Shown in pieces: positions 1-64,000 of a DNA stretch of 64,000 nucleotides. Positions within the stretch are counted from its first letter, which is position 1, and each line of letters opens with the position of its first letter. The translations under genes and the position numbers were made by a program. Below the pieces are notes generated by a model that did not search any database, was not told where the DNA came from, and worked only from the letters and a program-made list of their open reading frames with translations. The stretch comes from Hymenobacter volaticus (lineage in GTDB: Bacteria > Bacteroidota > Bacteroidia > Cytophagales > Hymenobacteraceae), in NCBI RefSeq assembly GCF_022921055.1, contig NZ_CP095061.1, forward strand, positions 2,829,501 through 2,893,500. The letters run 5' to 3'.

Positions 1-1
1 C

Positions 2-709
2 ACGCGCCACGTCGGAGACCATATTTCGCGTTACGAGGGCAGCGACTTGGTTTTTATCGGGCCCAATATTCCGCATCTGAACTTCGACTACGGCGTCGCG
101 ACGGAGCCCAAAAAAGTGGTGGTGCAGCTCAAGGATCATTTCTTGGGCGATGCCTTCAAACAAACCCCCGAATTTGCCGCCATCACGCAACTGTTCGAGC
201 GGGCCCGGTTTGGCGTTTCTTTTCACGGCGACACCAAAGACCTGATTGGCCGGCAATTAGCGCAGTTGCCCGAACTTCCGCCATTTGAGCGACTACTTAC
301 CTTGCTGCGCATTTTCCAACAACTAGCCACCAGCACCGACCACACGTTGCTGCACGGCTCCGCCGTCACGAGTTCCTACAACCTACAAGAGCAGCAGCGT
401 ATTCAGCGCGTGAGTGAAGTGGTGGCGGAGCACTACCCCCGCAAAATCGAAATCCGAGAGGTGGCCGCCCTCACCAACCTGACGGAAGCCGCTTTTTGCC
501 GCTATTTTAAGCGCATCACCCGGCTCACCTTCACACAATTCCTTAATCAATACCGGGTGCACCAAGCCCAAAAGCTCCTCTTACAAGACACCACCGTTTC
601 GGAAGCCTGTTTTGCCTGCGGCTTCGAGAATTTATCGTATTTCACCAAAACCTTCAAACGGGTGACCGGCGAGAATCCTTTACAATTTAAAAAGCGCCTA
701 CAAGCCTAA
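2..709 (+). CDS. AraC-family transcriptional regulator, 5' end outside window
   Basis: The reading frame is open from base 2, so the N-terminus lies upstream of the window. A TTG at 47 is only an internal codon. About 235 residues are visible. The first part (HVGDHISRYEGSDLVFIGPN) reads like the end of a cupin-type ligand-sensing domain. The last ~100 residues are a two-helix-turn-helix AraC DNA-binding domain: REVAALTNLTEAAFCRYFKR is the first HTH and ACFACGFENLSYFTKTFKR the second, with the usual family ending GENPLQFKK. It probably regulates sugar or envelope genes as a one-component regulator, but the target is not visible. The next gene is a lipoprotein with no obvious link. Confidence 0.9.
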   Translation, partial: TRHVGDHISRYEGSDLVFIGPNIPHLNFDYGVATEPKKVVVQLKDHFLGDAFKQTPEFAAITQLFERARFGVSFHGDTKDLIGRQLAQLPELPPFERLLTLLRIFQQLATSTDHTLLHGSAVTSSYNLQEQQRIQRVSEVVAEHYPRKIEIREVAALTNLTEAAFCRYFKRITRLTFTQFLNQYRVHQAQKLLLQDTTVSEACFACGFENLSYFTKTFKRVTGENPLQFKKRLQA

Positions 710-848
710 AGCAAACAGAAGTAAACGGACAGATTCCTTGAACGCTCGCTAATACTCTATCCGATCTTCAACTGCCAATTTGCTGTTCTAAAGAACGTGT
801 TGCCGAGCGGCATCAACTTCCTCACCTATTAAGCTCTCTTTCAGGCCT

Positions 849-1340
849 TTGCTAAACTATCTACACTACATAAGGTTTACCTACTTGCCATTTGCTTTAT
901 TTCTTTTTTGCTGTAGTCACGACAAAAGAAGCAACATAACATATAAGGCATCTTCAAAGCCTGCTGCAACTATTCACTACACCTTGAAGAATTCATTTCC
1001 TTTCCAAGCTGCACCTACTCATCTAACCAATCCTAGTCGGCGTTTTAGCATTCAAGTTCCGGTAGGAGAAGTAGAAGGCTATTATAATCTTTTCACCAAA
1101 CACGGATATGGCGGCAATGGCCCATCATGGGTAGAACACATCTGTTTCATATTAGAGGAAAAAGACTCCGCCATTCTTGATCATCTTGAATTTGACGAAG
1201 AGGCCGACACTTTTTTGGTATATGCCGATAGTGAAGAAACCGTTTCTCGTTTCATGATCAGTGTCCTGCCTGTTTTTGGCTCACTGAAATCATTGAACCA
1301 ATATTTCGAGCACGTTGACTCCGACAAGTTCACAGAATAG
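849..1340 (+). CDS. Imm51-like lipoprotein (immunity-protein family, tentative)
   Basis: A 163-residue protein starting at TTG. The N-terminus is hydrophobic and ends in LFCC, a plausible lipobox, so it may be an outer-membrane or periplasmic lipoprotein. The C-terminal ~85 residues contain HGYGGNGPSWVEH, then FDEEADTFLVYADSEE, and a leucine-rich end. This order (G-x-G-N-G-x-x-W, then D-x-E-A-D-x-F) matches what I recall of the Imm51 immunity-protein family. No toxin gene is next to it. Imm51 proteins are usually cytoplasmic partners of polymorphic toxins, so a lipoprotein form would be unusual; the signal could instead be a wrong start. Codon use is more AT-rich than the flanking helicase. 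Confidence 0.6.
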   Translation: MLNYLHYIRFTYLPFALFLFCCSHDKRSNITYKASSKPAATIHYTLKNSFPFQAAPTHLTNPSRRFSIQVPVGEVEGYYNLFTKHGYGGNGPSWVEHICFILEEKDSAILDHLEFDEEADTFLVYADSEETVSRFMISVLPVFGSLKSLNQYFEHVDSDKFTE

Positions 1341-1444
1341 TTCTGCCCCTTTGTTTCCTGCTCTAACTCTACACGCGAGTAAAAGCAACGTTTTTTCTTT
1401 CCGACCTTCGGCCACCAATTTCCCGTTTTCGTTGTTACCAACGA

Positions 1445-3444
1445 ATGCACAAGACCACTCTGTTGACTGAACAACCTACTTATACCGACCCTTACGCTAT
1501 AGAGAAAGAGCTGCGTAAGGTACAGGCCCTCATGAAGCTGGAACAGCAAGAGGACCTAGAGCAATTCAAAATCAAAAACGCCAAAGCCAGCATTGCCGAG
1601 CGCCAACAGCGCGGCCTCACTTGGTACCCCGTCAAAATTACCAAGGAAGACATCGGCTTCGGCGGTAAGCTGGTGATTGAGTTGGAACGCCCGGCTTCGC
1701 AAAACGGCTTGCACCTGTTTCAGGTGGGCAAGAATGCGGCCTTGTTTGGCAACATTCCCGGCCGCTCCGGCTCCGACCGTCCCACGCTCAACGGTGTAAT
1801 TACGGCCGTCAAGCGCAATAAAATATTGCTCGCCACTACCAAAGAAGACCTCCCCGATTGGGTGGAAGAGGGCAAACTCGGTGTGGACTTGACGTTCGAC
1901 GAGGTCAGCTACCGCGAAATGGAGTACGCCATGGGCAAGGTGATGGGTGCCTTCGATGGCCGCCTAGCCGAGCTGCGCGACGTGCTGCTAGGCGCCAAAC
2001 CCGCCCAGTTTCGCCCCGAAAAGGAAGCGACCCTCTATTATCCTAGCCCCTCAACGAGTCGCAGCTGGCGGCCGTACGGCACGTGCTGGCGGCCAAGGAC
2101 GTAGCCATCATTCACGGCCCGCCCGGCACCGGCAAAACCACCACGTTGGTACAGGCCATCATGGAAACCATCCGGCGGGAGCGGCGGGTGCTGGTGTGCG
2201 CTCCCAGCAACACAGCCGTGGATTTGCTGACCGAAAAGCTAGCCGAGCGCGGCGTGAACGTGATTCGGATGGGTAACCCATCTAGGGTATCGGATTTGCT
2301 GCTGCACCACACGCTGGAGGCGCAGATTATGGAGCACAAAAGCTACCCCGAGCTGAAGAGCATGCGCCAGACTGCCGAGCAGTACCGCGAAGCGGCTGGC
2401 AAGTTCAAGCGCCATTTCGGGTGGGAAGAGCGGGAAGAACGCCGCGCCCTCAAAGAGCAGGCCCATCTACTGCTCCAAGACTCCGACAACCTGGAGCGCT
2501 ACATCACCGAGGATTTGCTGGATAAGGTACAAGTAATCACCTGCACGCTGGTGGGCGCCTCCAACCGCGCCATCCGCCACCTCACTTACGAAACCATCTT
2601 CATCGACGAAGCTGCGCAAGCGTTGGAACCAGGCTGCTGGATTCCTATAACCAAAGGCAACCGCGTGGTACTAGCCGGCGACCACCAGCAGTTGCCTCCT
2701 ACCGTCAAGAGCGAGAAAGCCGCTAAAGATGGATTGCGCGAAACATTGTTCGAGAAGTGCATTCTGCGCCAGCCCGAAACGGCCCGCATGCTGCAGGTGC
2801 AGTACCGTATGCACGAGCAGATCATGGAGTTCAGCTCCGAGCAGTTCTATGACGGTAAGCTACAAGCCGCGCCCACCGTAGCCCACGCCGACTTGCCCGA
2901 ATACGACATCCGCTTCGCCCCCGACCAAGCCGTAGAGTTTCTGGATACCGCTGGTTTTGGCTTCCAAGAACTTGGTATTGCGGAAAGCCGCTCCATTGCC
3001 AACCCCGAAGAAGCGGACCTGCTGCTCAAGCGCCTAGCGCAACTGCTAGAGCCCTACGATGCCGCCGACCACACCGAGGACCTGCTGACCATCGGCGTCA
3101 TTGCTCCCTACCGCGCACAGATTAATTACCTCAAAGATGCCATCGAGGAAAACAACGAGCTTGCTGGCCTCATGGAGCACCGTATGTTGAGCGTGGGCAC
3201 CGTGGATTCGTTTCAGGGCCAGGAGCGCGACATCATTGCCATCAGTCTTACCCGAAGCAACACGCAAGGCGACATCGGCTTCCTTTCCGACATCCGCCGC
3301 ATGAACGTGGGCATGACCCGCGCCCGCAAGAAGCTTCTCATAGTCGGCGACTCGTCTACGCTCGGTTCGCATCCATTCTACAAAGCCTTTCTTGATTATA
3401 CCGAGAGCATTGGGGCGTACCGCACAGCTTGGGAATTGCAGTAG
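1445..3444 (+). pseudogene. IGHMBP2/SMUBP2-type SF1 helicase, split by a frameshift at a C run
   Basis: Two open frames, 1445-2104 and ~2050-3444, are one superfamily 1B DNA/RNA helicase of about 666 residues. The first encodes the N-terminal beta-barrel/stalk region. The second holds Walker A GPPGTGKT, Walker B FIDEAAQ, motif III GDHQQLPPT, motif IV-V GTVDSFQGQERDI and motif VI NVGMTRARKKL. Around 2047-2050 (CCCC) the first frame runs into a wrong-frame tail, while the other frame reads LNESQLAAVRHVL straight into the Walker A region. Adding one C restores the normal family sequence. This is either a real one-base deletion or a base missed in sequencing. The gene stands alone and ends before a strong terminator. 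Confidence 0.85.
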
Positions 3445-3511
3445 AAAGATACTGACGATTATAGTGCTGCTCACACAGTTAACAATGAGCAGCCAATGCG
3501 TATCGACTATT

Positions 3512-3555
3512 AAATTAAAAGGGCATCGGCTTACCAGCCGATGCCCTTTTAATTT
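3512..3555. terminator. Bidirectional rho-independent terminator
   Basis: A perfect 20-base inverted repeat with a 4-base loop (tacc): GGGCATCGGCT pairs with AGCCGATGCCC, flanked by A and T runs on both sides. It lies between the helicase and the oppositely oriented lipoprotein gene, so it can serve both. Confidence 0.85.
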
Positions 3556-3643
3556 CTAGATATAAGCAAGCTTACTTATCTGTGTTGTTAGAGTGGTAGT
3601 AAGTTTCTTGTACATCAATCGTGAGCAAAAGCTGAATAGGCAA

Positions 3644-4222
3644 CTATAACTTGATAGGTTGCAATCCTACCGTATTAGTTTGGGTGGAAATCCAACCATA
3701 AACCGGATATTCTTCGCTATGGTAGATAAGGTTATTTGGCAATACTGAGATTAGCTGATACAGGACTGAAAAGTAATAGCGTTGAGTTTTAGGATCATAA
3801 TGCCCTATGCCATCGCCTAGCTGATTCAAGCTTTTCTTTGCGTTAGTTCCAGCATAAGCCAGAGAAAGCTTTTGGATAGAATGCTTCTCAGGTTTCAACT
3901 CAATCTGTAAGTAGAGTGTGCCTGTTGAATCGCGCTTACATGGTAGCGAGGCTGCGTACCCAGTTGGAGATTGTATTACATCTCCATCGGATAGCTTAAC
4001 CTCTCGGTAAGGAATGAATGGGTCCGGGTCGAATGATTTAGCCTGTCCAGATTGTTCGATATGGAACCCTTTAGTTGCGGCCTGAAATTTTGTACTTTCT
4101 GCAGTTTCTACTTTCGTTTGTCTTTCACCTTTTGAAACAGAAGGCGCAGAAGTGTTGAAACTACATTCACTAAAGGCCAAGCCTAATAGAGCTAGTACAA
4201 GTAATCTTGAAAATTTGCGCAT
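3644..4222 (-). CDS. Hypothetical lipoprotein
   Basis: A 192-residue protein with a signal peptide MRKFSRLLVLALLGLAFSEC whose cysteine at residue 20 fits a lipobox, followed by a Ser/Thr-rich linker. The mature part is a beta-rich domain without motifs I recognise. It ends close to a bidirectional terminator shared with the helicase gene. Composition is more AT-rich than its neighbours, which suggests lineage-specific or acquired DNA. No function can be assigned. Confidence 0.7.
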   Translation of the reverse strand: MRKFSRLLVLALLGLAFSECSFNTSAPSVSKGERQTKVETAESTKFQAATKGFHIEQSGQAKSFDPDPFIPYREVKLSDGDVIQSPTGYAASLPCKRDSTGTLYLQIELKPEKHSIQKLSLAYAGTNAKKSLNQLGDGIGHYDPKTQRYYFSVLYQLISVLPNNLIYHSEEYPVYGWISTQTNTVGLQPIKL

Positions 4223-4317
4223 AGCTATATAAAGTAGAAAATTGAGTTTGTATTTAACAAGTATACAGAATTTTCAAGCGCCTACTTGAATAATAGCATT
4301 ATAGGCGCTCATGCTTA

Positions 4318-5456
4318 TTACTGCACGTCAATCACCGACATAGTGTGCGGCGCGTCAGATTTCTTATTGATGAAGTTTTTTTCGGGCTTATCGAAGTCGG
4401 AGACATAGAGGCGGTTGCCTTTGAGCAGAACTTCAGCTGGCTGGTCGAGGAGACCGTTCGTGCCGTCGGTGTCGCCATTTTGGGCTAGGGTCGTGACGGT
4501 GTTGTCTTTCAGGTTGACGACTTCAATGGCGTTTTCGCGGGAGTTGCAGAGGTAGGCTTTGTCGGTTTTGCGGTCGATGATGAGGCCGTCGACGCAAGTG
4601 ATTTTCTTACCCTTGAGCGTCAGAGCCTCTTTTTTGGCGAGGGTACCGTCGGGCTTCATCGTCATCTTATAGAAGGTACCGTCGCCGAACGAGCCGGTGT
4701 AGAAATTGCCTTTGCTGTCGTAATCGAGGCCGTCGGCCCCGTTATCGACGCCAGTTTCGTTGACTTGCGTAGTGAAGGTGGTTAGTACGTGCGGGTCCAT
4801 GGTTTTGGGCTTGAGGTGCACGGGACCTTGGTTAAGTTCGGCTAGCGTGAAGGCTAGCACGGCACTGCCTTTGTCGTTGTCGGGCATGTCCCACTGGCTG
4901 TCAGTCACGTAAATTTTGTTGCCTTTCCAGACCACGGCATTAGCCAGCGCAAAGTTGTCGACCACTGTTTCTACGGCGCCGGGCTTGCCGTTTTGAACCC
5001 GCACCCGCATCAGTCGGGATTTAAAATCCTTGCTATTTTCGTATTGGTTTTCGGCGTAGTAGAGGTTGCCGTCGGGGCCGAACGCTAAGTCCATGGGGGC
5101 AGCTTTTTTGGTGGTAGGCTCGACGGGTAGGTTGCTGAGGTAGGGCTTGAGGCTGGTGTCAGTCATCTCCACAAGTACCGCCGGCTTCGAGTTGTCGGCC
5201 AGGTTGGGTACCGACAGGATGATGCTGCCATTGGGTGCCAGCGCTAAGCCGTCGGGGTGTTGTGGGCGTCGTCGAGGGTATGCAGCAGCTTGGGACTGCC
5301 AATTTTGGCGATGGTGTCGGTAGCGGCGGGCGCGGTGGTAGAGTCGCCAGGCATGGCGGGCAATTCGGGCGTAGTTGGCGTTTCGGTGTTAGTGTTGGAC
5401 TGGCAGCCGGCCAGTAGCGCGCCACTGAGAAGCAGCGGAAGAAAGTTGGTTTTCAT
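4318..5456 (-). pseudogene. SMP-30/gluconolactonase-like beta-propeller lipoprotein, frameshifted
   Basis: The gene begins at 5456 with a lipoprotein signal (LLLSGALLAGCQS). The first frame stops near 5244 after LLHTLDDAHNTP; the rest continues in another frame as DGLALAPNGSIILSVPNL and runs to 4318. One base missing from the G run at 5254-5257 (C run on the coding strand) explains the break: restoring it gives HNTPDGLALAPNG. The rest shows repeated propeller blades such as MDLAFGPDGNLYYAEN and GADGLDYDSKGNFYTGSFG, typical of the SGL/SMP-30 family of calcium-dependent lactonase-like propellers. The intact product would be about 379 residues, exported and lipid-anchored. The substrate is unknown; no sugar-pathway genes are adjacent. 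Confidence 0.8.
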
Positions 5457-5675
5457 GGTATGCTTAAGGCAGAGGATCAGCGTAGAACGATTTAACTGCT
5501 TAGCTTAACGAGCGGCCGATGAGCTTGATAGTGGATGCCAAAATTTTACTTCTCACAACCCGTTCGTACCCGTTGAAGTATCACCTTGTAGCGGCAAGAA
5601 TTTCCAACCATTTCCGTAACTAGCCGACCGAATCCCATTTTCCAACCACACCAGGACTCACCCGTCCCCTGCAGT

Positions 5676-6191
5676 ATGGCTCAAATCAGCGAAAACAAAG
5701 TCGTTACGATCACCTACGATCTGAGCGTGACCGACGACAATCAGCAAAAAGTGCTCGTAGAATCAGCCGAAGCGGATGCGCCCATGGTGTTCCTGTTCGG
5801 CCAGAGCGGCCTACCCGAGGAATTTGAGCGTCAGCTCGACGGCAAGCAAGCCGGCGACTCGTTTGCCTTCTCCCTTACCCCGGAGCAAGCATATGGCGAG
5901 TACGACGACCAAGCCGTAGTCGACATCCCGAAAAACGTATTCGAAATCGATGGTCAAGTAGACCAAGAAATGCTGCAAGTTGGCAATTTCCTCCCCATGG
6001 CCGACAACCAAGGCCACCACATGCAAGGCAAAGTGGTAGAAATTGGCCCCGACAGCGTAAAAATGGATTTTAACCACCCGCTCGCCGGTATGGTGATGCA
6101 CTTCGACGGCAAAGTAGCCGAGGTGCGCGAAGCCACGCAAGAGGAGCTGGATCATGGCCACGTCCACGGCGAGGGTGGCCACGCCCACTAG
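5676..6191 (+). CDS. FKBP-type peptidyl-prolyl cis-trans isomerase, SlyD-like
   Basis: A 171-residue protein. It starts with the short FKBP strand (VVTITYDLSVTDDNQQ), has the catalytic-core segment FGQSGLPEEFERQLDGKQAGD, and contains the inserted-in-flap chaperone domain typical of SlyD (EQAYGEYDDQAVVDIPKNVF onward). FNHPLAGMVMHFDGKV is the conserved return strand. The C-terminus is His-rich (HGHVHGEGGHAH) and could bind nickel or other metals, as in SlyD. No signal peptide, so cytoplasmic folding help is expected. It is a single-gene unit ending at a strong terminator. Confidence 0.93.
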   Translation: MAQISENKVVTITYDLSVTDDNQQKVLVESAEADAPMVFLFGQSGLPEEFERQLDGKQAGDSFAFSLTPEQAYGEYDDQAVVDIPKNVFEIDGQVDQEMLQVGNFLPMADNQGHHMQGKVVEIGPDSVKMDFNHPLAGMVMHFDGKVAEVREATQEELDHGHVHGEGGHAH

Positions 6192-6213
6192 GCTGTTACT
6201 TATCTGCTGATAC

Positions 6214-6243
6214 AAAAAACGGGGCCGCTTGGCCCCGTTTTTT
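6214..6243. terminator. Bidirectional rho-independent terminator
   Basis: Stem AAAAAACGGGGCC with loop gctt and matching GGCCCCGTTTTTT. It sits between the convergent FKBP and ACP-phosphodiesterase genes and has a U-tract in either direction. Confidence 0.93.
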
Positions 6244-6247
6244 GTTG

Positions 6248-6880
6248 CTAAAGCCCGCTTTCCGGCTCTCTACTGCTATTTTCAGCTTTTACCGCTGCCC
6301 GCAGTTCCGGCCAAAACTCCCGAAAATCCGCTTCGTAGGCGGGCAATTCTGCCAAGAACGCGGCGGCGCCTGTAGCCAGCACGGCCCCAGATGGTGCGCG
6401 GCGGCTCAAGCCTAGCAAGGCCCGCTCTAGGCCTTGGGGAAGCGCGTAGCCGCTGAGCCAATCGTCGCGGCGCATGTAGTAGAGCGTTTGCTGTAGGCGC
6501 TCCGGCAACTCTTGGCGGCGGGCGTGGAGCAGGGCGTAATGCCGTTGGGCGAAGGCTGCCAGCGGCTCGGTAGGGTCGTAGTGATAATGCGAGAAGTCGC
6601 GGGCCAGTAGGTGGTCGAAACCGACATCAGAAACGACGCCCGCCCATTTGCCAAGGCCTGATTCGCGCAAGCGGGCGGTGGTGCGGCGCACCAGCGGGTG
6701 CGCATCGGTGAACGAGTCGATGAAGCGGTGCAGGCGGATGCCGCGCTGCACGGCCGGCGGATACGCTTCCAGCGCAGCACGACCCCGTACGGCTTCGGCG
6801 GCAAAATTGCCGATTACCACGTCAGGATAATTTGGCGCGGCGGGCGTATCGGAGAGAACTAGGTGGGCCAGGAAGTTCAT
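6248..6880 (-). CDS. Acyl carrier protein phosphodiesterase family (DUF479/AcpH-like)
   Basis: A 210-residue protein starting MNFLAHLVLS at 6880, the standard family N-terminus; the frame is open further upstream but that part does not resemble the family. The AcpH family removes 4'-phosphopantetheine from acyl carrier protein and belongs to the HD-like metal-dependent hydrolases. Visible conserved parts are VIGNFAAEAVRG, GIRLHRFIDSFTDAHP with its histidines and aspartates, and SDVGFDHLLARDFSHY. Cytoplasmic. The gene converges on the FKBP gene and shares its terminator. Activity on ACP is known for the E. coli member; here it is inferred. Confidence 0.88.
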   Translation of the reverse strand: MNFLAHLVLSDTPAAPNYPDVVIGNFAAEAVRGRAALEAYPPAVQRGIRLHRFIDSFTDAHPLVRRTTARLRESGLGKWAGVVSDVGFDHLLARDFSHYHYDPTEPLAAFAQRHYALLHARRQELPERLQQTLYYMRRDDWLSGYALPQGLERALLGLSRRAPSGAVLATGAAAFLAELPAYEADFREFWPELRAAVKAENSSREPESGL

Positions 6881-7033
6881 GAAGTAGTTGTGGACTGCTG
6901 CTAGTTGAAGGTAAACTACTTGTTTACACCTACTGCTTAACAAGCAACCATCAACAATCAGCTGCCAAAATAACCTTCGCGGAGCAGAGCCGTATCCCTA
7001 AGCTCCAACCTACACTACCAAAACTCTGAAATT

Positions 7034-7540
7034 ATGGCCGAGCAAGTTGCCGTTAGTCACGATGTTACTGAGCTGATCAAGCGCATCAAGGACATCAAGA
7101 TTGCCATGCTGACTACTGCCGAGCAAGATGGCACCCTTCATAGCCGTCCGATGTACACCCAAGAGCCGCAAAACGACGGCACGCTGTGGTTCTACACCGA
7201 AAAGGACTCCGCTAAGATTTTCGAAGTAAAAAAAGATCAGCACGTAAGCCTGAACTATTCCAAGCCAGAGGATAACCTTTACGTGGCCGTTTCCGGCACA
7301 GCAACGGTTACCACCAACTCCGAGCTTATCAAGAAATACTGGTCGGAAGGTCTGCGGGCTTGGTTCCCGAATGGTCCAGAGGACCCGAATATCGCCTTGT
7401 TGCGTATTGACATTGTGCGGGGCGAGTATTGGGACCAGCCGAGCAACGTACTTGTACGCGCTTTCGGCTATGCAAAAGCCGTAATAACCGGCGAGCGGTA
7501 CCAGCCCACCGGCGACGAACACACCCAAGTGAAACCCTAA
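7034..7540 (+). CDS. Pyridoxamine 5'-phosphate oxidase-fold general stress protein
   Basis: A 168-residue protein of the split beta-barrel FMN-binding family (general stress protein 26 type). Landmarks are IKIAMLTTAEQDGTLHSRPM at the flavin-binding edge, GTLWFYTEKDSAKIFEVKKD, VSLNYSKPEDNLYVAVSGTA, and WFPNGPEDPNIALLRIDI near the end. These proteins bind FMN or F420-like flavins and are often stress-induced; the substrate is unknown. It is transcribed alone and followed by a hairpin terminator at 7704. Confidence 0.9.
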   Translation: MAEQVAVSHDVTELIKRIKDIKIAMLTTAEQDGTLHSRPMYTQEPQNDGTLWFYTEKDSAKIFEVKKDQHVSLNYSKPEDNLYVAVSGTATVTTNSELIKKYWSEGLRAWFPNGPEDPNIALLRIDIVRGEYWDQPSNVLVRAFGYAKAVITGERYQPTGDEHTQVKP

Positions 7541-7703
7541 GTAGTTCTGCCCTCCAACGTGAAGCTCTGCTTTCCTGCCTAGCCCTTCGATTTGTGAACT
7601 ATAGTCGTGCGGCGGGCAACGAAGTAGAGCTTTGTGCTACCAACCCAAACCCACCAACAACCCAACAACAACCCAACCCTAACTGTCTTTCTGAGCTATC
7701 TAT

Positions 7704-7731
7704 GAAGGGGCGGAAGCAATTCCGCCCCTTC
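7704..7731 (+). terminator. Rho-independent terminator
   Basis: Stem GAAGGGGCGGA, loop agcaat, stem TCCGCCCCTTC, then CTTTGTTGTTTT. It lies 163 bases after the stress-protein stop codon. Confidence 0.8.
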
Positions 7732-7848
7732 TTTGTTGTTTTGGAGCATGCGTGATGTGGGGTACACGTTGCTGTTTGTGCCCTACTTCTGTTTGCTCCG
7801 CGCTAGCTGATAAAAGCGAAAGCGCGCTTCACATTAAAGCTGCTGCCC

Positions 7849-8568
7849 TTGCTTACCACTCTTACCTTATTCACGCTTCAGCCTAACCAGAAACGGTGGG
7901 GATTGGCTCAAATGGGCACTTCGCCGCCGCAGTTGCAAAAGGTATCCGGCCTGCGCTTTTTCAAGCTGGCGGGTAGCGGCAATGCTAATGGCTTCGGGCT
8001 TTGGCCGAATTTGCACCGCTACGGCTTCATGGCCGTTTGGGACTCGGCAGCAGCGGCAGCAGCCTTTTTCCAAGAGCATGCTTTATGGCAGGAATACCGT
8101 CAGCGCAGCGTTGAAACCTGGACGCTGGATTTGGCACCGCTGAAGTCGCACGGCCTTTGGGATGGGACGAATCCATTTGACTACGAAACGCCAGACTTAG
8201 CTCCCGCCGACAATGCCCCCGTGGCCGTACTAACCCGCGCTTCTATCCGGTGGCAGAAAACCTGGCGCTTCTGGCAATACGTAGCCCCCACCAGCGCCGC
8301 CGTAGCCCACGCCGACGGTGTGCGGGCCGCCATTGGCCTCGGCGAGCTTCCCATCATCCGCCAAGCCACGTTCAGCGTGTGGGAATCAGCCCAAAAGATG
8401 CAGCAATACGCCTACCGCGACGCTACCCACCGCGAAGTTATCAAGCTCACGCGCCAAGAAAAGTGGTACGGCGAGGAGCTATTTGCCCGCTTCCAGGTGC
8501 TGCGCAGCGAGGGCACGTTAGATGGCAAGAACCCGCTGGATATGCCAGAAGTAGCGCCTCCAGCCTGA
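7849..8568 (+). CDS. Spheroidene monooxygenase (CrtA)-like protein
   Basis: A 239-residue protein beginning at TTG (LLTTLTLFTLQPNQKRWGLAQ). The pattern LRFFKLAGSGNANGFGLWPN, then RYGFMAVWDSAAAAAAFF, and the second half FSVWESAQKMQQYAYRDATH followed by EEWYGEEL-like sequence (KWYGEELFARF) matches CrtA-type proteins, which carry two ferredoxin-like dimeric alpha/beta-barrel units. Bacteroidota members are annotated after the Rhodobacter carotenoid 2-ketolase, but no carotenoid gene is next to it, so the substrate is open. The TTG start is a guess; no ATG fits better. Confidence 0.75.
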   Translation: MLTTLTLFTLQPNQKRWGLAQMGTSPPQLQKVSGLRFFKLAGSGNANGFGLWPNLHRYGFMAVWDSAAAAAAFFQEHALWQEYRQRSVETWTLDLAPLKSHGLWDGTNPFDYETPDLAPADNAPVAVLTRASIRWQKTWRFWQYVAPTSAAVAHADGVRAAIGLGELPIIRQATFSVWESAQKMQQYAYRDATHREVIKLTRQEKWYGEELFARFQVLRSEGTLDGKNPLDMPEVAPPA

Positions 8569-8640
8569 GTACATTAGACTCTTTGCTGATAACGAGACAC
8601 TTGCCTTACTACAATGCCCCTTGGAGCTAGCAAGGCTGAA

Positions 8641-8939
8641 AAGCTAGTTCCCCACCTCAGATGAGGAGGGGTTAGGGGTGGTTGACCAGTCGTGGAACGA
8701 CACCACCAAAACGTCATGCTGAGCGCAGCCGAAGCATCTTGCGTGCTGACGCTGCCAATACCAATAGCCCGTCATGCTGAGCGCAGTCGAAGCATCTCGC
8801 TAGGGTGGTGAACCCTGACGCGTGTGCAACAAGTCGAGCGAGATGCTTCGACAAGCTCAGCATGACAATACCTCTATAACATCAGCAACGACAATCAACT
8901 GCCTCTAGCCCCTCCTTATCTATGGAGGGGAACTAGCTT
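8641..8939. repeat. Outer inverted repeat enclosing a palindromic element
   Basis: AAGCTAGTTCCCC at 8641-8653 is matched in reverse by GGGGAACTAGCTT at 8927-8939. Inside each arm is a further related block: CCTCAGATGAGGAGGGGTTAGG on the left (8654 onward) and CTAGCCCCTCCTTATCTATGGA on the right. The two arms of about 40 bases enclose one and a half copies of the dispersed 95-bp element. No coding sequence is seen from 8569 to 9183. Confidence 0.75.
8713..8866. repeat. Dispersed palindromic element, site 1 (half copy plus full copy)
   Basis: A full copy at 8771-8866 has left arm GTCATGCTGAGC..GAAGCATCTCGCT and right arm AGCGAGATGCTTCGAC..GCTCAGCATGAC around a 35-base unpaired middle. A lone left arm, GTCATGCTGAGCGCAGCC then GAAGCATCTTGCGTGCTGAC, precedes it at 8713-8748. 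The same element recurs at 13189, 16464, 25518, 31525 and 39548. Confidence 0.9.
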
Positions 8940-9041
8940 CTAGCTTTAGAAAAGCTGGTTTGTGATGAAATACTAGATAACTAGGTCTTCCCTCACACCC
9001 ATCCGTTCTGAAAAATACCCTTCCGTTTTGGTAGGGTTTCG

Positions 9042-9077
9042 AACACCTCTTGATATAGCATCAGGAGGTGTTTTTTA
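9042..9077 (+). terminator. Rho-independent terminator-like hairpin
   Basis: AACACCTC..TGAT, loop atagc, ATCA..GAGGTGTT, followed by TTTTTATTTTATTATATT. It lies 107 bases before the next gene, at the end of the repeat-rich gap. Confidence 0.7.
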
Positions 9078-9183
9078 TTTTATTATATTGAATATCAAGT
9101 ATTTAAATGGTATTCAGCAAGAAAAATAGGATGCGGCATTGGTCTTGGATTCTGGCATTCATCACCAATTCACCAACACTCCT

Positions 9184-10173
9184 ATGAACACGCTACTACC
9201 TACCGATCAACCGACCAGCTTGCCGAAGTGGCAGCAGCCCGAAAAAGTGGCGGGGTGGGTCTTTCTGGCTGGCCTTGTGGGGGCCGGCGTGTATAGTTGG
9301 GGCGTCATCGTGCCCTACCTCGTCGACATTGTGTTCGACACCGTGAAGCTCGGCATTGGGCTTGGGGTGCTGTTTGCCTTGTTTCTGCTGGTCACCAACC
9401 AGCGCGTGAAGGCGGGGCTGTGGTACGCCGGGCAGCGCATCTTCCGCACGGCGGCGGGCATCTTCGTCAATACCGACCCCATCGGTATCATGGAAGACTA
9501 CATCCGCAACACCGAAAAGGAAGCCAAAAACATGGCCGCCGAAGTGGGCCACATCGAGGGTGCCCACGAGCTGGTGAAGCGCAAGCTGACCGACAACCAA
9601 AACCAGATGCAGGACTACCTGAACCTGGCTGCCTCCGCTACCCGCCAAGGCGAAAAAGATGCGGCCGACAGCTACGCCTCCCGCGCCGCCCAGCTCCAGG
9701 ACTACAACCAGCGCCTCACGCCCATGCTCACTACCACGGCCAACGTGAGCCTGGTGATGCGCCAAATCCTGAAAGCCGCCCTGCGCCAAATTGACAACAG
9801 CAAGTTCAAAGTAGGCCTGCTGAAAGACGAATACGCCCTGGTAAAACGCACCAGCTCGGGCATGCGGGCCGCCATGAATATCCTGCGCGGCGACCCCGAC
9901 AAGAAGTACTTCTTCGACCTCGCTACCGACCGGGTGGCCCAGGACATGGCCGCGCAGCTCGGCCAGATCAAGCAGGCCATGCGCTACTCGCAGGAGTTCG
10001 TCAAGGAAATGGACATCCAGAACGGCGTGATGAGCGAGAAAGGCCAGCGCCTGCTCGGCATGTACCAGAAAGGTGACTTCAACGCCCTAATCAACGAGAA
10101 ACCCCAACCGCCGCTTACCACCACGCAAACTCGTCAAGCCACCAACGATGCCTATTCTAGCCTGCTTGATTAG
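9184..10173 (+). CDS. Membrane-tethered PspA-like coiled-coil protein
   Basis: A 329-residue protein starting MNTLLPTDQP (an upstream TTG in frame is less likely). Residues ~22-45 and ~50-72 form two hydrophobic segments (VAGWVFLAGLVGAGVYSWGV and a second rich in L, F and G). After these, INTEKEAK-like sequence DPIGIMEDYIRNTEKEAKNM opens a long helical region with the heptad and EDP..M..YIR pattern seen in PspA/Vipp1 proteins, followed by ARQGEKDAADSYASRAAQL-type repeats. PspA itself has no membrane hairpin, so this is a tethered relative or an analogue. It is the first gene of a locus with a binding protein fused to OmpA, a permease and an ATPase. A role in membrane or envelope stress is inferred. 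Confidence 0.65.
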   Translation: MNTLLPTDQPTSLPKWQQPEKVAGWVFLAGLVGAGVYSWGVIVPYLVDIVFDTVKLGIGLGVLFALFLLVTNQRVKAGLWYAGQRIFRTAAGIFVNTDPIGIMEDYIRNTEKEAKNMAAEVGHIEGAHELVKRKLTDNQNQMQDYLNLAASATRQGEKDAADSYASRAAQLQDYNQRLTPMLTTTANVSLVMRQILKAALRQIDNSKFKVGLLKDEYALVKRTSSGMRAAMNILRGDPDKKYFFDLATDRVAQDMAAQLGQIKQAMRYSQEFVKEMDIQNGVMSEKGQRLLGMYQKGDFNALINEKPQPPLTTTQTRQATNDAYSSLLD

Positions 10174-10362
10174 TTTTTTGCTGGTGCGGCTGGTGCTCGT
10201 CGGCCTGACTTTCTACCTCCCCGCGGCGCCCCTTAGCCAGGTGCCTCACGCGCCAACCTCGGCGGCGCACGCCCACTTCACTTTCCCTGCATCAGCTTCG
10301 AAAGCTGCTCCCCTAGCGGCATGGAAACCCGCTCTTCCCCAATTCTAACTCCTTCAAAAATC

Positions 10363-12143
10363 ATGACTACTCGCGGTAAAATTGTAATTGGCCTTCTCCT
10401 AGTAATTGGCCTGTATTTTGGCATCAATAAAGTGGTTTCCAGCGGGGCCGTGTTCAAGAAAGCCGACACGCAGTCGGTTTTGCTCAACTCCATTGAGCTG
10501 CCTACCACCGCCAGCAACGGCAACCGAGCCAACATTGCGGTGCCACTGGCCGACCTGCCCGGCACCACGCCCGCCGAAAAGGGCACGCCCATCACGTGGG
10601 AAGTAATGGCCTGGAACTCGCAAATGGCTGGTATGCTGGCCAACGGCGGCCCCCGCACCACCCAGGGCTCGGCCATGGCTGCCAACGGCGTTGACCTTCA
10701 GATTATGCGCCAAGACGACGTAACCAAAATGCAGGCCGACCTGGTGAAAAATGCCGCCGACCTCGACGCCAACCCCAGCACGCCCGGCCTGATTGTGAGC
10801 ATCATGGGCGACGGACTGCCCGGCTTCTCGGCGGTGCAGGAGCAGCTTAAGAAAGTGGGCACTCAGCTTCAAATCATCCCCTACTCAGTAGGCAAATCGT
10901 TCGGCGAAGACAAGCTGATGGGCCCGAAAGAGTGGCTCGACAACCCCAAGCTGGCCGTGGGCAAAACCATTGCCTGCTACCTGCGCGACGGTGACCAGAA
11001 CATTGCCCTGAAGTGGTGCGCCGACAACGGCCTTAAAGTCAACCCCGACGAAACCACCTACGACCCCGAAGCCGTGAACTTCCTATCGGCCTCTGATTTC
11101 CTGGTGGCCGCCGAAAAGTACATCGTTGGCAAGCCCGAGCAGCGCACCAAAGTGGTAAACGGCAAAAACACCGGCGTGAAAATCGACGTGGTAGCCGACG
11201 CAGTAGCCACCTGGACGCCCGGCGACGTGAACATCGCCAAGCAGAAAGGTGGCCTGGTGAGCATCGTGTCCACCAAAGACTACTCCAACCAGATGCCCAA
11301 CATCATGGTGACCACCAAGCGCTGGTACGACGCCCACCAGAAGGAAGTGGCAGGCCTGATGACCGCCTTCGCCGTGGCTGGCGACCAAGTGAAGTCGCAC
11401 CCCGAGGCGCTGAAGCGGGCTGCTGACATTTCGGCCGACGTGTACGCCGACAAAGATAAAAACGGCGCCTACTGGCTGAAGTACTACAAGGGCGTGAGCG
11501 AAGCCGACCGTACTGGCGAAGTGGTGGAACTCGGGGGCAGCAAGGCCTTCAACTTCGCCGACAACCTGGCCTTGTTCGGCCTCGAAGAAGGCGGCACCAA
11601 CATCTACGCGTCCGTCTACAAAACCTTCGGCGACGTACAAAGCAAGCTCTACCCCAAGGAGTTGCCCAGCTACGTACCCCTCGACCAGATGCTGGACCTC
11701 AGCTTGCTAAAGAACATGCAGGCCCAGTACAAAGGCAAAGCCGTAGCCCCCGCCGACCAACAAAAGTTTGCCGCCGACGATGAAATCCGCCGCAACGTGA
11801 GCAAGCGGGCTTGGAACATCGAGTTCAACACCGGCCAAAGTTCCTTCACGCCCGCCGCCGAGCGTGAACTCAGCCAGCTCTTTGACGACTTGATAGTAGC
11901 CGGCAACCTGAAAGTAGCCGTGCACGGCCACACCGACAACGTCGGCGACCCGCAAAAAAACCAGCAGCTCTCCGAAGACCGCGCCATGGCCGTGCGCGAG
12001 TGGCTGCAACAGAAAAGCACTAGCGCCTTCCCCGAAGGCCGCGTGCAAGTCTACGCCCACGGCGCCACCGAACCTGTCGAAAGCAATGCCACCCCACCGG
12101 CAAAGCCAAGAACCGCCGGGTAGAAGTGGTATTGGGCAACTAA
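10363..12143 (+). pseudogene. Periplasmic substrate-binding protein fused to OmpA domain, frameshifted near its end
   Basis: The start at 10363 (MTTRGKIVIG) gives one N-terminal membrane anchor (residues ~5-24). Residues ~60-440 form a type 2 periplasmic binding domain of the phosphate/NitT-TauT kind (WEVMAWNSQMAG, LIVSIMGDGLPGFSAVQEQL, KTIACYLRDGDQNIALKWC). The last ~110 residues are OmpA-like: IEFNTGQSSFTPAAERELS and VHGHTDNVGDPQKN, which bind peptidoglycan. The open frame stops at 12121, but one C added at 12092-12095 gives TPTGKAKNRRVEVVLGN and a stop at 12141-12143, the normal OmpA ending. So only the last ~18 residues are affected. It would be a binding protein fixed to both membrane and wall, serving the ABC importer downstream. 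Confidence 0.8.
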
Positions 12144-12146
12144 GTG

Positions 12147-12312
12147 GACCTCACCCCCCGGCCCCCTCTGCTCAGGGAGAGGGGGAGCAACGGCGGTCTT
12201 GACTCTACATGAAAACTTGTCTTATCTGATTCGCATAAACCATTCACATCTAAAAAGCCTTCGTCAGGCTCCCCCTCTCCCTGAGGAGAGGGGGCCGGGG
12301 GTGAGGTTGACC
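12147..12312. repeat. Large inverted repeat between binding-protein and permease genes
   Basis: GGACCTCACCCCCCGGCCCC and CTCAGGGAGAGGGGGAGC (12147-12187) are matched in reverse by GCTCCCCCTCTCCCTGAGGA and GGGGCCGGGGGTGAGGTTGACC-like sequence ending at 12312. The arms are about 42 bases and the spacer about 80. The right arm ends directly before the permease start codon at 12314, so the transcript could fold over the permease start. Confidence 0.85.
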
Positions 12313-12313
12313 T

Positions 12314-13090
12314 ATGAAAAATCTATTCATCCCGAATGCCCAGCCGCGCCAGCCGGTTTTCCTGACCATGGTGGCGTGTCAAGCGCTGGTGCTGTTGGTG
12401 CTGTGGCTGCTGTATCCGCTCAAGCTGTTCCCAACGCTCGGCGAGGTGCTGACAGCGTTTCAGGATCTGGTGCGCACGCAAGGGCTGATTCAGGAACTGT
12501 GGGCCAGCTTGGCAACGGCCATTCAGGCAGTGGGCATAGCGACGGTGCTGGCCCTGTTCATCTCCTACCTCACGGCGCTGCCGTTCTTTCGGCCCCTGGC
12601 CTACGCCGCCACCAAGCTACGCTACCTTACCCTCACGGGCCTCACGTTTTTCATGGCCCTGATGCTTAGCTCCGGCCACCAAGTGAAGCTGTCGGTGCTG
12701 GTGTTCGGGGCCACGGTGTACTTTGTAACGGGTATGACCAGCGTGATTCTGACCACCACGCAGGAGGAAATGGACCACGCCCGCACCCTCGGCATGAGCG
12801 AGTGGCGCAGCTTTTTCGAGGTGATTGTGCTCGGCAAGCTCGATGACATGCTGGAGGTGGTCCGCCAAAACTTCGCCATCATCTGGACCATGATTACTCT
12901 GGTCGAGACGCTCTACCAGTCGGAAGGCGGTATCGGGCTCCTGCTCTACAAGCAAAACCGCTACCTGCACCTGGCCGGCGTCGTGTCCATTCAGCTAGTT
13001 ATTCTGGCCGTGGGCGCGTTGCAAGACTACCTGTTCGTCCTCCTGCGCCGCGTGTTTTTCCCCTACTCCGAACTGACTACGGCGAGGTAG
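12314..13090 (+). CDS. ABC transporter permease, NitT/TauT type
   Basis: A 258-residue inner-membrane protein with about six hydrophobic segments (for example ACQALVLLVLWLLYP and TLTGLTFFMALMLS). The cytoplasmic coupling (EAA) loop is EEMDHARTLGMSEWRSFFEV followed by IVLGKLDDML, typical of the BPD_transp_1 family of nitrate/sulfonate/bicarbonate importers, though the usual proline after the loop is replaced. It starts immediately after the right arm of a large inverted repeat. With the upstream OmpA-fused binding protein and the downstream ATPase it forms one importer. The substrate cannot be read from sequence. Confidence 0.88.
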   Translation: MKNLFIPNAQPRQPVFLTMVACQALVLLVLWLLYPLKLFPTLGEVLTAFQDLVRTQGLIQELWASLATAIQAVGIATVLALFISYLTALPFFRPLAYAATKLRYLTLTGLTFFMALMLSSGHQVKLSVLVFGATVYFVTGMTSVILTTTQEEMDHARTLGMSEWRSFFEVIVLGKLDDMLEVVRQNFAIIWTMITLVETLYQSEGGIGLLLYKQNRYLHLAGVVSIQLVILAVGALQDYLFVLLRRVFFPYSELTTAR

Positions 13091-13188
13091 TTGAATTCAA
13101 AAGCCCGTCCTGCTGAGCATGTGGCACATTAAGATAGGGAGGCAACGAGGCTGAATCTCCAGCGTGCTCACGTTGCCAAACTATATCC

Positions 13189-13280
13189 GTCATGCTGAGC
13201 TTGCCGAAGCATCTCGCTCGACTCGTTGAGTTAGCATGGCAACGTCAGCACGCGAGATGCTTCGGCAAGCTCAGCATGAC
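13189..13280. repeat. Dispersed palindromic element, site 2
   Basis: Perfect 29-base arms: GTCATGCTGAGCTTGCCGAA followed by GCATCTCGC on the left, and the exact reverse complement ending CAGCATGAC on the right. The middle, containing GTTGAGTTAGCATGGCAACG, resembles that of the copies at 31525 and 39548. A decayed half copy lies just upstream (13101-13160). It separates the permease from its ATPase gene. Confidence 0.92.
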
Positions 13281-13347
13281 AGGTGCGAGTTGTTCAACGG
13301 CTCCAGTATTAATCACTCACCAGTTCACAACTCACCAAATCACCTCC

Positions 13348-14175
13348 GTGACTCCTCTACCCTACAACTACAAAGAACCGGTACTTACGCTGCAAGGCGT
13401 ATCGATGACGTTCAACGGGGAAGTTGTTTTGCGCGACATCAATGCACAGGTCCTCGACGTGACTCGACCAGGCATGAACCAGGGGCAGGTCGTGGGGTTC
13501 TACGGCCGCTCCGGCATCGGCAAATCGGTGCTGTGCCGCATCATGGCCGGGCTGCTGGCCCCGAGTAGCGGCACGGTGCACGTGGGCGTCAATCAGTTGC
13601 CGGTACGGCCGGGCATGGTGGGCCTCGTGCAGCAGCGCTACCCCCTCTTCGACCACCGTACCCTCCACGACAACCTACTAGTGGCCGCCCTCCGCAAACA
13701 CACACCCGATGAAGCGCAACGCCAAGTAACTTCCTACCTCGACCGGTTTTGCCTCACGCCGCACCGCAAGAAATACCCGGCGCACCTCTCGGGCGGCCAA
13801 CGCCAGCGCGCCGCCATTGCCCAACAACTGCTCTGCTCCGAGCACCTCATCCTGCTCGACGAGCCCTTTTCCGGCCTCGATGTGGCCATGATCGACGAGG
13901 TCAAGAAAATTATCCTCGAAGTCACGACCATGGACGAGCTCAACACCGTCGTCATCGTCTCCCACGACATTGCCACCACCACCGCCCTCGCCGACCGGTT
14001 GTGGCTGCTCGGCTACGAGCGTGACGCCACCGGCCAGCTCATCCCCGGCGCCACCATCACCCAACAGCACCAATACAACCTCGCCGAAATGGGTTTAGCC
14101 TGGCACAAAAACGTGGAAGCCGAACCCGAATTCGCGCAGTTCGTCGAGCACATCAAAGATGAAATTCGCTTGTAG
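13348..14175 (+). CDS. ABC transporter ATP-binding protein
   Basis: A 275-residue ATPase. Walker A is GRSGIGKS (residues 53-60), the signature is LSGGQRQR (147-154), Walker B LILLDEP, and the switch histidine is in VIVSHD. I chose the GTG at 13348 (VTPLPYNYKEPVLTLQGVSM) because the longer in-frame extension to 13192 translates through the dispersed palindrome and is not family-like. The C-terminal ~60 residues extend past the core ATPase (YNLAEMGLAWHKNVEAEPEF), possibly for coupling to the partner. It energises the importer encoded by the two upstream genes. Confidence 0.9.
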   Translation: MTPLPYNYKEPVLTLQGVSMTFNGEVVLRDINAQVLDVTRPGMNQGQVVGFYGRSGIGKSVLCRIMAGLLAPSSGTVHVGVNQLPVRPGMVGLVQQRYPLFDHRTLHDNLLVAALRKHTPDEAQRQVTSYLDRFCLTPHRKKYPAHLSGGQRQRAAIAQQLLCSEHLILLDEPFSGLDVAMIDEVKKIILEVTTMDELNTVVIVSHDIATTTALADRLWLLGYERDATGQLIPGATITQQHQYNLAEMGLAWHKNVEAEPEFAQFVEHIKDEIRL

Positions 14176-14222
14176 CTAGGCTAAGGCCTGAGGTAGGTGC
14201 TGCTTTAGCTGACACCCTATTC

Positions 14223-14327
14223 CTAGCGTCCGAACACGAAGTGCAGTACCGGACCGATAAGACTGAATATGATGCATCCTATGAATAGGTAACGCTCTTC
14301 TTTCTCGTTTTCAGGAGTCGAATACAT
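14223..14327 (-). CDS. Putative 34-residue membrane microprotein
   Basis: An open frame on the minus strand begins with ATG at 14327 (MYSTPENEKEERYLFIGC) and ends with TAG at 14223-14225. It has a charged N-terminus of about 12 residues and one hydrophobic segment, YLFIGCIIFSLIGPVLHFVF, ending GR. The layout (soluble charged head, single membrane helix) is typical of small Bacteroidota membrane proteins. No homologue is recalled. It is convergent with the ABC ATPase gene. Confidence 0.45.
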   Translation of the reverse strand: MYSTPENEKEERYLFIGCIIFSLIGPVLHFVFGR

Positions 14328-14426
14328 AGGTTTGGGCTTGTTAATAACGATTCAAATTGGGTGGAGCGCCAAAGTAGTTAGAAGAGCAAATTTCCTGTGT
14401 ACATAGGGCAGCAAAACTCGAAGATT

Positions 14427-14840
14427 ATGAAAGTCTATAAATCTAAAATTGGCGTTGAACTGGTAGCGTTTCTCTCGCTCGTGCTCGGTGGAGTTGCCTT
14501 GTTGCTAGCCTACAAAGGTCATTGGCTAGGCCTTCTCTTTGTGCTACCAGAGGCCGCATTCATAATGTATCTATTTATGAATACGTACTACACGGTGGAT
14601 GGGAAGACCTTAAAAATCAAAGCTGGTATACTATTCAACAGCTCAGTTGATATTGACACAATTAGGAAAATAGCAGAAACGAATAACCTGCTCAGTTCTC
14701 CGGCCGCTTCCCTTGATAGGCTAGAAATTGAATACGGCCGGTTTGACAGCGTGCTTATCTCACCTAAAGACAAGCAGGGCTTCATAAGCCATATGCTCGC
14801 CATTAACCCCAACATTGAGGTTCAATACAAAGCGAAATAA
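14427..14840 (+). CDS. PH-domain-like membrane protein
   Basis: A 137-residue protein; MKVYKSKIGVELVAFLSLVL at 14427 is the preferred start (a GTG 30 bases upstream is possible). Two hydrophobic segments near the N-terminus (residues ~9-27 and ~33-50) are followed by a beta-rich domain: YYTVDGKTLKIKAGILFNSS, then a helix-strand end SVLISPKDKQGFISHMLAIN. This is the pattern of bacterial PH-like domain membrane proteins (YdbT/YokE or DUF1200 type). Function unknown; it stands alone. Confidence 0.7.
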   Translation: MKVYKSKIGVELVAFLSLVLGGVALLLAYKGHWLGLLFVLPEAAFIMYLFMNTYYTVDGKTLKIKAGILFNSSVDIDTIRKIAETNNLLSSPAASLDRLEIEYGRFDSVLISPKDKQGFISHMLAINPNIEVQYKAK

Positions 14841-15053
14841 TTAAAACTAGCGGCTTCCACCACGCGCTAGTTGCTTGAATGCATAGTGCAGACCTAAAGT
14901 GCTTGTAATCTTATAGTAGGTTGCTGTCCTGCTCCCGCCGGAGCTGCTACTACACCTTGGCTTTTCGCAAGCAAATCGGCTTTGTCTGTTGGGTAAGCTA
15001 CGCCTTAGTTGCGCTTCCTGTATTTTCAGCCTTCTATTTCCTTTCCCTTAATC

Positions 15054-16415
15054 ATGCCCTCTGGAACACTTCTACTCATTGACGACGAACCGCGCTTGCG
15101 CCAACTCTTGGCGCGGGTCTTGGAACTGGAAGGCTACACGATTCTGCAAGCCCCCGACGCCCGGCGCGGCCTAGAACTGCTGGAACAACACGCCGCCGAT
15201 GTGTTGGTGGTAGTATCCGATGTGAAGCTGCCTGATGCCAACGGCGTAGAGTTGCTGCCACGCCTCAAGGCCAAAGCGCCCGACATGGAAGTGATTTTGC
15301 TCACCGCCTTTGGCACCATTCCCGATGGCGTGAAAGCCATGAAGCAGGGCGCCTTCGACTACCTCACCAAAGGCGACTTCGAGCAGCAATTGGTGGTGGT
15401 AGTGGACCGGGCCGCCGAAAAAGCGCGCCTGCGCCGCCGGGTGGCCGAGTTGGAGCGCAAGATGGGCCAGCGGCACAGCTTCAGCTCCATGATTGGCTCG
15501 TCGGGGGCGCTGCGGCGGGCCCAGACCATGGGCGAGCAGGTGGCCGTAACGGATAGCACCGTGCTGCTGGAAGGGCCCACAGGTTCGGGCAAGGAACTGT
15601 TTGCGCAAGCCATTCACGAGGCGAGTCCGCGCAAGTCGAAGGCGTTTGTGGCGGTGAATTGCAGCGCGTTTCCGCGGGAACTGTTGGAATCGGAGCTATT
15701 TGGGTACAAGAAGGGCGCGTTTACGGGGGCGCTGGCCGATAAGAAAGGCTTGCTGGAAGAAGCCAACGGCGGCACCTTGTTTCTCGATGAAATCGGAGAA
15801 TTGGAGCTGAACGTGCAAGCCAAGTTCCTCAGGGTGCTGGAGTTGCAGCAATTCACCAAGCTCGGCGACACCAAACCCACCAACGTGAACGTGCGCCTGG
15901 TAGCCGCCACCAACCGCAACCTCAAGCAGGAAGCCGCCGAAGGCCGTTTCCGCCCCGATTTATACTACCGGCTCTCGGTGTTCACCATCAACGTGCCGCC
16001 GCTAAAAGACCGGCCCACCGACGTACCTGCCCTGGCCGAGTACTTTCTACAATACTTCGCCGCCAAGCTCTGCAAGCGCCTGCCCAGCCTTGATGTGGAA
16101 TGCCTGCGCCTGCTCCAACAATACCCCTGGCCCGGCAATGTGCGCGAGCTGAAAAACGTGCTGGAACGCGCTGCCATCCTCGCCCCCGCCGACCAGCCCC
16201 TAGCCGCCGCCTACCTCCCCGACGAGTTCCACGCCCCGCCCGCCCCGCTCAGCCTTACCGATGCCAACCCCGACGATAATAGCCTCCGCACCGTGGAAGC
16301 CCGCCACATTCAACTGCTGCTCCACCGCACCCAAGGCAACAAAACCGAAGCCGCCCGCCAGCTCGGTATCGGCCTGACTACGCTCTACCGCAAAGTGCAG
16401 GAGTACGGCCTGTAA
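15054..16415 (+). CDS. Sigma-54-dependent response regulator (NtrC/ZraR family)
   Basis: A 453-residue regulator starting MPSGTLLLIDDEPRLRQLLA at 15054. Order: receiver domain (acidic DDEP, phospho-acceptor in VVSDVKLPD, conserved K in YLTKGDFE), AAA+ sigma-54 activator domain (Walker A GPTGSGKE, GAFTGA loop in KKGAFTGALADKKG, Walker B TLFLDEIGEL, arginine finger region RFRPDLYYRL), and a C-terminal Fis-type HTH (TEAARQLGIGLTTLYRKV). It activates sigma-54 promoters when phosphorylated. The sensor kinase at 16654 is its likely partner; a dispersed palindrome separates the two. Confidence 0.95.
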   Translation: MPSGTLLLIDDEPRLRQLLARVLELEGYTILQAPDARRGLELLEQHAADVLVVVSDVKLPDANGVELLPRLKAKAPDMEVILLTAFGTIPDGVKAMKQGAFDYLTKGDFEQQLVVVVDRAAEKARLRRRVAELERKMGQRHSFSSMIGSSGALRRAQTMGEQVAVTDSTVLLEGPTGSGKELFAQAIHEASPRKSKAFVAVNCSAFPRELLESELFGYKKGAFTGALADKKGLLEEANGGTLFLDEIGELELNVQAKFLRVLELQQFTKLGDTKPTNVNVRLVAATNRNLKQEAAEGRFRPDLYYRLSVFTINVPPLKDRPTDVPALAEYFLQYFAAKLCKRLPSLDVECLRLLQQYPWPGNVRELKNVLERAAILAPADQPLAAAYLPDEFHAPPAPLSLTDANPDDNSLRTVEARHIQLLLHRTQGNKTEAARQLGIGLTTLYRKVQEYGL

Positions 16416-16463
16416 CGCCTAGCCAACGCTTAGTTAACGCATAGTCTACCTCTACCCACGTGT

Positions 16464-16559
16464 GTCATGCTGAGCGCAGCCGAAGCATCTCGCTAGTGTG
16501 GTACCCCCTTTTGTCGTCGCAACGACTCGCGCGAGATGCTTCGACAAGCTCAGCATGAC
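16464..16559. repeat. Dispersed palindromic element, site 3
   Basis: Left arm GTCATGCTGAGCGCAGCC then GAAGCATCTCGC; right arm GCGAGATGCTTCGACAAGC then TCAGCATGAC. It lies between the response-regulator gene and its sensor-kinase gene. Confidence 0.92.
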
Positions 16560-16653
16560 GGTCTATCAAGGTTTCTAAGATTTCAAGTAAAATCTCTTAA
16601 CAGACACTCGTTCGGTTGAACGCCAATTTAAAGTTGGTGTTACTTTTCGTTCC

Positions 16654-18435
16654 ATGACCTTAAAAACCAAAATCCGCCTCAGCATCCTGACCATGTTGGT
16701 GTTGCTGCTGGCGTTGGGCGGATACGCATTTCAAACGATTCAGCGGCTGGAAGGCGGCGCGCGTGGGGTACAGCAAGCCAACTTCAACTCGGTGGAATAT
16801 GGCCTTCAGATGCTGCAGGCCGTGGAGCAACTCGAGCAACAGCCCGCAGCTGCCGCGCCACTAGAGCAGTTTCGGCGGGCCCTTACCCGCGAAGCCGCTA
16901 ACATCACCGAACGGGGTGAATTAGAATTAGTGGACACGCTCACCCAACACCTAGCGGATTACCAAACCCTGGTGGATGAGCAGGCCCCGCTGGTAGAACA
17001 GCAACGCAAGCTGCGTCAGCTGCAAGCCGAGATTCACCGCGCCGTTGACCTCAATACTGTTTCCTTTAACGCCAAAACGCAGTCTGCTACCACTAACGCT
17101 GCCCGCGCCCTGCAGATGGTGTTGATCTTCGTTAGCCTAAGCGCAGCCATTGGCTTGGCTCTGATTGTGCGGCTACCGCGAGAAGTGCTGCGCCCCTTGC
17201 GCCGCCTCACCGCCGACGTAGAAGACGTAGCCAGCCCCGGCCCCACCAACTTGGTACCCATTGCCAAAAACGATGAAGTAGGCGCCGTGGCCCTCGCCCT
17301 AAACCGCGCGTTCGGTTACATGCAAGACCAGCGCAGTGCCACCCGCATAGCCCTAGCTACCGAGCGCAACCGCCTGGAAAGCCTGGTCGAGCACCTTGAT
17401 GAAGGCTTGCTGCTATTAGATGAAAGTGGCTGCGTACTACTGGCCAATCCGACGGCCCGGCGCCTGCTCGACCGCCCCGCCGCCGACCTGGTGGGCCGCA
17501 AGGCCGAGGACCTTAGCCGCGAATCAGAATTGCTGCACACGCTATTTCAACCGCTGCTGGAGCCAGTCACTAAATCAGCTGATAGTGGTGCGCAGCCGCC
17601 GCTGCTCACGTTTCGGCAGCAGGGCGAGGACGTGTATTACCGGCTTACAGCCAGCCATATCGTATCGTTCAACAAGGAGCTGCGGCAGACCGAGTTTGCG
17701 GGCCACATTTTATCGTTGCGCAATGTTTCGGAGTTCAAGAAGCTAGATGAAATCAAGTCCAACTTCCTGGCCACCGTATCGCACGAGCTGAAAACGCCAC
17801 TGGCTAGTATCAACCTCAGCCTTATGCTCCTGCAAGACGAGCGCACCGACCCCGAAGAACGCCTGCGCATCGCCGACGGCATCCGGGAGGAAACCACCCG
17901 CCTGTTGGGCATGGTGGGTCAGCTCATCGACGTTTCGCGGCTCGATGCCGGGGCCGGCATCAAGCTCGATGTGCGCTCCGTGGCACTGGCCGACGTGGTG
18001 GAATACGCCGTAGACACCGTGCAGCCGCAACTCCAAGACAAGGAACTGTGCCTGGAAACCAACCTGCCACCCACCCTACCCGCCGCCCGCGCCGACCTCG
18101 AAAAAACCACGTGGGTGCTCATCAACCTGCTCGCCAACGCCATTCGTTACTCGCCCCGCGGTGCCCGCCTGACGGTGCAAGCCACCCAACTACCCGGCCA
18201 CGAACTACAAGTGAGCGTGCAGGACTACGGCCCCGGCATCCCAGCTGAGTACCACGAGCGAATTTTTCAGCGCTTCGCCGAAGTACCTAACCCCGCTGGC
18301 CACAAAGGCGGTTCCGGCCTCGGCCTTAGTATCTCCCGCGAGTTCATCAGCACCCAGGGCGGGCGGCTATGGGTGGAAAGCTCCCCTGGCACCGGCAGCC
18401 GCTTCCTATTCACGCTTCCAGCAGAGAGTAATTGA
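16654..18435 (+). CDS. Membrane sensor histidine kinase, partner of the NtrC-type regulator
   Basis: A 593-residue kinase. Membrane helix 1 is residues ~9-28 (LTMLVLLLALGGYAFQTI), a helical periplasmic sensor follows, and helix 2 is ~152-172 (MVLIFVSLSAAIGLALIV). Then come a HAMP linker (LRPLRRLTADVEDVASPG), a PAS domain (LDEGLLLLDESGCVLLANPT), the dimerisation box with phospho-accepting His377 (ATVSHELKTPLASIN), and the ATPase domain (N box LINLLANAIRYSP, G1 DYGPGIP, G2 KGGSGLGLSIS). It follows the sigma-54 regulator in the same direction and probably phosphorylates it. Signal unknown. Confidence 0.95.
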   Translation: MTLKTKIRLSILTMLVLLLALGGYAFQTIQRLEGGARGVQQANFNSVEYGLQMLQAVEQLEQQPAAAAPLEQFRRALTREAANITERGELELVDTLTQHLADYQTLVDEQAPLVEQQRKLRQLQAEIHRAVDLNTVSFNAKTQSATTNAARALQMVLIFVSLSAAIGLALIVRLPREVLRPLRRLTADVEDVASPGPTNLVPIAKNDEVGAVALALNRAFGYMQDQRSATRIALATERNRLESLVEHLDEGLLLLDESGCVLLANPTARRLLDRPAADLVGRKAEDLSRESELLHTLFQPLLEPVTKSADSGAQPPLLTFRQQGEDVYYRLTASHIVSFNKELRQTEFAGHILSLRNVSEFKKLDEIKSNFLATVSHELKTPLASINLSLMLLQDERTDPEERLRIADGIREETTRLLGMVGQLIDVSRLDAGAGIKLDVRSVALADVVEYAVDTVQPQLQDKELCLETNLPPTLPAARADLEKTTWVLINLLANAIRYSPRGARLTVQATQLPGHELQVSVQDYGPGIPAEYHERIFQRFAEVPNPAGHKGGSGLGLSISREFISTQGGRLWVESSPGTGSRFLFTLPAESN

Positions 18436-18528
18436 GCAGAAAAGGAAAGAAGCCATAAAACACCGGGCTTCGATAAGCGGACACTAGATCAAGCAGACGT
18501 TTTCCCCTTTGGCTGGCTCCGCTTCTGG

Positions 18529-18921
18529 CTACAAATGCCGTTGAAAGTGCATTTGCAGAATGGTATCGACTTTTTCTTTGGTGAGAGGCTTGTTAACTAG
18601 GCCGGCAATGGGCAGTTCCTGCACCCGCTCTAGGTCGCGAGAGTGCAGGGATGTTGTGAGCATCACCACCACAATGGCCTGCCGTTGCTCCTGAGGCAGC
18701 TGGACGTAAGATTCCAAAAACTCGATGCCGTTCATGACGGGCATGTTCACGTCGAGCTGAATAAGGGAGGGACTAGCTTGGTTGAGGGTGGTAAGGGCTT
18801 CCCGGCCGTTTTGAGCGATGAGCAACTGGTCGGCAACACCCAAGCTTTTCAGTAATAGCTCGTTAAGAAAGTTGGTCGTTGAATCGTCATCAACTAAAAG
18901 AATACTCGGAAGCTTATCCAT
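18529..18921 (-). CDS. Single-domain response regulator (CheY-like)
   Basis: A 130-residue receiver protein; MDKLPSILLVDDDSTTNFLN at 18921 is the start. It has the acidic pocket (VDDDST), the phospho-acceptor Asp in QLDVNMPVMNG, the conserved Thr in VMLTTSL, and Lys in NKPLTKEK. There is no output domain, so it acts by protein contact. It lies 80 bases after the PAS-array kinase in the same direction and is likely its phosphate receiver. Confidence 0.93.
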   Translation of the reverse strand: MDKLPSILLVDDDSTTNFLNELLLKSLGVADQLLIAQNGREALTTLNQASPSLIQLDVNMPVMNGIEFLESYVQLPQEQRQAIVVVMLTTSLHSRDLERVQELPIAGLVNKPLTKEKVDTILQMHFQRHL

Positions 18922-19001
18922 ATACAAACAACTGTACCGAAAGTAGAAACCAGCAGCCCACCACAAACTGAGCCGAGCGGTACACTCATCTGTATACGTG
19001 T

Positions 19002-22000
19002 TTAACAGGGAAAAGAGACGGTAAACGTTGAGCCAACGCCCGGCTCACTTTCCACCTGAATATTCCCGCCCGCATTCTCGACCATGCGCTTCACCATGTA
19101 AAGCCCGATACCCGTGCCTTCTACGTGGTCGTGGAGGCGCTGAAACATGCCGAAAAGCCGTACTTGCTGGGCCGTATCCAGCCCGAGGCCATTGTCCTGC
19201 ACTTCCAGTTTGGCGTAACCGTCGACTTGCCGGCAGCGGATGCACACCCTGGGCTGGCGGTTGGGGTGCCGGTACTTGAGAGCGTTGCTGAGCAGGTTGT
19301 AGACTACGCTACGCAGGTTTTTCTGGGAAAACGAGATGGTAGGACACTGGTTTACGTCTACTTCCAACTGCGCCTTTGTCGATTCCAGCAACGGGGCCAA
19401 ATCCAGACGCACCTCCTCCACGATAGCCACTAGATCCACAGACTGATGGAGTTGCACATGCTCTTTTTGCAGCTTCGTGAGGTCGGTTAGGTGGTCGATA
19501 GTTTTCTGGAAACGCTCCACCGACCCTTGCATCATTTGCAGGATGGCCAGCACCTGCGTATCGGTGGCACTGGCTTCGGGTAGCTGCTGCGCGAGGGCGT
19601 GCAACAGGCCTTCGATATTGGCAATGGGAGCCCGCAGGTCGTGCGAAGCCGTGTAGATAAAGTTGTCGAGGTCGACGTTGGTGCGGATGAGTTGCTGGTT
19701 AGTATCCAACAGTTCTTCGTTGGTGGCTTGCAGTTCCTCGTTGATGACGGCTAGCTCCTCGTTTAGCTCTTCCACTTGCTGCCGGCCCAGCACCTGGTCG
19801 GTGATGTCGGCCACCATAGAATAGAACCCTATTACGTGGCCATCTTGAATTTCGGGCACGTAGCTGGTGCGGATGTAGCGAATGAAATCGTCGCGGTACG
19901 GCATCCGCGCTTCGAAATCGAGCCGCTCTCCGGCCAAGGCCCGGGCGATGTAGGGTTGGACGCCATTGTAGGCCTTTGCGCCGAGCAGTTCGCGGGCCGA
20001 CTGGCCCAAAAACTCTGCTGGATCCCGCTTAAACCAGACCTCGTATCCGCGGTTCACAAACTGGTATCTTTCTTCCTGGTCGATGTACCCGATAAGTACG
20101 GGCAAGGCATCGGTAATGAGCTGAAGCCGCCGCTGGTTTTGCTCGCGCTGCTGGCGCGCCCGCACCTGCTCGCCCACTTCATAGGCAAACACCGAAACCC
20201 CCACTATTTCCCCTTTTTCGCGGAAGGCTTGGTACGTGAAATTGAAGTAATTGACCTTGGGAGGAAGGTCGCCCGGCTGGTCGATGACGAGTTGCAGTTC
20301 GTTGCCGTAGAAGGTTTCACCGGTGTTGTACACCTTGTCGAGCAAGGCCACAAACCCCTGGGCCAGCGCATCAGGCTGGATTTCGGCAATGGTACGGCCG
20401 TGCATTTCACGACCTGGAAACAGCTGTTGGTACGCTTCGTTGTGGTATTCGACGCGGTGTTGGGGCCCGCGCAGCAACACAATACAGGCCGGCGTCTGCT
20501 CGAACACCTGGTAATAACTTTCGCGCTCCTGCACAATGCGCTGCATCCCGGCTAACACCTCGGCTTGCAAAGCATCGGCCCGCTGGCGGTCTAGCACCTG
20601 CTCTGTTACTTCGAAGGCGAACACCAGTATTCCGTCTATTTGGCCGTGCTCGTTGTAGCGGGCCTGCTGGATGTAGTTGAAATACCGGTCTTCCAGTTCT
20701 CCGTTCTCGGAGCGCCGCATCGGCACCAGCAGAACCGGCTCCTGGTGCGTTTCGCCGGTTTGGTATACTTCAAGAAGCGTTTTGTGCACCCTATGGCCTG
20801 CTATTTCCGGCATGGCCTCCAATATGGGTCTGTCTTGCAGTTCCCTTTCCGGAAACAGCCGCTGGTATTCTGGATTGACGAGTTCAAATACCAGATCAGG
20901 ACCATCTAACACGCAGATAGCTGCTGGCGCCTGCATAAAGAACCGTTCCAGGCGGGCCTGCTGCCGCTCTGCCTCTTTCTGCGCCTGTTGTGCTTCCTGG
21001 GTCCGCTCTACCACGCGGTTCTCCAGGTCGATGTTGAGTTCGAGCAGGGCCTGCTCGGTGAGTTGCAACTCGGCTACATTGGCTCTGATTTCATCGTTGG
21101 CCACAAACAGTTCTTCATTGGCACTCGCCAGCTCTTGGTTTAGCTGCTCTACCTGCTGCCGGCTTTGCTCCACCTGCCGCCGAATCTGCACCTGTTCGGT
21201 CACGTCGTAGGCAAAGTTGAGGATGCCGTTGACGGTTCCATCTGCATTGCGCAAGGCTTGCAGAAACAAGTTGAAATAACGCTGCTCTAGCTGGCCGGTA
21301 TTGGTGATATAAACCCAGGTTTCGATTTCAACCCCGTTGAACGGCTCCCCCGTCTGATATACTTGGTCAAACAACTCAAAGAAATGCTGCCCTTCCAATT
21401 CGGGCATCGCCTCGCGGAACGTTCGGCCCTGCAGGCTACGCCCCGGAAACAACTGCTGATAGGGCGGATTAACGAGTTGGTAAACGTGGTCGGGGCCGTG
21501 AAAGGTAGCGATACTGGCCGGTAGCTGCTCCAAAACGTCGTGGAGGCGCTGCCGCTGCGTCTCGGCTTCCTCCTGCGCCTGCTCTGCCGCACGCACAGTG
21601 GTTAGCAACGCTTGATTGGCGGCTTCCAGTTGCTGGTTGAGTTGTTGGAGTTGCGCCTCGTTGCGCTCGATGCCCTGGCGGGCTACTACCTGCGTGGTTA
21701 CTTCGTAGGCAAACACCAAAATTCCATCAATGCCCCCTTCTAGGTTGCAGATGGCTTGGTAGATGAAGTTGTAATAGTTTTCGCCGAGGCCACCCGAGTT
21801 ATCATGATCGAGCTGCACCAGCATTTCGTGGGCGTAAAACGTTTCCCCGGTGTTGTACACGTTGTCGAGCAAGCCGAAAATGGGCTGCCCGGCCAGTTCC
21901 GGCATGGCCACCGCAATGGGCTTACCCAGCAACGGCCGCTCCCCTACCAACTGCTGATAAAGCGGATTGACCAGCTTAAACACGTGCTCCGGTCCCTCGA

Positions 22001-22526
22001 AAATGCAAATCATGGCCGGAGCCTGCATAAAAATATTATGCAGTTGCTGACGCTGAAGCTCCGCATCAGCGCGGGACGCTTGCTCGCGGGCCTGACTTTC
22101 GCGCAGGGCCTGCTCTACAGAAGAACGGTCTTGGTCGGAAGTATCGGAAAAACTAACCACCAGCAGGGACCCGCTGCGCTGGGCGGCCAGATGAAAATAA
22201 TTATCGAGTCGGTCGTGCTGATAGTTTACGTTGTACTGGCCCGCTTTACCAGTTTCGAAGCTGGTACAATAAAAATCGAAGATGCCAGCGTCCTTCGCAT
22301 TCGGATACAAGGTCAGAAACGTTTGCTCGGGTCGTTCGGGTAGCTGTAGCATCCGCTGAGCCGCCGGGTTGAGGCGCACATAGGCTAGGTCCGTAATTGT
22401 CTGACCATCGGGCGCATACACGGGCTGGAATAAAATAAATCCCGTCAAGGACACCTCCATCAGAACGTGCATCAGCTCGTCGGGCGCAGATAATTCAGCG
22501 GGTAGCGGAATAGTAGGATCGGGCAT
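19002..22526 (-). CDS. Soluble multi-PAS sensor histidine kinase
   Basis: A 1174-residue kinase with no membrane helix. Residues ~13-955 hold about six PAS domains; four in the middle are clear tandem copies marked by the recurring block PGR.L.GRT..EAMPEL..... followed by V Y.TGE.F (for example YNTGETFYAHEM and YQTGEPFNGVEI). Coiled-coil linkers (EELAVINEELQATNEELLDT) connect them. The dimerisation box has phospho-accepting His962 (YTASHDLRAPIANIE), and the ATPase domain has NLLSNALKYRHP and GTGIGLYMVKRM. Upstream of the receiver gene at 18529. Divergent from leuS. The many PAS domains suggest it senses several cytoplasmic ligands or redox states. Confidence 0.95.
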   Translation of the reverse strand: MPDPTIPLPAELSAPDELMHVLMEVSLTGFILFQPVYAPDGQTITDLAYVRLNPAAQRMLQLPERPEQTFLTLYPNAKDAGIFDFYCTSFETGKAGQYNVNYQHDRLDNYFHLAAQRSGSLLVVSFSDTSDQDRSSVEQALRESQAREQASRADAELQRQQLHNIFMQAPAMICIFEGPEHVFKLVNPLYQQLVGERPLLGKPIAVAMPELAGQPIFGLLDNVYNTGETFYAHEMLVQLDHDNSGGLGENYYNFIYQAICNLEGGIDGILVFAYEVTTQVVARQGIERNEAQLQQLNQQLEAANQALLTTVRAAEQAQEEAETQRQRLHDVLEQLPASIATFHGPDHVYQLVNPPYQQLFPGRSLQGRTFREAMPELEGQHFFELFDQVYQTGEPFNGVEIETWVYITNTGQLEQRYFNLFLQALRNADGTVNGILNFAYDVTEQVQIRRQVEQSRQQVEQLNQELASANEELFVANDEIRANVAELQLTEQALLELNIDLENRVVERTQEAQQAQKEAERQQARLERFFMQAPAAICVLDGPDLVFELVNPEYQRLFPERELQDRPILEAMPEIAGHRVHKTLLEVYQTGETHQEPVLLVPMRRSENGELEDRYFNYIQQARYNEHGQIDGILVFAFEVTEQVLDRQRADALQAEVLAGMQRIVQERESYYQVFEQTPACIVLLRGPQHRVEYHNEAYQQLFPGREMHGRTIAEIQPDALAQGFVALLDKVYNTGETFYGNELQLVIDQPGDLPPKVNYFNFTYQAFREKGEIVGVSVFAYEVGEQVRARQQREQNQRRLQLITDALPVLIGYIDQEERYQFVNRGYEVWFKRDPAEFLGQSARELLGAKAYNGVQPYIARALAGERLDFEARMPYRDDFIRYIRTSYVPEIQDGHVIGFYSMVADITDQVLGRQQVEELNEELAVINEELQATNEELLDTNQQLIRTNVDLDNFIYTASHDLRAPIANIEGLLHALAQQLPEASATDTQVLAILQMMQGSVERFQKTIDHLTDLTKLQKEHVQLHQSVDLVAIVEEVRLDLAPLLESTKAQLEVDVNQCPTISFSQKNLRSVVYNLLSNALKYRHPNRQPRVCIRCRQVDGYAKLEVQDNGLGLDTAQQVRLFGMFQRLHDHVEGTGIGLYMVKRMVENAGGNIQVESEPGVGSTFTVSFPC

Positions 22527-22714
22527 AGTGAGAACATAGAAAGCCAGCTAATAAGCTCGGCAGACGACGTACGGGCGAGAAAGTTACCAGTGTAAATACA
22601 ATATCTGGGAGAAGAATACAACCGCGAAGCGCGCTTCAGTGTTTGGAATTAGCCCTTCCCGGCAATTCGCCGTAATTTCGCGGTCCAAGAACTTATTGGA
22701 CCAACTTAACATCC

Positions 22715-25498
22715 ATGCCCGGTTACAGTCCCCAGGAAATCGAGAAGAAGTGGCAGGCCCACTGGCAAGCAAACCATACGTTTAAGGCGGATAACAGCTC
22801 CAACAAGCCGAAATTCTACGCGCTGGACATGTTTCCGTACCCCAGCGGCGCGGGTCTGCACGTTGGGCACCCGCTCGGCTACATTGCCTCCGACATTGTA
22901 TCACGCTACAAGCGCCTGCGCGGCTACAACGTGCTGCACCCCATGGGCTTCGACTCGTTTGGGTTGCCGGCCGAGCAGTACGCCATCCAAACCGGCCAGC
23001 ATCCTGCCCTCACCACCGAAAAAAACATCGATACCTACATTCGGCAGCTTAGCTCGCTGGGGTTCAGCTACGATTGGAGCCGCGAAATCCGTACCTCCGA
23101 CCCGGCCTACTACAAATGGACGCAGTGGATTTTCCTGAAGCTGTTCAATAGCTGGTACAACCTCGACACCAACCGCGCCGAGCCCCTCAAAACCCTGCTC
23201 GACAAGTTCGCCGAGAACGGCAGCCAAGGCATCCGCGCGGCCGGCGACGACGAGGAGCGGCACGATTTCACAGCCGGTCAGTGGCAGATGATGAGCGAAA
23301 AGCAGCGCCTCACGGCCGTGCATCCTTACCGCCTCGCCTACCAGCAAGACACCTTCGTGAACTGGTGCGCCGGCCTGGGTACGGTGCTATCCAACGACGA
23401 AGTGAAAGATGGCCTCTCGGAGCGCGGCGGCTTCCCCGTGGAACGCCGCCTGATGCCACAGTGGAATTTGCGCATCACCGCCTACGCCGACCGCCTGCTC
23501 CAGGGTCTCGACACACTGGACTGGCCCGATGCCGTAAAGGAAATGCAGCGCAACTGGATTGGCCGCAGCATTGGGGCCGAAGTAACGTTCCCGGTGCAAC
23601 ACCACGCCAGCGCCCAAATCAAGGTGTACACCACCCGCGTGGATACTATTTATGGGGCTACGTTCCTGGTATTGGCGCCCGAGCATGAGTTGGTGAAAGA
23701 ACTGACCACACCAGAGCAGCAGCAAACCATTACCGACTATATCGACGCGACCAAGCGCCGCTCGGAGCGCGACCGGATGGCCGACGTAAAGGCCGTTTCG
23801 GGTGCTTTCACGGGGGCGTATGCTCTCAATCCGGTGTCGGGTGAGCCCGTGCCGATCTGGATTGCCGATTACGTGCTGGCAGGCTACGGCACCGGCGCCG
23901 TGATGGCCGTACCTTCCGGCGACCAGCGCGACTACCTGTTTGCCAAGCACTTCGACCTACCCATCGTGCAGGTAACCGACGCCCAGCAAGGCCTCGATGA
24001 GCAAGCCGACCCGACCAAGGAAGGACGCTACATCAATTCCGGCATCATCGACGGGCTCGGCTACAAAGAAGCTACTGCCAAGCTCATTGCCTTCCTCGAA
24101 GAAAAGGGTCTCGGCAAAGGCAAAACCAACTTCCGCATCCGCGACGCCATTTTTGGCCGCCAGCGCTATTGGGGCGAGCCGATTCCGATCTACTACAAAG
24201 ACGGCGTGGCCTACGGCGTAGCCGAAGCCGATTTGCCGCTGGTGCTGCCCGAAATCGACGAGTACAAGCCCACCGAAACCGGCGAGCCGCCCCTTGGCCG
24301 CGCCAAAGACTGGAAGTATAAAGGCCAGTACGACTACGAACTCAGCACCATGCCCGGCTGGGCCGGCTCTAGCTGGTACTACCTCCGCTACATGGACCCG
24401 CACAACGCCGAGCGTTTCGTGGGCGAGGAAGCGGAAAAGTACTGGCAGAATGTGGACCTCTACCTCGGCGGCGCCGAACACGCTACCGGTCACCTCCTCT
24501 ACTCCCGCTTCTGGCACCTCTTCCTCAAGGATTTGGGCCTCGTGTCAGCGCCCGAGCCGTTCCAGAAGCTCATCAACCAGGGCATGATCTTGGGCCGCTC
24601 GAACTTTGTGTACCGCATCAACGGCACCAACACGTTCGTAACACTCGGCAAGAAAGACCAGCACCAAACCACCGCCCTGCACGTCGACGTGAACATCGTG
24701 CACAACGATGTACTCGATACCGAAGCCTTCAAAAAGTCGCGTCCTGACTATGCTAGTGCTGAATTCATTCTGGAGGATGATGGACGCTACGTGAGTGGTT
24801 GGGAAGTCGAGAAGATGTCGAAGGCCAAATTCAACGTGGTCAACCCCGACGTGCTGGTAAGCCAGTACGGGGCCGATGCGTTGCGCGTGTACGAAATGTT
24901 CTTGGGGCCGCTGGAGCAGTTCAAGCCGTGGAACACCAACGGTATGAGCGGCGTGGGCGGCTTCCTCAAGAAGTTCTGGCGCCTCTACCACCCTGTCGAT
25001 GGTGCCTTTGCCGTGACCGACGAAGCTCCGAAACCTGCGGAACTGAAGGCGCTGCACAAGGCCATCAAAAAAGTGGAAGAAGATATCGAGCGGTTCAGCT
25101 TCAACACCACCGTTAGTGCCCTGATGATTACGGTGAACGAGCTAACGGCCCTCGAATGCCACAAACGCGCCATTTTGGAGCCGCTAGTGGTTATCCTTTC
25201 GCCCTACGCGCCGCACTTGGCCGAGGAGTTGTGGCAGTTGCTCGGCCACGAGGCCGGTAGCATCAGTTCGGCTACGTATCCGGAGTTCAAAGAAGAATTC
25301 CTGGTGGAAGATACCGTCAATTACCCGGTGGCCATCAACGGCAAAGTGCGCGAGCAGCTCCAATTTGCCGCCACCGCCACCGCCGCCGACATCGAGGCCG
25401 CTGTATTAGGCTCCGACTTCCTGGCCCGCTTCGGCGACGGCAAAACCGCCAAGAAAGTCATTGTCGTGCCTGGCCGCATGGTGAACGTGGTGGTATAA
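22715..25498 (+). CDS. leuS: Leucyl-tRNA synthetase
   Basis: A 927-residue class I aminoacyl-tRNA synthetase that charges tRNA-Leu. HVGH at residues 49-52 is the HIGH motif; KMSKA at 700-704 is the KMSKS motif with the last serine replaced by alanine, which is tolerated. The editing (CP1) domain lies in between, with [18 protein letters not shown] and [16 protein letters not shown]. The tRNA-binding C-terminal region is present. Start ATG at 22715 follows a -7-like element TAATTTCG (22673-22680). The gene is complete and ordinary. Confidence 0.98.
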
Positions 25499-25517
25499 GT
25501 GCTACCTAAAAAGAACG

Positions 25518-25611
25518 GACATGCTGAGCGGAGTCGAAGCATCTCGTGTGCTGACACTAGAGTAGTAATCAGACATCAGCATGCGAAATGCTTCGGCAAG
25601 CTCAGCATGAC
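25518..25611. repeat. Dispersed palindromic element, site 4 (diverged)
   Basis: Left arm GACATGCTGAGCGGAGTCGA then AGCATCTCGTGTGCTGAC; right arm GTCAGCA-like ATCAGCATGCGAAATGCTTC then GGCAAGCTCAGCATGAC. Several substitutions relative to the other copies. It follows leuS. Confidence 0.85.
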
Positions 25612-25640
25612 TGTTCTACTAGAATAGTTAGATAGAAAAG

Positions 25641-25688
25641 TTTCACAAAAAAGCCCGCTGTAAGTATCCAGCGGGCTTTTTTGTGAAA
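25641..25688. terminator. Strong bidirectional terminator after leuS
   Basis: A perfect 20-base inverted repeat TTTCACAAAAAAGCCCGCTG with an 8-base loop and its reverse complement, giving a GC-rich stem and a T6 tract on each strand. Confidence 0.95.
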
Positions 25689-25906
25689 TACAACTAAGTA
25701 GTTGTTGCATGTAGTTTCAACCGATCAGCACGGTGTAGAGATGCAACAGCTTGCGTCTCTTCGTTGAACGATCGGCACTATCTAACGTGCTACTTGCAGT
25801 GGAGCAAGCTTAGAAAGACAGCTGATCTAGAAAATCATCGGTTTCAATGCCAAACCCCACGATCTGCACTGGTTTGGTGAGCACCAGCGTCCTCTTGAAT
25901 AACATC
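25689..25906. other. Intergenic stretch, no gene seen
   Basis: Between the leuS terminator and the oppositely oriented NmrA-type gene. It holds a small inverted repeat GAGATGCAACAGCTTGCGTCTC (about 25738-25760), a possible remnant of another palindrome family. Minus-strand frames here are not protein-like. Confidence 0.4.
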
Positions 25907-26824
25907 TCAGGCAAATTGCGGCGCGTAATCGTGTGCGAAGGCTGCGAAGGGCCGGGGCGCCTGGCCAGTAGCTTCTAGCACGCCGCTGGCGACGGTAGCT
26001 GCCTCGCCGCGGTGATAGTGGGCGTAGTCTTCCACTAGGCCATCGGCCTGCCACCTTGGAAAACCTATTTCCAACACGGCGGCGTGCATAACCTCCGGTG
26101 GCACATCCTGAAACCGGATCGGCTTGCCCAAGGCCGCAGAGAGTTGAGCAGCCATTTGGGCGTGCGTCAAGGCTTCGGGGCCAGTTAGGTTGTAGATTTT
26201 GTTTTCGTGCCCCGATGCTGTGAGGGCCGCCACGGCTGCCGCGGCTATGTCGCGGACATCCACGACGCTGACCTTGGCTTCGCCAATGGCCGCAAAAAAT
26301 TGGCCTTGGGTCCTTATTGAATCCCGAAAGGCCAGTAGGCCCTGCATAAACAGGTTGGGACGCAGGAAGGTATATGCCATATCAGTAGCTCGAATAGCCT
26401 CCTCGACCACAGCATGGTAGCGCAGAAACCGCACTGGCGAGTTCCGGTCGGCGGCCCACTGCGAAAGCTTCACCAGATGGCGCACCCCTACTTGCCGGGC
26501 CATATCCACGAAAGCGAGTTGCTGCGTTTCGGCTTGCTCGGAAGAATTGGTTAGCAGAAAGGCTCGTTCGATACCAAGCAGCGCCGACGCGACCGTTTCC
26601 GGCTTGTTTAAATCGCCGATTACTAGCTCAGCTCCGGGCAGAGTTTGCAACTGCTCGGCTTTAGGATCTTGCAACGAACGCACCAGCGCACGAAACGGAA
26701 CGCCTGCGGTTGAAAGCAGCTTACTTACTTCGGTGCCAATAGTACCCGTGGCACCCGTCAGCAGAATAGTTGGAAATGCACGGCTAGCAGAGGCACTAGA
26801 TGCAGAAGCAGGAAGGTTTTCCAT
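25907..26824 (-). CDS. NmrA/NAD(P)-binding Rossmann-fold protein
   Basis: A 305-residue protein starting MENLPASASSASASRAFPTI at 26824 (the frame stays open upstream but is not family-like). The nucleotide-binding loop is LLTGATGTIGTEVSKLL near residue 20. Further marks are VIGDLNKPETVASALLGIER and VRHLVKLSQWAADRNSPVRF, with FLRPNLFMQGLLAF, typical of the NmrA/NAD(P)H-azoreductase-like atypical short-chain dehydrogenases, which may sense redox state or reduce quinones. Divergently transcribed from an AraC regulator at 27185, which may control it. Confidence 0.88.
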   Translation of the reverse strand: MENLPASASSASASRAFPTILLTGATGTIGTEVSKLLSTAGVPFRALVRSLQDPKAEQLQTLPGAELVIGDLNKPETVASALLGIERAFLLTNSSEQAETQQLAFVDMARQVGVRHLVKLSQWAADRNSPVRFLRYHAVVEEAIRATDMAYTFLRPNLFMQGLLAFRDSIRTQGQFFAAIGEAKVSVVDVRDIAAAAVAALTASGHENKIYNLTGPEALTHAQMAAQLSAALGKPIRFQDVPPEVMHAAVLEIGFPRWQADGLVEDYAHYHRGEAATVASGVLEATGQAPRPFAAFAHDYAPQFA

Positions 26825-27184
26825 GAGAAGCAGTGAAGGAATGAAGTAAGTGTGACAGTCTCCCGACGCTGTTGTGATTAGAAATTCCGCGCCGGAGAAA
26901 GGCGCTAGCAATGGGCTTGTTTGTCGCCTACTTGCTAGAATTGATGTAAACCTACTGGCTCGCTTCGCCGAAAAATTGTAAGAAAACGAAGCTATCCTAC
27001 TCCATCATTTCTCATCCGTTCAATTCAACTTTTCCCTTTCTGCTTGCTTTGCACATCCGAGTACTGCTTACCAACTGCGCAGACTGCATTCAATACGGGC
27101 GAATCGCGCATAGCTTAGCGCTAAGCATTAGCGCCTTCAATCTCAAACAACCGGTGTTTCTCAACTCTAAAACTGCCGATACCG
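26825..27184. promoter_or_regulatory. Divergent intergenic region with a 14-bp palindrome
   Basis: 360 bases between the NmrA-type gene and the AraC gene. GCTTAGCGCTAAGC at 27113-27126 is a perfect palindrome and a candidate operator for the AraC regulator or another dimeric protein. No gene is convincing here. Confidence 0.4.
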
Positions 27185-28042
27185 ATGAGCGTGTTGCAAG
27201 AGCAGTTTATCGTGGCCCCTCGCTCCTTGCAGCAGGTGCTTCAGTATTTTGTGTTGTTGACGGTGCAAGAAGGCGCCGCGCCGGTGGTACGTACGCTGCT
27301 GCCCACCTTCCAAATAGTCATGCTAATCAACCTTGGCCCAACGGCTGAAATGTGGCACGACGACGGCACGCTGGCGCAAGTCCATCAAATACATGGCATT
27401 GTGGTTACGGCTCCCCTCAAACGAGCCTTTCAGTATCGCTTGCCCGGAGGCAGCCGCATACTCACGGTCAATTTCACGCTGGAAGGCTTTTTCCGCTTGT
27501 TCCAAGTGCCCGTAGAACGCCTTACCGACGATTTCACTGACCCCGACGACCTGGTGCCACATCGTCCGTTTGCGCAACTGTGGCAGCAGCTTCGCTTGCT
27601 TCAAGCCCCAACTGACTTGGTTAAGGCTATTGTTGATTTCAGTTTGCCTTATCTACGGGCTCTGGAAGGACCGCACGCTGAGCTCATGGCCCAGCTGCCG
27701 CTGCTGGCCAAGAGCCAGCACCTGAACCCGCTGAAAGTTATGGCGGCAACTACGAAAGTATCGGAGAGAACTTTGCAACTGCGCTTCCAGAAATACTTAG
27801 GCTTCTCGGTGAAAGAGGTGTTTCGCTTCATGCGTTTCCGTCGGCTGCTAGGCAAGCTAGAACAGCGAGAGGTAAGCAAGAAAGAGGATTGGCTGGCTCT
27901 ACTGGAACAGCATGGCTACTACGACCAAAGCCATCTGATTCACGATTTCACACACTTCCTCCAACAGTCACCCACCAAAGTATCGATGCAATTGCTGCAA
28001 GGCGACGTTATCTGCTTCACGCGCACCGAACTGGTAGAATAA
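27185..28042 (+). CDS. AraC-family transcriptional regulator with DUF6597-like N-terminus
   Basis: A 285-residue regulator. The N-terminal half (FIVAPRSLQQVLQYFVLLTV, then LPGGSRILTVNFTLEGFFRL) is an effector domain of the type seen in Bacteroidota AraC proteins. The C-terminal HTH has MAATTKVSERTLQLRFQKYL and GYYDQSHLIHDFTHFLQQSP, matching the second helix and family tail. It is divergent from the NmrA-type oxidoreductase gene and probably regulates it; that is inference from arrangement only. Confidence 0.88.
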   Translation: MSVLQEQFIVAPRSLQQVLQYFVLLTVQEGAAPVVRTLLPTFQIVMLINLGPTAEMWHDDGTLAQVHQIHGIVVTAPLKRAFQYRLPGGSRILTVNFTLEGFFRLFQVPVERLTDDFTDPDDLVPHRPFAQLWQQLRLLQAPTDLVKAIVDFSLPYLRALEGPHAELMAQLPLLAKSQHLNPLKVMAATTKVSERTLQLRFQKYLGFSVKEVFRFMRFRRLLGKLEQREVSKKEDWLALLEQHGYYDQSHLIHDFTHFLQQSPTKVSMQLLQGDVICFTRTELVE

Positions 28043-28161
28043 ACGCGTTTCAGAAACTGCCAAACTGATCGGAGTAGCGAGTTAAGTCGCAGCCTCTTGC
28101 TAGCAAGGTCCCCTCGTATCGGTTCAACTAGGCGAGCGAGAAGCGGAATATTTTTGAATTA

Positions 28162-28530
28162 CTAGCCTTCTAGCTGTTCGCTTTGTGCTAGTTCTTCGCG
28201 CTGCTTTTTTGGCAATGAGGCGCGTACTAAATCATACGAGTGGTCTATAAATTCGCTTAGCTGCGCGTTGGAAACACCAGTGCCGATCAGGACGGTGTTC
28301 CAGTGTTTCTTGTTCATGTGGTAGCCGGGCAATACATAGTCGTGTTGCTCACGCAGTTCTACGGCACGCTCAGGGTCGCACTTCAGGTTGATGCTACCAA
28401 ACGTATCGATATCGGTAAGGGCGAATACTTTGCCACCGACTTTAAAAACCAAGGTATTGGGGCCAAAGGGGGTTTCTTCGGTTACTCCGGCCTTCAGCAG
28501 GCAATAGTCGCGGAAGTCTTCGATGTTCAT
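28162..28530 (-). CDS. MmcQ/YjbR family protein
   Basis: A 122-residue protein. MNIEDFRDYCLLKAGVTEET, LVFKVGGKVFALTDID, NLKCDPERAVELREQHDYVL and HWNTVLIGTGVSNAQLSEFI are the standard marks of the YjbR fold, a double-wing DNA-binding-like domain whose molecular function is not established. Complete and of family length. Confidence 0.93.
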   Translation of the reverse strand: MNIEDFRDYCLLKAGVTEETPFGPNTLVFKVGGKVFALTDIDTFGSINLKCDPERAVELREQHDYVLPGYHMNKKHWNTVLIGTGVSNAQLSEFIDHSYDLVRASLPKKQREELAQSEQLEG

Positions 28531-28660
28531 GCGGCGCTACAACTAAAAGTCACAAACAAGGCAACGCCAACCGGCGGTTAGCAGCTCTCTGAATAAAGCA
28601 CTAGTGCTCGGCTCAAAGAAGCTGCCAACTCCTCGGTTGGCGTTGCAAAGAAGGGATTAT

Positions 28661-28837
28661 CTAGCGAAGAAACCAGCGGTAGAGTAGCACGAGAAACCCC
28701 ACCAGGAACATGGCCATGGAGAGTTTATTGATGAAGTGCATCGTCCGCAAGTTGAAATTAGAAGTGCGGTTCGGATCGTTTTTGCGGAAGAAATAACCGA
28801 AAACAGGACCCAGGTTAAACAAGCCTTTCATGCGCAT
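28661..28837 (-). CDS. DUF6728-like small membrane protein
   Basis: A short minus-strand frame, ATG at 28837 (or 28831) to TAG at 28661, encodes about 58 residues: MKGLFNLGPVFGYFFRKND, a basic linker, then a single membrane helix near the C-terminus (MAMFLVGFLVLLYRWFL). I recall this family as DUF6728, a conserved Bacteroidota protein. It lies beside the acyl-CoA ligase gene on the same strand. Function unknown. Confidence 0.75.
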   Translation of the reverse strand: MRMKGLFNLGPVFGYFFRKNDPNRTSNFNLRTMHFINKLSMAMFLVGFLVLLYRWFLR

Positions 28838-28918
28838 AATACAAGTCTTCTAGTGTGCCTATATAACACTCCGACCCCCGGAATGATTTACTTTTCTGGC
28901 TATATTCTTATTTATTTA

Positions 28919-30685
28919 TCAGCGGTATAGCCCCTCAATTAGCTGCTGATAGTTCTGGCTGACAACCTTGCGTTTCACCTTTAAAGTAGGGGTCAGCTCC
29001 CCCGATTCCACGCTCCAAAGTGCTGGCACTAAGGCTACTTTCTTGATCTGCTCCCATTGTGCGAAGGCGGCGGTAGCTTGGTGCACTAGTTGGTCGTAGA
29101 GGTGTTGCACCTGCGCGTGAGCCGCCAACGCAGCATCCGACAGATCGGCCGGCAGATTGTGATTTTTGGCCCAGGCGCGCAGCTCCGCGAAAGCAGGTAC
29201 CAGCAAACAAGCCGCATACTTCTGCCCTTCGCCCACCACCATTACCTGCTCCACCAACGGCGACTCCGCCAACCGCGACTCCAGCGGCTGCGGGGCAATG
29301 TACTTGCCGTTGGATGTCTTGAACATCTCTTTTTTGCGGTCCGTGATTTTCAGGAACCGCCCCTGCACCAGTTCCCCAATGTCGCCGGTGTGCAGCCAGC
29401 CGTCGGCATCGATGGTATCGGCCGTGAGGTCGGGACGGTTGTAGTAGCCTTGCATCACGGAAGGCGAACGGGTCAGAATTTCGCCGTCGGGAGCCAGCTT
29501 CACTTCCACTCCCGGTATCACCGGGCCTACGGCTCCAATAAGGTTGCCACTGGCTTCGGGCAAGCTGGCGGCAATAACTGGCGAAGTTTCCGTCATGCCG
29601 TAGCCTTCCATCACCCGAATACCGGCCGCCCAAAACACGCGCGCCAACCGGGGTTGCAGGGCGCCGCCCCCGCTGACGATGTAATGCACCTGTCCGCCCA
29701 TAGCTTCGCGCCACTTACTAAACACTAGCTTGTTGGCCAGGGCCAATTGTGTGTTGTACCAAATGCCCTGGTCTTTCTGCGTATCGTAGCGCAACCCTAA
29801 CTCCAGGGCCCAGTCAAACAGCTTTCTCTTCGCACCCGTCAGCTCCTGGCCTTTGGCCACGATTTTGTCGTAGATTTTTTCTAGTAGGCGCGGCACCGTT
29901 GTGAACACCTGCGGCTGTACTTCTCGCAGGTTGTCGGCGATGCGCTCCACGCTTTCGGCGTACCAAATGCTGAAACCTAGCATCAAGTAGAGCAAGGTGG
30001 CCGTGCGCTCGAAAATATGGCTTAAAGGCAGAAAGCTGAGCGCTTTTTGACCAGCTGGCAGCGGTAGGTAACCGGTCAGGTTTTCGCAGTTGTAAAGCAA
30101 GTTGCGGTGGCTAAGCATCACGCCCTTTGGCCGCCCAGTAGTGCCCGAGGTATAGATAAGCGTCAGCAAATCATCGGGTTGTACAGCAGCTTTGAGTGCC
30201 TCAAGGCCTACTGCATCGGCAGCTTCGCCCAAGGCCAGCAGTTCGACGAAGGAGCGGGCCCCCTCTAGCTTATCGAAGGTGAAGACGTGCTCAGGGCCGT
30301 TGGGCATTGCTTCTACTGCTTCCTGCACCCGGCTCAGTAGCTTCTTGTTTTCCACTAGCACCACCCGCACGCCGGCATCTTGGAAGATATGGCGGTAGTC
30401 TTGCACGGTGATGGTAGGGTACATCGGTACGCTCACGGCTCCAAGCTGGGCAATGCCAAAATCGGCTATCACCCACTCGGGGCGGTTAGCCGAAATGATA
30501 GCCACTTTATCGCCGTGCCCGATGCCTAATTGCAACAGCCCCAGACTTACGTGGTTGCTTTGCGCTTGCACCTGCGCGGCACTTAGCGGCTGCCAGGTGC
30601 CTGCTTTCTTTTCCACCAAGCAATCCGCTTGCGGCGTGGTTATGGCCAAACGAGCCAGTAAATCAAAGGTGCGACGGATTTCCAT
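28919..30685 (-). CDS. Long-chain fatty acid-CoA ligase (AMP-forming)
   Basis: A 588-residue adenylate-forming enzyme that activates fatty acids to acyl-CoA through acyl-AMP. Core motif A3 is LIYTSGTTGRPKGVMLSHRN. Others are GYGMTETSPVIAASLPE, GWLHTGDIGELVQGRFLKIT and DRKKEMFKTSNGKYIAP, the A7-A8 region typical of the ACSL-type subgroup. Cytoplasmic or peripheral membrane. It starts MEIRRTFDLLARLAIT at 30685 and is followed by the DUF6728-like gene, possibly co-transcribed. Confidence 0.95.
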   Translation of the reverse strand: MEIRRTFDLLARLAITTPQADCLVEKKAGTWQPLSAAQVQAQSNHVSLGLLQLGIGHGDKVAIISANRPEWVIADFGIAQLGAVSVPMYPTITVQDYRHIFQDAGVRVVLVENKKLLSRVQEAVEAMPNGPEHVFTFDKLEGARSFVELLALGEAADAVGLEALKAAVQPDDLLTLIYTSGTTGRPKGVMLSHRNLLYNCENLTGYLPLPAGQKALSFLPLSHIFERTATLLYLMLGFSIWYAESVERIADNLREVQPQVFTTVPRLLEKIYDKIVAKGQELTGAKRKLFDWALELGLRYDTQKDQGIWYNTQLALANKLVFSKWREAMGGQVHYIVSGGGALQPRLARVFWAAGIRVMEGYGMTETSPVIAASLPEASGNLIGAVGPVIPGVEVKLAPDGEILTRSPSVMQGYYNRPDLTADTIDADGWLHTGDIGELVQGRFLKITDRKKEMFKTSNGKYIAPQPLESRLAESPLVEQVMVVGEGQKYAACLLVPAFAELRAWAKNHNLPADLSDAALAAHAQVQHLYDQLVHQATAAFAQWEQIKKVALVPALWSVESGELTPTLKVKRKVVSQNYQQLIEGLYR

Positions 30686-31024
30686 GGATGGGCAGAAAGC
30701 AATAAACAGAGCAGTGGCAACAACAAAAATAGCTTGCCTGGGCGCGAATAGTGGAGCCAGGCCGCAATCTTACTGTTTGCTCTGACCACCTATCAGCCAC
30801 CCATCCTGAAGCTAGCTATGAGTTCTCATACGGAAATACCGAAACCCCTGCTGTGCTGACGCTGCGCTTCTAGCGCTAAGAAGTAGAACCAAACAGCGCA
30901 TAGTGCAGATACTTTGGCAACTAAGCTGCCTGATTGAATACGAAATCTATTTGCCCATCCAGCTGCCTATGTCCGCAACCGTATTAGCCGGTTGGTGTCA
31001 TTGCTTCCGCTTAACTTCCTGCCC
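30686..31024. other. Divergent intergenic region, no gene seen
   Basis: 339 bases between the acyl-CoA ligase and the NTF2-like gene. No coding frame or repeat stands out; promoters for both genes must lie here, but I cannot fix them. Confidence 0.4.
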
Positions 31025-31480
31025 ATGAAATACCTGCTACTCTCTGCCCTCCTGCTACCCGCTACCTACGCCACGGCGCAAACTGCATCTGTTGAAACCG
31101 AAGCTGTCAAGAAAACCATCCAGACGTTTTTCGAGGGCATGCGCAAGGGTGACAGCACGCTGGTGCGCTCCACATTCGCTCCTGGCGCCGTCTTCCACAC
31201 CATTGCCAACCGCAACGGCACCACCCAACTCATGCCCGAAAACCCATCAGATTTTGTGAAAGCGGTTGGCAAGCCCCATAAAGAGGTATGGGACGAGCGC
31301 ATCACCTTCGATAAGGTCCTGATTGACGCCAACCTGGCCAGCGTCTGGACCCCCTACGAGTTTTACCTCGGCAGCACCTTTAGCCACTGCGGCTACAACT
31401 CGTTTCAGTTGGTGAAGCTGGCCGGCGGCTGGAAGATTGCGCACGTAATTGACACCCGCCGCAAGGAAAAGTGTAAATAG
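31025..31480 (+). CDS. Exported NTF2-like (putative lumazine-binding) protein
   Basis: A 151-residue protein with a signal peptide MKYLLLSALLLPATYATAQ, cleaved after AQ. The mature part is a SnoaL/NTF2-like alpha+beta cone: KKTIQTFFEGMRKGDSTLVR, VWTPYEFYLGSTFSHCGYNS and FQLVKLAGGWKIAHVIDTRR. This matches the putative lumazine-binding (PF12893) or DUF4440-like group. It is periplasmic or secreted; ligand unknown. Start at 31025 chosen because the signal peptide begins there. Confidence 0.88.
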   Translation: MKYLLLSALLLPATYATAQTASVETEAVKKTIQTFFEGMRKGDSTLVRSTFAPGAVFHTIANRNGTTQLMPENPSDFVKAVGKPHKEVWDERITFDKVLIDANLASVWTPYEFYLGSTFSHCGYNSFQLVKLAGGWKIAHVIDTRRKEKCK

Positions 31481-31524
31481 GCAGCTGGAGCACTCCGCAA
31501 AAATCTTTTGCTAGTCATATGACT

Positions 31525-31619
31525 GCCATGCTGAACTTTGCGGAACATCTCGCTCGCATCGTTGAGTAAGCGTTAGGGTGTACTACCCTAGCGAGATGCT
31601 TCGACAAGCTCAGCATGAC
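31525..31619. repeat. Dispersed palindromic element, site 5
   Basis: The left arm is diverged (GCCATGCTGAACTTTGCGG then AACATCTCGCT); the right arm is intact (AGCGAGATGCTTCGACAAGC then TCAGCATGAC). Middle block contains CATCGTTGAGTAAGCG. Confidence 0.88.
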
Positions 31620-31667
31620 GGGCTGATAAAAACTGGCTCCAACGACTCATTACATAATTCTTGCTAG

Positions 31668-31988
31668 CTAAAAAGCAGGTATGCGCAGGAGCGGACTATC
31701 GTCTGTTTTCCAATAGTCAAGTTCGTACAGCTCGCCTTCCTGGTCTAGATAAAGTGAGGCGAATACCAGGATTCCATCCTCGTCTAGAAATTGGGTGCTG
31801 GCAATTCGCTCGCCTAGCCGCCGATTTGGCTGGTAGTTAGTGAATCGCAAGCTACCTATTTCTTCTGGTCCTATCTCCGCTACTTCCACCGTGTGCAGCA
31901 GCCCTAACATGCGTTCGGCATCGGGTTTGCCGCGGAGCATAAAGATAAGCAAGCCTAGTTCCGGCAGTTTAAGTGAACGTTTGGCCAT
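31668..31988 (-). CDS. DUF6984-like small protein (tentative)
   Basis: A 106-residue protein starting MAKRSLKLPELGLLIFMLRG. The ending LDQEGELYELDYWKTDDSPL and the middle EEIGSLRFTNYQPNRRLGER resemble what I recall of DUF6984, a small family of unknown function. No signal peptide. It lies among small hypothetical genes on the minus strand (HAD, SUKH-like). Assignment is from memory only. Confidence 0.6.
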   Translation of the reverse strand: MAKRSLKLPELGLLIFMLRGKPDAERMLGLLHTVEVAEIGPEEIGSLRFTNYQPNRRLGERIASTQFLDEDGILVFASLYLDQEGELYELDYWKTDDSPLLRIPAF

Positions 31989-32036
31989 AGGTCAGAAGCC
32001 GCCACAGCTACGTCACCTGCGGGAGCACCAAACTAG

Positions 32037-32720
32037 TTATACGGCCGGAGCAGGATTAGTAGATTCTGGAAACGCCAGAATTGTGGCCGCGTCAAGCTCT
32101 TCCAGCTTTGCCACAATACGGTCGGCCTGGTGCAGATCCTGCCCCTGAGAATGCTCGCTCAGGAAGCCGATGCAGTACATACCCGCTGCTTTGGCCGCGG
32201 CTACGCCGTTGGCGGCATCTTCAATGACCAGGCATTCCGTTGGTGGCGTGTCGGTTAGCTCGGCCGCGCGCAAGAAGATTGCCGGGTCAGGCTTCGACTT
32301 GGTGAAATCCTCGCCACTGACAATATGCGCAAAGAACGGGTACAGTCCGAAGCGCGTGAATACCCGGTCGATGGTGCCTCTAGACGCAGACGATGCCACT
32401 ACCAGCGGCACGCCTTGGCCGTGTAGCTCTTCTACTAGGTGCCGGGCCCCAGGCAGCAAATCCAGCTCCTTGGATTCATCGAAGGCTTTGGCAAACAGCT
32501 CCCGCTTTCGGTCCATCAACTTGTCTATATCCTGCGGCAGGTTGAAGTGCTGCTTGACCTGCTGGTATACGTTGCGGGTAGAAGCGCCTAGAAATGTGCC
32601 GTACAACTCGTCGGACACCGTAAGGCCTAGCTCGGCGAAGTGGCGAAAAAAGGCGTCGTGGTGCAGGGGCTCGGTGTCAACCAAGACCCCGTCCATATCA
32701 AAAATGATAGTGCGAATCAT
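32037..32720 (-). CDS. HAD-superfamily hydrolase, beta-phosphoglucomutase type
   Basis: A 227-residue phosphatase/mutase. Motif I is IIFDMDGVLVDTEPLHH, motif II VVASSASRGT, the lysine is in TKSKPDPAIFLRAAEL, and motif III-IV is CLVIEDAANGVAAAKAAGM. The helical cap domain follows motif I. Family members include beta-phosphoglucomutase and sugar-phosphate phosphatases; the DTEP cap signature suits the latter. Similar in type to the gene at 41431 but not a close duplicate. Confidence 0.92.
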   Translation of the reverse strand: MIRTIIFDMDGVLVDTEPLHHDAFFRHFAELGLTVSDELYGTFLGASTRNVYQQVKQHFNLPQDIDKLMDRKRELFAKAFDESKELDLLPGARHLVEELHGQGVPLVVASSASRGTIDRVFTRFGLYPFFAHIVSGEDFTKSKPDPAIFLRAAELTDTPPTECLVIEDAANGVAAAKAAGMYCIGFLSEHSQGQDLHQADRIVAKLEELDAATILAFPESTNPAPAV

Positions 32721-32774
32721 GCAGAAGCGGATGTGAAGAACGCGGTAAAGGTAATGAACCTAATTACGCGGTTT

Positions 32775-33299
32775 TCACGCCTCATCATTTGGATTCCAGT
32801 CGCCAGTGAATTCTGCGCCCACATAAGCAGCAGCTTCATATGCGTCGATCGGGTAATCTTGCACGGATACCGAGTTGTAAAAGAATTGACCGAGAGAACA
32901 GTCCATTTTAATTAAGTACTTCCTCGGATCTTCCTCTTCCTTTTCCCAGAAGTAGTCATGGAATAGGATTCCCACCTGATAATCTTCCAGATCAAGCACA
33001 ACTATATCTCCATTCCTGGCACTCCCTACCAGCAACAGATTAGTTTGAAGCGCACGCTGAAAATCATCTTCCCAATCATAGTTTTTCTTAAGGCAGTTTG
33101 CCTGCCGATAAGAAAAAGCACCTATTTCTATTTCGGTATCAAAAGAGAATTCGACAAAGAAATTTTGCGTTTCCTCCTCTACTCCGGCACTTCGCAGAAT
33201 AGCTAAGTTTTCATTCCGTAGTGTTTCAAAATGGCTCTTCAAGTTGATATCAACTGAGGCCAGAGCAAGCCGCATTTTTTCGTTATCCACTAGCACCAC
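32775..33299 (-). CDS. SUKH/SMI1-KNR4-like protein (putative immunity protein)
   Basis: A protein of about 174 residues from GTG at 33299 (an ATG at 33275 is equally possible). The C-terminal half, LLVGSARNGDIVVLDLEDYQ then VGILFHDYFW and CSLGQFFYNSV, has the G-D-x-x-x-x-D ... H-D ... S-x-x-x-F layout of SUKH domains, which often neutralise secreted toxins. The N-terminal half is not typical, and no toxin is adjacent. Codon use is AT-rich. It is followed, in transcription order after the next gene, by similar small proteins. Confidence 0.6.
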   Translation of the reverse strand: MVLVDNEKMRLALASVDINLKSHFETLRNENLAILRSAGVEEETQNFFVEFSFDTEIEIGAFSYRQANCLKKNYDWEDDFQRALQTNLLLVGSARNGDIVVLDLEDYQVGILFHDYFWEKEEEDPRKYLIKMDCSLGQFFYNSVSVQDYPIDAYEAAAYVGAEFTGDWNPNDEA

Positions 33300-33318
33300 A
33301 CTTTATAAATTCTTGACT

Positions 33319-33618
33319 TTAATCACCAAATCCCATAAGCCCGCATTTCATATCCGTGGCTTTCCGCAGCATCTCTCTGAAAGCCGTTCGTTCTTTCTGC
33401 AAAGATGTTGCGTGTGGCTGCTGTTGTATCCTGGAGAGCATTCGGGCTATTAACTCGCTACCCCAGCGAAATTTGCTATAGTAGTCGAACCACGGCTCTA
33501 TGATACCCTCATGCTGAAGCTGGAAAAACAAATTATCCTCTATACCTCCCGCTCGCTCTAAGACCAGCCTTTTGCTTGATGGGTTTTGGCTATCGTGAAT
33601 CAGATAGAAATCTAGCAT
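33319..33618 (-). CDS. Hypothetical protein next to the SUKH-like gene
   Basis: A 99-residue protein, MLDFYLIHDSQNPSSKRLVL, with a helical C-terminal half (IARMLSRIQQQPHATSLQKE). No family recognised. It lies 20 bases upstream of the SUKH-like gene in the same direction and has similar AT-rich composition, so they may form a two-gene unit. Confidence 0.55.
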   Translation of the reverse strand: MLDFYLIHDSQNPSSKRLVLERAGGIEDNLFFQLQHEGIIEPWFDYYSKFRWGSELIARMLSRIQQQPHATSLQKERTAFREMLRKATDMKCGLMGFGD

Positions 33619-33672
33619 GCTCTGTACATAAAAGCGGACAGACTTATGTAGCCTGCCCGATTCGCTTTTCTG

Positions 33673-35664
33673 TTACGCCCCTACTGGCTCTTCCAGCACT
33701 TCCTTCTCGATCCAGCGGCCGTCTTCGCGCATGAGTTCGATCAGTTCGTCTACGGCTTGGGCTTCGGGCACGGCTTTCTTGATAACTTCCTGGCCGCGGT
33801 AGAGAGCTATTTTGCCTTTGCCTACGCCCACGTAGCCGTAGTCGGCGTCGGCCATTTCGCCGGGACCGTTCACGATGCAGCCCATGATGCCGATCTTCAC
33901 GCCCTTGAGGTGGTCGGTGCGCTTGCGGATCATGGCGGTGGTTTCTTGGAGGTCGAACAGGGTCCGGCCGCAGCTAGGGCAGCTGATGTACTCGGTTTTG
34001 GACATGCGAGTGCGCGCCGCTTGCAGAATGCCAAAGCTGAGCTGGTTGAGTTGGTCGATGTCGTGCAGCCAGGCGTCTTGCTCTTGCTCGGGCAGTAGAT
34101 CGGTGCAAAGGGCAATACCGTCGCCGAGGCCATCAATCAGCAGGCCACCCACATCGGTGGCAGCATCGAGCTGCGTTTGGGGCATGTTGTGCGCTGTGTA
34201 CACGCGTCGAATCACTACCGGGCACGTGACGCCATAATCGAGCAGATCGAAGAAGGCTCGCCGCAACTCGGGCATGGCGTGGGTGTTGGTGGTGCTCAAA
34301 GTGAGCACCACGCGGGTTTCGGTGCGCAGGCGCTCCAGCAGTTCGGCATCCAGCGTATCCAACTCCACAACCAGGAAGTTGAGCTGTGGGTGGAGCTTCG
34401 TGAAATCTGCCAGGTAAGTGTCGGCCGTGAGCAGGGGGTAATGGTCGAGGCGCTGGCCGCCGTCCATCCAGGCACTGTACGTCACGATTTCCTTGAGGCC
34501 GTTGGGCAGCATATAAGGCACGGGCCGCTCACCCGTGTAAATGTAGTCGGCACCCAAGTCGCTCATCTGAAACTTGTCGAGAAACGACGAGTACAGGTGG
34601 CCGGCAGCGCGCAAATCGGCATATTCGAGCCGCGGCAGGCGCGAAAGGTCCGCCACTACGCGCGGCACGTTCAGGCCACCGAAATTCAGGACTTCGTGCG
34701 TGACGCGGCGGTGATACTGAAACGGGTCGAGCGGCTCTTCTTCCAGCAGTGGCCGGATGGGGTCAGCTGTGGCTGCGCGGTTGGTGTACCGATCAATTAG
34801 GGCTTTAGCAACAGGCGCTTCTGCTTCGGGCGCTTCGGTAAGGCTCACGCGCACGGTGTCGCCGAGGCCGTCTTCGAGCAGCGTACCGATGCCTACGGCC
34901 GACTTGATGCGGCCGTCTTCGGCTTCGCCGGCTTCCGTTACGCCGAGGTGCAGCGGATAGGGCTGCAAGCCTTCTTCGTCGAGCTTCTGCACCAGCAGGC
35001 GGTAGGCTTGTACCATCACCTGCGTGTTAGAAGCCTTCATGCTCAGCACCACATCGTAGTAGTTTTCTTCTTCGCAGAGGCGCAAGAACTCCAGCGCCGA
35101 TTCCACCATGCCAAGCGGTGTGTCGCCGTAGCGGCTCAGGATACGGTCGGACAAGGAGCCGTGGTTGGTACCGATGCGCATGGCGGTGCCGTACTGCTTG
35201 CAGATTTGCACCAGCGGCCGAAACCGCTCCCGAATGCGCTCCACCTCGGCGTGGTACGTGGCATCGGTGTACTCGATGAAGTCGAATTTCTTTTTATCGG
35301 CGTAGTTGCCGGGGTTCACGCGCACCTTCTCCACAATGCGGGCAGCCAATTCGGCAGCGTTGGGCGTGAAGTGAATGTCGGCAATGAGGGGCACGTTGCA
35401 GCCCCGTTTGCGCAGTTCCTTCTTGATTTCGAGCAGATTTTGGGCCTCCTTCACACTCGGCGCCGTAATGCGCACGTACTCGCAGCCTGCTTCTACCATG
35501 CGCAGCGTCTGCTCCACCGACCCTAATGTGTCCATGGTGTCGACGGTGGTCATGCTCTGCACCCGAATAGGATTGAGCCCACCCATGGGCAGGTCTCCAA
35601 TTTTCACTTCGCGGGAGAGGCGGCGCTTGTACTCGGTGAGGCTAGGGCAATAGGTCTTGTTCAT
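33673..35664 (-). CDS. ispG: 4-hydroxy-3-methylbut-2-enyl diphosphate synthase
   Basis: IspG of about 663 residues makes HMBPP from MEcPP in the non-mevalonate isoprenoid pathway, using a 4Fe-4S cluster. The start is MNKTYCPSLTEYKRRLSREV at 35664; the frame is open upstream without family signal. The TIM-barrel part has PIRVQSMTTVDTMDTLGSVE and NPGNYADKKKFDF; the C-terminal domain has the cluster cysteines in SCPSCGRT and GIMGCIVNGPGE. Between them is the ~250-residue extra domain found in Bacteroidota, Chlamydiae and plants. Divergent from a thioredoxin-like gene. Confidence 0.96.
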   Translation of the reverse strand: MNKTYCPSLTEYKRRLSREVKIGDLPMGGLNPIRVQSMTTVDTMDTLGSVEQTLRMVEAGCEYVRITAPSVKEAQNLLEIKKELRKRGCNVPLIADIHFTPNAAELAARIVEKVRVNPGNYADKKKFDFIEYTDATYHAEVERIRERFRPLVQICKQYGTAMRIGTNHGSLSDRILSRYGDTPLGMVESALEFLRLCEEENYYDVVLSMKASNTQVMVQAYRLLVQKLDEEGLQPYPLHLGVTEAGEAEDGRIKSAVGIGTLLEDGLGDTVRVSLTEAPEAEAPVAKALIDRYTNRAATADPIRPLLEEEPLDPFQYHRRVTHEVLNFGGLNVPRVVADLSRLPRLEYADLRAAGHLYSSFLDKFQMSDLGADYIYTGERPVPYMLPNGLKEIVTYSAWMDGGQRLDHYPLLTADTYLADFTKLHPQLNFLVVELDTLDAELLERLRTETRVVLTLSTTNTHAMPELRRAFFDLLDYGVTCPVVIRRVYTAHNMPQTQLDAATDVGGLLIDGLGDGIALCTDLLPEQEQDAWLHDIDQLNQLSFGILQAARTRMSKTEYISCPSCGRTLFDLQETTAMIRKRTDHLKGVKIGIMGCIVNGPGEMADADYGYVGVGKGKIALYRGQEVIKKAVPEAQAVDELIELMREDGRWIEKEVLEEPVGA

Positions 35665-35839
35665 AACCCGAAGGGGAGCTGTTTCTTGTAATAACAAAGG
35701 TACGGAAGGTTCGTTGTTGGCTGTGTATTTGAAAAGCCTTCCTGGCTCCTCACTCACTCCTATTGCCTGCCCATTCGATGGCCGCAACTTCTGCCTAGTG
35801 GTGGTTGTCTATAGAAAACTCACGCTCCTTTTCTCTTTC

Positions 35840-36328
35840 ATGAATCCATTGAAATACCTCTTCTTGGCCGCGGCCCTACTTCTAATGCTGCCCAGCCAGG
35901 CTCAGCAAGTGGCTTTAATTAAACTACCGGATTTGCAAAAGCGCCTCAACCGCAAAACCGACACCACGTACGTCATCAATTTTTGGGCCACCTGGTGTGC
36001 GCCTTGCATAAAAGAGCTACCCTATTTCGAGCAGATAAACACCACTTACGCCAAGCAAAAAGTGAAAGTGCTGCTGGTAAGCATGGATTACGCCTCACAG
36101 CTCGACAAGAAAGTAAAGCCCTTCGTGCTCAAGCGCGGCTTGAAATCGGAAGTGGTATTGCTCAACGAAACCGACCCCAATACCTGGATGGATAAGGTGG
36201 ACGGTAAATGGTCGGGCGCCCTGCCGTTTACACTCCTAATCAACAACAGCAAGCAGAAGCGCATGGCCTATGAAAAGGAATTCACACAGCCTGAGCTAAC
36301 GGCTGCTTTGCAAAAGTTTCTTCAGTAA
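35840..36328 (+). CDS. Exported TlpA/ResA-type thioredoxin
   Basis: A 162-residue protein with signal peptide MNPLKYLFLAAALLLMLPSQ and cleavage near AQA. The thioredoxin-fold active site is WATWCAPCIKELPYF. It then shows VLLVSMDYASQLDKKVKPFV and the cis-Pro region LPFTLLINN. Likely a periplasmic reductase for cytochrome c maturation or similar. It starts a two-gene unit with the redoxin gene 50 bases downstream. Confidence 0.92.
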   Translation: MNPLKYLFLAAALLLMLPSQAQQVALIKLPDLQKRLNRKTDTTYVINFWATWCAPCIKELPYFEQINTTYAKQKVKVLLVSMDYASQLDKKVKPFVLKRGLKSEVVLLNETDPNTWMDKVDGKWSGALPFTLLINNSKQKRMAYEKEFTQPELTAALQKFLQ

Positions 36329-36378
36329 CTTCAGTCAGCAACAAGTTTTCGTTTTTCAACCAATCAAATTTCACTATC

Positions 36379-36999
36379 ATGAAAAAGCTTGTTCCTTTTC
36401 TGGCTGCCTGCCTCCTGCTGGTGCTGAGCAGCTACATTCGGCCACTGGCGGGCTATCAGGTGGGCGACAAAGCCGCTGATTTCAAGCTCAAAAACGTGGA
36501 TGGCAAGATGGTTTCGTTGGCCGACAACAAAACCACCAAGGGCTACATCGTGGTATTCACCTGCAATACTTGTCCCTACGCTCAGGCCTACGAAAGCCGC
36601 ATTATTGCACTGCACCAGAAGTACGCTAGCCAGGGCTACCCCGTCGTAGCCATCAACCCCAACGACCCCGGTATGGCTACCGGCGAATCTTTCGCGGCCA
36701 TGCAGACGCGGGCTAAAACCAAGAATTACCCCTTCCCCTACCTCGTTGATGAAACCCAGCAGGTAGCGCAAACCTACGGCGCCACCCGCACACCCCACCT
36801 CTACGTGCTCACTCGCCAGGGCACCGGCAACGAGTTCAAGGTAAGCTATATCGGCGCCATCGACGACAACTCCGAGGATGCCAAGCAAGTGAAAATCAAG
36901 TACGTGGAAAACGCCATGACTGAAATCTTGGCTGGCAAACCCGCCTCCACCAGCTCAACAAAGGCTGTTGGCTGCGGCATCAAGTGGAGAAAGGCGTAA
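36379..36999 (+). CDS. Exported thioredoxin-fold redoxin (AhpC/TSA-like)
   Basis: A 206-residue protein with a hydrophobic signal (LVPFLAACLLLVLSSYI). The redoxin domain has VGDKAADFKLKNVDGKMVSL, then the active site FTCNTCPYAQAYE, a C-x-x-C with the family's thin insertion, and TYGATRTPHLYVLTRQG. This matches the Bacteroidota periplasmic group often annotated as thioredoxin family. Follows the TlpA-like gene; a perfect hairpin terminates the unit. Confidence 0.92.
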   Translation: MKKLVPFLAACLLLVLSSYIRPLAGYQVGDKAADFKLKNVDGKMVSLADNKTTKGYIVVFTCNTCPYAQAYESRIIALHQKYASQGYPVVAINPNDPGMATGESFAAMQTRAKTKNYPFPYLVDETQQVAQTYGATRTPHLYVLTRQGTGNEFKVSYIGAIDDNSEDAKQVKIKYVENAMTEILAGKPASTSSTKAVGCGIKWRKA

Positions 37000-37018
37000 A
37001 CTAGATTACTGAATGCAA

Positions 37019-37062
37019 ACAGAAGAGCCCGCTGGCAACGCGTTGCCAGCGGGCTCTTCTGT
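37019..37062. terminator. Bidirectional terminator, perfect inverted repeat
   Basis: ACAGAAGAGCCCGCTGGCAA pairs perfectly with its reverse complement across a 4-base centre (CGCG). It lies between the convergent redoxin and SDR genes. Confidence 0.9.
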
Positions 37063-37078
37063 TGTTGGCGGTGCCGAT

Positions 37079-37738
37079 TTATTGGGTGCCGGCTCGTTTG
37101 AATACCCCTTCCAGAGAATCGATTTGAATGCCAGGCTTTTCATCGAGGGCAGCATTGATCATGGCTTGCGCCACCTCCCGGCCGTGAATAGGGCGGTAAG
37201 GAGCAAGGCCAGGTACGCGGGCCACCAAGGCTGCTAAGGGCAACGCAATCCGCTCAGCTAATCGAGGTTCTCGGCGGTTTCCGGTGAGCATGCCGGGCTG
37301 AATAATGCGGATTCGCTGAAACGGCAGCCGCTTGATTGACCGTTCTAGTTCGCCTTTCATACGGGTGTAAAATACAAACGATTCAGGGTCAGCAGACGCG
37401 GAAGACACCAGCACATAGGTTACCACGCCGTTTTGGGCCGCTGCTTCCGCTGTCCGGTACTGGTAGGTGTAGTCTACTTTGTATTGCGCGCTTTGGCTGC
37501 CTGCTTGCTGGAGCGTAGTGCCAAGGGTTGAAAACAGAACATCTCCCACCAACAAATGCTGCCAGTTCTCGGGCTCATCGAAATCCACGAGGTATTCTTC
37601 TAGCTTGTCAGGGTTCTGATAGCCAGTGGGGCGACGAGTGAACACCTTGATGGTAGCAAAACGGCTGTCGGAGAGCAACTGACGAAGTAAGTAGTCGCCA
37701 ACGAGGCCGGTAGCCCCAATGAGTAAAGCAATTTTCAT
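37079..37738 (-). CDS. NAD(P)H-binding atypical short-chain dehydrogenase
   Basis: A 219-residue protein starting MKIALLIGATGLVGDYLLRQ, with the Rossmann loop GATGLVG at residues 8-14. VLVSSASADPESFVFYTRMK contains the family's S-x-x-x-x-Y-x-x-x-K-like sequence. FQRIRIIQPGMLTGNRREPR follows. This is the HTATIP2/YbjT-type group, which may reduce small carbonyls or act as a redox sensor. Family length; start chosen at the canonical MKIALLIG. Confidence 0.9.
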   Translation of the reverse strand: MKIALLIGATGLVGDYLLRQLLSDSRFATIKVFTRRPTGYQNPDKLEEYLVDFDEPENWQHLLVGDVLFSTLGTTLQQAGSQSAQYKVDYTYQYRTAEAAAQNGVVTYVLVSSASADPESFVFYTRMKGELERSIKRLPFQRIRIIQPGMLTGNRREPRLAERIALPLAALVARVPGLAPYRPIHGREVAQAMINAALDEKPGIQIDSLEGVFKRAGTQ

Positions 37739-37923
37739 GAAGCGTAAACAGGTGTGAAGCGAGGACGGGCGGGCTCTATACGAATAGGATAGCAACTATT
37801 GGGTTGCTGTTGAGCTTCTACGCAACTTCTTTACTTATGGCTACTCTCTAATCATCTCATTTAGAAAGTATTTCATTTCTCGATCAGGACCTGCAATGCG
37901 CGAACAAGTTCCGTAAGCCAAGG

Positions 37924-38901
37924 CTATGCGCCCACGGTCAGCACTATCTTGCCAATGTGCTCACTGCTTTCCAGAAGGTGGTGAGCCGCCGCTGCTTCCG
38001 CCAACGGAAACGTGCGGTAAATAACGGGTCTAAACTTGCCGTTATGAAGCAGCGGCCATACACTGCGCTCCACTTCCGCCGCTAGCGCTGCCTTGAAATC
38101 GGCGGAGCGGGGACGCAACGTGCTGCCACTGATGGTCAGGCGGCGGCGCATCACCTCCAGCGCATTGAAGGCGGCGGTGCCACCCTGCATGGCGTTGATG
38201 AACACCAAGCGGCCGTCGTCGCGGAGCAGGCGCAGGTTTTTGGGCGTGTAGTCGCCGCCTATCATGTCCAGCACCACATCGGCCCCACCCATAGCCTGCA
38301 CCACTTCCTCGAAATCTTGCTCTTTGTAGTTGACTACCGTATCGGCCCCTAACGCCCGTACGGCTTCGGCTTTGGCGGTGCCGCCTACCGTAGCCGCCAC
38401 GCGGCTACCAAGTGCATGAGCTAGCTGCACGGCCGTAATACCTATGCCGCTGCTTCCGCCGTGTACTAACAGCGTTTCGCCGGGTTGTAATTGTCCGCGC
38501 TGAAACACGTTATGCCAAACTGTAAACACCGTTTCAGGCAAGCTAGCGGCTTCTACAAAGCTCCAGCCGGTTGGCACAGGTAGGCAGTGACGGGCATCTA
38601 CTACCGCATACTCGGCGTAGCCCCCAGCAGCCAGCAAGGCGCACACTTCGGTGCCGGGTTGCCAGCGCGTGACGTCGGCACCGCACTGCGTTACCGTGCC
38701 CGCTATTTCCAGACCGGGCACGCTGCCGCTTACGTCGCCCGAGCCGGCGTATTTGCCTTGCCGAAGCAGCACGTCGGGGCGGTTGACGCCAGCGGCGTGT
38801 ACTCGGATTAGCACTTCGTGGGCGGCAGGTTCTGGCGTGGGTTGTGCTTCTAGGCGTAGCACGTCGGGGCCACCGGGTTGGGTGATGACAATAGCGTTCA
38901 T
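37924..38901 (-). CDS. NADPH:quinone oxidoreductase / zinc-type alcohol dehydrogenase family
   Basis: A 325-residue enzyme starting MNAIVITQPGGPDVLRLEAQ. GroES-like fold with VRVHAAGVNRPDVLLRQGKY-like sequence (IRVHAAGVNRPDVLLRQG), nucleotide loop VHGGSSGIGITAVQLAHALG, and ending LESSEHIGKIVLTV. This is the MDR-type quinone oxidoreductase (PIG3/QOR) group, which lacks catalytic zinc. Reduces quinones or enones with NADPH. Cytoplasmic. Divergent from the hypothetical gene at 39024. Confidence 0.94.
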   Translation of the reverse strand: MNAIVITQPGGPDVLRLEAQPTPEPAAHEVLIRVHAAGVNRPDVLLRQGKYAGSGDVSGSVPGLEIAGTVTQCGADVTRWQPGTEVCALLAAGGYAEYAVVDARHCLPVPTGWSFVEAASLPETVFTVWHNVFQRGQLQPGETLLVHGGSSGIGITAVQLAHALGSRVAATVGGTAKAEAVRALGADTVVNYKEQDFEEVVQAMGGADVVLDMIGGDYTPKNLRLLRDDGRLVFINAMQGGTAAFNALEVMRRRLTISGSTLRPRSADFKAALAAEVERSVWPLLHNGKFRPVIYRTFPLAEAAAAHHLLESSEHIGKIVLTVGA

Positions 38902-39023
38902 AGTAGAAAAGTAGCGGACAATAGTGACTGCAAGGCACTGTAGCGGTGGCAGCAACGGTCAGTACTACGCGAAGCAAAAGCTCCGCGCTGCTTTCCTGCT
39001 GCATTTTCCGTTTCTTGCCTTCA

Positions 39024-39527
39024 ATGAAGAAGCTGACTCTACTCCCCCAACTCTTTCGCACTGCCGGCCAACTAACGGGTATGGCGGCCTGGCAAACCGG
39101 CCGACTGTTCCAAAAAGCCGCCGCCTCGGCCCTCGAGTCCATTCAGGAAGTGTTGCGGGCGGAAGTCAAGAAAGGCAATGCCAAGCTCGTCGCCGACTTT
39201 CTCACTGACAAGGCCTTGCCTGCCGCTCGTGCCCTGCTGCTGGAACGCATGACGGCTCGGCTGCTGGTACGCCTAGGCTTGCGCGGGGCGCTGGCTTCCA
39301 ACGTAATTGGCTGGATTTTGCCCTTCGTGCTCGAACAGATGGTGAAAGTCGGGCAGCGCACTGGCCTTTTCGACAAGCTCCGCGCCAACCCCACCGTGCA
39401 AGACAGTTTGCTGCGTCTCGAAGAGCTAAAGCAAACTGTCTGGAAACGCCTCGTTCCTGACCACGGCACGGGTGCGCAGGTTCTGGAAGATGACGACACC
39501 GAGCCACCGCGTCAGTTACCCGCTTAA
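39024..39527 (+). CDS. Hypothetical protein
   Basis: A 167-residue protein, MKKLTLLPQLFRTAGQLTGM. It is rich in alanine, leucine and arginine, with a helical middle (ALLLERMTARLLVRLGLRGA) and a moderately hydrophobic segment LASNVIGWILPFVLEQMVKV, then an acidic tail. No family recognised. Start chosen at the first ATG giving a charged N-terminus; the frame extends upstream to 38946. Confidence 0.65.
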   Translation: MKKLTLLPQLFRTAGQLTGMAAWQTGRLFQKAAASALESIQEVLRAEVKKGNAKLVADFLTDKALPAARALLLERMTARLLVRLGLRGALASNVIGWILPFVLEQMVKVGQRTGLFDKLRANPTVQDSLLRLEELKQTVWKRLVPDHGTGAQVLEDDDTEPPRQLPA

Positions 39528-39547
39528 ATAAAAAGCAACAACTCACA

Positions 39548-39651
39548 CGAACGTCCTATTGCGCTTATTGAAGCATCTCGCTCGTATCGTTGAGCTAGCA
39601 ATGCAACGTCAGCACGCGAGATGCTTCGGCTGCGCTCAGCATGACGTTCGT
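39548..39651. repeat. Dispersed palindromic element, site 6
   Basis: The left arm is decayed (ACGAACGTCCTATTGCGC then GAAGCATCTCGC); the right arm is intact (GCGAGATGCTTCGGCTGCGC then TCAGCATGACGTTCGT). ACGAACGT and ACGTTCGT extend the symmetry outwards by about 8 bases. Confidence 0.88.
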
Positions 39652-39810
39652 ATGAGGCGTTAAGGGTAGGTTAGCCGCCCCTAACGCTTCCTGGCTAGAT
39701 ACCGAGAATCAGCCTTTTAGCTCAGCTTTAGTAGCATAGCACGTCAAATGCTCGGGCTAGCGCAGTAGGATAGGCATTACCTCCATGCTAGTCTTGCTTG
39801 CCTACCTGCC

Positions 39811-41012
39811 TTACTTGCCGCCCTGCGTAAAGTCAGCCGTAACAAACAAAAACATCGGCGAGGGAATCTCGATGGACTGACCAGTGGGACGCAATTTGCC
39901 TGATTTCTGGTCGACGTGGTAGGTAAAAACGTTGTTGGAATTCTGATTACCTACCAACAATAAGCGCCCAGCCGGATCGAGCGTGAAATTGCGCGGTGTT
40001 TTGCCCTGGGTGCTTTCGTGCTGGATCAGGGTGAGGTTGCTGTTGTTGTCGATGGCGAATACGGCGATGCTGTTGTGACCCCGGTTGGATGCGTACAGAA
40101 ACTTGCCGTTGGGCGAAACGTGAATGTCGGCGCAGGAATTGTCGCCTACGAAGTCAGCGGGCAGCGTCGAGAGAGTTTGTATTTCGCTGAAAGTGCCCTT
40201 GCTGGCGTCATAGGCCAAGGCTGTCACCGTGGAGTTTAACTCGTTGATAAGGTAGGCGTTGCGGCCGTTGGGGTGAAACGTGAGGTGGCGGGGTCCCGCG
40301 CCGGGTTTGGTAGTGAAAGCGGGTGCGGGGTTGTTGGTAAGCTTGCCCGTCGCGGGGTCCAGTTGGTAGCCGTACACCTTGTCGGTGCCGAGGTCCACAG
40401 AAAAGCTGTACTTGTTGGCCGGGTCCGGGAGGATGCAGTGGGCGTGCGGCACGTTTTGGTTTTTGTGCGGTCCGCTGCCTTGGTGCTGGTCCATGGCGGT
40501 GGGCGCCCCCACCCGTCCATCGGTTTGCACGGGCAATACGCTCACGTTGCCGCCCATGTAATTGGCCACCATCACCGCTTTTTCGGTGCGGTCGAGGCTA
40601 ATGTAGCACGGCGAAGCCCCTGCGAAGGTTCCTGGCTGAGCAGCGTTAGGCCCCCGGTCTTGGGGTCAACGGCAAAAGCACTGACTGCTCCACTTGGCGC
40701 CCCCCGAAACGTATTGGTTTCATTGACGGCGTACAAGTGTTGCCGCTTGGCATCCAGGGTCAGATAGGTCGGGCTGGCGCCTCCTTTCAGCCCACTGACT
40801 TGCGTGAGGGCGCCCGTAGAAGGATTGAGGCGGTACAAGAAAATCGTATTATCAGTTTCTGAATTGATATTGGTACCGATGTACACCAGGTATCCTGGTG
40901 CATCGGTGACGGGCGCAACACGGGCGCAACCAAACACAGAGAAAGAAGCCACCACCAAGCCCAGCCCGGTGTTCTTGAGAAAACTGCGGCGCGAATACGA
41001 TTGTCGAGTCAT
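39811..41012 (-). pseudogene. 6-phosphogluconolactonase-like beta-propeller, frameshifted
   Basis: The gene starts at 41012 with a twin-arginine-type signal (SRRSFLKNTGLGLVV) and a possible lipobox (FGCA). The first frame reads YLVYIGTNINSETDNTIFLY and several propeller blades, then goes out of frame after EPSQG. The rest continues from 40575 (VANYMGGNVSVLPVQTDGRV) to 39811 with RHLTFHPNGRNAYLINELNS. One base missing from the C run at 40617-40620 (G run on the coding strand) accounts for it: adding it gives SQGASPCYISLDRTEKAVMV. The intact product would be ~400 residues of the seven-bladed lactonase family (PF10282), exported. Real pseudogene or sequencing error cannot be told apart here. Confidence 0.85.
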
Positions 41013-41430
41013 TAGAGCAAGTAAAGCAAGTAGGACGTTGTATTGCCACCAAAAGCTACCGTACTATCGGCCTTTGGTGAAGCGCAAGCAAACTACAAAA
41101 ATCCTTAACCTACTCGTCTATGCTCCTACAGCCACTATCGTAATCCGAAGCGTAGGTAAAACTCCCTAATTCCACTCGTAGCAGTAGCCCCAACAACAAA
41201 AAGGTATCAACTAAGACTTCGCAGTCGAACGGCTAGTATTGCGCGGCTCACCCTGTAGCAGCCACCATACGAGGTGGTGATTTAAGATATTCGCTCGTGT
41301 TTATTACTGTTCATACGGTTAATAAACACAGCAAATACTCGCTCTAACACCAGACGAAAACCATGTTCCAACAACATTTGTGCTGGTTGCATGGTAGGTT
41401 TGCAGGCATTTTTTCCTTCTTACCTCCGCT
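41013..41430. other. Intergenic stretch, no gene seen
   Basis: 418 bases between the divergent lactonase-like and HAD genes. TAGGTTTG at 41395-41402 fits the Bacteroidota -7 consensus TAnnTTTG upstream of the HAD gene, but a TTTG at the right -33 spacing is missing. No other structure noticed. Confidence 0.4.
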
Positions 41431-42081
41431 ATGAAAGGCTTTATCTTCGATTTGAATGGCACCATGATCCACGACATGGAATACCATACCCGAGCTTGGC
41501 AACAAATTCTCAACCACGACCTTGGCGGGAATTTCACGTGGGAAGAAGTTAAGCCACAGATGTACGGCAAAAACCAAGAAGTATTGGTGAGAATGTTCGG
41601 ACCCGAGAGATTCACGGAGCAGGAAATGCAAGACCTGTCCGTTGCCAAAGAACAGCGCTACCAAGAAGAATTTCTTCCGCATCTGCAGCTGTTGCCCGGT
41701 CTCCACGAGTTTCTAGAAAAGGCCCATCAGCGTCGTATTCCGATGGCTATTGGTTCGGCGGCTATTCCTTTTAATATCGATTTTGTGCTCGACAACTTAC
41801 ATATCCGGCACTATTTCAAAGCCATTGTCAGCGCCGATGATGTGGTATTGAGCAAACCTCACCCCGAAACCTTCCTCAAAGCCGCCGAATTGCTAGACGT
41901 TTCGCCTGCCGACTGCGTCGTTTTTGAAGATGTACCCAAGGGTGCCGAAGCCGCCCAAAACGCCGGTATGCAAGCCGTTGTACTAACAACCACCCATCAA
42001 CCCTCCGAATTTATTCATCTGCAAAATGTACTGCATTTCGCCAACGACTTTCAGGACGAGTTTATGCAAAGGCTTTTGTAA
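41431..42081 (+). CDS. HAD-superfamily hydrolase, beta-phosphoglucomutase type
   Basis: A 216-residue enzyme: motif I FIFDLNGTMIHDMEYHTRAW (Asn replaces the usual second Asp's neighbour), motif II MAIGSAAIPFNIDF, lysine VVLSKPHPETFLKAAELLDV, acidic motif CVVFEDVPKGAEAAQNAGM. Asp-x-Asn-x-Thr in motif I differs from the usual D-x-D-G-T/V; the D-to-N change occurs in some mutases/phosphatases and could reduce acid-base catalysis. Substrate probably a sugar phosphate. Stands alone with its own terminator. Confidence 0.92.
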   Translation: MKGFIFDLNGTMIHDMEYHTRAWQQILNHDLGGNFTWEEVKPQMYGKNQEVLVRMFGPERFTEQEMQDLSVAKEQRYQEEFLPHLQLLPGLHEFLEKAHQRRIPMAIGSAAIPFNIDFVLDNLHIRHYFKAIVSADDVVLSKPHPETFLKAAELLDVSPADCVVFEDVPKGAEAAQNAGMQAVVLTTTHQPSEFIHLQNVLHFANDFQDEFMQRLL

Positions 42082-42164
42082 GTAACAATCCTAACTCTTG
42101 CTGTCTATTTGTAGGAGTTAAAACGTTGTTCATTCAAGCATAAGCGAGTCACCGAATAACAACA

Positions 42165-42216
42165 CGCTGCCCCCAACTACTTCTCACTTGAGAGACAGTT
42201 AGGGGCAGCGTTTTTA
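42165..42216 (+). terminator. Rho-independent terminator-like hairpin
   Basis: ACGCTGCCCCC then AACT pairs with AGTT then AGGGGCAGCGT, followed by TTTTTAG, 84 bases after the HAD stop. Confidence 0.75.
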
Positions 42217-42417
42217 GTTTCTCCGCCGTGAAAGCAAAGTAGTAGTAACTACTATAACTTCATAAAACTCGTACTAATCGTTTTCAAGTAACGAAACCAA
42301 AATTATAGAAGCTTAAGTATGAATTAAATAACAATAGCTTGTACCTTTTTGGAATTGTTCGTATATACCTTCGTGTTTGGCGATATATTTACTTGCTTTT
42401 AAATCAATCCCCTTCTC

Positions 42418-42909
42418 ATGGAAAATGCAGTTGCAGTAGCTAATTACTTCGTCAGGAAGTCATTGGACTCGGGCATTCCTGTCACGCCCATGAAGCTAGT
42501 GAAGTTGGTATATGTGGCGCATGGCTGGTACTTAGGTTTAACTGGCGAGCCCCTCATTGCCGAGGCTGTACAGGCTTGGAAATACGGGCCCGTTATACCC
42601 TCAGTTTACGACAAGTTCAAGATGTATGGGGGCGCTCCTATCACGGAGCCAGCCGGCATGCTAAGTCCCAACGGCCAGAGTGTTTACTACAGCATCAGCA
42701 AACCAGAACTAGCCGCCTTCCTCGACAAAGTTTGGGAAGAGTATAAAGACTACTCAGCGGTTGAATTATCGGCCTTGACGCACCAGGAACGCACTCCTTG
42801 GTTTGATACGTGGCACAACAAAGGCGGCAAAGTTAACCGAGCCGTTCCGATTGCCAACGATGCTATTCAGTCGCACTACCATATGTTAGCGAGTGCCAAC
42901 GTCGCCTAA
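42418..42909 (+). CDS. Panacea-domain protein (SocA/DUF4065 type), putative antitoxin
   Basis: A 163-residue protein. The Panacea/GepA-type marks are ANYFVRKSLDSGIPVTPMKL, KLVYVAHGWYLGLTGEPLI, AVQAWKYGPVIPSVYDKFK and ALTHQERTPWFDTWHNKGG. Panacea proteins are known as promiscuous antitoxins that pair with many toxins, including small membrane proteins. This gene overlaps the start of a small membrane-protein gene (42893) by 17 bases, the arrangement expected for a toxin-antitoxin pair. It opens the accessory region that runs to ~51.8 kb. Confidence 0.88.
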   Translation: MENAVAVANYFVRKSLDSGIPVTPMKLVKLVYVAHGWYLGLTGEPLIAEAVQAWKYGPVIPSVYDKFKMYGGAPITEPAGMLSPNGQSVYYSISKPELAAFLDKVWEEYKDYSAVELSALTHQERTPWFDTWHNKGGKVNRAVPIANDAIQSHYHMLASANVA

Positions 42910-43272
42910 CCCCAAACCCACCCCCGACCTCAGCGCCATTCAGGCTGAAAAACGTCCGACCCGCCGCGGGCCCTGCAAGCTGCCGAGCAGGAAAAGGATT
43001 GGTTTGAAGAAGATAAGCGCAAAGGCAAGCATCGCCGCGACCAGCAAGCCCGCAATCTATTGCACTGGGTTCTGCTGGTTTTGTTGGTAGTGGCAGGCAT
43101 CATTCTGCTGGTTGGGTTGATAATCCGGGCCTGCCACGTTTTCCTGCCGCCCGACCAGTTCTGGCTCACGAAAGAGCAACTCGATTTTATCGACCATTTG
43201 TTTCAATTGGCTGGCTCGGGGTTTTTGGGCGGCTTAATGACACGATACTTAACGCGCAATATTGAAGACTAA
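42893..43272 (+). pseudogene. Small membrane protein overlapping the Panacea gene, candidate toxin, frameshifted
   Basis: Translation from GTG at 42893 reads VPTSPNPKPTPDLSAIQAEK and then leaves frame near GGG at 42968-42970; the other frame continues with ALQAAEQEKDWFEEDKRKGK, a basic stretch, and membrane helix HWVLLVLLVVAGIILLVGLI, ending LAGSGFLGGLMTRYLTRNIE. One missing base joins the two into ~126 residues with a charged N-terminus and one or two membrane segments. Small membrane toxins are among the known Panacea partners, so this is a candidate toxin. If the frameshift is real, the toxin is inactivated. Confidence 0.55.
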
Positions 43273-43498
43273 AGTACCATTGCCGCAGTAAGCTCTAATA
43301 ATTGCGGTTGATTCTGCTCCCGAAAAGGATAAGTAGTTGAAGTGCAGCTCATATAAATCTTTGTAAACTGCTGGGTAGCTAACTGACCGTGAATGCTACA
43401 GTGCTTTCGTTTATAGTAATATTCTGACGGAGAAAAGGTAAACAGTACACATTACGTTCTTTTTTCACTTGCTTGGTAAAAGTCTAGCTCTCAGCAGC

Positions 43499-43930
43499 AT
43501 GAAGACAGAAATACGTAATGCATTTGGTGAGGTCTACCTCACTATTGAGTACTTAAAGGCAATGAATGTTGTTTACAATAATTGGATTGGATATCAGACC
43601 TACGCTGGCATTGTAGGTGGGGCTAATACCTGCTTGACGATTATTGAGGAGCACCACTGCCCTTATATGCTCAACGATAACAGCAAAGTAGTTGGCCCTT
43701 GGGACCATGCCCTAGAATGGCTTACCACCGATTGGGCTCCGCGAGCTATTCAAAGCGGCCTTACGCATTTTGCTCATGTAGTAAGTGTAGAATCCTTCGC
43801 CGCTTTCTCAGCGCACAACCTGCACACCGGCATTGATGAGAAGCTGCAAATGCGCATCTTCGACAATGCTGTTGAGGCCTTAGAATGGCTACGAACCGTT
43901 CAACAAACTCTCTCCCCTCCACTGAATTAG
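43499..43930 (+). CDS. SpoIIAA/STAS-like hypothetical protein
   Basis: A 143-residue protein starting MKTEIRNAFGEVYLTIEYLK. The beta-alpha pattern with MNVVYNNWIGYQTYAGIVGG, CPYMLNDNSKVVGPWDHALE and THFAHVVSVESFAAFSAHNL is one I associate with a SpoIIAA-like family that is common in Hymenobacter. Function unknown. Start at 43499 is preferred over 43469 because the shorter form begins with the conserved strand. Confidence 0.65.
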   Translation: MKTEIRNAFGEVYLTIEYLKAMNVVYNNWIGYQTYAGIVGGANTCLTIIEEHHCPYMLNDNSKVVGPWDHALEWLTTDWAPRAIQSGLTHFAHVVSVESFAAFSAHNLHTGIDEKLQMRIFDNAVEALEWLRTVQQTLSPPLN

Positions 43931-44075
43931 CTACTCTATAATTCTTAGCTCTTCCATTAGGGCAGAGAAAGATACGCAGCTTCTGCAAGTAATGGCTAAA
44001 GGCAGAGGATCACTTGGCATTAGAGTAGCCCACATGGTATGGCTAATTTCAAGCCGGGCTTCCTAAGTAGCTAGT

Positions 44076-45722
44076 ATGAGCAAAACTAAAAATACCATCA
44101 CCCTATTGTTAGTGTGGGCTTTACCCGCGCTATTACTTCTGCTTACTAGGATCATTTTAGGCTGCTATTACGAGTCGAACGATGATGTGGCGATCAGTCA
44201 AGTAATTCGCGGCGAAACAGCTTTAGCCCCTGTTACTAATATGCATTTGTACTTTCATGGCTTATCCTATCTATTGGCTAGGCTCTATCACCTACTGCCC
44301 AGCTTCCCGTGGTATGGCGTACTGCTTTATCTGCTACTATATGGAAGCCTGGTACTGGTCTACCAAACATTGGTTGATTTGTTGGCGTCCTACCTGTCCT
44401 TACTAGGACTTACCACCTGTCTAATTGCCATCTATTGGTTTGCCTGGCAGGAGACCGCCCTTCTCATGAATTATACTCGCCTCCCTTTATTATTAGCAGG
44501 AACAGGGATCTTATATGCGGCTAGCCGGCGAGATAGTCGATGGTCTTTACTTCTCGCTTTGTTGGTGGTCGCTATTGGGTGGGCCATCCGGCCCAGTGCG
44601 GCGATACTAGGTTTGGTGGTTGCCCTCCCCGGCGCCTGGTGGCTCGCCGGGTTTCAGGCGGCGGTTCCGATTACAAGCGCTGTTGCCCTGATGGCGATTG
44701 CCACTGGCATTATGTCGGCCAATTACTCAGCTATCGAGAAATCGTATCGCCAGGTGGATATACAACTCGTTAGCTATTCTGATTACCAGCTCTATCAGCC
44801 ACGCCCTCTATCGGTCGCGGACAGCTTAGGGCTTCTTTCCGTAGACAACTGGGCTTTGGGTGATTCCACTCTAGTTAATGAACGACTCTTTAAGCATAGC
44901 CTGCAGTTTGATCAGGCCGTTTTTTTGCACCACACATTGCCTCGGAAAGCGCGGGCCTCCTATTATATGTTGCGGGAGTATTATCAGTGGCTCATCCTTT
45001 TTCCGGTGCTACTAGGAGTCTGGCTGCTTCTACAGAACCCTTGGCGAGAGCATGGGGAATTCTGGGCCGCACAAGTCGCTTTTACTGCTTTGCTATTATT
45101 TTTAATTGCTTTCCTGAAACTACCACAACGGCTAGCATCGCCTCTGTTTAGTATCTGGACGGTGAACTCCTTACTTTATGTGATGCAACGCAGCCCCGGG
45201 TTGTTACGCTTTAGCAGGGCGTGGCAGTGGATTCTTTGTTTGGCTTTTTTATTAACCAGCGTCAAAGTGTGGCGTCAAAGCCGGATGTATCACCAGCGAC
45301 AAACACAGAATGAGGCCTATATGAGCCAGGTATATGCGGTGGCGAAACACCATATATTGGTCGCTGGGGGAGTGGAATGGGCTTATATTTACCTATCCCC
45401 TTTTAAGACCTATGAATTATCTGATTCCCCGGTAGTTACTCTAATGGGATGGCTCGCGCTGGAACCCTCCCTCCCTCCCTTACGGAAGCACCTGACAGGC
45501 ACCCGCGATTTCGAGGAAAGCCTGAATCGATTAGCGACTAATCCGAGTGCTATCTGGATAATGCAGGATGCGTTTGCCTTGTATTTGCGAGTATATGCGC
45601 AACGACACCGTCTTTCTTCCACCAGCAAACTCTACCCTGTCTACCAGCGGTCTTTATCCCCTAATAGAGAATTTGCTAGTCTCTATAGGGTCCAGTTGCG
45701 CACTCGTAGAGCCACCCGTTAG
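44076..45722 (+). CDS. Polytopic membrane protein, possibly GT-C glycosyltransferase-like
   Basis: A 548-residue membrane protein with about ten hydrophobic segments; the first is LLLVWALPALLLLLTRIILG, followed by an extracytoplasmic loop CYYESNDDVAISQVIRGETA. An acidic pair after the first helix (NDD) is reminiscent of the metal-binding loop of GT-C glycosyltransferases that use lipid-linked sugars. The C-terminal ~150 residues are soluble. Codon use is more AT-rich than core genes, fitting the accessory region. No family confidently named. Confidence 0.7.
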   Translation: MSKTKNTITLLLVWALPALLLLLTRIILGCYYESNDDVAISQVIRGETALAPVTNMHLYFHGLSYLLARLYHLLPSFPWYGVLLYLLLYGSLVLVYQTLVDLLASYLSLLGLTTCLIAIYWFAWQETALLMNYTRLPLLLAGTGILYAASRRDSRWSLLLALLVVAIGWAIRPSAAILGLVVALPGAWWLAGFQAAVPITSAVALMAIATGIMSANYSAIEKSYRQVDIQLVSYSDYQLYQPRPLSVADSLGLLSVDNWALGDSTLVNERLFKHSLQFDQAVFLHHTLPRKARASYYMLREYYQWLILFPVLLGVWLLLQNPWREHGEFWAAQVAFTALLLFLIAFLKLPQRLASPLFSIWTVNSLLYVMQRSPGLLRFSRAWQWILCLAFLLTSVKVWRQSRMYHQRQTQNEAYMSQVYAVAKHHILVAGGVEWAYIYLSPFKTYELSDSPVVTLMGWLALEPSLPPLRKHLTGTRDFEESLNRLATNPSAIWIMQDAFALYLRVYAQRHRLSSTSKLYPVYQRSLSPNREFASLYRVQLRTRRATR

Positions 45723-45936
45723 TCTAACGAAAAGCACTACGATATAGCAACGTTTGTACTGCCTGTTGTGCCTATTCTGACTGTTTACATACACATGGCG
45801 GCCATTTTAACAACAAATTAGAAACATATTTTGGTCAGTTTTAGCACCTACGCAGCAGGCTCTAAAATTCATTCTACAAGGCCTGTTGAAGCGTTCTACT
45901 GTTCCAAAAAGATCTGTAATTCGAAGACTATTCCCA

Positions 45937-45980
45937 CCCCCGAAAACGCCCTCTATAAGGCGGTTTTTCGGGGGCATTTT
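45937..45980 (+). terminator. Rho-independent terminator-like hairpin
   Basis: CCCCCGAAAACGCC, loop ctctataa, GGCGGTTTTTCGGGGG, then CATTTTTCAG. It lies ~215 bases after the membrane-protein gene; the rest of 45723-46042 shows no gene. Confidence 0.7.
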
Positions 45981-46042
45981 TCAGTAGATAATCTGAACAC
46001 CTTCTTTTACCATGTTCAGGTTAACACGAACTGTGTTGAAAG

Positions 46043-47035
46043 TCAAAGGTTGAGGGCCAGTTTAGAAGTGAATTCTGCGTGATAGGGCACCCCCGATCTG
46101 ACAATGGCGAAAGCTTGCTTAAGCAGCTTGTTGCAGACGGCAATCAAGGCCAACTTCTTATTCTTGCCTTTCGCCACGAGGCGGTCGAAAAGGGCTTGAC
46201 ACGCCGCATTTGACTTCTTTGCCGAGAAGCTGCACATGAAGAGCTTAGTCCGGATTAAGGCCCCACCCATCTTGGTGATGCGTACTTTGCCGCGGATGCT
46301 GGTACCGGAGCTGTGCTCCCGAGGTGAAAGGCCCGCCATGGCAATGAGTTGGCGGTAGTTGTCCAGACGCATGAAACCACCCGCAAACAAGAGGAGCAGG
46401 CCGGCCGTTTTGCGGCCGATGCTGGGAATGGAGCACAACAAGGCCATTTCTGTCTGAAAACGCTGCTCAAGTAACGCGAGCAATTCGGCCTCCACCGCTT
46501 GCAACTGCCCTGTAAGGGCTTTCAGCAGCTGTTGCAGCCGTTTCACGGCGAGCGTACTGATGATGGGCTGTTGCTGCAAGGCCTCTAAGGAATTGCTGAC
46601 CATGGTTTTCTGCTTGAGCAACTGCTCGCTGACTTGTTCGAGTTGCCGGCACTCGACCAACACCTGTTCATCGGGCTGCCAGATCGTGACAGCCTGCTGC
46701 TGGCCATAGCGCAAGAGCTACTGGGCATCTTTGCGGTCGCTTTTGCCTTTGCTCAGATGCATCTGGATGAAGCGGCGGATCACGAGCGGATTGAGCACCG
46801 CTACGTGGCCACCCTGTTCATGTAGGTAGTAAGCGACCGCCAGACTGTAGGTGCCGGTAGCTTCCAGCACAAACAGGCAGTGGGTACCACAGGCCTTTAT
46901 CAGGTGCTGAAAACCGGCTTTGCTGTTGCTGATTTCTAGGTGCTGGACCTGTTCTTGCCGCAGGTAACACACGGCCAGCGTCGCTTTGCTCACGTCGATG
47001 CCGACGATTGGGCGAGATACTACTTGAGGATCCAT
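46043..47035 (-). pseudogene. IS110-family transposase with an in-frame stop
   Basis: An in-frame TAG at 46718-46720 splits a ~330-residue IS110-type transposase. N-terminal RuvC-like DEDD part: IVGIDVSKATLAVCYLRQ, VLEATGTYSLAVAYYL, GKSDRKDAQ then the stop, resuming LLRYGQQQAVTIW. The C-terminal Transposase_20 part has LLCSIPSIGRKTAGLLLLFA and AMAGLSPREHSSGTSIRGKV with the serine recombinase-like end. The stop falls where Trp is plausible (TGG to TAG). No other frameshift is seen. IS110 elements lack terminal inverted repeats, so the ends cannot be set from here. Confidence 0.9.
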
Positions 47036-47468
47036 ACCAAAGGGGAAAGAAATGAAAAAGAGCTAAAAAGGACTTCTAGGGCGTCTTTTCTTATCCTAAT
47101 ACAGGCTCTGTGGCCTCACGGAACTGTCCAGAATGGCCTTAGAAAAAGGAGGGGATTGTCATGTTAAACGAGCTCTCGGGCTCCATAAAATCCGAATCTT
47201 ACTCCTCCCTTTTCCTTCTCAGCAGCCATCTTTACGGCGGATGGACGAACATAGGATAAGCTTTACTTCTCGGACAAGAGCAGAAGTTATTAATGGATAA
47301 GCTTCTCCTTGATTTAGAAGAGTCAATAACTCGTTATATTCTTAGTTACACACAAGTAATGCCTTACATCTCACCTCAGGTGCTTTTTCCTAGTCTCTGC
47401 CTTACGCTTTCCTTCTCTGCTCTGACACATATAAAAAAAGCCTTGGTCATCTTCAGCCAGCCAACCCC
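47036..47468. other. Stretch between two insertion sequences, no gene seen
   Basis: 433 bases with no coding frame. An IS3 orfA would be expected just upstream of the orfB at 47469, but none is present. A run TATAAAAAAAGCC at ~47430-47442 resembles an IS3 frameshift signal, possibly a remnant. AT-rich relative to the core. Confidence 0.45.
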
Positions 47469-48334
47469 GTGAGCACCTACCGCTACATCGCTCAGCGGGC
47501 CAGCCAGGTGCCGGTGCGCCAGCTTTGTCAAGTGCTACGCGTGGCGCCGGCCGCCTACTATGCGTGGCAGCGTCGCCGACCGCGACTAGTGGTCGAGCCA
47601 GCCTGGCAAGTGGCGGTGCGCGAGGCGTTTACCGACCACAGCCAGCGCTACGGCACGCGCCGGCTGCGCGCCGAAGTGCAAGCCCAGGGCCACGCGGTGG
47701 GCCGCTGGCGCATTCGCCGTGTGCTCAAGTCCCACGGGCTGCGCGCCCAACAGCCCCGTTGCTTCGTGCCCCGCACCACCGACTCGGACCCGGCCGTGCG
47801 CGCCGCGCCCAACCGCTTGCTCGGCCAGCCGGCCCCACTGCCGCCAACCGAGTGTAGGTGGGTGACATCACGTACTTGCCCCGGCAGGGCGGGGGCTGGC
47901 TCTACTTGGCCGTCTGGCTGGACCGCTGCTCGCGCAAGATTGTGGGCTGGGACGTGCGCGACACCATGCCGGAAGACTTGGTCAGCGAGGCCCTACGCCG
48001 CGCCCTAGCCGTGCGCCGCCCACCGGTCGGACTTATCGTGCACTCCGACCAGGGCAGCCAGTACACGGCCACGCGCTTCCAAGCCCTGGTCGCCAAACAC
48101 GGCGCGCAGCAAAGCATGAGCCGGCGGGGCAACTGCTACGATACTGCTCATGCTGAATCCTTTTGGAGCCGCTTCAAGGCTGAATTACTCGACGGCGGCA
48201 GTTTCCCCGGCTTGGCCGAAGCCAAGCTTGAAATCAGCCATCACATCGCCTACTATAACGCCGAACGACGGCATTCTTCACTCGGTTATCTGGCCCCCAA
48301 CCACTTTGAAACGCAACTTCACACCACGTCCTAA
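47469..48334 (+). pseudogene. IS3-family transposase orfB, frameshift plus stop codon
   Basis: The first part reads AYYAWQRRRPRLVV, the HTH_21 segment SQRYGTRRLRAEVQAQGHAV and GLRAQQPRCFVPRTT; it leaves frame at CCCC (47833-47836). The other frame gives PTAANRV, then TAG at 47855-47857, then VGDITYLPRQGGGWLYLAVW. Residues of the DDE triad remain (GDITY, HSDQGSQY, HAESFWSRFKAEL), and the end is NAERRHSSLGYLAPNHFETQ. The element thus carries a one-base loss and a nonsense codon where Trp is normal. OrfA is missing. No clear terminal repeats found. Confidence 0.9.
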
Positions 48335-48359
48335 TTGTGTCCAGCATAGCTAGACCACC

Positions 48360-48650
48360 TCACTGCCCATACGCTGCGAGAGCGGGCCACGGGATACGGG
48401 GCTTATCGGGTGAGAAGAAGAATGCCTGGAGCGTGATCGTGCCGCCGTGCCGACCGACCTTGCCGATCTTCATCCAGCGCTGCACGGTAGCGCGACTCAC
48501 GTCGCACTCGCTCATGGCATCCTCGATGCTGAGCAGACGCGGCGGAGCTGAAGTCACACCTCCCCTAGTCGGCACCGCCAACAGGCGTTGGGCCAACTGC
48601 TCGAGGCATTTTTCCAGGTGGTCGACCGTGACTAGCTCTTGCGGCGTCAT
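48360..48650 (-). CDS. Excisionase-like HTH protein
   Basis: A 96-residue protein. The middle, LSIEDAMSECDVSRATVQRW and MKIGKVGRHGG, is a MerR/excisionase-type helix-turn-helix (HTH_17) of the kind seen in integrative elements. N-terminal helix ELVTVDHLEKCLEQLAQRLL. It lies just after the IS3 remnant. It may be an excisionase or a small regulator of the element whose integrase fragment lies at 51426. Confidence 0.75.
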   Translation of the reverse strand: MTPQELVTVDHLEKCLEQLAQRLLAVPTRGGVTSAPPRLLSIEDAMSECDVSRATVQRWMKIGKVGRHGGTITLQAFFFSPDKPRIPWPALAAYGQ

Positions 48651-48804
48651 AGCTTACTGGAGGTAGAAGATGAAAAGGCGGCATTTTAGTACTTGTGCCC
48701 AGCACTCCGTACTGCGCACTAACAGGGCAAAAACGAGCGCAAGATTCCGGGACCCTGCAGTCGTAGCTGCGGACCCTTGAGCAGGGATAGACGTTTTCAT
48801 GGCC

Positions 48805-49104
48805 TTAGCGAGCTGCTGTAGCCAAAGGCAGTTGCTGCTGGTGGCCGGCCAGTAAAGCGGGTGGCAGCTCGTCCGCGAAGAGATAGGCACTCTTACCTTT
48901 GAAATGCTGCTGGAGCCAATCGCGCAAGTGTTTGGTCTCACCTACCGTCATACCAAGTCGGCCGCTGTTAGCCACTAACTGGTTGAAACGGTGTGAGGTC
49001 ATGCCCCATTTTTCAAGTTGCTCCTTGGAGAAGCGAATTTCGACAACCCCTAAATCGGCGAAAATTTCTGATAATCGGTTCTTGGGCTCCATTCGATTTT
49101 TCAA
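48805..49104 (-). CDS. Hypothetical small protein, possible DNA-binding
   Basis: A 99-residue protein from 49104 (or MEPKNRLSEIFADLGVVEIR at 49092). FSKEQLEKWGMTSHRFNQLV suggests a helix-turn-helix-like segment, followed by VGETKHLRDWLQQHFKGKSA. Divergent from the XRE gene across a palindromic operator, so the two are probably controlled together. No family named. Confidence 0.6.
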   Translation of the reverse strand: MKNRMEPKNRLSEIFADLGVVEIRFSKEQLEKWGMTSHRFNQLVANSGRLGMTVGETKHLRDWLQQHFKGKSAYLFADELPPALLAGHQQQLPLATAAR

Positions 49105-49166
49105 AAAATGCCCTCTACTTTTTGATTTTCAGGGCTGATTTTTACAGATTTGAGCAATAGTAACAC

Positions 49167-49187
49167 GACAAATGTATCATATTTGTC
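49167..49187. promoter_or_regulatory. Palindromic operator between divergent genes
   Basis: GACAAAT and ATTTGTC flank a 7-base centre (gtatcat). The minus strand reads TACATTTG here, a perfect Bacteroidota -7 element for the gene at 48805, so a bound protein would block it. The XRE product at 49235 is the likely ligand. Confidence 0.6.
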
Positions 49188-49234
49188 AAATAGTAAAAAC
49201 TTTTTAACTAATAATTTTTGGCAAATAGAACAAA

Positions 49235-49690
49235 ATGTTGCTGCTAGGTAAAAGGATTGAACAATTCGCTCAAAAAAGAGGATTTAAGCCGGCAGATTTA
49301 GCAGCTGCTATAGATGTGAGTTTAAATTATGTGTACAAACTGTATAAAAGTGAGCATCTCAATACAGAGTTGCTACAGAAGCTTAGCTCTGCTTTAGATA
49401 TTCCAATGGCTAGCTTTTTTCAAGATGATGGAGCCTCAGCCGCTACTATTTCTCAGACGGGTTTCGCCAACGTATCTGGAACTGGCAACCGCCAAAAAAT
49501 AATGCCCGGCACTGAGAGCACCGGACACACTAATTTGTCTACGAATACCAACGATCTAGCTAGTAAGTTGGCTGATTGTGAGAAAGATAAGCTATCTCTT
49601 GCCCGCGAACTCGACATTACCCGTGAGTTGGTGCGAGCTAAGGATGAGATGATTACGCTGCTACGTAGCAGCCGCGATAATTCTAATTAG
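49235..49690 (+). CDS. XRE-family HTH regulator with coiled-coil tail
   Basis: A 151-residue protein. Residues ~5-60 are an HTH_3/XRE domain (LGKRIEQFAQKRGFKPADLA, AAIDVSLNYVYKLYKSEHLN). A polar linker rich in Thr and Asn follows, then a charged helix (LADCEKDKLSLARELDITRE). Phage/plasmid-type regulators of this form are common in Bacteroidota. It is AT-rich, divergent from the gene at 48805 across the operator, and followed 5 bases later by a small coiled-coil gene. Confidence 0.85.
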   Translation: MLLLGKRIEQFAQKRGFKPADLAAAIDVSLNYVYKLYKSEHLNTELLQKLSSALDIPMASFFQDDGASAATISQTGFANVSGTGNRQKIMPGTESTGHTNLSTNTNDLASKLADCEKDKLSLARELDITRELVRAKDEMITLLRSSRDNSN

Positions 49691-49695
49691 ACTGT

Positions 49696-49935
49696 ATGAC
49701 CGACGAACAATTTGAGGCGCTTACGAAGCAGCTATCACGCATTATTGATAATCAAATTATTATTGGCAACAACCTCAGCCGCGTCGAAAACAAACTCAAC
49801 ACGCTCCAGGAGGATATGGGCGTGAGTATCCGCAATGAGAATATTCTCGGTCATGACCAAGACAAGCTCATTGCGGACGTCAAAGAGGTGCTGCGGCTAC
49901 TTAATAAGTATATTGATTTGAACACCCGCACCTGA
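49696..49935 (+). CDS. Small coiled-coil protein in the XRE unit
   Basis: A 79-residue helical protein, MTDEQFEALTKQLSRIIDNQ then IIIGNNLSRVENKLNTLQED. No family. It begins 5 bases after the XRE gene and is surely co-transcribed with it. A companion of similar AT-rich composition. Confidence 0.65.
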   Translation: MTDEQFEALTKQLSRIIDNQIIIGNNLSRVENKLNTLQEDMGVSIRNENILGHDQDKLIADVKEVLRLLNKYIDLNTRT

Positions 49936-50078
49936 AGCGACTGCTCGGGTGAAAACTTCGAGGGCAACTGTAGCTTTACTGTCAAACCGGATGCTTTCGC
50001 TTTGCCCATTTCGACTTGTAGTTGCTCGACTAGATGCTTGATACTGGTGGCTAGCTCTTGTTTGGTGCTCTCTGCCAT
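49851..50078 (-). CDS. Small hypothetical protein, overlapping the gene above on the opposite strand
   Basis: A 75-residue frame starting MAESTKQELATSIKHLVEQL, then GKAKASGLTVKLQLPSKFSP. The N-terminal ~50 residues look like a real helical-plus-strand protein. The last ~25 overlap the 3' end of the coiled-coil gene on the other strand and may be out of frame or not protein. Existence is uncertain. Confidence 0.4.
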   Translation of the reverse strand: MAESTKQELATSIKHLVEQLQVEMGKAKASGLTVKLQLPSKFSPEQSLQVRVFKSIYLLSSRSTSLTSAMSLSWS

Positions 50079-50190
50079 ATTGGTAAGATTAGATTTTTAC
50101 AAACCTACTATGTGACTCTAAACCGTTTTGGGACGTAAAAATGCTAGATACTGCACGTGCTAATTACTCATCCAATTACTTCAACTTCAA

Positions 50191-51003
50191 TTGAAAAATA
50201 CACCAATAACTATATTTAATAAGGAGCAGCTTATTCTATTACTGTGTCTTGCTACACCAGTTATATCAAAGGCACAAAAACTTCAGGCTACCGAACCAGC
50301 ACGCACTTACCAAGTAGGTCCACAAAAAGCGCCGCTTTACCGTAGCGCCGCCGACACTTCCGACGTCAAAGTGCCCTTTCACTTGGCAGCAAACTCTAAT
50401 GCCACAGTGGTAGGCCACTACTCCCCACGCTGGCTAGTAGTGAAGCGCCAAGGCTTCCTTTACCTGGCTCCCAGTGCCATGCTTTTTTCTCCTGATGGGC
50501 CCACAAGGCTGCTGGACGGCACAGTTTTACCCTTTGACTCAGATACCAAGAGAATTAGCTATCAGGGTGTGGTGGAAGTGCCTGGCACCACCAAAGACCA
50601 ACTTTATGTCCGCGCTTACGAATGGCTAGCGAAAACTTACCGCTCAGCCAATGCCGTTATCCAGATGCAGGACAAGGAAGCAGGCCGGCTAGTGGGCAAA
50701 GGCGTGATGAAGGTTACGCTCAGGGGCTTTAATGCTGGCTACGTGCAGCATACCATTACGATCTACCTAAAAGACGGCCGATATAAATACATCTTGACCG
50801 ATTTCGCTCACGAGGCTGGCGGAGCCAAAGACGTCTATTCGGCGGGGCCTCTTGAACGGCCAGACGGCGAAGTAATGGCTTTTGGGGATAAGAAAACGTG
50901 GGACAAGGTGAGGCGCGATGCTACTGCTGATGCCGAATTGCTAATAAAGGATTTGCAAGCAGCTATGACTGTAAAAGCTGGGAAAGACCCTAGTGACTTC
51001 TAA
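50191..51003 (+). CDS. Exported DUF4468 protein
   Basis: A 270-residue protein from TTG at 50191 with a signal-like N-terminus (LILLLCLATPVISKAQ). The second half, YQGVVEVPGTTKDQLYVRAY then EWLAKTYRSANAVIQMQDKE, and TLRGFNAGYVQHTITIYLKD GRYKYILTDF-type sequence, is the DUF4468 (TBP-like fold) domain common in Bacteroidota. The first half contains an SH3-like strand run (PLYRSAADTSDVKVPFHLAA). Function unknown. Confidence 0.8.
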   Translation: MKNTPITIFNKEQLILLLCLATPVISKAQKLQATEPARTYQVGPQKAPLYRSAADTSDVKVPFHLAANSNATVVGHYSPRWLVVKRQGFLYLAPSAMLFSPDGPTRLLDGTVLPFDSDTKRISYQGVVEVPGTTKDQLYVRAYEWLAKTYRSANAVIQMQDKEAGRLVGKGVMKVTLRGFNAGYVQHTITIYLKDGRYKYILTDFAHEAGGAKDVYSAGPLERPDGEVMAFGDKKTWDKVRRDATADAELLIKDLQAAMTVKAGKDPSDF

Positions 51004-51028
51004 GAACTAAATAGCTGAACTGCACTTC

Positions 51029-51508
51029 ATGGCAACTAGAAAGATTGATGGGAAAGCTTACTCTATTGGCGAAATCTTGAAAAGAGGCGTCCAATATCGA
51101 GTACCTACATACCAACGCGACTTTGCATGGACAACTGACCAAATAGAAACATTATGGGATGATATTATACGTGCACTTAATAATGAAAAGAAAGAATACT
51201 TTTTAGGTGCAATTGTAACTAGCCATACCGATGATATGAAGAAGAGAGATATCGTCGATGGTCAGCAGAGACTTACTGCATTATCAATGATTTTCTCGGG
51301 TATTGTAAATACATGGAAAAATCGTGGCGACGGTCAACGCTCGCAATTAGTTAGAACTGAATATTTAGGGGACGTTGATATAAGAACGTTGGCAGTAACA
51401 CCAAAGCTAACTTTAAATGAAAACAATGAATGCCGTGCTCGACCGCTGGAGCAAAGCCGCCACCGATTCCTTATTTCGATGACGACGTGTTCAAGCCGGT
51501 GGCCTTAA
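51029..51508 (+). pseudogene. Truncated DUF262 (GmrSD-type) protein
   Basis: The first ~135 residues are a DUF262 N-terminal domain: YSIGEILKRGVQYRVPTYQR DFAW, DDIIRALNNEKKEYFLGAIV and RDIVDGQQRLTALSMIFSG, with the DGQQR motif of ParB-like NTPases in type IV restriction enzymes (GmrS). Homology ends near LTLNENNE (~51432); the following CRARPLEQSRHRF is out-of-family. The remaining ~400+ residues of the usual protein, including the GmrD nuclease, are missing. The break adjoins a recombinase fragment. Confidence 0.8.
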
Positions 51509-51786
51509 CAGAAAAGTACGCCCCACAGGCCTTGCCCACCTGCCTGCCCGTAGTGGCCACGCTCGATGACTACCTGCCCCACATTGCCAAGCTCGCCGGC
51601 ATCACCCAGCTTACCTCTAAGATTGGCCGCAAGACGTTTGCCACCCTCAAGATATTTCAGGGTGTACCCCAGCGGCAGGTGATGCTAGCCACTGGTCACA
51701 CCACCGAAAAAAGTTTTAACCGCTACCTGGGCATTGATGAGCAGGAGCTGGTAGACATCTACAGACGCACAGCCCGTCGGATATAA
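51426..51786 (+). pseudogene. C-terminal fragment of a tyrosine recombinase/integrase
   Basis: The frame from ~51430 reads FDDDVFKPVALTEKYAPQAL, then SKIGRKTFATLKIFQGVPQR and LATGHTTEKSFNRYLGIDEQ. The R in RKTFAT, H in GHTTEK and nucleophile Y in NRYLG are catalytic residues of phage-type integrases. The N-terminal half is absent; MNAVLDRWSKAATDSLF at 51426 in another frame may be its start, displaced by another frameshift. The fragment continues directly from the truncated DUF262 gene. Confidence 0.85.
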
Positions 51787-51855
51787 AAAGTGGTGGCAAA
51801 ACTGGTGGCAGGTCCGTGCTTAACGGTGCATAACCCTGCTTAACGCTAAAATTAA

Positions 51856-51888
51856 AAAGGGCTCCTATGCTAGCGCAGAAGCCCTTTC
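51856..51888 (+). terminator. Terminator-like hairpin after the recombinase fragment
   Basis: AAAGGGCT, 16-base loop, AGCCCTTTC. Weak but placed 70 bases after the stop. Confidence 0.5.
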
Positions 51889-51911
51889 CTTATGCATGAA
51901 TATGCAGGCAA

Positions 51912-51947
51912 CAAAAAAAGCCGCCCCCACCCGGAAACGGCTTTTTT
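51912..51947 (-). terminator. Terminator of the glutamine synthetase gene
   Basis: CAAAAAAAGCCG pairs with CGGCTTTTTT across a GC-rich loop; read from the minus strand it gives a U-tract ~60 bases after the glnA stop. Confidence 0.75.
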
Positions 51948-52005
51948 GAAATCGATGCGCGGAGAAAATTCCCACCCAACTCCGGCCCGATTCTGTACCC
52001 TGTGT

Positions 52006-54195
52006 TTAGTGCCGGAACAAAAGTTCGCGGTACTTCACGAGGGGCCAGTCCTCATCGGCTACCATCAGCTCTAGTTTGTCAACTGAGCGGCGAATGGTGT
52101 CGAAATGTGCTTTGACATTGTCGCAATAGGCTAAAGCCCGTTCGCGAGTGTCATCAATCTTGTTGGCTACTTTGCGTGCATTCGTCATCTCATCCACTGT
52201 GGTCTTGATGATGGTAATGTGGCGCGAAATAGCTTTAATGGTGTCTACGGTTACTTGCGTATCGGCGTCGTCGAGGCCTAACTCGCGCAGGCCGCGTACG
52301 TTGGTGATCAGCTTGGTTTGATAAGCTACCGCGGTAGGAATGATATGGTTGATGGCCAAATCACCCATTACACGGCTTTCTATTTGAATCTTTTTGATAT
52401 ACTCCTCGAGCAGAATTTCATGCCGTGCGTGCAACTCGACGTGTGAGAAAATCTTGTGGCGCTCAAACAAAGATAATGCATCTCCCGTTACCATCGCATC
52501 TAAAGCTTGCGGTGTAGTGGGCACATTAGCAAGACCTCGCTTAGCTGCCTCCTCTTTCCACTCGTCGGAGTAGCCATTGCCCTCGAAACGAATGTTCTTC
52601 GAGCTAATAACGTACTCGCGCAGCACTTCCACAATTGCCACTTCCTTCTTCTTGCCTTGATCGATGAGCTGATCTACCGACGTTTTGAAGTCGATAAGCT
52701 GGTCAGCTACAATGGCATTCAGCGTCGTCATAGCCGAAGAGCAGTTCGCAGATGAACCTACGGCGCGCAACTCGAATTTGTTGCCGGTGAAAGCGAAGGG
52801 CGACGTACGGTTACGGTCGGTATTGTCGAGCAAGATGGCCGGAATCTTGTCGATACCTAGCTTCAGGTAGATGTTGTCGCCTTTGTCGAGCGGCAGCTTG
52901 GCCGTGCGCTCCAACTCATCTAATACCGAGTCCAGCATCGAGCCCACGAACACCGACATGATAGCCGGCGGAGCTTCGTTGGCACCGAGGCGGTGGTCAT
53001 TCGAGGCGGAAGCAATGCTAGAGCGCAGCAGTTCGCCGTAGGTGTGTACCGCCTTAATGGTGCTGATGAAGAACGCCAGGAACTGCAAGTTCTCTTTCGG
53101 GCGGCGACCAGGGGCCAATAGGTTTACACCCGTATCGGTGCTCATTGCCCAGTTGTTGTGCTTGCCCGAGCCATTCACGCCTGCAAAAGGCTTCTCGTGC
53201 AGCAGCGCCCGGAAGTTGTGCCGATCAGCCGTCCGCTCCATGATGTCCATCAGGAGTTGATTGTGGTCAACGGCGAGGTTGGCATCTTCGAAAGTAGGAG
53301 CGCACTCGAACTGGTGCGGCGCTACTTCGTTGTGGCGGGTCCGCAGTGGCACGCCAAGTTTGGTAGCTTCTTCTTCGAAGTCTAACATGAAGGCATGCAC
53401 CCGAGCTGGAATCGAACCAAAGTAATGATCTTCCAACTGCTGGCCTTTTGCTGGCGCATGGCCAAACAGCGTGCGACCAGTCATGACGAGGTCAGGGCGA
53501 GCGGCATACAGGGCCTTATCAACCAGGAAGTATTCCTGCTCAATGCCTAACGTGGTGTGTACGCGGCTTACATCTTTATCGAAGTAGTGGCACACGTCAA
53601 CAGCTGCTCTCTCTAGCGCCGCCAACGACTTCAGTAGGGGCGCCTTATAGTCCAGTGCTTCACCGGTGTAGGCCACGAAGATCGTAGGAATGCACAGGGT
53701 TTTGGCACCGGCAGTCTCGATAATAAAGGCAGGCGAAGTTGGGTCCCAAGCCGTGTAACCACGAGCCTCGAATGTGTTGCGAATGCCGCCGTTTGGAAAC
53801 GACGAAGCGTCTGGCTCCTGCTGAACCAGCGCGGAACCTTTGAAATTTTCTATTGGACGACCGTCCGAATTTAAATCAAAAAACGAATCATGCTTCTCGG
53901 CCGTTGCGCCGGTTAGCGGCTGAAACCAGTGCGTGTAGTGCGTAGCACCCTTCGACATTGCCCAGGTCTTCATGGCAGAAGCTACTGCGTCGGCTACGCT
54001 ATGCTCTACTGGAGAACTTTGTTTGATGGCTGCCTGTAGCTTCTTGAAGTACTCACCGGGCATTGTTGCCCGCATCGCTTCCAGATTGAAGACATTTTTG
54101 CCGAATGTGTCGGAGCGACGCTCACCATTGCCCTCTATTATCAGCGGTTTACGCTGGTCAACTAACTCGAGTGCTTTGAAGCGAAGAATTGCCAT
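52006..54195 (-). CDS. glnA: Glutamine synthetase, type III
   Basis: A 729-residue GSIII enzyme making glutamine from glutamate, ammonia and ATP. It starts MAILRFKALELVDQRKPLII at 54195. Conserved marks: THYTHWFQPLTGATAEKHDS, GIEQEYFLVDKALY, GLPLRTRHNEVAPHQFECAP-like sequence (PLRTRHNEVAPHQFE), and GSGKHNNWAMSTDTG. GSIII is about 730 residues and hexameric-dodecameric and is typical of Bacteroidota and some cyanobacteria. Promoter at 54237-54268. Single gene. Confidence 0.97.
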   Translation of the reverse strand: MAILRFKALELVDQRKPLIIEGNGERRSDTFGKNVFNLEAMRATMPGEYFKKLQAAIKQSSPVEHSVADAVASAMKTWAMSKGATHYTHWFQPLTGATAEKHDSFFDLNSDGRPIENFKGSALVQQEPDASSFPNGGIRNTFEARGYTAWDPTSPAFIIETAGAKTLCIPTIFVAYTGEALDYKAPLLKSLAALERAAVDVCHYFDKDVSRVHTTLGIEQEYFLVDKALYAARPDLVMTGRTLFGHAPAKGQQLEDHYFGSIPARVHAFMLDFEEEATKLGVPLRTRHNEVAPHQFECAPTFEDANLAVDHNQLLMDIMERTADRHNFRALLHEKPFAGVNGSGKHNNWAMSTDTGVNLLAPGRRPKENLQFLAFFISTIKAVHTYGELLRSSIASASNDHRLGANEAPPAIMSVFVGSMLDSVLDELERTAKLPLDKGDNIYLKLGIDKIPAILLDNTDRNRTSPFAFTGNKFELRAVGSSANCSSAMTTLNAIVADQLIDFKTSVDQLIDQGKKKEVAIVEVLREYVISSKNIRFEGNGYSDEWKEEAAKRGLANVPTTPQALDAMVTGDALSLFERHKIFSHVELHARHEILLEEYIKKIQIESRVMGDLAINHIIPTAVAYQTKLITNVRGLRELGLDDADTQVTVDTIKAISRHITIIKTTVDEMTNARKVANKIDDTRERALAYCDNVKAHFDTIRRSVDKLELMVADEDWPLVKYRELLFRH

Positions 54196-54236
54196 GTAAG
54201 GGTGAGAAGGTTAAGATGAGCCGTTTTTGATGATGG

Positions 54237-54268
54237 CAAATGTGAAGCGCATTTTTTGCTTTTCCAAA
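54237..54268 (-). promoter_or_regulatory. Bacteroidota-type promoter of glnA
   Basis: On the minus strand: -33 TTTG (54265-54268), 20-base spacer, -7 CACATTTG (54237-54244), against the consensus TAnnTTTG. It lies ~42 bases before the glnA start. Confidence 0.5.
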
Positions 54269-54510
54269 CTCACCCTTCGAAATTCGGAAGTTATTTTTCA
54301 ATTATTCATCTTTTTTCATCATCACCCCCTTTAAAATCGGTACCATTTCAGAAAAATTAATAGAAATATGGAGCTTAGGGGTATTTCGGAATCGATTGCG
54401 CAACTTGACAAAAGTACTTCATGCAGCTGTTTCGGTAGCCGTAGGAACTAGCCCCCGCAAATCTGGGTAGCTACCCTCCATTCCGGGCCGATGACCGTTA
54501 CCTTTGCTCC

Positions 54511-56369
54511 GTGAAAAACCGATTTCAGTTCCAGTGGCGCTACTTTCTGTTTTGGCTAGCTTATTTCGTAGTAGCCAAGGCGCTGTTTTTGCTCTATCAC
54601 TTCTCTAAATCAGCTGCTTTACCGGCCCCTACGCTTGCCGGCATATTTGGCTATGGCTTGCGGCTAGATGCTTCCACAACGGCCTATCTGAGCGTTGTTC
54701 CTTTCACGCTCTTCATCTTGGGCTCCTTGCTTGGGCCGCGCTTTCCGTTTGGGGCGCTTGTTAAAAGCTATACGGCAGTAGCCGCGCTGCTGGTAGCCTT
54801 ACTAAGTATTGCCGACTTGGAACTGTACCGGGTGTGGGGCTTCCGGATGGACGCTACCCCATTGCAATATTTAAGCTCTCCTACCGAAATGGCAGCATCT
54901 GCCGGAAGTGCGCCTTTGCTGGTACTTGGGTTGGCCCTGGTAGTACTTTTGGTGGCAGGCGTACTCCTATATAATAAGGTAGTAGGGAAAGTACCACCGT
55001 TACCAGCTGGCTTTGGTCGTGGACGGGCGGCGCTGGCAGGCCTGCTTTACACGGCTTTGCTGGTTGTGCCGCTGCGGGGTGGCCTGCAGCAAATTCCTAT
55101 TAACCAGAGCGACGTATATTTCTCTGCTGTTCCGTTTGCCAACCACGCAGCGGTCAATTTGCCTTGGAACGTCGCCAATTCTGTGCGGCTGCGTGATAAA
55201 AACACCGATCGTTATCGCTTCATGCCCGACTCGACGGCTACGCGCCTTGTGCGGCCCCTCTATACCTATACTCAAGCAACCCCCGATTCCTTGACCCACG
55301 CTTTGTTGCGCAGCAAGCATCCCAATGTGGTGTTCATCATCTTGGAGAGCTTCACATCCAAGTTAGTGGGTAGCGTGGGCGGCGAGTCAGGCGTAACACC
55401 AAATTTGGATAGCCTGGCTCGCACGGGAGTTTTATTCAATAACATATACGCCGCCGGCGACCGAAGCCAAAAAGGATTGGTGGCGCTGTTATCCGGCTTT
55501 CCTAACCAGCCCAACAACAGTATCATCAAGTATCCGCGCAAAACGGAACAGCTAGCTCACCTATGTCAGTCGCTGAAACAAGTCGGTTATAGCTCCCACT
55601 ATTACTATGGGGAGAACTGGCTTTTGCCAACATGAAAAGCTACATCGTAACGGCTGGCTACGACAAACTAACTGAGCGCGACGACTTTCTTAAAAGTCAG
55701 CAAAACTCGAAGTGGGGCGCCCACGACCATATTGTGTTCGACCGGGTGCTGCAGGATCTTAATTCGCAGCCGCAACCTTTCTTTAGCACTATTTTCACGC
55801 TGAGCAGCCACGAGCCGTTCGAGATTCCTATTGCGCGCAAATTCAAGGGCACCGACGAAACGGCGCTATTCCGCAACTCCGTATACTATACCGACTGGGC
55901 CCTCGGGCGCTTTCTGCAGGAAGCCCGCCGCCAGCCCTGGTACGACAATACGTTGCTAGTACTTGCGGCAGACCACGGCCATCAACTGCCAGGCGATAAT
56001 TCTGTGGAAGATCCGGCTAAGTTTCGGATTCCGCTGGTACTGGCCGGCGGGGCGCTACGCCCCGAGGTGCGGGGCCGTGTAGTATCGGACCTGGGCTCCC
56101 AGACCGATGTGGTTGCCACCCTGCTAGCACAGTTGCACCTTCCTACGACCCCCTACCGCTGGAGCCGCGACCTGCTGCGCCCCGTGCGTCAGCCGTCGGC
56201 GTTTTATTGCTACACCGATGGCTTCGGCTTCGCTACGCCCGCTGGCCTACTGCTCTTCGATAATGTCTCGCGCCGAGAAATTAGGCGCGACACAGGCGTC
56301 CCAACTAGTCAGTTGCAACAGGGCCAAGCATATGAGCAATTAACGTACGCGGACTATCTAGCGAAATAA
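54511..56369 (+). pseudogene. LTA synthase/sulfatase-family membrane enzyme, frameshifted
   Basis: Starts at GTG 54511 (MKNRFQFQWRYFLFWLAYFV). Residues ~1-170 hold about five membrane helices, then the sulfatase-like domain: VVFIILESFTSKLVGSVGGE has the nucleophile (T/S in ESFTS), DRSQKGLVALLSGFP and FNNIYAAG-type steps follow. The first frame stops at 55635 after a wrong YYYGENWLLPT; the second, from 55632, reads YIVTAGYDKLTERDDFLKS with ADHGHQLPGDNS holding metal-binding residues. Adding one G in 55609-55612 gives YYGGELAFANMKS. Members transfer glycerol-phosphate or phosphoethanolamine to lipids or glycans. Here a ~619-residue enzyme. A -7-like TACCTTTG ends 4 bases before the start codon, suggesting a leaderless transcript. 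Confidence 0.88.
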
Positions 56370-56573
56370 TTTAGTGAAGGAGGCCGAAGCTGCTTTGATC
56401 TCCAGTACAACTCGCTGCTTGCCAACAAAGCACATTGCTTCCGATTAAGTGCTCTCTTGGTTGAAGCGCCGCAGGAGAGCACAGGATAGCTGCGCTGCTT
56501 AGAAGCTGCTATTTGGAAGTGGAAAAGGGCGCTCTATTGCTTTTCCCATGTCACCTCTATTCTCTTAGTTAGG

Positions 56574-57599
56574 ATGCTTCTTCTCCTACGCTGCCTGCTC
56601 TTTCTGCTGCTCTTGGTTCCCACTACTATGCAAGCGCAGCAGAAACCGGTTGGCAAACTTGCACCCAAGCCGTTGTTTCGGGACCCGATTTACGATGGTG
56701 CCGCCGACCCAGTGGTTATCTGGAATAGGAAAGAGAAGAAATGGTTTATGTTTTACACCAACCGCCGCGCCACTGATACCACGGCGGCGGGGGTTACGTG
56801 GGTGCATGGCACGCGCATTGGCATTGCCGAATCAGAAGATGGTGGAGCTACTTGGCGTTACCGCGACACGGCCAACATCAATTACCGCCCCACGCCACAG
56901 TACACGCACTGGGCTCCCGAGGTAATAGAAGACAAAGGAGTGTACCACATGTTTCTAACGTACGTGCCCGGCATTTTCACCGACTGGAATCACGCGCGCA
57001 GCATCTTGCACCTAACAAGTTCGGACCTGCTGAATTGGAAGTACGAGTCGAGTTTGGTGCTGGCTACCGATAAAGTGATTGACGCTTGCGTGTACCAGCT
57101 GCCCGATGGCACGTGGCGAATGTGGTACAACAACGAACGGGATGGCAAAAGCATTTATTACGCCGACAGTCCCGACCTCTACCACTGGCAAGACAAAGGC
57201 AAAGCCTTGACTGAGCGCGGCGAAGGCCCCAAAGTATTCCAGTGGCAGGGCCGCTACTGGATGGCGATTGATAAATGGAAAGGTTTGGGGGTTTACAGTT
57301 CCTCGGACCTCAAGCAGTGGCAGGCCCAGCCCGAACGTCTACTCGAATTACCTGGCAAAGGCCCTTTCGATCAGGCTATTGGCGGCCACCCTGACGTGCT
57401 AGTGCAAGGCGACCGAGCGTTCCTGCTCTATTTCACTCATCCTGGCCGCACTTCCGCTAGTAACGGCATCGACCCCAAACGCAGCCTGATTCAGGTAGTA
57501 GAGCTGCATTACCAAGCGGGTAAGCTGACTGCCGACCGTGACCAACCTACGTATATAAAGCTCACTCCACCAGCCGCCCGCAAACGTCTGAAGCCGTAG
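56574..57599 (+). CDS. Exported glycoside hydrolase-like five-bladed propeller
   Basis: A 341-residue protein with signal peptide LLFLLLLVPTTMQAQ. The propeller domain has GAADPVVIWNRKEKKWFMFY, YTHWAPEVIEDKGVYHMFLT and WYNNERDGKSIYYADSPDLY with GHPDVLVQGDRAF, typical of GH43/GH32/GH117-like enzymes. The acid residues in ADP and PEV could be catalytic. Substrate unknown; a polysaccharide of plant or algal origin is plausible. It is a single gene. Confidence 0.88.
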   Translation: MLLLLRCLLFLLLLVPTTMQAQQKPVGKLAPKPLFRDPIYDGAADPVVIWNRKEKKWFMFYTNRRATDTTAAGVTWVHGTRIGIAESEDGGATWRYRDTANINYRPTPQYTHWAPEVIEDKGVYHMFLTYVPGIFTDWNHARSILHLTSSDLLNWKYESSLVLATDKVIDACVYQLPDGTWRMWYNNERDGKSIYYADSPDLYHWQDKGKALTERGEGPKVFQWQGRYWMAIDKWKGLGVYSSSDLKQWQAQPERLLELPGKGPFDQAIGGHPDVLVQGDRAFLLYFTHPGRTSASNGIDPKRSLIQVVELHYQAGKLTADRDQPTYIKLTPPAARKRLKP

Positions 57600-57672
57600 C
57601 ACTGCTATTGCCATCGTCTTGGTGAGCAGCTAAAACCAACCGGAATTCAGGCGTGCTCAGCCTCTTTTGCCC

Positions 57673-58026
57673 ATGACTGAACTACTGTTTGTTTATAATG
57701 CTGACAGCGGCTTTTTAAACGGGGCAATGGACGCATTCCACAAAATTCTGTCGCCTAAGACCTATCCCTGCTCACTGTGTGCCGTTACGTATGGCAACAC
57801 CAGTATGCGGACTGAATGGAAACACTACATCCAGTCTTTGCCCGTGCAAACCCGATTTCTGCACCGGGACGAATTCTTGGCAGAATTTCCTCGGCTAGGA
57901 GAATATCCGTTGCCTGCTGCATTTCAAGAAACGGGTGAGGGGTGGCAGCTCTTTTTATCGAAAACAGAGCTTGACAACCTGGATTTGCCGGGTTTGATGG
58001 AAACAATAACGGCCCGCCTTGCTTGA
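57673..58026 (+). CDS. Hypothetical protein with C-x-x-C motif
   Basis: A 117-residue protein, MTELLFVYNADSGFLNGAMD, with CSLCAVTYGN containing a possible metal- or redox-active cysteine pair, then WKHYIQSLPVQTRFLHRDEF. Similar proteins appear as small conserved genes in Bacteroidota, sometimes called GTPase without evidence. Start at 57673 (ATG) chosen over an upstream TTG. Confidence 0.7.
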   Translation: MTELLFVYNADSGFLNGAMDAFHKILSPKTYPCSLCAVTYGNTSMRTEWKHYIQSLPVQTRFLHRDEFLAEFPRLGEYPLPAAFQETGEGWQLFLSKTELDNLDLPGLMETITARLA

Positions 58027-58232
58027 ACTATTCGTGTAGTGATACTACCAACGGAGCGTACGAGCCAGAGTACAACAGACCAAGGCACAGTTTTTTCGTA
58101 CTAGGTAATAGTCCACCTGCGTAGCTGCACCTGCTATCCACGCCTGCCCGTTGCTTTAGGAACTACGGATTCACTTCAGGCGCAATGGATTCTGAGCGGG
58201 TCTACGTAGCACGCCAAGCTTATTGATCTGCT

Positions 58233-58976
58233 ATGCCGACCACTCCCTCCCGCCTCACTTGCGTTATCATCGACGACAACGAAATGAATCGTCTGACGCT
58301 GGAGCACTTTGTGGAACTCACCGATTCTCTCACCTTAATGGCCTCGTTTTCGGGCAGCATAGAAGCCTTGGCCTTTCTCAAATCCAATCCGTCGGTGGAT
58401 GTGCTGCTGCTCGATATTGAAATGCCGCATCTTTCGGGCTTGGACTTGGTGAAAATTCTACCCCAACCGCAGCCCGAGGTTATTCTTGTTACCTCGCACC
58501 GCGACTTTGCGGTAGAAGCCTTCGCCCTGCGCGTGGCCGACTACCTAGTAAAACCGGTAGAGTATGCACGCTTTGTCCAAGCTATGAGCTTAGCTGCCGA
58601 CCGACGCGCCGCATCCAAAGCGCCTCCCTCTGAACCCAGCGCCGAAGCGCAAGTACCTGCTCAAGGCTCGGTACTCTTCGTGAAGGTAAACAACAAGCTG
58701 GTGCGCCTCAACTTCGACGAGGTGCTCTATATTGAAGCGATGTCGACGTACTCAGTAATTGTAACGCTCACTCAAAAGCACATTGTGTATGCTTCCCTCA
58801 AAGCCTTGGAGCAACGCCTACCATTTGCTCACTTCCGGCGGGTGCACCGTTCGTATGTTGTCAACACGCACCGTATTTCGTTTATCGAAGACAATATGCT
58901 GGTGTTAGGCCCCTACGAAGTGCCAGTGGGCAAATCGTATCAGGAAGAATTCTTCCGAAGTCTGCCCAACTTATAG
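58233..58976 (+). CDS. LytTR-family response regulator
   Basis: A 247-residue regulator. Receiver domain with acidic pocket CVIIDDNEMNRLTL, phospho-acceptor Asp in VLLLDIEMPHLSG, VLVTSHRDFAVEAFALRVAD-like sequence and Lys in YLVKPVEY. The C-terminal LytTR DNA-binding domain: LVRLNFDEVLYIEAMSTYSV, LPFAHFRRVHRSYVVNTHRI and GPYEVPVGKSYQEEFFRSL. No kinase gene next to it; its partner lies elsewhere. Confidence 0.95.
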   Translation: MPTTPSRLTCVIIDDNEMNRLTLEHFVELTDSLTLMASFSGSIEALAFLKSNPSVDVLLLDIEMPHLSGLDLVKILPQPQPEVILVTSHRDFAVEAFALRVADYLVKPVEYARFVQAMSLAADRRAASKAPPSEPSAEAQVPAQGSVLFVKVNNKLVRLNFDEVLYIEAMSTYSVIVTLTQKHIVYASLKALEQRLPFAHFRRVHRSYVVNTHRISFIEDNMLVLGPYEVPVGKSYQEEFFRSLPNL

Positions 58977-58993
58977 CCTTTAGAGGCCCTCTA

Positions 58994-59043
58994 AAAAGAA
59001 ACCGGCCCCATACTCTGTTTTGAGTTTGGGGCCGGTTTCTTTT
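58994..59043. terminator. Strong bidirectional terminator
   Basis: AAAAGAAACCGGCCCCA pairs with TGGGGCCGGTTTCTTTT across a 16-base loop, 18 bases after the LytTR regulator gene. Confidence 0.92.
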
Positions 59044-59100
59044 CGCACCTCAAGAACAGAGTATGAAAAACAACCTGATTGACTGCGTGGTAGCAAGCGG

Positions 59101-59253
59101 TTAGTAAAGGGTTCCTGCGCTAGCAGATGCGTTGCTCAACAGCAACAATACCGTTAGTAGTATGGTGAGAAAACCTGCTAAGTAGAAGCGAGAATACCGA
59201 TGAATGTTGTCGATCAGTCTTGAAGAGAAAGAAGAAGTGGTAATCATAGCCAT
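59101..59253 (-). CDS. Putative 50-residue membrane microprotein
   Basis: ATG at 59253 (MAMITTSSFSSRLIDNIHRY) to TAA at 59101. A polar N-terminus, then one hydrophobic segment (YLAGFLTILLTVLLLLSNAS), ending SASAGTLY. The composition and length suit a small membrane protein. It lies between a terminator and a ~300-base gene-free stretch (59254-59554) where no other structure is clear. Confidence 0.4.
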   Translation of the reverse strand: MAMITTSSFSSRLIDNIHRYSRFYLAGFLTILLTVLLLLSNASASAGTLY

Positions 59254-59554
59254 GATGTGCTCTGGGACCTAGTACTGTGCTTGTGGTTATGGATACAAAC
59301 CTAGCTACTACTGCCTCTCTTATGTGAATATTTCGCTAAACAATAGTCTCTGCTACATGAACGGCCAGTTTATCTATGCGAACGAATAGCACTAACACAG
59401 GATTCATTTGCTTGGCATAACCAGGCACAAAAACAGATTACAGTAAAGTGCAATATTTATGAATTTGTTCAATCCTATAATTCACTGCTACCACGTGCAT
59501 TAGCAAGTGTCTTCACTCTACTTTTTTACTCTAGAATCCAGTGTTGATGAACTT

Positions 59555-62317
59555 CTATCCCCCTACTGTAGACAACTCAGAAGGCAATTCCTGCAACGCC
59601 TGCTCTACCGCCTTCAACAACTCATTTAACGCCTGCTTCAAGCTCTCTGATTGAAGAGGATCTGCCTCGGACGCCGTGTGATGTACACGCTCCAGTATGG
59701 CGACCGGCTCATCAGTACCAGCAACTGCCAGGGCAATTAAATTAGGCTTGATATGGTGTATGAGGCGAGCTACCTCGTGCCAATTATCGGCCGCAGCGGC
59801 AGCGCGTAGCTCCTGTACGTTGATGGGAATGTTGGTGAGAAAAGACCGAATAAAGCGCTCTACAAACACGGTACGGCCCTGAGCTAGCTCCCGCAAATGA
59901 CTCAGATCGTACGTTGGAGTAGTTGTTCTACCTAGTAGCACTTCTATTTTGTGGTACAGTTCTTCTTCGTCGAAAGGCTTGGCCAGATAGTCGTTGAAGC
60001 CGCCGGCAAGATAGCGCTCTATATCAGCGCGGAAGGCATTGGCGGTAACTGCAATAACCGGCGTAGCAGCCCGCTCAGCATTGGGCATTTCTCGCAAGCG
60101 TTGCGTTACCTCCACTCCGCTCATACCGGGCATCTGAATGTCCATTAGCACCACATCATAGGTATATTGCTCCAGCAACGTCAAGGCAGCCGGGCCGCTC
60201 GTGGCTTCCTCCAGCACCACTCCCCAAGGCTCTAACATCATGCGGGCCACCGTGCGGTTGATGTGGTTGTCCTCAACGAGCAGTATTCGGATGCCAGCCA
60301 GGCTGCCCGTATCAACAGTTTCGTCGATTGAAGACGGTAGGGCCTCGGCTGGCGCTTTAGGCAAGGTCAGCGTAAAAGCAAAGGTGCTTCCTTTGCCTAC
60401 TTCACTTTCCAGGACCAGTCGCCCCCCCATCTGCTCTACGAGTCCTCGTGAAATGGTGAGCCCTAAACCAGTGCCGCCGTGCTGCCGGGCAGTGTCGGCG
60501 TATGCTTGGGCGAAGCTCTCGAAGATGTAGGCTTGCTTTTCGGGCGCGATACCGGGACCGGTGTCTTGCACACTAAAGCGCACAGTAAGCGTATCTTCAG
60601 TTTCGCTGAGCATTTCGCCCTTGATGGTAATTCGCCCCTGCGACGTGAATTTCACGGCGTTGCCCACCAGGTTTATCAAGATTTGGTTGAGTCGGTGCGC
60701 ATCGCCTATTATCCAAGGCACCGGGCACGAATTGCGCAGCGGCACGCCTACCACTTCCAAGCCTTTCTCTTGCGCTTGCAAAACCAGGGGTTGCACAGCG
60801 GCTTCCATGGATTGGCAGAGGTTGAAAGGTAATTGCTCTAGTTCCAGTTTTCCCGCCGTGATTTTAGCCATTTCGAGCACATCGTTCAGCACGGCCAGTA
60901 GGTGCTGACCCGACGAACGGATAATGCGAACTAGCTCTTGCTGACGGGCGTCGAGGCGGGTTTTGGCTAATTGAGCCGTCATGCCTAGCACCCCGTTCAT
61001 GGGGGTCCTAATTTCGTGGCTCATGTTGGCCAGGAAGTTTTCGCGGGCCCGCGCGGTGGCTTCGGCTTCCTGCCGGGCCCGCTTCATTTCCTGCTCGGCC
61101 CGTACCCGGTCGGTTATGTCATGCGAGTGCGAAATCACGTAGGGTGCTTGCCCTGGTTGGCGCACCACGAAGTTGCGCGACAAGAGGTAGCGCAGTTCCT
61201 TACCGCCCTCAGGCTGTATCCGCATCACGCCTTCTGCTTCACCTTCCATTGCCATGCGCGCGAGCTGAGCATCGAAATTTTCGCGGTCATCAGCCAGCAG
61301 GTATGTAGCAACGTGCTGGCCCAGGAGTTCAGCACTTGGCCGGCCGATCAGCGCCGCCAAAGCGGGATTCACGGAAAGAACTATGCCGTTGAGGTCGTAT
61401 GTGCAAATCAGTGCCTGCGCATAATACACCAAGTCGCGGTACTTTTTTTCGCTTTGCGTCAGCGTGTGCTGCGCCTGTTTGAGCGCGGTGATATCGGTAC
61501 TCACCCCTAATATATCAAGGGTACCATCGGGGCGCTGAAGCGGGCACTTCACGCTCTGAAACCAACGCTTCTCTCCTGTAGGCAGCGTGATAGGGTCTTC
61601 GGTTATCACTTCTTCGCCGGTGGCCAGCACGTAGGCATCGGCGCGAGCATAATGGGCTCGTTCGCGGGCTTCCTGGCTTTCCGGATCGGCAGCAGCGCGG
61701 TCTTCCCGATTGCCCAGGGTCTGCTGGAAGTCGCGCATGGCCCGGTTAGCAAACGTAACGCGGGCGTCGGCATCGCGCACGTAGATAAGATTAGGGGAGG
61801 TATCGAGCACAAGCTGAGTGAACTCCTGCTGCTCCCTCAAACGTGCTTCGCTGGCCCGTAGGCTTTCTTCCGCCTGCACCCGTGCCGTGATGTCGGCGAG
61901 GTAGATGTTCACACAATCTTCCTTCTCGAATGGCACTACGTAGGCCTGCAAGTAATATTGCCGGGTCCGTACTTCAGCTTGCTGAGGCTGCCCCAGCCGC
62001 ACACTGCGCCTTGCTAAACTTCCAAGTCGAATGTGCAGTTCGTAGAGTTCGGCCTCGGAAAGCTGACTGCGAAGCTGCTGGGCAGCGGGGTTAGTATACA
62101 CTTGTTCGCCCGCCAGGTTGAGGCGCAGCAATGGATTCGGGTTTAGCTCAGGAATGCGGGCCAGCATGCGCAGCTGTACTATGTCAGGTTCGGCCGCTGT
62201 TTGGGTAGAGGAGGCAACTGCGGCTTGCTCCAACTCTCGAATGCGCTGCTGCGCCTGGGCTAGCTCATGCTGCAGTTGTTCGAGAGATTCAGATTGGGAC
62301 GGCGAGGGAGCATTCAT
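59555..62317 (-). CDS. Hybrid sensor histidine kinase with REC and Hpt domains
   Basis: About 920 residues; start at MNAPSPSQSESLEQLQHELA (62317) or 62338. No membrane helix. Order: N-terminal coiled coil; PAS domains (~55-160, ~165-295, ~300-420); dimerisation box with His434 (NMSHEIRTPMNGVLG); ATPase domain (LINLVGNAVKFTSQG, TGPGIAPEKQ, GGTGLGLTISR); receiver RILLVEDNHINRTVARMMLE with Asp in VVLMDIQMPGMSG; Hpt-like end RLIHHIKPNLIALAVAGTDE. It can run an internal phosphorelay. Partner regulator not adjacent. Confidence 0.95.
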   Translation of the reverse strand: MNAPSPSQSESLEQLQHELAQAQQRIRELEQAAVASSTQTAAEPDIVQLRMLARIPELNPNPLLRLNLAGEQVYTNPAAQQLRSQLSEAELYELHIRLGSLARRSVRLGQPQQAEVRTRQYYLQAYVVPFEKEDCVNIYLADITARVQAEESLRASEARLREQQEFTQLVLDTSPNLIYVRDADARVTFANRAMRDFQQTLGNREDRAAADPESQEARERAHYARADAYVLATGEEVITEDPITLPTGEKRWFQSVKCPLQRPDGTLDILGVSTDITALKQAQHTLTQSEKKYRDLVYYAQALICTYDLNGIVLSVNPALAALIGRPSAELLGQHVATYLLADDRENFDAQLARMAMEGEAEGVMRIQPEGGKELRYLLSRNFVVRQPGQAPYVISHSHDITDRVRAEQEMKRARQEAEATARARENFLANMSHEIRTPMNGVLGMTAQLAKTRLDARQQELVRIIRSSGQHLLAVLNDVLEMAKITAGKLELEQLPFNLCQSMEAAVQPLVLQAQEKGLEVVGVPLRNSCPVPWIIGDAHRLNQILINLVGNAVKFTSQGRITIKGEMLSETEDTLTVRFSVQDTGPGIAPEKQAYIFESFAQAYADTARQHGGTGLGLTISRGLVEQMGGRLVLESEVGKGSTFAFTLTLPKAPAEALPSSIDETVDTGSLAGIRILLVEDNHINRTVARMMLEPWGVVLEEATSGPAALTLLEQYTYDVVLMDIQMPGMSGVEVTQRLREMPNAERAATPVIAVTANAFRADIERYLAGGFNDYLAKPFDEEELYHKIEVLLGRTTTPTYDLSHLRELAQGRTVFVERFIRSFLTNIPINVQELRAAAAADNWHEVARLIHHIKPNLIALAVAGTDEPVAILERVHHTASEADPLQSESLKQALNELLKAVEQALQELPSELSTVGG

Positions 62318-62519
62318 AGGGTACGAAATAACTTTCAACCTACTGCCTAACGCAACAAGACGAAAAGTGTAGGAATCGAGACGCTTGCTAGGTGAATTTG
62401 GAAAGTAAAATATAACGCAAAAGCTCGCCCCTTCACGACAATCCGAATGGAAACGTGACAGGGCGAGCTTTCAATTGCTCATGCGGAGTCGAAAAGGACT
62501 ACCATTCTTGAACGCTACT

Positions 62520-64000
62520 TTAGCGCAAAGCCAGTGCAGTAGGCGCAACGGCCTCCCCTTGCCAAGCTTGAGTCAGTGCTTGGTCGCGGCCGTAAATATC
62601 GGGCAGCACCCGGAGCCGGTCGCCATCGGCTTCACAAGTAAGGTAGCGCACCATCAGCGGCACGGGCGCCTGCAAGCCGAATCCTTTGGTTTCGCTGCGG
62701 TTGAGGCTAGTTTGCAGATCGTGGTTGAGGTCGTCGGCACGGGCAGGATTGTCGCGCTGCAACAGGAAGCGGGCCAGTTCCAACGGTTTCTCAACCCGGA
62801 TACAGCCGTGGCTCAACGCACGGTTGGTGGCCCGAAAAGCTGCTTTGGTGGGCGTATCGTGCAAATAGATGGAGTATGGATTAGCAAACCGAAACACCAC
62901 ATTGCCCAGCGCATTGTCGGCTGATGGCAACTGACGGATTTGGTAGGTGAACGTTTCGGGCTGTACCTGTTTCCAATTCACCCGGTACGGATTCACGCGC
63001 TTACCGGCCGCCGTGAACAGTTCAAACCCTCTTTCCGTCAAGCTGCTTGGGTCGCGCCGGAGCTTGGGTAGCATTTCGTTGGCGCTAATGCTTTGGGGCA
63101 CACGCCACTCTGGGGCCGCCTGGAAAAAAGTCAGGCGGCTGAAAAGTTCTGGCGTCGGCGTTTCCGTTTTGCCTACTACCACGCGGTGAGTGGCCACCAC
63201 CTTGGCCCCCCGCACCACTTGCAGGCTATAGGCTGGAATATTAACTACCAAGTAGAGCGAGTCGGCGCGTGGTTCCCAGCGCAGACGCTCCAGGTTTAGC
63301 GCCACAGGTAAAGCCACGCGCTTGGCGGCCGCGCTATCGGTTTGTAGCAAGCGCTGCCAGGCCCACATTAGGCGCACATAGCTGCGTGAAGTAGGCTGAG
63401 CAGTCAGCATGTACTCCGTGAAATGGCCGCTGCGCACGGCCTGTTGCAAATGGGCCACAGCGTCGAACACCAACTCGCCAACGGGCTGGGCCGGGCGGAG
63501 GCTAGAGTCAGTGATGCGGCCATCGTGGAGGTGGTACGCGAAGCGCAGCAGAGCGGCGGTAATCTGCTGCTCGGTCCGCACGCGCAACTGCATCGACTCC
63601 GTGCCACTGTGGCTCAACGAATCCAGCATGGCCTGCAACAGGGCTACATTGTACTCGGCAGGCTTGAGCCCATAGCGTTGCGCCTGGGTTAGCAGTTGCA
63701 GAGCCGCTTGGGCTTCTGGCGTCGGGCCGCCGGGCTGCGTCCAAACCGGAGCATACTCCAAGCGGGAATAGAATGCGCTAACTGAACCTGCACCGGCCTT
63801 AGCTGCCTGCGTACGCAGTTCAGTGGCTACGCTGGCATCCAGTGGCTCCGTGGTTCGGCCCATACCGAATGCGTCCACACTCACTGAAGCTAACACTAGA
63901 AATAGTACCCCAGCGTGCCGCAAACCTGCCCCAGCCGATTTGGCAACTGCTGGCAGCGCCTCAATTCGGCGCTGAAACCGAGGAAGCAGTATTTGAAGCA
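62520..64000 (-). CDS. L,D-transpeptidase (YkuD/YcbB-like), 5' end outside window
   Basis: The frame is open to the window edge. The TTG at 63923 (MRHAGVLFLVLASVSVDAFG) begins a signal-like hydrophobic stretch, but codons upstream (RIEALPAVAKSAGAGL) also read well, so the start is uncertain. Visible parts are an N-terminal domain of ~200 residues with YSRLEYAPVWTQPGGPTPEA, and the YkuD catalytic domain with RFANPYSIYLHDTPTKAAFR and RALSHGCIRVEKPLELARFL, which holds the His and catalytic Cys. It cross-links peptidoglycan (3-3 links) in the periplasm. YcbB-type size and order. Confidence 0.92.
   Translation of the reverse strand, partial: LQILLPRFQRRIEALPAVAKSAGAGLRHAGVLFLVLASVSVDAFGMGRTTEPLDASVATELRTQAAKAGAGSVSAFYSRLEYAPVWTQPGGPTPEAQAALQLLTQAQRYGLKPAEYNVALLQAMLDSLSHSGTESMQLRVRTEQQITAALLRFAYHLHDGRITDSSLRPAQPVGELVFDAVAHLQQAVRSGHFTEYMLTAQPTSRSYVRLMWAWQRLLQTDSAAAKRVALPVALNLERLRWEPRADSLYLVVNIPAYSLQVVRGAKVVATHRVVVGKTETPTPELFSRLTFFQAAPEWRVPQSISANEMLPKLRRDPSSLTERGFELFTAAGKRVNPYRVNWKQVQPETFTYQIRQLPSADNALGNVVFRFANPYSIYLHDTPTKAAFRATNRALSHGCIRVEKPLELARFLLQRDNPARADDLNHDLQTSLNRSETKGFGLQAPVPLMVRYLTCEADGDRLRVLPDIYGRDQALTQAWQGEAVAPTALALR

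Follow-up and report, generated by a model that had tools for sequence, protein, structure and literature searches.

A candidate wall-tethered ABC importer with a remotely PspA-like membrane partner in Hymenobacter volaticus

Introduction

Operons that join PspA-like proteins to transporter genes were described recently. Section 18 of PMC11237479 (2024) presents operons composed of a transmembrane-bearing PspA/Snf7 protein, an AAA+ ATPase, an ABC ATPase, a permease and a PBPB-OmpA protein, with OGG56892.1 as an example, and its authors propose that solute transport is linked to membrane remodelling. How those PspA homologues that lack an AAA+ ATPase control assembly is, according to the same paper, unknown. 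Another relevant system is the TerY-P triad, which consists of a vWA protein, a PP2C phosphatase and a kinase with zinc ribbon (PMC11090510). It has been hypothesised to act as a signalling switch, and TerY-P-like modules have been reported in defence (PMC11090510).

The locus considered here belongs to Hymenobacter volaticus, and the window, meaning the whole analysed stretch of DNA, spans 64,000 nucleotides. The initial annotation knew of no named system of this exact form in Bacteroidota; section 18 of PMC11237479 speaks against that view, as operons of such a kind, with an AAA+ ATPase, are set out there.

Gene layout and conservation of the module

As first annotated, four genes follow one another at 9184-14175, all open on the + strand, on which every feature given below also lies. 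These are psp (9184..10173), an open reading frame of 329 aa with a family of relatives; pbp (10363..12123), delimited by profile matches and alignment with relatives; an SsuC-like permease (12314..13090), identified by matches to PF00528 and the SsuC model and by alignment with E. coli SsuC; and an SsuB/NrtD-like ABC ATPase (13357..14175), identified by PF00005, with intact catalytic motifs. Alignment with relatives placed the pbp start at 10363, and the frame is open from an ATG at 10321 as well; homologues of the ATPase begin near 13357 and a longer reading frame from 13192 opens at an inverted repeat. A fifth gene, X, which encodes a coiled-coil protein of about 230 aa matching no family, is part of the set, but in this genome it lies approximately 1.5 Mb from the window locus.

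Relatives were searched within Bacteroidota. The order psp-pbp-permease-ATPase is kept in all 58 fetched Hymenobacter loci that hold the four genes. Of the 64 loci that contain psp and have 1.2 kb or more of sequence before it, 53 carry X directly upstream (five loci without psp, at contig ends, and two with too little upstream sequence were left out). Across 120 Hymenobacter genomes, a strong X is present in 83/84 of those bearing pbp and 0/36 of those lacking it, a co-occurrence counted within one genus and inflated by shared descent. X is kept, though more than 6 kb from any pbp, in 15 of the 83 genomes, this one included; at least four of the 15 are contig-end cases. Outside Hymenobacter, X, psp and pbp stand together in 9/9 intact loci read (L101-L109; the psp of L107 and L109 was assigned through likeness to that of L108, not by a BLAST match), and the permease and ATPase are also present in eight of them, L104 ending before the permease. 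The copy at locus L110, in a genome of 75% completeness, is degraded and contains stops, and it was not counted among the operons. The gene neighbourhood, whose conservation had been put forward as a check, is thus preserved within Hymenobacter and beyond the family. The chromosomal setting is conserved in most Hymenobacter loci, and no plasmid relatives were found.

The phylogenetic picture is more mixed. In the trees, with weak support, psp and the ATPase group with type A, while pbp, the permease and X group with type B, which indicates that the parts are not always inherited together. Such tolerated reshuffling, together with the intactness of all transporter parts, would suit an ordinary importer with an unusual anchor, in which psp and X are mere neighbours or generic organisers, functionally uncoupled from transport. 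This explanation is nevertheless unlikely, as psp adjoins the transporter genes across families, X is retained even where it is unlinked, and where X-psp occurs without a transporter, the pbp anchor is again present, carried by a different head. In this clade, pbp groups with the type B lineage, and so does the unlinked X; this favours the reading developed below, in which X and psp support the importer.

The membrane-anchored coiled-coil protein psp

The psp protein begins with a hydrophobic hairpin, read from the sequence and alignment as two predicted transmembrane helices (9253..9399, about residues 24-72), and continues as a long coiled coil. A stretch at 9475..9825 (residues 98-214) matches positions 23-139 of the 220-position PspA_IM30 profile, whose first helix is left unmatched. 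The PF04012 match has an E value of 9.1e-8 and 32.4 bits, just under the Pfam cut-off of 33.9. In other Hymenobacter genomes PF04012 matches the same stretch, and the copies in G128 (34.8 bits) and G046 (35.8 bits) exceed the cut-off. Among 70 aligned psp members, 24 are matched, a figure that coincides with the count of Hymenobacter-type rows, although the output does not state which rows matched. None of 10 heptad-preserving decoys is matched by this profile.

Other comparisons were less favourable. An order-specific PspA profile, built from 29 Cytophagales PspA proteins and E. coli PspA, gave at best 12.8 bits over 58 Hymenobacter psp proteins, whereas a score of 16.4 was attained by one decoy among 580, and profile-profile comparisons (hhalign) yielded no significant match. 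The PspA/Vipp1-like character first ascribed to the coiled coil therefore holds in part: the PF04012 match and its absence from the decoys speak for it, whereas the sub-threshold score, the order-specific profile and hhalign do not. By these profiles, the relation of psp to PspA is a remote one. The genome also encodes a separate canonical PspA (E 2.1e-37).

Longer PF04012 proteins of the order were considered as a bridge to psp and rejected. Among the matches listed (18 regions), they are mainly soluble PspA paralogues without a transmembrane anchor, and thus provide no intermediate PspA class. Among the same matches, the soluble paralogues adjoin TerD-like genes in many loci.

The predicted tethered binding protein and its transporter

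The pbp protein combines a single N-terminal anchor (10363..10452), an SsuA/NMT1-like binding domain and a C-terminal OmpA-like peptidoglycan-binding domain (11824..12111). The last domain is the clearest of the three, scoring 64.5 bits with PF00691 against a cut-off of 27.2 and having solved OmpA/Pal-type relatives, which bears out the original description of a binding protein with a membrane anchor and an OmpA domain. The best NMT1 (PF09084) stretch, at 11152..11409, is below cut-off (E 0.0065), as is the weak SsuA_fam match (E 2.2e-5), and the alignment with E. coli SsuA is colinear but not significant. The pocket region is strongly conserved across eight divergent sequences, and an invariant ATWTPGD segment lies inside the NMT1 stretch of these eight. 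The last pbp residues are out of frame in the window relative to the consensus of 46 aligned sequences. An assembly error had been named as a possible origin of the OmpA fusion; the fusion occurs in 71 of the 72 Hymenobacter loci returned, as well as in genomes of other families, and is therefore no artefact. The remaining locus, L080, shows a match to the OmpA part alone and was excluded, while contig ends truncate L069 and L076.

The transporter components differ in how well they match known families. The ATPase scores 88.4 bits with PF00005 (cut-off 25), with its Walker A, LSGGQ, Walker B and H-loop motifs conserved in the alignment. Its C-terminal tail, initially thought long, is not unusual, with 69 residues past the H-loop histidine compared with about 64 in E. 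coli SsuB. The permease reaches 20.8 bits with PF00528 (BPD_transp_1; E 3.6e-4), below the cut-off of 26.4, and E 6e-8 with the SsuC model, far below that model's cut-off; alignment with E. coli SsuC shows the glycine of the EAA loop replaced in most permease relatives. The proposed NitT/TauT-like nature of the transporter is supported by these SsuABC/NitT-TauT family matches, though those of pbp and the permease are weak.

A membrane-bound base beside an arm that grips the wall also recalls ion-driven motor units such as MotAB or GldLM, which share a single-pass wall-binding arm and a multi-helix base. The OmpA part of pbp resembles MotB/ZorB, and psp is named 'Gliding motility protein GldL' in some sources. 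In the alignments of relatives, inspected by eye, the predicted membrane helix of pbp is free of acidic residues and the psp helices have no invariant one, and the window set differs further in its dedicated ABC ATPase, always present in complete loci. A stator was accordingly rejected and is highly improbable.

Shared anchor and possible alternative heads

The N-terminal anchor of pbp recurs on a Ppx/GppA-like protein, which adjoins X-psp in relatives without the transporter; the anchor model includes three pbp N-termini with start sites called too early. This recurrence suggests one base with exchangeable periplasmic heads. Additionally, an X paralogue and a Ppx-like protein occur in TerY-P-type loci of this genome (L118) and of one relative (L151), both without transporter, pbp or psp.

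A broader interpretation is possible, though doubtful: in Bacteroidota, X and psp may make up an unvarying base in the inner membrane, into which alternative periplasmic heads plug via one shared N-terminal anchor. One head might be the binding protein that grips peptidoglycan and feeds the ABC transporter; another could be the Ppx/GppA protein, of actin fold, which would reach the periplasm by export and be shared with TerY-P signalling loci. The window would then represent the transporter form of a general platform coupling membrane and wall.

The same observations could serve an envelope sensor, in which the doubly anchored binding protein would read a ligand or the membrane-wall distance, with net uptake minor, and the ABC parts, together with psp and X, would pass this reading on to membrane-stabilising polymers. 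The double tether and the PspA-like partner fit such a role, as do the transporter-free loci with the same anchor and X-psp base under a Ppx/GppA-like head, and the presence of an X paralogue and Ppx-like head beside a hypothesised signalling switch (PMC11090510). On the other hand, no complete locus lacks the ATPase or the permease, and conservation of the binding pocket is high. A response regulator with a sigma-54 domain and a kinase adjoin many Hymenobacter loci, which invites a parallel to PspF. Upstream of the loci, however, there is no conspicuous -24/-12 site, the window's best being equalled in 46% of shuffles; these neighbours were therefore rejected as a sign of sigma-54 control. 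We regard the sensor as rather unlikely.

An anti-phage defence system is suggested by the X and Ppx-like relatives that sit with TerY-P-like genes, reported in defence (PMC11090510). PADLOC models match nothing in psp, the permease or X, giving only generic ATPase and MotB-type matches to the ATPase and OmpA part; PHROGs and PADLOC return nothing specific for the window set. As the conserved chromosomal setting also argues against it, this explanation is barely credible.

Proposed mechanism

The reading that we favour, tentatively and at somewhat less than even chances, is that the five-gene module X-psp-pbp(OmpA)-permease-ATPase constitutes a wall-tethered type-I ABC importer on a PspA-like scaffold. 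Gene content and order, domains, intact ATPase motifs, the co-occurrence of X and the shared anchor are features of the sequences themselves; the topology, scaffold, ligand uptake and any role in envelope strain are what we infer. The importer would be of the SsuABC/NitT-TauT class with a binding protein that is not free: the inner membrane would hold the pbp N-terminus, and the OmpA domain at the C-terminal end would grip peptidoglycan. The psp protein, with two membrane helices and a cytoplasmic PspA-like coiled coil, and X, a soluble coiled coil, would together make up a scaffold at the importer site, on the inner face, with the pbp anchor packed against psp. The tethered domain would catch a small ligand near the permease, and the ATPase would drive uptake. 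Tether and scaffold would fix the gap at which the pump sits, and they may couple transport to strain in the envelope.

Conserved order, X retention, intact ATPase motifs, the conserved pbp pocket and an OmpA domain over its cut-off argue for this importer on a scaffold. The weak SsuABC matches of pbp and the permease, the remote PspA likeness, the replaced EAA-loop glycine and the split between types A and B count against it. Should this reading hold, the membrane-to-wall tether would have an importer as one of its parts, with a PspA-like scaffold beneath it, and would give direct access to the question of how bacteria connect transport with contact to the wall and maintenance of the inner membrane. 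The head swap on one anchor lends itself to a clean domain-exchange test.

Comparison with known systems

The module resembles SsuABC/NitT-TauT importers in its three-part composition, its motif pattern and its colinearity with SsuA, SsuB and SsuC. It differs in that both ends of the binding protein are tethered, in that the profile scores are weak and in its additional coiled-coil partners. With PspA/IM30/Vipp1 (PF04012), psp shares a remote match to the hairpin region and a DP start of the helix, but it carries a transmembrane hairpin where PspA has its first helix. The TerY-P triad is linked to the set by the X paralogue and Ppx-like protein at L118 and L151; vWA, PP2C and kinase genes of this type are absent from the window locus and from the fetched Hymenobacter loci.

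The operons in section 18 of PMC11237479 are alike in that a transmembrane-bearing PspA-like gene, an ABC ATPase, a permease and a binding protein with a C-terminal OmpA domain stand together in the window. They differ in their AAA+ ATPase: at an E threshold of 1e-5, none of 71 Hymenobacter loci contains such a partner, the best AAA+ match of the genome itself being FtsH-like and covering part of the domain (E 3e-10), whereas three related loci (L107-L109) have one. The window locus is therefore a variant, not a member, of the operons presented there. While the general set-up is already in print, the constant partner X and the exchangeable outer head appear to be new, since section 18 of PMC11237479 contains neither these, the Ppx-like head included, nor the shared anchor. 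The Hymenobacter form thus offers, beside the operons of PMC11237479, a PspA-like case without an AAA+ ATPase, with X, the pbp anchor and the ABC ATPase as its natural partners.

Gene content and domain architecture

The locus at window 9184–14175 comprises four genes on the plus strand, encoding a coiled-coil protein (psp, 329 aa), a binding protein (pbp, 586 aa), a permease (258 aa) and an ABC ATPase (about 272 aa). The psp product begins with two hydrophobic stretches followed by the coiled coil. In pbp, an N-terminal anchor and a weakly scoring SsuA/NMT1-type binding domain precede a clear OmpA domain, confirming the membrane-anchored OmpA fusion proposed in the initial annotation. The binding domain is colinear with E. 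coli SsuA, including the A-x-W-x-P motif, in an alignment that is not significant, and the permease resembles SsuC with a low score. The ATPase gives a clear ABC_tran match, and its catalytic motifs are preserved across seven divergent members as well as E. coli SsuB; alignment with SsuB reveals a C-terminal tail of ordinary length rather than the long one first described.

The 3' end of pbp (window 12085–12142) shifts frame relative to 46 aligned sequences, so that the OmpA domain lacks its final ~10 residues, and relatives carry intact copies of this end. An assembly error is a plausible cause, because gene X (see below) is also split over two frames in this genome (C1:1303671–1304356) and the kinase and PP2C genes of another of its loci, L118, look broken. 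Long inverted repeats, presumably REP-like elements, lie between pbp and the permease gene (window 12155–12301), between the permease and ATPase genes (13189–13280) and upstream of psp (8641–8939), measuring 34 nt at 97%, 29 nt at 100% and 45 nt at 82%. A bPH_4 (bacterial PH-domain) gene located 3' of the ATPase gene (window 14427–14840) has no match in 71 Hymenobacter loci at the cut used.

Conservation and the fifth gene

The neighbourhood proposed as one system is conserved. Among the 72 Hymenobacter loci returned, 71 are full relatives, and gene order is the same in all 58 that contain the four genes. Sampling found the binding domain in 84/120 genomes of the genus, 15/148 of the order (6/79 genera) and 8/395 of the phylum (3/170 genera); it is near-general in Hymenobacter and patchy elsewhere. 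No pbp relatives were found in the plasmids searched. One degraded pbp–permease–ATPase copy with stops (L110) comes from an incomplete genome (75%).

A fifth gene, X, encodes a coiled coil of ~225 aa for which no Pfam or NCBIfam family was found. The order X–psp–pbp–permease–ATPase occurs in nine intact loci outside Hymenobacter (L101–L109), with L104 cut by a contig end after pbp and a Ppx/GppA-like gene inserted between psp and pbp in L102 and L103. Within Hymenobacter, X lies directly upstream of psp in 53 of the 64 loci with enough sequence. Strong X matches (E <= 1e-40) are present in 83/120 genus genomes, all of them among the 84 that carry pbp. The remaining pbp-bearing genome, G611, is 83% complete, and six of the 120 have only weak matches to X paralogues. 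X has no pbp within 6 kb in 15/83, some of them contig-end cases, and in G000, G593, G594, G621 and G635 the two genes share a contig at least 75 kb apart. This co-occurrence is strong but not independent evidence, because relatedness inflates it.

Relation of psp to PspA

The PspA relation initially suggested for psp is sustained in part. PF04012 matches residues 98–214 (E 9.1e-8) and gives no match to any of 10 heptad-preserving decoys, but the score of 32.4 bits is below the cut-off of 33.9 and the match does not extend to the profile's first helix. PF04012 matches 24/70 psp family members and none of the relatives from other genera. Scored with a profile built from 30 PspA sequences, psp reaches at most 12.8 bits, while one of 580 decoys reached 16.4, and profile–profile and PDB sequence searches returned nothing significant. 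psp is a possible, remote relative of PspA. A canonical PspA, separate from psp, is encoded in the same genome, adjoining a gene that by reading resembles flotillin/band-7 (L120 4535–8680, the pair). PspA paralogues of 290–420 aa also stand beside TerD-like gene runs in many Cytophagales genomes (several of L191–L208), forming another PspA–Ter neighbourhood.

Locus history

Loci in Hymenobacter fall into two settings. Type A (46 loci plus the window) is close to a sigma-54 regulator and kinase; type B (14 loci) is flanked by an M61 peptidase on one side and metallo-hydrolase/symporter genes on the other. A further 11 loci are unassigned. The lone X of four sister genomes is at the type-B site, as is that of H. 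volaticus, and the four intact sister copies cluster with type-B X (100/99). The window pbp is at a type-A site, yet clusters with type B (100/99). Quick trees place the permease with type B, and psp and the ATPase with type A, where the nearest support is weak (0.46 and 0.45). In view of these differing placements, the window locus is a mosaic shaped by duplication, exchange and loss, X having been retained at the type-B site.

In many type-A loci the operon is followed by a sigma-54 response regulator and PAS kinase (window 15054–18435), and in L017, L033, L043, L044 and L051 it lies between them. No sigma-54 site was found upstream of the operon.

An anchor shared by two putative periplasmic heads

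The Ppx/GppA-like protein (PF02541 E 8.7e-7 in L102, 0.0021 in L013) bears one N-terminal anchor. Its gene lies 3' of the ATPase gene in 3/71 Hymenobacter loci (L013, L021, L027), and a search found the protein in 21/148 order genomes. Six further loci were read: L150, L152 and L154 are X–psp–Ppx arrangements without the transporter, L149 is X–Ppx, L153 has Ppx without X or psp, and L151 is vWA–PP2C–kinase–Ppx–X, resembling L118.

An anchor model built from 26 pbp N-termini was run over 464 hydrophobic N-termini. Ten of the 11 N-termini from Ppx proteins score between E 6.7e-8 and 0.029, ahead of every one of the 383 sequences from proteins other than pbp and Ppx, whose best value is E 0.1. 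The exception is the Ppx N-terminus of the TerY-P-like locus L151, at E 0.64. Ppx sequences take the first seven places under a Hymenobacter-only model and the first nine under a non-Hymenobacter-only one, whereas column-scrambled models rank Ppx first in 0/5 and second in two. The two sets of N-termini are therefore read here as one anchor family on two heads. The heads would then probably share a single membrane partner, with psp as the obvious candidate. What merits further study is this exchangeable-head interpretation.

Comparison with known systems

The initial annotation knew of no system of this form; however, section 18 of PMC11237479 already covers the core of the finding, namely operons of a TM-bearing PspA-like protein, ABC ATPase, permease and PBP-OmpA protein. 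No mention of PBP-OmpA was found in the available passages of PMC9239133, nor were X, the Ppx head or the shared anchor found in the passages and literature searches covered. The described operons also include an AAA+ ATPase. One of SpoVK/CbbX type is near the operon in L107–L109 but in 0/71 Hymenobacter loci, and the H. volaticus genome yields no more than a partial match, to a protein that reads as FtsH-like. The window locus is real, conserved and a variant of this described operon kind, and its proposed role is that of an importer held by tethers and seated on a PspA-like scaffold.
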